Both the position numbers and the translations under genes were made by a program. 22,026 nucleotides of DNA from a virus. Location of the stretch: the IMG/VR virus record IMGVR_UViG_3300031707_000204, positions 1 to 22,026 of that record; one strand, given 5' to 3'. The notes beneath the pieces are model-generated. The model did not search any database and had not been told where the DNA came from. It saw only the letters and a program-made list of their open reading frames with translations. Positions within the stretch are counted from its first letter, which is position 1, and each line of letters starts with the position of its first letter. Below are positions 1 to 22,026 of the stretch, one piece after another.

Positions 1-84
1 ATCCCTCTTTCGGATGAATTTGGAGATATTACATATCTTGGAAAACGATATAGTAATCTTGGCATAAAGGCGGAGGAAATATAA
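1..84 (+). CDS. C-terminal end of an unidentified upstream gene (partial)
   Basis: The first 27 codons in frame 1 are open and end at a TAA (82-84), one base before the next gene's TTG start. The visible tail reads from IPLSDEFGDITYLGKRYS to KAEEI. The next gene's SD (GGAGG, 72-76) lies inside these last codons, so the two genes are probably in one operon and translationally coupled. No motif in the fragment allows a family call. Confidence 0.6.
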   Translation: MPLSDEFGDITYLGKRYSNLGIKAEEI

Positions 85-85
85 A

Positions 86-877
86 TTGTCTATAATTTTT
101 TATGAATATGAATATTGTGAAAAAATTCTAAAAAAAGGGGTAAAAAAACTTTTTCAAAGAGATTTAAATTATCTTGCAAAATATTGGGAATATAAAGGAG
201 AAAGTTATGAAAATATACAAAAAAATATTGAGGTGTTCTGTATTCGAAACAATGAAGATTTTAATGTAATACAAAGTTCGGAAATGATTTATAGGGCGCT
301 TACTCATGCTAAAAATAACTATTTACGTTTTCCAACACCAATTATTATTACTCAGGCAGAAGTAAATACTATACGTTCTTTAGATGACTACAGAAAAGAA
401 AAATTTCTTTTTATAATGTTACTTTGTGCCAAATATTTTAAAACACATAAATCTACTAAACATCCCAAAAGAAGTAAATTTGATAATACACTTTATAGCA
501 ATAGTTCAATAAAATATATTAAAGAAATAGCCAGAGTGGAATTTACTAGAAAAGAATGGAAAGAATTAAAACATGAACTTACAATAAAAGGATTAATTTC
601 CCCAACTATTTTTGGAAGTAATTATTGGGCAGTAGGCTTTAGAAATGAAAATTCAGAACCTTGCTTTATTATTAATGATTATAGAAATATTATTGCTTAT
701 TATCAAGAATATTGCGGAGAAGTTATGGTTGATTGTGAAAATTGTGGAGTTAGAACTTCTAAAAAATCATATCGACATGATCTTTGCAGAATATGTTTTC
801 AAGAAAAAAGAAAAGAAAAAATTAATAATAATGCTAAAAAATATTATACAAAAAGATTTTTATACAAAGAAAAATAA
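86..877 (+). CDS. Zinc-finger protein of unknown function, TTG start
   Basis: This 263-residue protein starts at TTG 86 with GGAGG at 72-76, nine bases upstream; no ATG is better placed. The body is mixed alpha/beta, rich in Lys, Tyr and Ile, with no signal peptide or membrane segment. Near the C-terminus a four-cysteine knuckle is visible: C217-x2-C220 and C234-x2-C237, followed by a basic tail rich in Lys, Arg and Tyr. That suggests a zinc-stabilised nucleic-acid-binding end. Residues about 100-185 could form a helix-turn-helix-like unit (helices around KYIKEIARVEFTRKEWKELK), but I cannot name a family. It lies upstream of the HU-like gene, so a DNA-related role fits the context. That role is inference. 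Confidence 0.65.
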   Translation: MSIIFYEYEYCEKILKKGVKKLFQRDLNYLAKYWEYKGESYENIQKNIEVFCIRNNEDFNVIQSSEMIYRALTHAKNNYLRFPTPIIITQAEVNTIRSLDDYRKEKFLFIMLLCAKYFKTHKSTKHPKRSKFDNTLYSNSSIKYIKEIARVEFTRKEWKELKHELTIKGLISPTIFGSNYWAVGFRNENSEPCFIINDYRNIIAYYQEYCGEVMVDCENCGVRTSKKSYRHDLCRICFQEKRKEKINNNAKKYYTKRFLYKEK

Positions 878-966
878 GTGTTTTTCGTATAGGTATAATC
901 TATTTGAAAACATGCAAAATTTTGGAAATCTAAAGTGGAAGAGAAAGGTAATTTACATATAAAAAA

Positions 967-1269
967 ATGGCTAAAAAACCAATTATAAAAGAAAAAATAG
1001 AAAAGAATGAACTTATTCGTTTAATTGCTCAAGATTCGGATTTAAGTATGAAAGTTGTCCGAATAGTTTTAAATTCTACCATAGATACAATTGGAAGAAT
1101 TTTAGAAAATGATAATTCATTAGAAATACAAGGATTTGGAATATTTTACATAACTGATCTTCCAGAACAGGATGCTTATGATCCTGTTAGAAAAATAAGA
1201 TATACAAGACCAGCAACTAAAATGATAAATTTTAAACCTGGAAAAAACTTAAAAAAAATAATCAAATAA
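967..1269 (+). CDS. HU/IHF-family histone-like DNA-binding protein
   Basis: At 100 residues it is slightly longer than typical HU (about 90). The helical N-terminal dimerisation part (about 10-50) is followed by the hallmark GFGIF turn (56-60), a basic beta-arm (about 62-83, with Pro73 in DPVRK where HU carries its DNA-intercalating proline) and a C-terminal FKPGK (89-93). HU proteins bend and coat double-stranded DNA as dimers. Phage versions such as SPO1 TF1 act in phage DNA compaction and transcription. The upstream SD is poor: AAAGG at 944-948 is about 18 bases from the ATG. A stop in the same frame at 949-951 limits how far upstream the start could lie, so translation may be weak or rely on another site. 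Family assignment is strong; role within this phage is inferred. Confidence 0.88.
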   Translation: MAKKPIIKEKIEKNELIRLIAQDSDLSMKVVRIVLNSTIDTIGRILENDNSLEIQGFGIFYITDLPEQDAYDPVRKIRYTRPATKMINFKPGKNLKKIIK

Positions 1270-1338
1270 AATCGTAATTTCATTTAGGAAAATTCGGAGG
1301 TAGCAATATAAGGCTTCAGAATAATAAGGAAGGTGAAA

Positions 1339-4300
1339 ATGGCAATAGTTCTTGATCAAATATGTCCCGCCATTGAGGTAACTGGTACTGGTGGGAGTAT
1401 TGTTTTAACCTTTCCTACTGCTCCCGCTTCGGGCGCATTGGTTGTTGTTGGAATAAGCCAATGGGATAGTACTTATGGTATTACTAATGTTACAGATAAT
1501 CAGGGAAATACTTATTACGAAGCAATTACAAAAGCAAATGCTGCTACATCTATTCTTAGTGCTATTTATTATGCAAAAAATGTAACCTCTAGTGGTACAT
1601 TTATAATTACGGTTAATATAGGAACTGCTGGTATTGATAGTGCGGCGGGGGCAGTTTCTTATACGGGGGTTGATACAACAAATCCCACTAGTGGATGTGG
1701 AACTAATTTAGGTCTTGGTACTACCCCTGATTCTGGTAGCATGACACAGGCAAATAATGCTGTTTATTTTGCTAATTTGAATTATGCTGCGGCTACCACA
1801 TCATCTTCTACTATTCCTTGGAATCAAAGATTTGTAGTGGATAACGCTGCTTTTGCTCCTATTAATGCAGAAGATTTATTTTCAACTGGATCACAAATTG
1901 CTCGTTGGACAATAGGATCGAGTGCAAATTATGTTGCTAGTATAGCGGCATTTAAAGAAGCAACTAGTACATCGGCAATAGTCGATGCTTCTGTATCGTT
2001 AGGGGGAATAGGTAATTTAACTTCAACCGGACAAATACCAAGCAATATTGATTTAAGTTTAGAGTATACGGTCTTAGCTGCTACAACTCGTACAAACACT
2101 ACATTAATTAAACCAAACAATACTGTAGATGGAGATTTTTTACTTGCTTTAATTTATATTGAAAGCAGTAGTATAGCTGTTACTGCACCCGATGGTTGGA
2201 ATCTTATATGCTCTAGTATGTCAAGTGGCAGTTCTTTTAGAAATATTTTATATTATAAACGCGCCAGCGGAGAACCGGCTGATTGGACATGGACACATGT
2301 TAATACTACCCCCGGATTTACCTGCGGATATGTAAAAAGATTTACGGGAGTGGTTGCGTCAGGCGATCCAGAAGATTGTACAAGAACGGTTAATGTGGGT
2401 AGTAGTACAACACCAATTTGGGATGCTGTTACAACTCTTACTGATGGCGCGGCACTGATAGGTATTGAGGGCAATTTTGTAACTGCGTCTAGGCGAACAT
2501 TGTCTACTCTTACAGAACGGATAGATGGGGATGATGTATTTTTACAGGCTGATTTAAAAGGAACGGCTGGTAATAGCGGTTCTTTGGGGGCAACAGACTC
2601 TTCTACTGGCGAATGGATAGCACAACTTTTAGCATTAAAGCCAACAACAAGCGCATCGTCAGGAAGCCCAAGCGTTCTTAAGGATGTTATTTTTATTTGG
2701 CCCGGAAGCGCATCTACTATTCCTTCGGGGTGGTCAAGAGTTACAAGTTTGGATGGAATATACCCGTTAGGTGCTAGTTCGGGGAGCGATCCTAATACTA
2801 CGGGTGGTTCAAATATTCATGTTCACACTACTGGAACTCATACTCACTCTGGAAGCGCACATATTCATACCGTTCCCAATTCTGGTTCTGGTGCTGGAAA
2901 TACAAACAGAGATACCGGTACTGTAAGACCTCCTACTGCCCATACTCACTATAACAATCCAAGTACAGTTAATCCAACAGCAACTACGGGTAGTCAAGCG
3001 CCTACTTCTGGTTCAGTAAGTCTTGAACCAGATTTTTACAGTGTTATTTATATTAAAAGTGACGGCACTACAGATGGTTTATCAGGAAGTATTGTGGGAT
3101 TGTGGAACAATAATACATCAACTCCTTCTGGATTCGCTTTGGCAGATGGTAGTGGTGGTAGACCAGATTTAAGAAATAAATTTTTAAGAGGTGCATTAAC
3201 GGGGGGAGATAGTGGTTCAACTAGTGGTTCTGCTGGTCACTCTCATACAATCGATACTCATACTCATAGTGATAATTATGCTCATGCTCACCCTACCGTT
3301 ACTAGTGCCAGCACTAATACCGCAATGGTTGGTGGCCCTATTAGTGGTACGGCTGTTCAAACTGCAACACAAGCCCATACACATGTTTTAACAATTGCAA
3401 GTCAAGCAACGGATGCAATTACTACAAATACGGATACTGCTCAATTTAGTAATAATGAACCTCCCTATATAAAACAAGCATTTATTCAAAATACAGGATC
3501 AATATCGCTTCCTGTAGGAATTATTGGTTTATGGACAGGTTCATTATCTCAAGTTCCTGCTAATTGGGTTTTATGTACTGGAGGAAGTGGAACTCCTGAT
3601 TTAAGAGATAAATTTATTAAAAGTGCTAGTGCTTTGGGGGAAATTGGATTAACGGGCGGTTCTCTTACCCATACCCATACAGTAACAGGGCATAATCATG
3701 CAATTGCTACACATGATCATACAATTTCACACGCAAATGGTGCTGGTACGACTGAAACGGCAGGGGCAGTAGGTTGTGCTACAACTGCACATACCCACAG
3801 TTGGGCCAATGTTGGAGCTTCTGGCTCATTTTTGTCTACATCAACAACTCCAACAATATCAACTAATTCTTCTTTACCGGCATATTATACAGTTGCTTAT
3901 ATTCAATACCAAGGAAGCGGAAGCGGTGTTACAACTGTTTCCGGTTCTACTATATTAACGGGCAATACAGATTTAAGCACTATTGCACTAAATAATATAT
4001 TATCGTTGATAAGTTTGGCGGGGAATGGAAATTTAACTTTATCATCCTTAGTAACATTATTAAATGTCATTAGTTTAAATGGAACAGGAAATTTAAGCTT
4101 AAGTTCTTTAATAAACATATTAGCGCAAACTATATTATCGGGAAAAGATGACATCTCATCTCTTGCTGTTTTATTGATTGCTGCTATTGCAACACTAACC
4201 GGAAATAGCGATATTTCTAGTATTCCTGTTTTGACTATTTTTTCTAATACGATTTTAAATGGAATTGGTTCTTTATTAGCAACGGCATTAGAACAAGCAG

Positions 4301-6207
4301 CAACAATAAGTGGATCGGCTATATTAACTGGAAGTCTTGATACAAGTTTGAATGCTTTAAATACTCTTATTGGACAATTAGCTATAGAAGGTAAAGGCAG
4401 TATAGATGCTCAATCTTTAGTAATTGCCTTGTTGCAATCTATAATGTCTGGTCGAGGCGATATTCAAGCAAATGTTTTATTATTAATTTCTACATTAATA
4501 ACATTGGTTGGAAATGGCGATTTATCAACTATTTCACTTTTGACTACATTTGGAACAACTAGTTTAAGTGGAACTGGATTATTAGCTTCTTCGGGATTAA
4601 TTTCTATTCTTGCTAATGCTTCAATTTCTGCAAAAGCAGATTTGTTAACTACCGCTTTACAAATTGCAGATGGTAGATTTATCGCTGATGGCAATGGAAC
4701 TTTAAATGCCCAATCTTTGATAAATATTTTAGCACAATCAATAGTATCTGGACAAGGAAATATTCAATCTTCTGCAACTTTATTGATTGCTGCAATTTTA
4801 ACTTTAACAGGCAATGGTGATTTAAGTTTAAGCGCAATTAATAGTGCTGTTGCAAATGCTATTTTAAACGCTAATGGAACTCTAACATCGATTGGGTTAA
4901 ATAATATTCTTTCTGCCGGTGTTTTAAGTGGCAATGGCGATCTTATTACATCTTCTCTAATAATCATTCAATCTTTGATAAGTTTACTTGGTAGTGGAGA
5001 TATATCAAATACTAGCCTTCCATTTTTAACTATACCATCAAATGCAATTTTAAATGCTTTTGGATATTTATTTCCTATATCTTTTATTCAAGGTCTGGTA
5101 GATGGTAGTGTAATTTTATCAGCAAATGGTGATTTGATAATAAGTGCATTAAATTTGATAACTGCCCAACCTGTTCTTTCTGGACAAGGTAATTTATCAA
5201 TAAGTGCATTGAATCAAATATTTGGTCAAACTACACTTTCTGGACAGGGAATTTTATTATTAGAAATTTTATTGGCTATTTTAGGACAATCAATATTGTC
5301 TGGACAAGTTACTAATCAAGCCGAAGCAAAAATATTAATAGATTCGCTTACAAATCTAACTGGAAGGCTTGATCTATTACCAGTTGGATTTAATACTAAT
5401 TTATCTTCAACTGTTTTAACAGGCGAATTAACTAATCTTGCTTCTGCTTTGCTGGTAATTAGTACTTTATCTACTTTAATTGGTAATGGAAATTTAGATG
5501 TTGCCTCAACTATAATTATACCTTCTTTTACAACTTTGAGTGGTATTGCGTCTTTGTTAGCAATATCTACAGTAGAAGGGTTAGTTGATGCATTGGCTAT
5601 ATTGTCTGGACAAGGTAATTTAACTTTAAGTGCATTAAATGCTATTAATGCTCAATTGGCGCTTTATGCAAGTGGTGATTTAAATGTTTTGCCAGTTTTA
5701 AATATTTCTGCATTTTCAAGTTTGAATGGAATTGCTTTTCTTATTGCAACTGGAACAATTGAAATAATTACTAATGTTGTAACAGGAAGTGCAATTTTAG
5801 CAGGAAGAGGCGATTTAATACTTTCTGCTTTGAATCTTGTAAATGGGGAAACGATAACAACAGGGCAAGCCATTTTATCAACACAAGCATTGGTAAATGT
5901 TTTATCAAATGCTATTTTATCAGGACAAGGTAATACTCAAGCATATGCAACTTTATTAGTTAGTGCAATAGGTGCTTTGTATGCTGCTGGTGCAATAATT
6001 CCAATAGGAACAATTCCAAGCGGAATTTTGCTGATTACTCCTTTATCTAGAACTTATATTATACGAGGTGAAGATAGAATATTTGTGATAGATGATGAGG
6101 GCCGAATTTTTTTAATAGATTTGGAAGATAGAGGATTTTCAATTGATTCTGAAAAGAGAATCTTAGTAGTTAACTCTCAAAAAAGAGATGATGAAATTTT
6201 AGATTAA
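1339..6207 (+). CDS. Giant tail fibre/adhesin with three His-rich collar domains and a 20-residue repeat array
   Basis: The frame is open from GTG 1333, but the SD run AAGGAAGG (1327-1334) covers that codon. ATG 1339 is the better start, giving 1622 residues. Domain order: a beta-rich domain (about 1-212) ending SIAAFKEA; a second related one (about 240-435) ending LLALKP; three tail-collar-like domains (about 446-579, 583-720, 727-862); a repeat array (about 873-1560); and a nine-residue Arg-rich repeat (1571-1615). Each collar opens with a GLW or IWPG-type strand and 'P..W/F' and contains four HxH motifs, twelve in all. T4 gp37 uses HxH motifs to bind iron in its needle tip. The array is almost uncharged and rich in Leu, Ile, Ser, Asn and Gly, as expected for a beta-solenoid shaft. 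No signal peptide is seen. The protein most likely forms a distal fibre or baseplate-linked receptor-binding structure. The family of each segment is inferred by eye. Confidence 0.82.
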   Translation: MAIVLDQICPAIEVTGTGGSIVLTFPTAPASGALVVVGISQWDSTYGITNVTDNQGNTYYEAITKANAATSILSAIYYAKNVTSSGTFIITVNIGTAGIDSAAGAVSYTGVDTTNPTSGCGTNLGLGTTPDSGSMTQANNAVYFANLNYAAATTSSSTIPWNQRFVVDNAAFAPINAEDLFSTGSQIARWTIGSSANYVASIAAFKEATSTSAIVDASVSLGGIGNLTSTGQIPSNIDLSLEYTVLAATTRTNTTLIKPNNTVDGDFLLALIYIESSSIAVTAPDGWNLICSSMSSGSSFRNILYYKRASGEPADWTWTHVNTTPGFTCGYVKRFTGVVASGDPEDCTRTVNVGSSTTPIWDAVTTLTDGAALIGIEGNFVTASRRTLSTLTERIDGDDVFLQADLKGTAGNSGSLGATDSSTGEWIAQLLALKPTTSASSGSPSVLKDVIFIWPGSASTIPSGWSRVTSLDGIYPLGASSGSDPNTTGGSNIHVHTTGTHTHSGSAHIHTVPNSGSGAGNTNRDTGTVRPPTAHTHYNNPSTVNPTATTGSQAPTSGSVSLEPDFYSVIYIKSDGTTDGLSGSIVGLWNNNTSTPSGFALADGSGGRPDLRNKFLRGALTGGDSGSTSGSAGHSHTIDTHTHSDNYAHAHPTVTSASTNTAMVGGPISGTAVQTATQAHTHVLTIASQATDAITTNTDTAQFSNNEPPYIKQAFIQNTGSISLPVGIIGLWTGSLSQVPANWVLCTGGSGTPDLRDKFIKSASALGEIGLTGGSLTHTHTVTGHNHAIATHDHTISHANGAGTTETAGAVGCATTAHTHSWANVGASGSFLSTSTTPTISTNSSLPAYYTVAYIQYQGSGSGVTTVSGSTILTGNTDLSTIALNNILSLISLAGNGNLTLSSLVTLLNVISLNGTGNLSLSSLINILAQTILSGKDDISSLAVLLIAAIATLTGNSDISSIPVLTIFSNTILNGIGSLLATALEQAATISGSAILTGSLDTSLNALNTLIGQLAIEGKGSIDAQSLVIALLQSIMSGRGDIQANVLLLISTLITLVGNGDLSTISLLTTFGTTSLSGTGLLASSGLISILANASISAKADLLTTALQIADGRFIADGNGTLNAQSLINILAQSIVSGQGNIQSSATLLIAAILTLTGNGDLSLSAINSAVANAILNANGTLTSIGLNNILSAGVLSGNGDLITSSLIIIQSLISLLGSGDISNTSLPFLTIPSNAILNAFGYLFPISFIQGLVDGSVILSANGDLIISALNLITAQPVLSGQGNLSISALNQIFGQTTLSGQGILLLEILLAILGQSILSGQVTNQAEAKILIDSLTNLTGRLDLLPVGFNTNLSSTVLTGELTNLASALLVISTLSTLIGNGNLDVASTIIIPSFTTLSGIASLLAISTVEGLVDALAILSGQGNLTLSALNAINAQLALYASGDLNVLPVLNISAFSSLNGIAFLIATGTIEIITNVVTGSAILAGRGDLILSALNLVNGETITTGQAILSTQALVNVLSNAILSGQGNTQAYATLLVSAIGALYAAGAIIPIGTIPSGILLITPLSRTYIIRGEDRIFVIDDEGRIFLIDLEDRGFSIDSEKRILVVNSQKRDDEILD
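3955..6000 (+). repeat. About 34 imperfect tandem copies of a 60-base (20-residue) coding repeat
   Basis: Within the fibre gene the translated sequence recurs every 20 residues with the pattern L-x-G-x-G-D/N-L/I followed by Ser/Leu/Ile/Ala-rich residues. Examples are LAGNGNLTLSSLVTLLNVIS and LSGNGDLITSSLIIIQSLIS. I counted 34 units, most exactly 20 residues; a few are 19, 21-23 or 25. DNA copies are diverged, so this is an old repeat held by selection on protein structure rather than a recent expansion. One lone unit-like stretch (SLGGIGNLTSTG) occurs earlier, near residue 220. Confidence 0.85.
6049..6183 (+). repeat. Five tandem copies of a 27-base (9-residue) coding repeat at the fibre C-terminus
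   Basis: Residues 1571-1615 of the fibre read as RTYIIRGED, RIFVIDDEG, RIFLIDLED, RGFSIDSEK and RILVVNSQK. The pattern is Arg, then alternating hydrophobics, then an acidic pair. It is sharply charged, unlike the uncharged array before it. Similar short 'R-T-F-x-V-x-x-E-D' repeats are familiar at ends of phage structural proteins; the function here is unknown. Confidence 0.75.
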
Positions 6208-6233
6208 ATTAGAAATTATAGGAGGTAAATGAA

Positions 6234-6608
6234 ATGCCATTTTCAACATTCGAGGGCACACAAATTATAGAACATATGTTCCGCAATCAGGCATATACGA
6301 CTCCAAGCGCTATCTGGGCATCACTACACAGTTCTGCGCCAGATGGTAATGGAAGTGCAGAAGTTACTGGTGGTTCATATGCGCGGCAACAAGTAAGTTT
6401 AAATGCCGCATCTAATAAAAGTGCTGCTTCAGCAAGTACAATATCTTATCTCTATATGCCGGGAACGAACGTGACTCACGCAGGACTCTGGCATGCAGGA
6501 GCGGGAGGCAGTTTTCTTTTATCGGGATCGCTCAGCGCAAGTAAGGCGTGTAACAGCGGAGACACTTTTCAATTCGCGGCTGGAAATTTTGTTGTAACTT
6601 TAACTTAA
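6234..6608 (+). CDS. Small phage tail-region structural protein (SYARQ/THAGLW type)
   Basis: This 124-residue protein has AGGAGG just upstream (within 6221-6230). It follows the pattern of a small structural protein common in tailed-phage tail regions: an N-terminal PSAIWASLHSSAP strand, a GGSYARQQV core, a VTHAGLWHAGAGG turn, and a GDTFQFAAGNFVVTL end that closes a beta-sandwich. No catalytic motif or membrane segment is present. Its position between the giant fibre and other adhesin-type genes suggests a tail- or neck-associated virion protein. Its DNA is noticeably less AT-rich than that of the endonuclease gene that follows. Confidence 0.7.
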   Translation: MPFSTFEGTQIIEHMFRNQAYTTPSAIWASLHSSAPDGNGSAEVTGGSYARQQVSLNAASNKSAASASTISYLYMPGTNVTHAGLWHAGAGGSFLLSGSLSASKACNSGDTFQFAAGNFVVTLT

Positions 6609-6628
6609 TATACAATATTTATTGTATA
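6609..6628 (+). other. Perfect AT-only inverted repeat just after a stop codon
   Basis: TATACAATA (6609-6617) is complementary to TATTGTATA (6620-6628) across two bases, starting immediately after the TAA of the upstream gene. All pairs but two are A-T, so an RNA hairpin would be weak. It could be an mRNA 3'-end or processing feature, or chance in AT-rich DNA. Confidence 0.35.
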
Positions 6629-6634
6629 ATCAAT

Positions 6635-6698
6635 AAAATATAAAGGGATAGGGTCGCTCCCGAAAAACACTACTCCTGTGTTCTTCCCTTTATTTTTT
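6635..6698 (+). terminator. Branched hairpin with a T-tract: possible terminator or structured RNA
   Basis: ATAAAGGGA (6640-6648) pairs with TCCCTTTAT (6685-6693), nine base pairs. It encloses two small hairpins: GGG/CCC (6651-6653 with 6659-6661) and AACAC/GTGTT (6666-6670 with 6678-6682). Six T residues (6693-6698) follow. A hairpin plus T-tract suits an intrinsic terminator between the structural genes and the homing endonuclease, but the three-way-junction layout is more elaborate than usual. No known ribozyme core was recognised. Confidence 0.4.
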
Positions 6699-6725
6699 AT
6701 ATAAAGGAGAATTTATATTAAGGAG
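6699..6725 (+). promoter_or_regulatory. SD displayed in a hairpin loop, then a second SD, ahead of the GIY-YIG gene
   Basis: ATATAAA (6699-6705) pairs with TTTATAT (6712-6718), leaving GGAGAA in the loop. A second SD (AAGGAG, 6720-6725) lies just before the TTG start at 6731. RNA structure around endonuclease ribosome sites is known in T4 for I-TevI. Here the effect is inferred. Confidence 0.35.
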
Positions 6726-6730
6726 AACAA

Positions 6731-7549
6731 TTGAATAAAATTTCTGGAATATATAAAATATTAAATAATATAACAAATGATGTTTATATCGGACAAAGTA
6801 AAAATTTAAATCAAAGAGAAAAAATACATTTTTCTGTTCTTAAAAGAAGAAAACACGAAAATCCATATCTTCAAAATGCCTTTGATAAATATGGAGAAAA
6901 GAATTTTATTTTTGAAATTATTCAAGAATTGGAAAACGATCAAGAACAATTGAACTTGATGGAAATTTATTGGATTGCTTATTATAATTCTTTTAAGGAC
7001 GATGGAGGAGGATATAATTTAACTAGAGGCGGAGATTGTATTATTTTATCCGAAGATACTAAAAAACGTATGTCAATTTCTAAAAAGGGGATAATACCTT
7101 GGAATACAGGTTTAAAAACTTCAGAAAGCACTAAAAGAAAACAATCTTTGGCTACTAAAGGAGTTCCAAAATCTGAAGAAACTCGAAAAAAAATGTCAAT
7201 AGCACAAACTGGAAGAAAATATTCCGAAGAACAAAATAAAAGAAATTCAGAAAGACAAAAGGGTGAAAAACATTGGAATTTTGGCGGTCATCATTCAGAA
7301 GAAACCAAGAACAAAATTGGCGAAGGCAATAAAGGAAAAATTATATCCGAAGAATCTAAACAAAAGATTTCTATTGCTAATTCTGGAAAATATCCTTCTG
7401 AAGAGACAAAACAAAAGATGTCTGAATCACAGACTGGAAGAACACATTCCGAAGAGACAAAACAGAAAATGTCCGAATCTGGTAAAAAAGCATGGGCAAA
7501 ACGCAAACAAGAACAACAAGAAAACGATTTAACCGAGAAGGGAGAATAA
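6731..7549 (+). CDS. Freestanding GIY-YIG homing endonuclease with NUMOD3 repeats
   Basis: The start is TTG 6731 with AAGGAG at 6720-6725; the protein has 272 residues. The N-terminal nuclease (about 1-97) shows GIY (6-8) and YIG (19-21). Other residues match the I-TevI active site: Y8, Y19, R29, H33, H42, E78 and N96. From about residue 105 to 255 there are repeated SEETKxKMSxSxxG-type units, the NUMOD3 DNA-binding motif of mobile endonucleases. The enzyme nicks or cuts double-stranded DNA at a target, often in a related phage lacking the gene, so that its own gene is copied in. It is not inside an intron visible here: the genes on both sides are complete. Its last codons (E-K-G-E) contain the SD of the next gene, whose ATG is only four bases past this stop. 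Confidence 0.92.
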   Translation: MNKISGIYKILNNITNDVYIGQSKNLNQREKIHFSVLKRRKHENPYLQNAFDKYGEKNFIFEIIQELENDQEQLNLMEIYWIAYYNSFKDDGGGYNLTRGGDCIILSEDTKKRMSISKKGIIPWNTGLKTSESTKRKQSLATKGVPKSEETRKKMSIAQTGRKYSEEQNKRNSERQKGEKHWNFGGHHSEETKNKIGEGNKGKIISEESKQKISIANSGKYPSEETKQKMSESQTGRTHSEETKQKMSESGKKAWAKRKQEQQENDLTEKGE

Positions 7550-7553
7550 ACAT

Positions 7554-8588
7554 ATGACAATAGATAACGCGTTCCAAAAAAGCCTTTCCGGTGTACTTGA
7601 TTTTAAATTCGATTGGCGCGCAAAAACAAATGGCACAACAGGAGATGAAGAAGTCCAAGATTGGCTCTCTGTTGGAGAAACAATTTCAGCATATCAAATA
7701 ACTGTTGATAATTCTATTTCAACAGGAGGTTCTACAGTACGATTAGCATTTGACAGTGGTGCAAATTCACTTAATGCAATGTATACTCCTAGTGTAGTTT
7801 TAGGTGGTTCTGATGATAGGGCATATTTTAGTGGATCGCCTGTAAATGCATATGTTGATATTTATTCTGTTCCATTGAATACATTGTTTGATGGAAGAAA
7901 AGTCACGGCAGTTGTGCGTGGTAAAGTAAAATCTGCTGCTACATCTTGGTTGGATTCAAACAACCATATTCTTCTAGCTATTTATACTTCCCCATTCGGG
8001 AATGATATAACAATAGATATTGGAACGGATGGTTTGCTTGAATGGACTATGATGACCGGTGGATTTCCTGGTATAATAAAAAGACAAGTATCTGTAAGTG
8101 ATTTAGATTGGATGACGCTTGGATTAACTATATCACAAACTGCTGGAGAATTATGTGCTTACAAAGACGGTTTACAACAAGGCGCTCCTGTTACAGCGGG
8201 TATGAGTTGGTCAAATCCTTTGTGGGTAAATGGATGCTTTATTGGAGGCCCAAATTGGATAGGATGGGCCAGCGATTGTATTATTTCATTTGGCGTAGTT
8301 GCTACTTCTGCCCAAATGTTAGATATTTATACAAAGTTAGATTCTGGTATATTAACAAGTACCGACCTTGATATAATATTTGGTATTGATAATTATGCCG
8401 GGTGGAAATTAGACGAAGATTCTGGTATAAATATTGATAGTAGTTCTAAAACTGATTCTGATACCAGCATTACAGTGTGGTTAAGTGGAGGCGAAATTTT
8501 TAAAAATTATAAAGTTTCTTGTCGCATAACTACTTCTGCGAGTCGAACAGATGAACGAAGTATAATTGTAAGTGTCGTAGATCGTTAA
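7554..8588 (+). CDS. Fibre/neck-type virion protein split by an inserted lectin-like domain
   Basis: The 344-residue protein uses SD AAGGGAG (7539-7545), which lies within the end of the endonuclease gene. Residues about 8-56 (VLDFKFDW, then WLSVGETIS) and 299-344 (SITVWLSGG, then ITTSASRTDERSI, VSVVDR) look like the two halves of a small Ig-like phage protein of roughly 100-110 residues. Between them, about 57-298, sits a domain with LamG/concanavalin features: GRKVTAVVRGKV, WMTLGLTISQ, LCAYKDGLQQG, NGCFIGG and a closing helix near residue 255. Such domains bind sugars or act as spacers on virion surfaces. It most likely decorates tail or head and may touch host glycans. The family of each part is judged from motif memory; the split arrangement is visible in the sequence. 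Confidence 0.72.
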   Translation: MTIDNAFQKSLSGVLDFKFDWRAKTNGTTGDEEVQDWLSVGETISAYQITVDNSISTGGSTVRLAFDSGANSLNAMYTPSVVLGGSDDRAYFSGSPVNAYVDIYSVPLNTLFDGRKVTAVVRGKVKSAATSWLDSNNHILLAIYTSPFGNDITIDIGTDGLLEWTMMTGGFPGIIKRQVSVSDLDWMTLGLTISQTAGELCAYKDGLQQGAPVTAGMSWSNPLWVNGCFIGGPNWIGWASDCIISFGVVATSAQMLDIYTKLDSGILTSTDLDIIFGIDNYAGWKLDEDSGINIDSSSKTDSDTSITVWLSGGEIFKNYKVSCRITTSASRTDERSIIVSVVDR

Positions 8589-8648
8589 TTATAATAAAAT
8601 TTTGATTTTATATCCTTATATGATGAGGATGAAAAGGAGGATTATTTA

Positions 8649-9143
8649 ATGGCTTTAACTTTTATTCCAGGCGGGGCTGGAAGTTATTCTTGTATTAATT
8701 CCGATATTTCAAGCGGTTCTGTAACAGGAGCTAGATTTATTGGGGCAAAACTTTATGTAGAAGATACTGGCCTTTGGTATATTGTTTCAGCAAATGGAGG
8801 ATTAGTTCCATTTTCTCAGCAAGTAAATACTGGCCCTGATTTAGTAACAGGCGCAAAAACTTTAAATTTAACTTTGGCATCAGGAGCAGGACAAGCCCCC
8901 ATTGCTGATACTTCAAAAACCTTGGGTATTTATATTACTTCGTCTTCTGCTGCAATTATAGGATTAGAACCTGTTGCAATTGCTGCTGGTTCTGCTGCTG
9001 GTTCTGCTTTATCTGGAAGTTGGACTACTGGTATTCAGTCTCCTTCAGGAATTTGGAATTTTTATAATATTGGGTATGGGGTAAGTCGGATATTATATAT
9101 ACGTGCCGGTGCAAGCGATACATTTAAATTAATTCAAATGTAA
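8649..9143 (+). CDS. Small virion structural protein sharing its N-terminal domain with the 10592 gene
   Basis: This 164-residue protein has a strong SD (AAAGGAGG, 8633-8640). Its first 57 residues align without large gaps with those of the gene at 10592: MAL-IP, SY-C, DIS, IGA-LYV, WY-V and L-PF are shared. The remainder is Ala/Gly/Ser-rich beta sequence with no recognised motif. Sharing only the N-terminal part suggests a common attachment domain with different distal domains, as in phage fibres and decoration proteins. It lies at the end of the adhesin region, ahead of the membrane-protein pair. Exact location in the virion is unknown. Confidence 0.6.
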   Translation: MALTFIPGGAGSYSCINSDISSGSVTGARFIGAKLYVEDTGLWYIVSANGGLVPFSQQVNTGPDLVTGAKTLNLTLASGAGQAPIADTSKTLGIYITSSSAAIIGLEPVAIAAGSAAGSALSGSWTTGIQSPSGIWNFYNIGYGVSRILYIRAGASDTFKLIQM

Positions 9144-9195
9144 ATAAAACTCAGATTTTATTATTTTAAAATGTAAATATAAAGGAGGACAATGA

Positions 9196-9489
9196 ATGAA
9201 TTTTACAATACAGCCAGAAGATATTCCTTTTTTAATTGTGGTACTTACTGCGTTAGTAGCAATGATTTTTCAATTGGGCTTTATATTTACTAAACAAACA
9301 AGAAAAGCTAAAAAACCAATTCGTTTTATAACAATATTGTCTCTTTTATATATAATTATTTTTTATACTGGAGCAATTATACAAGATATGCCGTATTTAG
9401 GGCATGGATTGGTGGCATCTGTTGGATTTATATTTGTAATTATACCTCTTATTGCTGATTGCATTGCTGACTGGAGACGGGAAAAATGA
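9196..9489 (+). CDS. Three-helix membrane protein, holin candidate
   Basis: ATG 9196 has AAAGGAGG at 9181-9188. An ATG at 9192 is in another frame and soon terminates. The 97-residue product has three hydrophobic segments (about 10-32, 44-62 and 71-90), a basic loop between the first two (KQTRKAKKP) and a charged end (DWRREK). Size, helix number and the charged tail fit a phage holin, which opens the inner membrane to release lysin. No endolysin gene is in this window, so the call rests on topology and position. Its TGA stop overlaps the next ATG (ATGA), so the two are coupled. Confidence 0.5.
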   Translation: MNFTIQPEDIPFLIVVLTALVAMIFQLGFIFTKQTRKAKKPIRFITILSLLYIIIFYTGAIIQDMPYLGHGLVASVGFIFVIIPLIADCIADWRREK

Positions 9490-10127
9490 ATTATGAGTTT
9501 TTAACAATAATTGTAGCGATATTCATTGGAATTGCGAGTATTAGTACATCCATTCTTGTTGCTCTTAGTGGAGTAAAAAAGTCACAGATAACTAGTTTAA
9601 ATGAAACCGTTGCAACATTAGGAAAAGAGAATGAACGATTGCGAGAAGATGTTACTAAATTAGAAAATTATAATGAACAATTAAAAAATGAACGAGAAAC
9701 ATCAAGACAACTTAGACAAGAAAAAGAAAACAAATTATTTTCTAGTTTTGAAGAAAAAATAGCGAGTTTAACTAGAAGTATTGAATTTTTAGAAAAAGAA
9801 AATGCTGATTTAAAACAAAAAATTATTCAATTAGAAAAAGATTTTAAACTCCAAACAGATGTTTTAACAGAAACTATTAGGGTTTTAAAAAATGAAAATA
9901 CTCAATTGCGAGAGAATATTGTTAAATTAATAAATGATAATATCGAATTGAGAAAAGATTTAGAAACATCAAAAACTCATCGCACAGAAAGAGACAAAGA
10001 GATTGCCATTTTACAGGGCGATATAAGACAATTACAAATAACATTGGGAGAACGTAATTGTGAAATTGAAAAAATGGAAAAACAAATAGAAATTTTGCAA
10101 GATATAAATAAAGAAAATAAAATTTGA
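9486..10127 (+). CDS. Membrane-anchored long coiled-coil protein
   Basis: The 213-residue protein begins in a four-base ATGA overlap with the holin-like gene. One hydrophobic segment (about 5-29) is followed by about 180 residues of almost unbroken heptad-type helix, dense in Leu, Glu, Lys and Asn and free of Pro and Gly apart from a few Gly. It probably inserts by its N-terminus and projects a long coiled coil. Coupling to a holin-like gene hints at a lysis or envelope role, such as a spanin-like or holin-associated protein. There is no lipobox, and no family is recognised. A structural rod is the alternative. Confidence 0.6.
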   Translation: MNYEFLTIIVAIFIGIASISTSILVALSGVKKSQITSLNETVATLGKENERLREDVTKLENYNEQLKNERETSRQLRQEKENKLFSSFEEKIASLTRSIEFLEKENADLKQKIIQLEKDFKLQTDVLTETIRVLKNENTQLRENIVKLINDNIELRKDLETSKTHRTERDKEIAILQGDIRQLQITLGERNCEIEKMEKQIEILQDINKENKI

Positions 10128-10140
10128 AAGGTAGGTAATC

Positions 10141-10467
10141 ATGAGTAAAGATTTCTACTTTCAAGAAGGTGTTTTGAAAGAATTAAAAAAAATAAGAAAA
10201 TTATTAAAAAAGATATATGAAAAGGAGAAAAAAATGGATGCTGAATTAGAGGCCTTGATTGCCCAAGTTGCGATTACTCAGGGAATAGAACAAAGTGCGA
10301 TTGCTTTAATAGCTGGTATTGCCGCACAATTGGCAGACCTTGCCGAACAATTAGCCGATGAACCTGCTGAGGCTGCTAAAATTTTGGAATTATCGAATAG
10401 TTTGAAATCTAGTGGTGACGCTCTTGCTGCGGCTGTTGCTGCAAATCCACTTCCTCCAGTTGTTTAA
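10141..10467 (+). CDS. Small Ala-rich helical protein with two possible starts
   Basis: From ATG 10141 (SD AAAGGTAGG, about 10129-10137) the product has 108 residues. Its first 31 residues are strongly basic (KELKKIRKLLKKIYEKEKK). A second in-frame ATG at 10234 has its own SD (AAAAGGAG) and would give a 77-residue protein beginning MDAELEAL. The core is Ala/Leu/Glu-rich helix with heptad spacing, ending in the Pro-rich ANPLPPVV. Short helical proteins of this kind with a Pro-rich end are common between tail and lysis genes in phages. The function is unknown. It may use both starts, a long basic form and a short acidic one. Confidence 0.55.
   Translation: MSKDFYFQEGVLKELKKIRKLLKKIYEKEKKMDAELEALIAQVAITQGIEQSAIALIAGIAAQLADLAEQLADEPAEAAKILELSNSLKSSGDALAAAVAANPLPPVV
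10220..10236 (+). promoter_or_regulatory. Internal ribosome-binding site and ATG inside the 10141 gene
   Basis: AAAAGGAGA (10220-10228) lies five to six bases before an in-frame ATG (10234-10236). Spacing and strength are equal to or better than the upstream start. The SD-like string also encodes Lys and Glu residues, so it could be incidental. Confidence 0.4.
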
Positions 10468-10479
10468 TATTTTTGCCTC

Positions 10480-10508
10480 TTGACAAAAATAAAAAAGTAT
10501 GATATACT
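10480..10508 (+). promoter_or_regulatory. Near-consensus sigma70 promoter with extended -10
   Basis: TTGACA (10480-10485) is separated by exactly 17 bases from TATACT (10503-10508). The -10 is preceded by TG-n (TGA, 10500-10502). A TATAAT follows at 10508-10513. Initiation is expected near 10514-10516 (GGG), at the start of the palindrome. This is by far the best promoter in the window and points at the gene at 10592 and those beyond. It lies in a 124-base gap after the helical protein. Confidence 0.8.
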
Positions 10509-10554
10509 ATAATGGGCAGGGTATATAAGTATACTTATATACCTACCCATTATA
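10508..10554 (+). repeat. Large near-perfect palindrome overlapping the promoter start site
   Basis: TATAATGGG (10508-10516) pairs with CCCATTATA (10546-10554). After one mismatch, AGG (10518-10520) pairs with CCT (10542-10544). After a bulged G, TATATAAG (10522-10529) pairs with CTTATATA (10534-10541) around a TATA loop. The central 24 bases (10520-10543) minus the bulge form an almost exact palindrome. In RNA this makes about 20 base pairs right at the 5' end of the expected transcript. In DNA it could be an operator. It may also end upstream transcription. Confidence 0.75.
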
Positions 10555-10591
10555 ATAAAATTTTCTCGGAAGAGGAGGAAGGAGAGAATAT

Positions 10592-11281
10592 ATGGCTTTA
10601 ATAGTAATTCCAGATAAACATATTTCTTATCAGTGTTTAAGTACTGATATTTCTGGTAGTAAAGTTCCGAATGCTTCTTATATTGGTGCAAGCTTGTATG
10701 TATCAGATTGGGATAGATGGTATAGAGTTTTAGATGATTTAAGTTTATCCCCGTTTAATTATTATGATGTAGATAATATTACAGGAGCTATAAAAACAAT
10801 AGATTTTGCACATCATGAAGTACATGATGGAGATTCTTATATGTATCATGATGTTGTTACTATGGGTAGTGGGAGTGTTGTAGAATATATGATTATAACT
10901 CCCAATACGAGTGAATGGGCGCATCTTGGTCATAGTCTTGATTCAGTCGGGCCTATTACGACGGAAGTTATAGAGGCTTCTGGTAGCAGAAGTGGTAGTA
11001 CAATTCAGGTAACATATAATAGAAATAGAAATTCAACTAATGTACCCGGAGTTAAAGTTTATAAAATTACAACTGGATCAGAGACTATTACGGGGTCAAG
11101 AATTGTTTGGTGGTCTGGTGGTACAGATACCAATAAAACTACTAATGGTACGCAGGTTGGTTCAGCAAATGAAAAAATATTAAAGCAAAATACCAGATAT
11201 ATTTATCGTCTTACTTCTGGTATGGCATCTAATGTTGTTTCTATTTCTTTGGATTGGTACGAACATACTAATAGATTTTAA
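10592..11281 (+). CDS. Virion structural protein with HHE-H motif
   Basis: The 229-residue product has a very strong SD (GAGGAGGAAGGAG, 10573-10585) and follows the only clear promoter. The N-terminal 57 residues match those of the 8649 gene. The next part has the DFAHHEVHDGDSY motif, then WAHLG, then NRNRNS, then a closing WYEH, a recurrent layout in beta-rich phage structural proteins near capsid or tail genes. No enzyme motif is seen. With the preceding strong promoter and SD this looks built for high output, suiting a decoration or fibre protein made in many copies. An individually expressed accessory gene (moron) is also possible. Confidence 0.62.
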   Translation: MALIVIPDKHISYQCLSTDISGSKVPNASYIGASLYVSDWDRWYRVLDDLSLSPFNYYDVDNITGAIKTIDFAHHEVHDGDSYMYHDVVTMGSGSVVEYMIITPNTSEWAHLGHSLDSVGPITTEVIEASGSRSGSTIQVTYNRNRNSTNVPGVKVYKITTGSETITGSRIVWWSGGTDTNKTTNGTQVGSANEKILKQNTRYIYRLTSGMASNVVSISLDWYEHTNRF

Positions 11282-11294
11282 AAAAAAGGACATT

Positions 11295-12242
11295 ATGGAT
11301 TCATTATTATTTAATGAAATTGTAGAACGAAAGAGAACTAAACAACCGCATGATCATTTTTGGCCCGAACTAGCAAAAGAATATGGATTTTCTTCACCAG
11401 AGGCTTTGCGCTCGTCATATAGGCGAATGAGAAAGAACTTGGGAGGGGCAACCAGGGAGGAGAAAGCCCCTCAAAATATAAAAATATTAATTTTTGATAT
11501 TGAAACTGCTCCGATGCTTTGCTATACATTTGATTTATGGGATCAAAACATCGGAGTAGATCAAATTGTTTCTGATTCTTTTCTTATTTCCTGGTCTGCA
11601 AAAATGCTGAATGAATCTAAAATTTATTCCGATGTGCTTACTTCTGAGGAAGCCATAGCGGGAAATGATTATAGAATTGTAAAAAGTATATGGGAATTAT
11701 TAAATACTTGTCAGATATTAATTGGACAAAATATTAGAGACTTCGATTTAAAAAAGTTGAACGTTCGATTCCTATATTATGACATTCCTCCAATTTCTAG
11801 AAGTCAAATTATTGATACTTTAGTTATTGCAAAACAGAATTTTGCATTTCCTTCGAATTCTCTCAAATATTTAAATAATTTTTTGGGTATAAAACAAAAA
11901 ATAGCCAATGAGGGATTTATGCTTTGGCGTAAATGTATGCAAGGTGATGAAAAAGCATTAAAAAAGATGGATAAATATTGCAAGGGAGATATCGCCGCCA
12001 CAGAAGATTTATATTATCGTATTCGCCCATTTATTAAAGGACATCCCAATTTAGCATTATATTTTGAATCAAATGAATCTCGTTGCCCAAACTGTAGTGG
12101 ACTTGATTTAAAAGCCGAAGGAATTTATTTTACTCCTGCTGGTAAATGGACTTCTTTAAGATGCAATGAATGTGGAGCATTAAGTAGATCAAAACAAAAT
12201 TTACTTAGTGTTGAAAAGAGAAAAACATTAAAGGTGAATTAA
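11295..12242 (+). CDS. DnaQ-like 3'-5' exonuclease with zinc ribbon, upstream of terminase
   Basis: The frame is open from 11232, but ATG 11295 has SD AAAGGA (11285-11290) and lies clear of the upstream gene; this gives 315 residues. Residues about 18-48 look like a helix-turn-helix. The exonuclease core carries motif I FDIE (D68, E70), motif II QNIRDFD (D151, or D149) and motif III Y228-x3-D232, making it a DEDDy-type nuclease. A C-terminal zinc ribbon (C264-x2-C267, C290-x2-C293) follows. It should remove nucleotides from DNA or RNA 3' ends with metal ions. Its stop overlaps the next ATG by one base, and that gene overlaps terL likewise, so it is translated with the packaging genes. A role in end processing, recombination or packaging is inferred. 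Confidence 0.8.
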   Translation: MDSLLFNEIVERKRTKQPHDHFWPELAKEYGFSSPEALRSSYRRMRKNLGGATREEKAPQNIKILIFDIETAPMLCYTFDLWDQNIGVDQIVSDSFLISWSAKMLNESKIYSDVLTSEEAIAGNDYRIVKSIWELLNTCQILIGQNIRDFDLKKLNVRFLYYDIPPISRSQIIDTLVIAKQNFAFPSNSLKYLNNFLGIKQKIANEGFMLWRKCMQGDEKALKKMDKYCKGDIAATEDLYYRIRPFIKGHPNLALYFESNESRCPNCSGLDLKAEGIYFTPAGKWTSLRCNECGALSRSKQNLLSVEKRKTLKVN

Positions 12243-13255
12243 TGTCAGATATAATTATTCCCAAAAGAGGAAATAGGGCAGGAATAAAAGATGGTAAACG
12301 TGTTGCAAGAGTTAAAGATGTGCCTATCCCTGCCAAACTAAGCAATGTAAAAGTTATTTATTGTAGAAAATGCATGAAGAAATCAGCAGCAAAGAATTTT
12401 TATGAAGCTACAGATATTTTTCTTGACAGCAATGGTAAAATGAGCATATGTAAATACTGCATAGAAGATATGTATCAAAGATTTATGCTTTCTGAAGGTT
12501 CTATAGATAGAGCAATTTTAAAACTTTGTAAAGTTCTAAATGTAAAATTTGATGGAAATGCTTTAGAAACAACAATGGGATTTATCGAAAGGTTAGAAAG
12601 TAAAGGAAAAATTACCGAATCGACTTTTGGGATATATCGAAGAAGTATAAAAGATGGTGGAAAAAATGCTTTAGGTAATCCTATAGATTCTACTTATGTT
12701 GAAACAGCACGATATTTACCCGATGATAGTTTGGTAGATTATGAACAAACTGATTTAGATTATTTAGCTAAATTTTGGGGTACTAATTTTACTGCTGAAG
12801 ATTATGAATTTTTGGAAGAGATTTTTTCTGAATGGAAAAAAACTCATAAATGTGATACTAGAGCAGAAGAAACTTTGTTGAAAGAAATTTGTCATGTAGA
12901 ATTAAAGATTAGAAAAGCAAGAATAGAAGATAAATCAACAGCGTCGTTAGTAAAAGAATTACAAGATTTGATGAAAACTGCTAATGTTGATCCTGCTAAA
13001 GCTGCTATTGCGGGAGCGGGGAAAAGTCAAGATACGTTTTCTTCGTTTATAAAAACAATAGAAGAAAATGAACCTGCTGATTTTTATAAAGATAAAGATT
13101 TATTTAAAGATTTTTTTAATATTGATTGGTATTTCAAAAAATATATAACTCGTCCTCTCAAAAATTTTCTTTTACAATCGAGAGACTTTAATGTTGAAAC
13201 GGAAGATGACGAAGATGAGTTTGATATTTCTGAAGTAAATGAGGAAGAATTATAA
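12242..13255 (+). CDS. terS: Putative terminase small subunit with N-terminal zinc finger
   Basis: The 337-residue protein begins in a one-base overlap (TAATG) with the exonuclease and ends in another with the large terminase. An N-terminal four-cysteine finger (C41-x2-C44, C70-x2-C73) would bind DNA or RNA. A central part (about 170-250) is helical, with DLDYLAKFW, FTAEDYEFLEEIF and ETLLKEICHVELKIRKA. The C-terminus is very acidic (EDDEDEFDISEVNEEEL), which may contact the large subunit. The small subunit recognises the packaging start on phage DNA and regulates the motor. The call rests mainly on position and helical layout, since small terminases are poorly conserved. It is longer than most. 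Confidence 0.65.
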   Translation: MSDIIIPKRGNRAGIKDGKRVARVKDVPIPAKLSNVKVIYCRKCMKKSAAKNFYEATDIFLDSNGKMSICKYCIEDMYQRFMLSEGSIDRAILKLCKVLNVKFDGNALETTMGFIERLESKGKITESTFGIYRRSIKDGGKNALGNPIDSTYVETARYLPDDSLVDYEQTDLDYLAKFWGTNFTAEDYEFLEEIFSEWKKTHKCDTRAEETLLKEICHVELKIRKARIEDKSTASLVKELQDLMKTANVDPAKAAIAGAGKSQDTFSSFIKTIEENEPADFYKDKDLFKDFFNIDWYFKKYITRPLKNFLLQSRDFNVETEDDEDEFDISEVNEEEL

Positions 13256-15087
13256 TGCCGGGAAGCGCACGACCATACCAAAACGATTTAAGAAAATATG
13301 CAAAAACGGGAGATATATTTAGAACTTCTAAAGATATGATTCGCCATAGGGAAATGGATTTTCAAAGAACTAAAAGATATAAAGCGTGGATCACCTTTTT
13401 CAGAAGAAATCCGGTAGCCCTAATTGAAACTTACTTTGGTATTCATTTACATCCTTTTCAAATATTAATGATTTGGGTTTTACAACGTAGTAATTTAGCG
13501 TATATAGTTGCAGCAAGAGCAGCAAGCAAAACTTGGATTATTGCAGTTTGGGCATTGACATTAGCTGTTTTATATCCTGGTATAAAGATTGTTGTTTGCG
13601 CTAAAACAATAAAACAAGGCGGTATTTTATTAAGTGAAAAGCTAACTGCTTTGCGAGATACTTATCCTAATGTAGCCAGAGAAATAAAGCAAATTGTAAT
13701 GAATTCTAATGATCAAATAGCTTTGTTTCATTGCGGAAGTAGTATAAAAGTTGTACCATCAACTGATAGTGCGAGAGGCAACAGGGCCAATTATATTATT
13801 ATCGAAGAAGCCCGATTAGTTCCGAAAGAAATTCTTGAATCGGTAATTAAACCTTTTTTGGAAGTTAGAAATCCTCCTTATCGTTTAAAACCAGAATATG
13901 CAAATGATTCTTTATTGAAGGAAGAAGGAACAATATCTTATATTACTTCAGCTTGGTATACGGCAGAATATTGGTATGAATATGTAAAGACTTGTATAAA
14001 AAGAATGGTCAGAGGAGATGAAACTGCTAATTTCTTAGCATTTGATTATTTGATTACGATTTTCCATAATATTAAGACAGAAGAAATGATTAAGAATGAA
14101 ATGTCTGATATGGATGCTGTTTCTGTACAAATGGAATATTATAATATTCCTTCTGGCGCAAGTGGCAAATCTTATTTTAAACCCATTTTGTTTCCAAGAA
14201 ATATTAAAAAAGCTTGGTATCCTCAAAAAGAAGATACTTATAATGCAAAACATAATCCTTATGATATAAAAAAGGTTGATGGAGAAATAAGAATTATTTC
14301 GGTTGATGTCGCTGCCAGAGCAAATAGAGTAAACGATCAAACTATTATATCTCCAATCAGAATGATTCCTCTTTTAGGTAAAGGATATAATCGTCAACTG
14401 TCTTATATGGAATCTCATAAAGGTTCTAATACTTTAACACAGGCTAAAAGAATTAAAGAAATATTTTTTGATCTTGATGCTAATTATTTAGTACTTGACT
14501 TACAAAATATCGGAATCGGAATTTTTGACGCATTAAGTCAAGTTACAATGGATGATGAAAGAGGAATAACTTTTCCTGCTATGACAGTAGTGGGAGGAGA
14601 ATTTGAAATTGTTGAACAAAAATTACGAGACGAATTGAGAAATAGAACTTTAGGAGTTGGGGCAATTCCAGTAATATTTCCTATTTTAGCTAGTCAAAAT
14701 TTAAATAGTCAAATTGCAGTTGCTTTTAGATCATCTTTACAAAAGAAAATGTGGAATTTTCTTAATGATGATGGGAGTGCCGAGGACTATTTAATAAAAT
14801 CTAATAAGGAATTTACTTCAAATCCAAATGATTCTTCTTTATTTTCATTTTTTCTCAATCCTTTTGTGCAAACAGGATTATTTATTTCGGAATGTATTAA
14901 TCTTGATATGAGTTTGGTAAATGGATTAATTAAATTAACTGAAAAACCAGGATGTTATAAAGATAGATATAGTTCTGTAAGTTATGCTAATTGGATAATA
15001 CATAATGCTTTTGATCCCTCATTATTAAAGGAAAATGTTGAAGATGATGAATGGTCTATAATAAGTGGATTGACAATGTTTGTCTAA
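13255..15087 (+). CDS. terL: Terminase large subunit (ATPase-nuclease packaging motor)
   Basis: The 610-residue protein has both terminase domains. The N-terminal ATPase shows a Walker A-like loop AARAASKT (86-93), a Walker B YIIIEEA (180-186, Glu184-Glu185) and a coupling TSA motif (231-233). The C-terminal RNase H-fold nuclease has three acidic sites: D351 (SVDVA), D415 (LVLDLQN) and D570 (YKDRYSS). It threads concatemeric DNA into the prohead through the portal using ATP and cuts it at the end. Size matches the family. Walker A lacks the classical Gly before Lys (Ser91 instead) and Walker B has Glu for Asp. Such variants occur in phage terminases, so I regard it as active. It starts in a one-base overlap with the small subunit. 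Confidence 0.92.
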   Translation: MPGSARPYQNDLRKYAKTGDIFRTSKDMIRHREMDFQRTKRYKAWITFFRRNPVALIETYFGIHLHPFQILMIWVLQRSNLAYIVAARAASKTWIIAVWALTLAVLYPGIKIVVCAKTIKQGGILLSEKLTALRDTYPNVAREIKQIVMNSNDQIALFHCGSSIKVVPSTDSARGNRANYIIIEEARLVPKEILESVIKPFLEVRNPPYRLKPEYANDSLLKEEGTISYITSAWYTAEYWYEYVKTCIKRMVRGDETANFLAFDYLITIFHNIKTEEMIKNEMSDMDAVSVQMEYYNIPSGASGKSYFKPILFPRNIKKAWYPQKEDTYNAKHNPYDIKKVDGEIRIISVDVAARANRVNDQTIISPIRMIPLLGKGYNRQLSYMESHKGSNTLTQAKRIKEIFFDLDANYLVLDLQNIGIGIFDALSQVTMDDERGITFPAMTVVGGEFEIVEQKLRDELRNRTLGVGAIPVIFPILASQNLNSQIAVAFRSSLQKKMWNFLNDDGSAEDYLIKSNKEFTSNPNDSSLFSFFLNPFVQTGLFISECINLDMSLVNGLIKLTEKPGCYKDRYSSVSYANWIIHNAFDPSLLKENVEDDEWSIISGLTMFV

Positions 15088-15166
15088 TTGGATGGATAGA
15101 TTATTTAAATGATTCGAAGCGTTTATATAATTGAAAGGGATTTCCTTCCTAATCCTTTCCATCCGA
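15088..15166 (+). repeat. Inverted repeat in the terminase-endonuclease gap
   Basis: TTGGATGGA (15088-15096), right after the terminase stop, pairs with TCCATCCGA (15158-15166), nine pairs including one G-T. A smaller stem inside joins AAGG-AT near 15134-15141 with ATCCTT (15152-15157). A near-direct repeat of TATAA(A)TTGAAAGG occurs at about 15125-15138 and 15183-15196. The structure could end or process terminase mRNA, or be the scar of endonuclease gene insertion. Confidence 0.4.
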
Positions 15167-15205
15167 GTTTATTTAGGAAGAATATAAATTGAAAGGAAGG
15201 ATAAA

Positions 15206-16348
15206 ATGACAAGAGGTATAAAACATAATTATAAAGAAATTAAAGATTATATAGAGCAATTTGGATGTAAACTTATAAGTACTGAATATAAAAGTATGGA
15301 TGATAAATTAACAATAGAATGTGTTTGTTTAAATAAGTGGGAAACTACTTTTTATAGTTTTAAAAATACTTGTCATCATCGATGCCATGATTGTTCTAAT
15401 ACACAAAGACTTACGTTTGAAACTGTAAAATCTATTATTGAAAATTTTGGATATTATTTATTAAGCATAGAATATAAGAACAGTATTACTCCGTTAATAA
15501 TAAAAGATAATGATAATTATTTATATTATATTTCTTTTAGTGATATTTTTACTGAATTTAAAAGAGGGGCTAAACCTCATGTATTTGTTCCTTCTAATAT
15601 TTTTGTTATAGAAAATATAAAATTATGGATTAAATTAAATAATAAACCATTTGAACTTATAAGTCAAAAATATATAAATAAAAACGATAAAATAGATTTT
15701 TATTGTTGTAAATGTAAAAATGTATTTGATGTATCATTAAATAATTTAAGATGGCATCAAAAAGGATGCCCATATTGTGTCGGTAAAAGGGTTTCCATTA
15801 AAAATAGTTTATATGAAAATTTTAAAGAATTGTCTTTAGAGTGGGATTATTTAATTAATAAAGGAAATCCAAAAGATTATAGTTATGGTTCTCATTATAA
15901 GGCTGGATGGATTTGCCCTGATTGTGAATATAAATGGTTTGCTAGTATACACGATAGAACTAATAATAAATCGGGTTGCCCTTGCTGTAGAAAATCTAAA
16001 GGAGAATTAATTATACATAAAAAATTAACTTCTTTAGAATTGTATTTTATTTCTCAATATAGATTTATTGATTGTAAAAATGAAAGATCATTACCTTTCG
16101 ATTTTTATTTGCCGATTCAAAATGTATGTATTGAATATCAAGGCAGACAACATTATGAATCTGTAAATGCGTGGGGCGGCGTAAAAGAATATGATAAAAT
16201 TAAATTAAACGATTCTATAAAAAAAGAATACTGCAAAAAAAATAATATAAAATTTTTATCTATTTCTTATTTAGATTTTAAAAATATTGAAAAAATTCTT
16301 GAAGATGCCCTAAATCTTCGAGGAAGGGAGATTTATGGCACGAACTAA
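15206..16348 (+). CDS. Freestanding homing endonuclease: zinc-ribbon modules plus Vsr-like EDxHD nuclease
   Basis: ATG 15206 has SD AAAGGAAGG (15192-15200); 380 residues. Repeated small modules fill the first two thirds: about 8-65 (cysteines 39, 41, 60, 63), a degenerate copy at 71-127, about 138-192 (C167, C168, C170, C188, C191), and a DUF4379-like zinc ribbon at 200-262 (LEWDYLINKGNP, WICPDC, GCPCC). The C-terminal domain resembles Vsr-type nucleases of the EDxHD family described for I-Bth0305I: E267 (KGEL), D299 (FDFYLP), E310 and H316 (EYQGRQHY), and D330 or D336. Such enzymes cut conserved phage genes and spread their own coding sequence. It sits between terL and portal, and its final codons overlap the portal SD and first five codons. 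It is AT-richer than its neighbours, consistent with transfer. Confidence 0.85.
   Translation: MTRGIKHNYKEIKDYIEQFGCKLISTEYKSMDDKLTIECVCLNKWETTFYSFKNTCHHRCHDCSNTQRLTFETVKSIIENFGYYLLSIEYKNSITPLIIKDNDNYLYYISFSDIFTEFKRGAKPHVFVPSNIFVIENIKLWIKLNNKPFELISQKYINKNDKIDFYCCKCKNVFDVSLNNLRWHQKGCPYCVGKRVSIKNSLYENFKELSLEWDYLINKGNPKDYSYGSHYKAGWICPDCEYKWFASIHDRTNNKSGCPCCRKSKGELIIHKKLTSLELYFISQYRFIDCKNERSLPFDFYLPIQNVCIEYQGRQHYESVNAWGGVKEYDKIKLNDSIKKEYCKKNNIKFLSISYLDFKNIEKILEDALNLRGREIYGTN
16311..16335 (+). promoter_or_regulatory. Hairpin presenting the portal gene SD in its loop
   Basis: TAAATCT (16311-16317) pairs with AGATTTA (16329-16335). The 11-base loop holds GAGGAAGGG, the portal SD, and the stem ends in the A of the portal ATG. 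All of it is also endonuclease coding sequence, so translation of that gene would melt the hairpin. Confidence 0.4.
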
Positions 16349-17933
16349 AAAAATAAAAGAATCATCGGAAATATTGTTGTCGGAATCTGATGTTTGGAGC
16401 ATAGTTGAGTTTGCTAGAGGAATGAGTGGGGCGTATAATGGAATAACAACGCCTGACCTCATTAGCAGTCGTCTTAAAGAACTTACTTTGAACCCGTTAG
16501 CTCCAACAGAAGATACTTTAAATAAAGCCCTTGCTAACCCGCGTGAAAATGAAACTCTTTTACAAGAATTTAGCCAATCTTTTGAGTTGCAAAGCCAGCC
16601 CTTTAAGAGGCTCCTCAGCTTTTTAGGGGGATTCCTTTCTTGGGACATGTCATATACATGTATTAATGCGACATATAAAGATTATTCTTCAAAAAAATAT
16701 CAAGATGATTTAAAAATTGTTTTTAGTTTTCTTGATAAATTTGATTATAAAAAAGAATTTGCTGTTGTAGTCAGAGAACTTTTACGCAATGAAGCATATT
16801 TTTGTGCTTCTAGATTTGAGGGAACTAAATATGTATTACAAGAACTTCCCGCTTCGCCTGTTTTTACAAAAATAACGGGCAGATTCGATTTCGGACTTCT
16901 TTTTAGCATGAACTTATATTGGCTGATTCTTCCCGGCATTGATTTGGACATGTATCCAAAATTCTTCCAACAAAAATATAAGGAATTATGGGAAGGAGGA
17001 GGACAAACAGGATTAAGATTATATGATCCTTCTTTACCTCCTGAACTTAGAGGACAGTCTTCGTGGGTACTTTGGCAAGATATCCCAATTGACGTAGGAT
17101 GGTGCTTTAAATTAAATCCAGAAATAGCAACTAGAGTTCCATATTTTAGTCCATTGTTTAATGATTTAATTTTGCAAGCATTAATGAGAAATTTGCAGAA
17201 AAATATCAATATGGCTACAGCAAATCGTTTACTAGTTGGGCAAATTGGTATATTAAAAGACAGTACTGTAAAGCAAAAAGACCAATTCAATATTTCACCG
17301 GCTCTTTTGGGCAACTTCTTAGCATTATTAAAAAGCGGATTTTCAGAAGCAATTAAGGTTGGGGCAGCACCTCTTGAAAACATGCAACAAATTGCTTTTC
17401 AAGCCGAAAACGATGTCTATGACTCGTACTTAAAAACTACATTGGCTTCTAGTGGTGTTAATACAAACTTAATTTTTACAAGTAATATGCGCCCTAATAT
17501 TATGGAAACTCAATTAAGTTTGAATACAGACGAACAACTTATGATGGCTTTATATCCTCAATTCAATGCTTTCTTAGAATATCAAATAAATAAATTAACA
17601 AAATTCTATAAATTTAAGTTCGAATTCGAAGGCTCCTCGTTTTTTAATAATCGTCAACAAAGATTTGAAAAAGCAATGATTTTACTTGATAAAGGAATAG
17701 TATTGCCTCAGAAAGTAGCCGCTGCTATGGGGATGTCGCCTATGGACTTCCAACGACAACTTGACGAAGCTAGGGCTACAGGATTTGTAGATAATCTTAC
17801 GCCTATAATTTCTGCCTTCCAACAATCGCCTAGTGCTGGTCGTCCTCCAAAAGAGGAAAGTGATTTGGGGGATTCGGGCGAACAAACAAAAGGAAGTGGT
17901 GCAAATATAGGTCGCGGGGGAAAAAATAAATAA
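16335..17933 (+). CDS. Portal protein
   Basis: The 532-residue protein follows the large terminase gene and has portal-type length and composition. It has a helical N-terminus, a mixed alpha/beta middle with aromatic-rich segments (SMNLYWLILPGIDLDMYP), a long stem/crown helix region (about 290-420), and a Gly/Ser/Lys-rich flexible tail from about 495. Twelve copies form the ring at one head vertex through which DNA passes and on which terminase docks. Identification rests on gene order and overall pattern, as portals share little sequence. The SD is GAGGAAGGGAG (16320-16330), lying in the end of the endonuclease gene. Confidence 0.8.
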   Translation: MARTKKIKESSEILLSESDVWSIVEFARGMSGAYNGITTPDLISSRLKELTLNPLAPTEDTLNKALANPRENETLLQEFSQSFELQSQPFKRLLSFLGGFLSWDMSYTCINATYKDYSSKKYQDDLKIVFSFLDKFDYKKEFAVVVRELLRNEAYFCASRFEGTKYVLQELPASPVFTKITGRFDFGLLFSMNLYWLILPGIDLDMYPKFFQQKYKELWEGGGQTGLRLYDPSLPPELRGQSSWVLWQDIPIDVGWCFKLNPEIATRVPYFSPLFNDLILQALMRNLQKNINMATANRLLVGQIGILKDSTVKQKDQFNISPALLGNFLALLKSGFSEAIKVGAAPLENMQQIAFQAENDVYDSYLKTTLASSGVNTNLIFTSNMRPNIMETQLSLNTDEQLMMALYPQFNAFLEYQINKLTKFYKFKFEFEGSSFFNNRQQRFEKAMILLDKGIVLPQKVAAAMGMSPMDFQRQLDEARATGFVDNLTPIISAFQQSPSAGRPPKEESDLGDSGEQTKGSGANIGRGGKNK

Positions 17934-17948
17934 AATGGAGGTTTTATT

Positions 17949-18008
17949 GGGATTGTATCCCCATATATAACGGTTAATCTATCGTTAGGTTAACTGGCCT
18001 CGTATATG
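17949..18008 (+). other. Compact set of inverted repeats in the portal-18050 gap
   Basis: GGGAT (17949-17953) pairs with ATCCC (17957-17961) around TGT. Then CATATA (17962-17967) pairs with TATATG (18003-18008), enclosing CGGTTAA (17971-17977) with TTAACTG (17990-17996). It lies in the 116-base leader before the next gene. An 11-codon frame from ATG 17935 (MEVLLGLYPHI) ends at 17970 inside it. It could be a 5'-UTR structure or processing site; it is not a recognisable tRNA. Confidence 0.35.
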
Positions 18009-18049
18009 TAAAATAATCATAATTTTCATAAAAGATTTAGGAGGAAAAA

Positions 18050-18406
18050 ATGGCTCAAAGAATTACTGCTTCACAAGCAACTAAAATAAATAGAATGAAT
18101 CGTGCGGCACAAGATGTTGCATTGGGTACTATTATTAGACAGATGGGAAATATTGCTACAGGTAGTCATACCGTTACTGGCGCACAGCAAAATGCTAGTG
18201 CTATCGTTATTGATACTACTTTAGGTTCTTCGACTGGACAAATTGTTCAACTTTATCGTGGTGGTTCTCCGATTTTTACTAGCGCCAGCGCATTCAGAGT
18301 TGTAAATAGTGCTGGAAGTATTACTATTACAGGTAGTTATACTGGTGTAAGTGGGCTATTGATTTCTGCAAGCGATATTGTAAATTGGATTGCTTTCAAA
18401 GCTTAA
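18050..18406 (+). CDS. Small head-region structural protein, helix then beta-rich
   Basis: The 118-residue product has SD AGGAGG (18039-18044). Residues 1-35 are polar helix (ITASQATKINRMNRAAQDVALG). The rest is Gly/Ser/Thr-rich beta sequence (ATGSHTVTGAQQNAS, TGSYTGVSG), ending DIVNWIAFKA. No catalytic motif or membrane segment is present. Placement between portal and the capsid protease suggests a capsid or head-fibre component, with the helix as an attachment and the beta part as an exposed domain. I do not recognise the family. Confidence 0.55.
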   Translation: MAQRITASQATKINRMNRAAQDVALGTIIRQMGNIATGSHTVTGAQQNASAIVIDTTLGSSTGQIVQLYRGGSPIFTSASAFRVVNSAGSITITGSYTGVSGLLISASDIVNWIAFKA

Positions 18407-18435
18407 ATAGATTGATATGAAAGGAGGTAGTCTAT
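18407..18435 (+). promoter_or_regulatory. Hairpin presenting the ferritin gene SD in its loop
   Basis: ATAGATT (18407-18413) pairs with AGTCTAT (18429-18435), seven pairs with one G-T. The 15-base loop contains AAAGGAGGT, and the ATG follows at 18438. The stem is weak, so any regulation is tentative. Confidence 0.35.
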
Positions 18436-18437
18436 AA

Positions 18438-18914
18438 ATGAGATTATCTTCAGTTTTAAATAGTGCTTTAAATGAACAAATACTTAAAGAATATCACAAT
18501 ATGCTCCTTTATAGGCAAATTGAATCCTACTTTCAAGATTTTCAATTAAAGGGTTTGGCGGGATATTTTGCAAAACAAGCCGAAGAAGAAAAAGGCCACG
18601 CATTAAAATTTACTAATCATATTAATGACCGTACGGGTGGAAAAGTGACATTGGGAGATATTGATGCTCCCAATGTTGCACTATCCGATTTTTCTTCTAT
18701 TGGTGATGAATATGTTAAATCGGAAGAAGGAACTACAGAAAGTATTGAGGCTTTATATTTTCTTGCTTTGAATGAACAAAGTTTTATAGATTTAGGATTT
18801 TTAGAAGAAATGCTTAATGAACAAGTTGAAGAAGAAGACTCTGCTCAGGAATTTTCATTGCGAATTAAAGCAGTAAAGGATATTGTATTATTTGATGCAA
18901 CGTTTGGGGAATAA
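18438..18914 (+). CDS. Phage-encoded ferritin (FtnA-like) with complete ferroxidase centre
   Basis: This 158-residue protein aligns along its whole length with bacterial ferritins (about 165 residues), a four-helix bundle plus a short last helix. Ferroxidase ligands of E. coli FtnA (E17, E50, H53, E94, Q127, E130) correspond to E18, E51, H54, E96, Q129 and E132. The third iron site (E49, E126, E129) corresponds to E50, E128 and E131, and Tyr24 to Y25. Hallmarks are LNEQILKEYHN, AEEEKGHALKF and NEQVEEE. Ferritins oxidise Fe(II) and store Fe(III) in 24-subunit shells. The SD is AAAGGAGGT (18420-18428). The gene is embedded in the head operon, followed two bases later by the next ATG. It may protect virion DNA from iron damage, hold iron for infection, or be a structural part; the phage role is inferred. 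Confidence 0.88.
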   Translation: MRLSSVLNSALNEQILKEYHNMLLYRQIESYFQDFQLKGLAGYFAKQAEEEKGHALKFTNHINDRTGGKVTLGDIDAPNVALSDFSSIGDEYVKSEEGTTESIEALYFLALNEQSFIDLGFLEEMLNEQVEEEDSAQEFSLRIKAVKDIVLFDATFGE

Positions 18915-18916
18915 AA

Positions 18917-19117
18917 ATGTATATAATTAATCCTACCCAAGAACAACTTGATTCTTGGTATAAATGCAAAGAAAAAATTGCTAAATTTTTAATATATAAA
19001 TGTAGTCTCCCATTAGTTGCTAGAAAAGGTGATTATTTTTATTTCGTAAAAACCGAACAATGGAAATTGGCAATAGCAAAATTACCATTATGGGATAAAA
19101 TTGTTGAAAAATTTTGA
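18917..19117 (+). CDS. 66-residue conserved-looking protein of unknown function
   Basis: It starts two bases after the ferritin stop (SD-like GGGGA, 18907-18911), so translation is probably coupled. The product begins MYIINPTQEQLDSWYKCKEKIA, has a short helix, a hydrophobic strand and a second amphipathic helix (EQWKLAIAKLPLWDKIVEKF). It has two cysteines and no motif I can assign. Coupling to ferritin invites a joint role, but the position ahead of the protease gene equally fits a small head-assembly protein. Confidence 0.6.
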   Translation: MYIINPTQEQLDSWYKCKEKIAKFLIYKCSLPLVARKGDYFYFVKTEQWKLAIAKLPLWDKIVEKF

Positions 19118-19126
19118 GAGTGAAAT

Positions 19127-19149
19127 TATTCCTCTCGAAAGGAGGAATA
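19127..19149 (+). promoter_or_regulatory. Perfect 8-bp hairpin sequestering the protease/scaffold gene SD
   Basis: TATTCCTC (19127-19134) is exactly complementary to GAGGAATA (19142-19149) across the loop TCGAAAG. Most of the SD AAAGGAGG (19138-19145) is in the loop and the 3' arm, with GAGG paired. The GTG start follows at 19157. This geometry suits a translational operator or temperature-sensitive switch. Confidence 0.5.
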
Positions 19150-19156
19150 TATTGGT

Positions 19157-20983
19157 GTGAATAAATTTATAAATTTTGAAGTTGAAAGTACAGAAATCAT
19201 AGAAGAAAATCCAGATTCTCAATTTGCAACTGCCCGAATTCAAGCATTTAGTTCAGATAAAAATAGGCATGATATGTATTGTTCTGAAGATGTTCTTCAA
19301 AAAACCGCTTCAACAATATATGATAAGCCAATTTTATATTCTATTGATCAGGTATTAAATGATTTCTACACTCACACAGAAGCAGGAAAATCATTAATTG
19401 CCGGATTTGTTGTTCCTAATAGTGCCGAATTTATAAGATTGTCGGATTCTAGATTGGCTCTTAGTGTTTTTGCAAAAATATGGAAACGCTATGCGCCCAA
19501 AGTGATAGAGTTGTTCCAAAGAGATTCTTTAAAAAATAAAAAAGTTTCTGTAGAAATGGAACTATTTGATTCCGAAGAAAAAAGCGATGGCCTTATTGAA
19601 ATGAAAGATTTTGCTTATTCTGGAATTACTTTGTTAGGAGATTTTATAACAGAAGCAAGTCCGGGTGCAAACATGCAGATGCTTTCTTTTTCTGAGGCAA
19701 ATGAACAATTTAAAGAAGATTATCAAATTGAATTTGGAAAATATGAAGATGAGATGAGTTTTAATATTCCATCTGAAGTTCAAACTAATGCTAAAAAAGG
19801 TTTAGATTTATATAAGAAATTTGAACGTGGTGGAAATTCTGTATCTGTTGCTCATGCAAAACATTTGACTACAGATAAAAAATCTACTCCTGAAAAAGTT
19901 CGTCATGCCCATAAATATATGGCTAAACGAGGCAGTAATAAATTTGATGAAAAGAATCCAACTAATAATCAAATTACATTTATGCTTTGGGGCGGCGAGG
20001 AATCAATCGATTGGACAAGTTCTTTAATTGAAAAAATGGGTGCTATGGATAGTAGACATACAAGTTATTTTGGCGAAGGAGGTATTATGCCATACGGATC
20101 ATTAAAAGATGTTAATCCGGCCCTAAAAGGAATTGAACCTCCTGTCAGTCTTGGTCAAGCCAATGAAATCGCTAAACAGGCAGATGCAATTGGTTCTGAT
20201 GAAAAAAAGAACGGATGGTCTATAGCCATTTCCCAATTTAAGAAAAATCATAAAGTAGAAGATGGGCATTGGGTTAAAAAGGAGGAAAAAATGGCTGAAG
20301 AAGAAAATAAACCTGAAAAGGAGGAAATGAGTGTGGAAAAAGACGAAAAAGTAGAAGAGGAAAAAATGGCTGAAACTCCAGCAGAAGAAAAAAAGGAAGA
20401 CCCTGAGGAAGAGAAGAAAGAAACTCCTGAGGAAGAAAAGAAAGAAAATATGTCTCTGGATGCTTATCTTGATGTTGCTGCAACCTTAGCTTTTCTTAAG
20501 GATGAAACCGAATCATATAAAGAAGTTGCTGCTGAATTTGCTAAACCAGCAGAAGAAATGAATTATGCAAAATGCATGGGCGCTATGTATGCTTTTATGT
20601 GTAAAATGGATGCTATGTGCAAAATGGCAGAAGATAAGGCAGCCAAAGAAGAAGAAGAGAAAAAGGCTTATATGGCTGAGAATGAGCAACTTAAGAAATT
20701 TAAAGCAGAAGAAGAACAGAAACAATTTAAATTTGCTGTTGATTCAACTCTTAAATCTATTGAGGAAAAAACTCAAATTCCAGCAGATGAGTTAGAATCT
20801 CTTCGTGAGAAATCTAAAGAATTTACTATATATACTCTTGATGCATGGACTAATCTTGCAAAAGCGCGTGGGTTAGATTTTGCTCTCAAGGGAGATAAGA
20901 AAGATGATGGCGTAAAACGCTATGGTTTACCATTTCCGGGTGAAGGACGAAAAGTTTCTAGTTCACCTTGGAGTCGTCAATAA
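19157..20983 (+). CDS. Capsid maturation protease fused to scaffold
   Basis: The start is GTG 19157, 11 bases after GGAGG; 608 residues. Residues about 5-175 look like a prohead protease, with H73 (YTHTEAGKS) and S131 (KKVSVEMEL) as candidate catalytic residues; the 58-residue spacing is near that of T4 gp21 (H85, S140). Residues about 205-290 form a further domain (EVQTNAKKGLDLYKKFERGG, then FMLWGGEESIDW) met in phage head proteins. Residues 311-375 hold LKGIEPPVSLGQANEIAKQA and HKVEDGHWVKK. From 376 there is a Glu/Lys-rich linker, then a coiled-coil scaffold ending in SSSPWSRQ. The scaffold shapes the prohead and the protease then removes it. Protease type and residues are inferred. It precedes the capsid genes. 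Confidence 0.72.
   Translation: MNKFINFEVESTEIIEENPDSQFATARIQAFSSDKNRHDMYCSEDVLQKTASTIYDKPILYSIDQVLNDFYTHTEAGKSLIAGFVVPNSAEFIRLSDSRLALSVFAKIWKRYAPKVIELFQRDSLKNKKVSVEMELFDSEEKSDGLIEMKDFAYSGITLLGDFITEASPGANMQMLSFSEANEQFKEDYQIEFGKYEDEMSFNIPSEVQTNAKKGLDLYKKFERGGNSVSVAHAKHLTTDKKSTPEKVRHAHKYMAKRGSNKFDEKNPTNNQITFMLWGGEESIDWTSSLIEKMGAMDSRHTSYFGEGGIMPYGSLKDVNPALKGIEPPVSLGQANEIAKQADAIGSDEKKNGWSIAISQFKKNHKVEDGHWVKKEEKMAEEENKPEKEEMSVEKDEKVEEEKMAETPAEEKKEDPEEEKKETPEEEKKENMSLDAYLDVAATLAFLKDETESYKEVAAEFAKPAEEMNYAKCMGAMYAFMCKMDAMCKMAEDKAAKEEEEKKAYMAENEQLKKFKAEEEQKQFKFAVDSTLKSIEEKTQIPADELESLREKSKEFTIYTLDAWTNLAKARGLDFALKGDKKDDGVKRYGLPFPGEGRKVSSSPWSRQ
20291..20983 (+). CDS. Nested in-frame scaffold protein (alternative start within protease gene)
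   Basis: ATG 20291 is in frame with the fusion gene and is preceded by AAGGAGG (20279-20285) at five bases. It would give a 230-residue protein corresponding to residues 379-608: the acidic linker plus the coiled-coil scaffold, without protease. Lambda C/Nu3 makes protease and scaffold from one gene in this way. A caution is that Lys-Glu-Glu codons naturally spell AAGGAGGAA, and similar strings recur at 20318-20324. Confidence 0.5.
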   Translation: MAEEENKPEKEEMSVEKDEKVEEEKMAETPAEEKKEDPEEEKKETPEEEKKENMSLDAYLDVAATLAFLKDETESYKEVAAEFAKPAEEMNYAKCMGAMYAFMCKMDAMCKMAEDKAAKEEEEKKAYMAENEQLKKFKAEEEQKQFKFAVDSTLKSIEEKTQIPADELESLREKSKEFTIYTLDAWTNLAKARGLDFALKGDKKDDGVKRYGLPFPGEGRKVSSSPWSRQ

Positions 20984-21026
20984 TTAATTTTATTCATTTA
21001 TTTAAAAATAGGAGGTTATATATATT

Positions 21027-21590
21027 ATGGCAGTTCATGGTGTGTTAGTTCCTAATAAAATCATGGCGACTAATGTAGATTCGCTGAATCGAACCGCAGT
21101 AAGTGGTTCTGATATTGATAACGGTATGGTGTTTGCTCTTTACTCTCTTTCAAGTGGTTCTGGAGAGGGCGAAGTTTGGATGACCGAAATGGCTTTGACT
21201 GGTTCATTGGCTGGTGTTTGGATGGCATATAGCCCCGAAGTTGTAAGTATTTTTTCTCCCGATGGGCTAACTGAATACAAAGGCATTAATGCTGATCCTC
21301 GTAACTTTTATGTTAAGGCTGGTCAAATGGTTGATTGCTTTAAGCCTCAGGCAGGAGATATTATTACGATGAGTGTTGAATGCTTTACTGCCGCAAGAAG
21401 TACGAATACCTATGCTACTGTTACAACCGGTTCTAATCAGTTAGTTTGGGCTTCTGGTGGTGTCGGTATTCAGAATGCGGCTGGTGTTTTCAAATATCTA
21501 GCAACGGATTATTTCTCAATTGGTTCGGGTAGTGTAATTGGTTCTACTCAACGACAGACCGCCTACAGAGTACAATGTCTGTTTAACTAG
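21027..21590 (+). CDS. Probable capsid decoration/accessory protein upstream of the major capsid protein
   Basis: The 187-residue product has AGGAGG just upstream (about 21010-21015) and ends in TAG. It is beta-rich: VDSLNRTAVSGSDIDNGMV near the N-terminus, VWMTEMALTGSLAGVWMAYSPEVV, DPRNFYVKAGQMVDCFKPQAGDIITMS and a Gly/Ser-rich final third. No enzyme or membrane motif is present. Placement between scaffold and major capsid protein is the usual site of cement or decoration proteins that stabilise expanded heads. It uses less AT-rich codons than upstream genes, in line with high expression. Another capsid-associated role is possible. Confidence 0.65.
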   Translation: MAVHGVLVPNKIMATNVDSLNRTAVSGSDIDNGMVFALYSLSSGSGEGEVWMTEMALTGSLAGVWMAYSPEVVSIFSPDGLTEYKGINADPRNFYVKAGQMVDCFKPQAGDIITMSVECFTAARSTNTYATVTTGSNQLVWASGGVGIQNAAGVFKYLATDYFSIGSGSVIGSTQRQTAYRVQCLFN

Positions 21591-21631
21591 GTTTGGTCAT
21601 AATTAATTAAACAAGGAGGATGTATAAAAAT

Positions 21632-22026
21632 ATGAAAGTTCCTACGAATGTATTGCATTTTGCAGGTGAAAAAAATTTAGCTCCTTATAGCATGTTCTAT
21701 GATTATTACAATCAATATCGTGCTGGTAATGGTGCTAAAGTCGAATTCTCCAAGACTGATGACAAGGGTAATCCGATCAGTTTTGAGGAAAAAGAGGCGT
21801 TGATGAACGCTGCTCTGAAACGAGAAATTCTTCGTGTTTCCAGTATTCAGAATTTTGCAGAGTTTCCTCTTGAGGCGTGGGTTACTAATCCTATGCTTTC
21901 TTGGGCAACTTTTGCTGTTGTAAGTGCAATGATTGATATGATTCTACCCGAATCTATTATCGATACTATTGGTGCTTATGCTGAAGTTCGGACTATTGGT
22001 TGGGGTGATACGGCTGTGTTTGATGT
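21632..22026 (+). CDS. Major capsid protein, N-terminal part (runs off the window)
   Basis: ATG 21632 has AAGGAGG at 21613-21619. An in-frame ATG at 21620 overlaps that SD and is unlikely. The 131 visible residues begin MKVPTNVLHFAGEKNLAPYS. They then show ALMNAALKREILRVSSIQNF, FPLEAWVTNPMLSWATFAVV and MILPESIIDTIGAYAEVRTI, ending GWGDTAVFDV. This layout is that of a HK97-fold-type major capsid protein family whose N-terminal helix leads into strands rich in 'TIG' turns. It follows protease, scaffold and accessory protein, the standard order. The frame is open to the last base, so the C-terminal part is missing here. Confidence 0.78.
   Translation, partial: MKVPTNVLHFAGEKNLAPYSMFYDYYNQYRAGNGAKVEFSKTDDKGNPISFEEKEALMNAALKREILRVSSIQNFAEFPLEAWVTNPMLSWATFAVVSAMIDMILPESIIDTIGAYAEVRTIGWGDTAVFD

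What the first reader, a model, noticed from the sequence alone, without database searches (positions are those of the whole stretch)
18438..18914. A ferritin with an intact ferroxidase centre inside the phage head operon
All six FtnA ferroxidase ligands and the third-site glutamates have counterparts, so the enzyme is probably active. Ferritin is not a normal head gene. Its place between portal and protease, with short spacing on both sides, suggests co-expression with virion assembly. It might load iron into particles, detoxify iron and peroxide during the burst, or form a shell tied to the capsid.
Basis: partly seen in the sequence, partly recalled or inferred. Interest (0 to 1): 0.85.

Follow-up and report, generated by a model that had tools for sequence, protein, structure and literature searches.

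The report
Phage head operon carries a ferritin
A family of mostly uncultured phages carries, among its head-building genes, a ferritin (iron-storage protein) with every iron-oxidising residue kept, and relatives carry in the same place a ferritin-shaped protein that has lost that iron site, so ferritins look like long-standing, swappable companions of phage head assembly rather than a recently stolen host gene.

Summary
Window 18438-18914 (+) encodes a 158-aa non-heme ferritin: Pfam PF00210, 75.5 bits; AlphaFold pLDDT 95.5; structural Z 23 to archaeal ferritin. It is not a chimera or a one-off. Independent viral contigs carry relatives between the portal and the putative protease/capsid genes, nearly always directly before a conserved 66-aa gene. 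All six ferroxidase ligands are invariant in 28 phage ferritins as little as 23% identical to it; the "third-site" glutamates are not. These ferritins form one clade apart from 13 cellular ferritins and are under purifying selection.

New here: related phages, including cultured Enterocloster and Thomasclavelia phages, carry in the same slot a second ferritin-fold family (F2; Z 22) without the ferroxidase motifs. In 44 dereplicated phages the slot holds F1 (21), F2 (11) or neither (12), interleaved on the portal tree. Two relatives keep only the ferritin's ribosome-binding site and start, a deletion scar, so the gene is dispensable.

Best reading: a true, probably active ferritin co-expressed with the head genes, an old swappable accessory of the head module. 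Whether it stays in the cytoplasm or enters the virion is untested. PMBT24's F2 was already annotated "ferritin" without discussion.

The parts
18438..18914 (+). Ferritin (family F1), 158 aa; helices at residues 5-34, 38-63, 85-112, 116-145 and a short fifth helix 149-154
   Evidence: PF00210 75.5 bits; AF2 pLDDT 95.5; Foldseek TM 0.92 to T. maritima/P. furiosus ferritin; Z 23.4 to 1s3q
18489..18833 (+). Span of the ferroxidase ligands E18 (18489-18491), E51 (18588-18590), H54 (18597-18599), E96 (18723-18725), Q129 (18822-18824), E132 (18831-18833)
   Evidence: Alignment to P. furiosus ferritin; invariant in 29/29 aligned sequences, 28 phage and one bacterial
18879..18911 (+). Shortened C-terminal helix E with phage-family motif [hydrophobic]-[FW]-[DN]-x-[ST] (KDIVLFDATFGE)
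   Evidence: 26 residues after E132, against 29-51 in cellular ferritins; DSSP helix 149-154
18420..18428 (+). Shine-Dalgarno-like AAAGGAGGT ahead of the ferritin ATG
   Evidence: Sequence; comparable sites before most F1 genes
16335..17933 (+). Portal protein, upstream anchor of the slot
   Evidence: phrog_2739 portal, E 2.6e-49
18050..18406 (+). 118-aa ORF, variable slot neighbour (labelled decor118); function not established
   Evidence: Profile hits in several relatives; no significant Pfam hit. Small ORFs at this place in L065 and L072 have weak sub-threshold PF11133 head-fibre matches
18917..19117 (+). 66-aa ORF, 2 nt after the ferritin; conserved slot partner, kept in most relatives without ferritin
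19157..20983 (+). Putative prohead protease/scaffold ORF, downstream anchor of the slot
21027..21590 (+). 187-aa conserved head-operon ORF
   Evidence: phrog_4147 (unknown function), E 2.4e-07; syntenic in most relatives
21632..22026 (+). Start of the major capsid protein gene (cut by the window end)
   Evidence: Homologous to PMBT24 'major capsid protein' WDQ45545.1 in the same order
13255..15087 (+). Large terminase subunit
   Evidence: phrog_2 terminase E 3.6e-17

Best explanation
The gene encodes a genuine non-heme ferritin (F1) that is a long-established, exchangeable accessory of this phage group's head gene module. SHOWN: ferritin identity; conserved slot; invariant ferroxidase ligands; one phage clade; purifying selection; replacement by a ferritin-fold protein lacking the ferroxidase motifs (F2), or loss, in relatives. 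INFERRED: it is translated late together with portal, 66-aa, protease and capsid genes, folds into a ferritin cage, and oxidises and stores Fe(II) with O2 or H2O2 while virions are being made, limiting Fenton damage to DNA and head proteins in a host that is probably anaerobic. Because the slot is fixed and F2 lacks the ferroxidase motifs, the ferritin shell probably also does something besides ferroxidase chemistry, perhaps physically tied to head assembly; that part is the least certain.
For: Ferritin identity: Pfam, PDB sequence match, AF2 and Foldseek/VIA. All six ligands plus Y25 invariant in 29/29 aligned sequences although family members fall to 23-25% identity. Slot: a scan with ferritin alone returned 14 loci besides a truncated one (one of them a second copy of contig L003), all with the 66-aa gene directly after the ferritin and head genes alongside. 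Ferritin lies 31 nt after the preceding ORF and 2 nt before the 66-aa ORF with a strong ribosome-binding site; in relatives it starts from -4 to about +40 nt after the portal or a small ORF, or further away where other genes intervene. 27 F1 sequences separate from 13 cellular ferritins with 100/99 support. dN/dS about 0.07 for F1 among L015/L016/L018 (0.12-0.28 in other close pairs) and 0.02-0.035 for F2.
Against: No activity, oligomer, transcript or virion data. 12 of 44 dereplicated relatives have no ferritin in the slot, and L046/L048 carry a deletion scar, so it is not essential. The F1 fifth helix is shortened, so a 24-mer is not assured. Ferritin distances correlate less with portal (r 0.51) than protease (0.81) or capsid (0.86) do with portal, which means swapping or relaxed co-evolution rather than a fixed structural partner. 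Host of the window phage is unknown; the anaerobic host is inferred from F2 phages of gut Clostridia/Erysipelotrichia.
Confidence: 0.5

Rival explanations
1. Virion- or prohead-associated ferritin: the ferritin-fold cage is built into or trapped in the head (scaffold, internal cargo, portal-neck part or decoration), and iron oxidation is optional. F1 would load iron; F2 would be a metal-free structural version.
For: Fixed place between portal and putative protease over portals of about 30% identity; interchange with F2, which keeps the full ferritin fold (Z 22) but lacks the ExxH and helix-D QxxE motifs; F2 dN/dS as low as portal's; phage-specific C-terminal motif. Precedent by literature only: a ferritin-like gp217 (Phyre2) found by mass spectrometry in Vi01-like phage virions (PMC10892097). 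Sequence-unverified hint: weak structural matches of the F1 model to three 'prohead protease' entries of uncultured phages.
Against: F1 ferroxidase ligands are invariant, which a purely structural role would not require; about a quarter of relatives lack any ferritin; no virion proteome of a member is known to me or was found.
Confidence: 0.33
2. Ordinary auxiliary metabolic gene: a host ferritin recently captured and by chance inserted in the head operon.
For: Ferritins and Dps are known as viral accessory genes: Dps/Mn-catalase in gut phages (PMC8008677), Dps in Lactobacillus phages (PMC6669764), ferritin in giant viruses (PMC7136201).
Against: F1 is a separate clade from sampled cellular ferritins (100/99); same slot in many divergent phages; codon-position GC like its neighbours (GC3 0.18, neighbours 0.15-0.30). 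Cellular sampling was small (13).
Confidence: 0.12
3. Assembly chimera or misplaced host fragment.
For: None found.
Against: Independent contigs with the same gene in the same place; a 78% identical contig (L002) runs from TerL/portal into the first 23 ferritin codons, identical in protein.
Confidence: 0.01

Closest known systems
Archaeal/bacterial non-heme ferritins (P. furiosus 2jd6, T. maritima 1vlg, A. fulgidus 1s3q, E. coli FtnA 1eum)
   Same: Four-helix fold plus fifth helix; all six ferroxidase ligands; rmsd 1.2-1.6 A, Z 22-23
   Different: Phage clade of its own; shortened helix E with [FW][DN]x[ST] motif; invariant T99-T100; third site not conserved
Enterocloster phage PMBT24 ORF39 'ferritin' (WDQ45549.1; PMC11035940) and Thomasclavelia phage TR-TP1 gp13 'Ferritin domain-containing protein'
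   Same: Same slot between portal and the phrog_3313 ORF; ferritin fold
   Different: Family F2: no ferroxidase ExxH / QxxE motif pair in helices B and D; full fifth helix. The paper only lists it under 'other functions'
Phage Dps / Mn-catalase stress genes (Gratiaviridae, Lactobacillus and Streptomyces phages)
   Same: Ferritin superfamily, phage-encoded, oxidative stress idea
   Different: Dps family rather than ferritin; F1 is not in these phages. PMC6669764 places its Dps near DNA metabolism genes; the Streptomyces phage hits were not examined for context
Vi01-like phage gp217 (PMC10892097)
   Same: Ferritin-like by Phyre2; detected in virions by mass spectrometry
   Different: Different phage group and genomic context (next to a tail completion gene); its sequence was not compared here
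Encapsulin with encapsulated ferritin
   Same: HK97-fold shell gene near a ferritin-like gene
   Different: Encapsulated ferritins are short two-helix proteins (own knowledge); this is a full classical ferritin in a complete phage head operon

Membership tests
Non-heme ferritin (Ftn, PF00210) | Sequence profile above curated cut-off | tested here: met
   75.5 vs 24.5 bits
Non-heme ferritin (Ftn, PF00210) | Four-helix bundle with long BC loop and fifth helix | tested here: met
   AF2 helices and Z 23; fifth helix short
Non-heme ferritin (Ftn, PF00210) | Intra-subunit ferroxidase centre E, ExxH, E, QxxE | tested here: met
   E18, E51/H54, E96, Q129/E132; invariant in family
Non-heme ferritin (Ftn, PF00210) | 24-mer cage and Fe(II) oxidation/storage | not testable with these tools
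   Only monomer prediction was available
FtnA equivalog (NF007638) | Score above 178 bits | tested here: not met
   41.9 bits: Ftn-type but not the FtnA equivalog
Dps | Dodecamer with ligands between two subunits | not testable with these tools
   Ligands match the intra-subunit ferritin set and best structural matches are classical ferritins; the oligomer was not tested
F2 proteins as ferroxidase-active ferritins | ExxH in helix B and QxxE in helix D | tested here: not met
   No F2 member has a helix-D QxxE; the only ExxH in helix B (L090-L094, residue 43) lacks the rest of the set. Fold itself met: Z 22.1, hhalign to F1 92.8%
Virion structural protein | Present in purified particles | not testable with these tools
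   No proteome available; the paper search found none
Recently acquired auxiliary metabolic gene | Nests among host homologues | tested here: not met
   Separate clade, 100/99, against 13 cellular ferritins (small sample)

The most novel reading that the evidence does not exclude
A ferritin-fold protein is a head-module component in this phage group: the slot next to the portal demands a ferritin cage, filled either by an iron-oxidising version (F1) or a ferroxidase-dead version (F2), so some virions or proheads contain a ferritin cage and F1 phages may carry iron in their heads.
Probability: 0.25. Interest if true: 0.9.

Novelty: new variant of a known kind. Interest (0 to 1): 0.66.

Why it matters
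Phage iron chemistry is mostly discussed through tail-fibre iron and stray stress genes such as Dps. Here a true ferritin is tied to the head genes across divergent phages and trades places with a ferritin-fold relative that has lost the ferroxidase motifs. That makes 'do virions carry or use ferritin?' directly testable in cultured phages (Enterocloster, Thomasclavelia for F2) and gives natural active, dead and deleted versions to compare. It would also bear on how much iron phage lysates release.

Tried and rejected
Chimera hypothesis: rejected by independent contigs. Third-site glutamates as functional evidence: rejected, not conserved. 'Bacteriophage sp.' records MT839617, MT836766, MT838998 and MT838721 as phage ferritins: rejected, no head-gene profile hits and neighbours look bacterial. 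Prophage or host assignment through GTDB genomes: portal and ferritin scans of genome contigs found no relative, so the host remains unknown. F1 in cultured phages: none found at the sensitivities used. A first profile comparison of F1 with five F2 sequences was inconclusive (9%); with ten sequences it reached 92.8%. Promoter/terminator scan: promoter-like sites no more than shuffles, terminator-like 6 against 3.6 (sd 2.1), uninformative. Literature searches for phage or viral ferritin found only giant viruses under those exact phrases. I did not test a 24-mer, metal placement in coordinates, or PHROG_16594's membership.

Full report
WHAT IS THERE. The ORF at 18438-18914 (+) is a 158-aa ferritin: Pfam Ferritin 75.5 bits against a cut-off of 24.5, best solved match P. 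furiosus ferritin at E 8e-21, NCBIfam FtnA far below its equivalog cut-off. In the alignment to P. furiosus ferritin the six ferroxidase ligands are E18, E51, H54, E96, Q129 and E132 (ligand identities in known ferritins are from own knowledge). AlphaFold with 26 phage relatives gives pLDDT 95.5, four long helices and a short fifth. Foldseek and VIA-align match classical ferritins first (TM 0.92; Z 23.4 at 1.2 A over 157 residues). The gene starts 31 nt after a 118-aa ORF, has AAAGGAGGT upstream, and ends 2 nt before a 66-aa ORF.

NOT A ONE-OFF. A viral-contig scan with the ferritin alone found 14 loci beyond a truncated one (one of them a second copy of contig L003), and a portal-based scan 54 loci. 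With iterated profiles, the order portal - (small ORF) - ferritin - 66 aa - phrog_3313 ORF - 187 aa - capsid recurs. In some loci other genes, up to about 7 kb, lie between portal and ferritin, but the ferritin/66-aa pair stays together (L003, L014, L020). In L049 the 66-aa gene is missing. Contig L002, 78% identical in DNA, runs from terminase and portal into the first 23 ferritin codons.

CONSERVED CATALYTIC SITE. In 28 distinct phage ferritins plus one bacterial one, E18, E51, H54, E96, Q129, E132 and Y25 are invariant, T100 too, while E50, E128 and E131 (third site) vary. Identity to the window protein falls to 23-25%. Pairwise dN/dS (NG86) is about 0.07 for L015/L016/L018; other pairs 0.12-0.28, several with saturated dS. 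The 27 F1 sequences used form one side of a branch with 100/99 support against 13 cellular ferritins; that cellular sample is small and came from plasmid records, a few mislabelled contigs and one PDB entry. The tail after E132 is 25-32 residues in F1 (one truncated sequence aside), against 29-51 in full-length cellular proteins, with a phage motif [FW][DN]x[ST].

A SECOND FERRITIN FAMILY IN THE SAME SLOT. Loci that seemed to lack ferritin often carry a 164-174 aa ORF between portal and the 66-aa gene or phrog_3313 ORF. Single members reach PF00210 only weakly (best 9e-5, below cut-off), but the AF2 model (pLDDT 89.2) matches classical ferritins with TM about 0.83 and Z 22.1 at 1.5 A over 164 residues, well above the level noted for unrelated helical bundles. 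Profile comparison with F1 gives 92.8% over 151 columns. None of its members has the F1 pair of motifs, ExxH in helix B and QxxE in helix D, so I read it as ferroxidase-dead; a different metal site from its own conserved residues (N23, D27, R28, H47, H52, D59, D143 in L058) is not excluded. Cultured carriers are Enterocloster bolteae phages (PMBT24, CB457P1-CB473P3) and Thomasclavelia ramosa phages TR-TP1/2. PMBT24 ORF39 is annotated ferritin and listed under 'other functions' without discussion (PMC11035940).

SWAPPED AND LOST. In 44 dereplicated phages (portal under 95% identity) the slot holds F1 in 21, F2 in 11, neither in 12; all three states are interleaved on the portal tree (13 changes against a shuffled mean of 19.5). 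F2 of L045 sits among F1 phages, and L058 (F2) is sister to the L015-L018 F1 group. L041 (F1) and L046/L048 (none) are 81-88% identical on both sides of the gap. L046 keeps AAAAGGAGGTTAAAATATGTTAATAA, the ferritin ribosome-binding site and first codons, then goes straight into the 66-aa gene; L048 keeps a near copy. The simplest reading is deletion of the ferritin. Ferritin distances correlate with portal distances at r 0.51, against 0.81 for the phrog_3313 ORF and 0.86 for capsid (18 loci), as expected of an exchangeable gene.

MECHANISM. Invariant ligands under strong divergence argue that F1 does diiron chemistry. The fixed slot, tight spacing and ribosome-binding sites argue for co-translation with head proteins (inferred; no transcript data). 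My main reading is late iron oxidation and storage in the infected cell, with a likely second, shell-related role suggested by the F1/F2 exchange. The rival is a virion or prohead component. Both remain open; the known F2 hosts are gut anaerobes, the window's host is unknown.

NOVELTY. Phage Dps, Mn-catalase and giant-virus ferritins are known, and F2 ferritins were annotated in two cultured phage groups. I found no paper describing a ferritin as part of a conserved head-gene slot, or the pairing of ligand-intact and ligand-less versions there (searches; open-access library only). I therefore rate it a new variant of a known kind.

Noticed in passing
L046:4640-4690 and L048:1525-1575 against L041:2686-2720: Deletion scar: ferritin ribosome-binding site and first codons retained directly before the 66-aa gene.
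   Followed up: yes
L045, L058, L065, L075, L081, L082, L010, L086, L087, L090-L094: Ferritin-fold family F2 without ferroxidase motifs in the same slot; own conserved residues N23, D27, R28, H47, H52, D59, D143 (L058 numbering) could form something else.
   Followed up: partly
BFVD entries A0A6J7WIS1, A0A6J7XDU5, A0A6J7WPK9: Weak structural matches of the F1 model to 'prohead protease' entries and to 430-760 aa 'Dps' entries of uncultured phages: possible protease-ferritin/Dps fusions.
   Followed up: no
L075:7242-7439: 65-aa ORF at the place of the 66-aa gene weakly matches AdfA, the anti-DarT factor (E 1.5e-4, below cut-off).
   Followed up: no
window 6731-7549 and 15206-16348: Probable homing endonucleases (GIY-YIG/NUMOD3; DUF4379 zinc finger, the latter between terminase and portal).
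   Followed up: no
window 967-1269: HU-type DNA-binding protein (PF00216, E 3e-16).
   Followed up: no
L004, L005, L008, L011, L021, L065, L072-L074 terminase genes: Terminase large subunit genes are split into several ORFs in many relatives, suggesting introns or endonuclease insertions.
   Followed up: no
MT839617.1, MT836766.1, MT838998.1, MT838721.1 (L009, L095-L097): Records labelled 'Bacteriophage sp.' that carry cellular ferritins and no head genes; probably bacterial contigs.
   Followed up: partly
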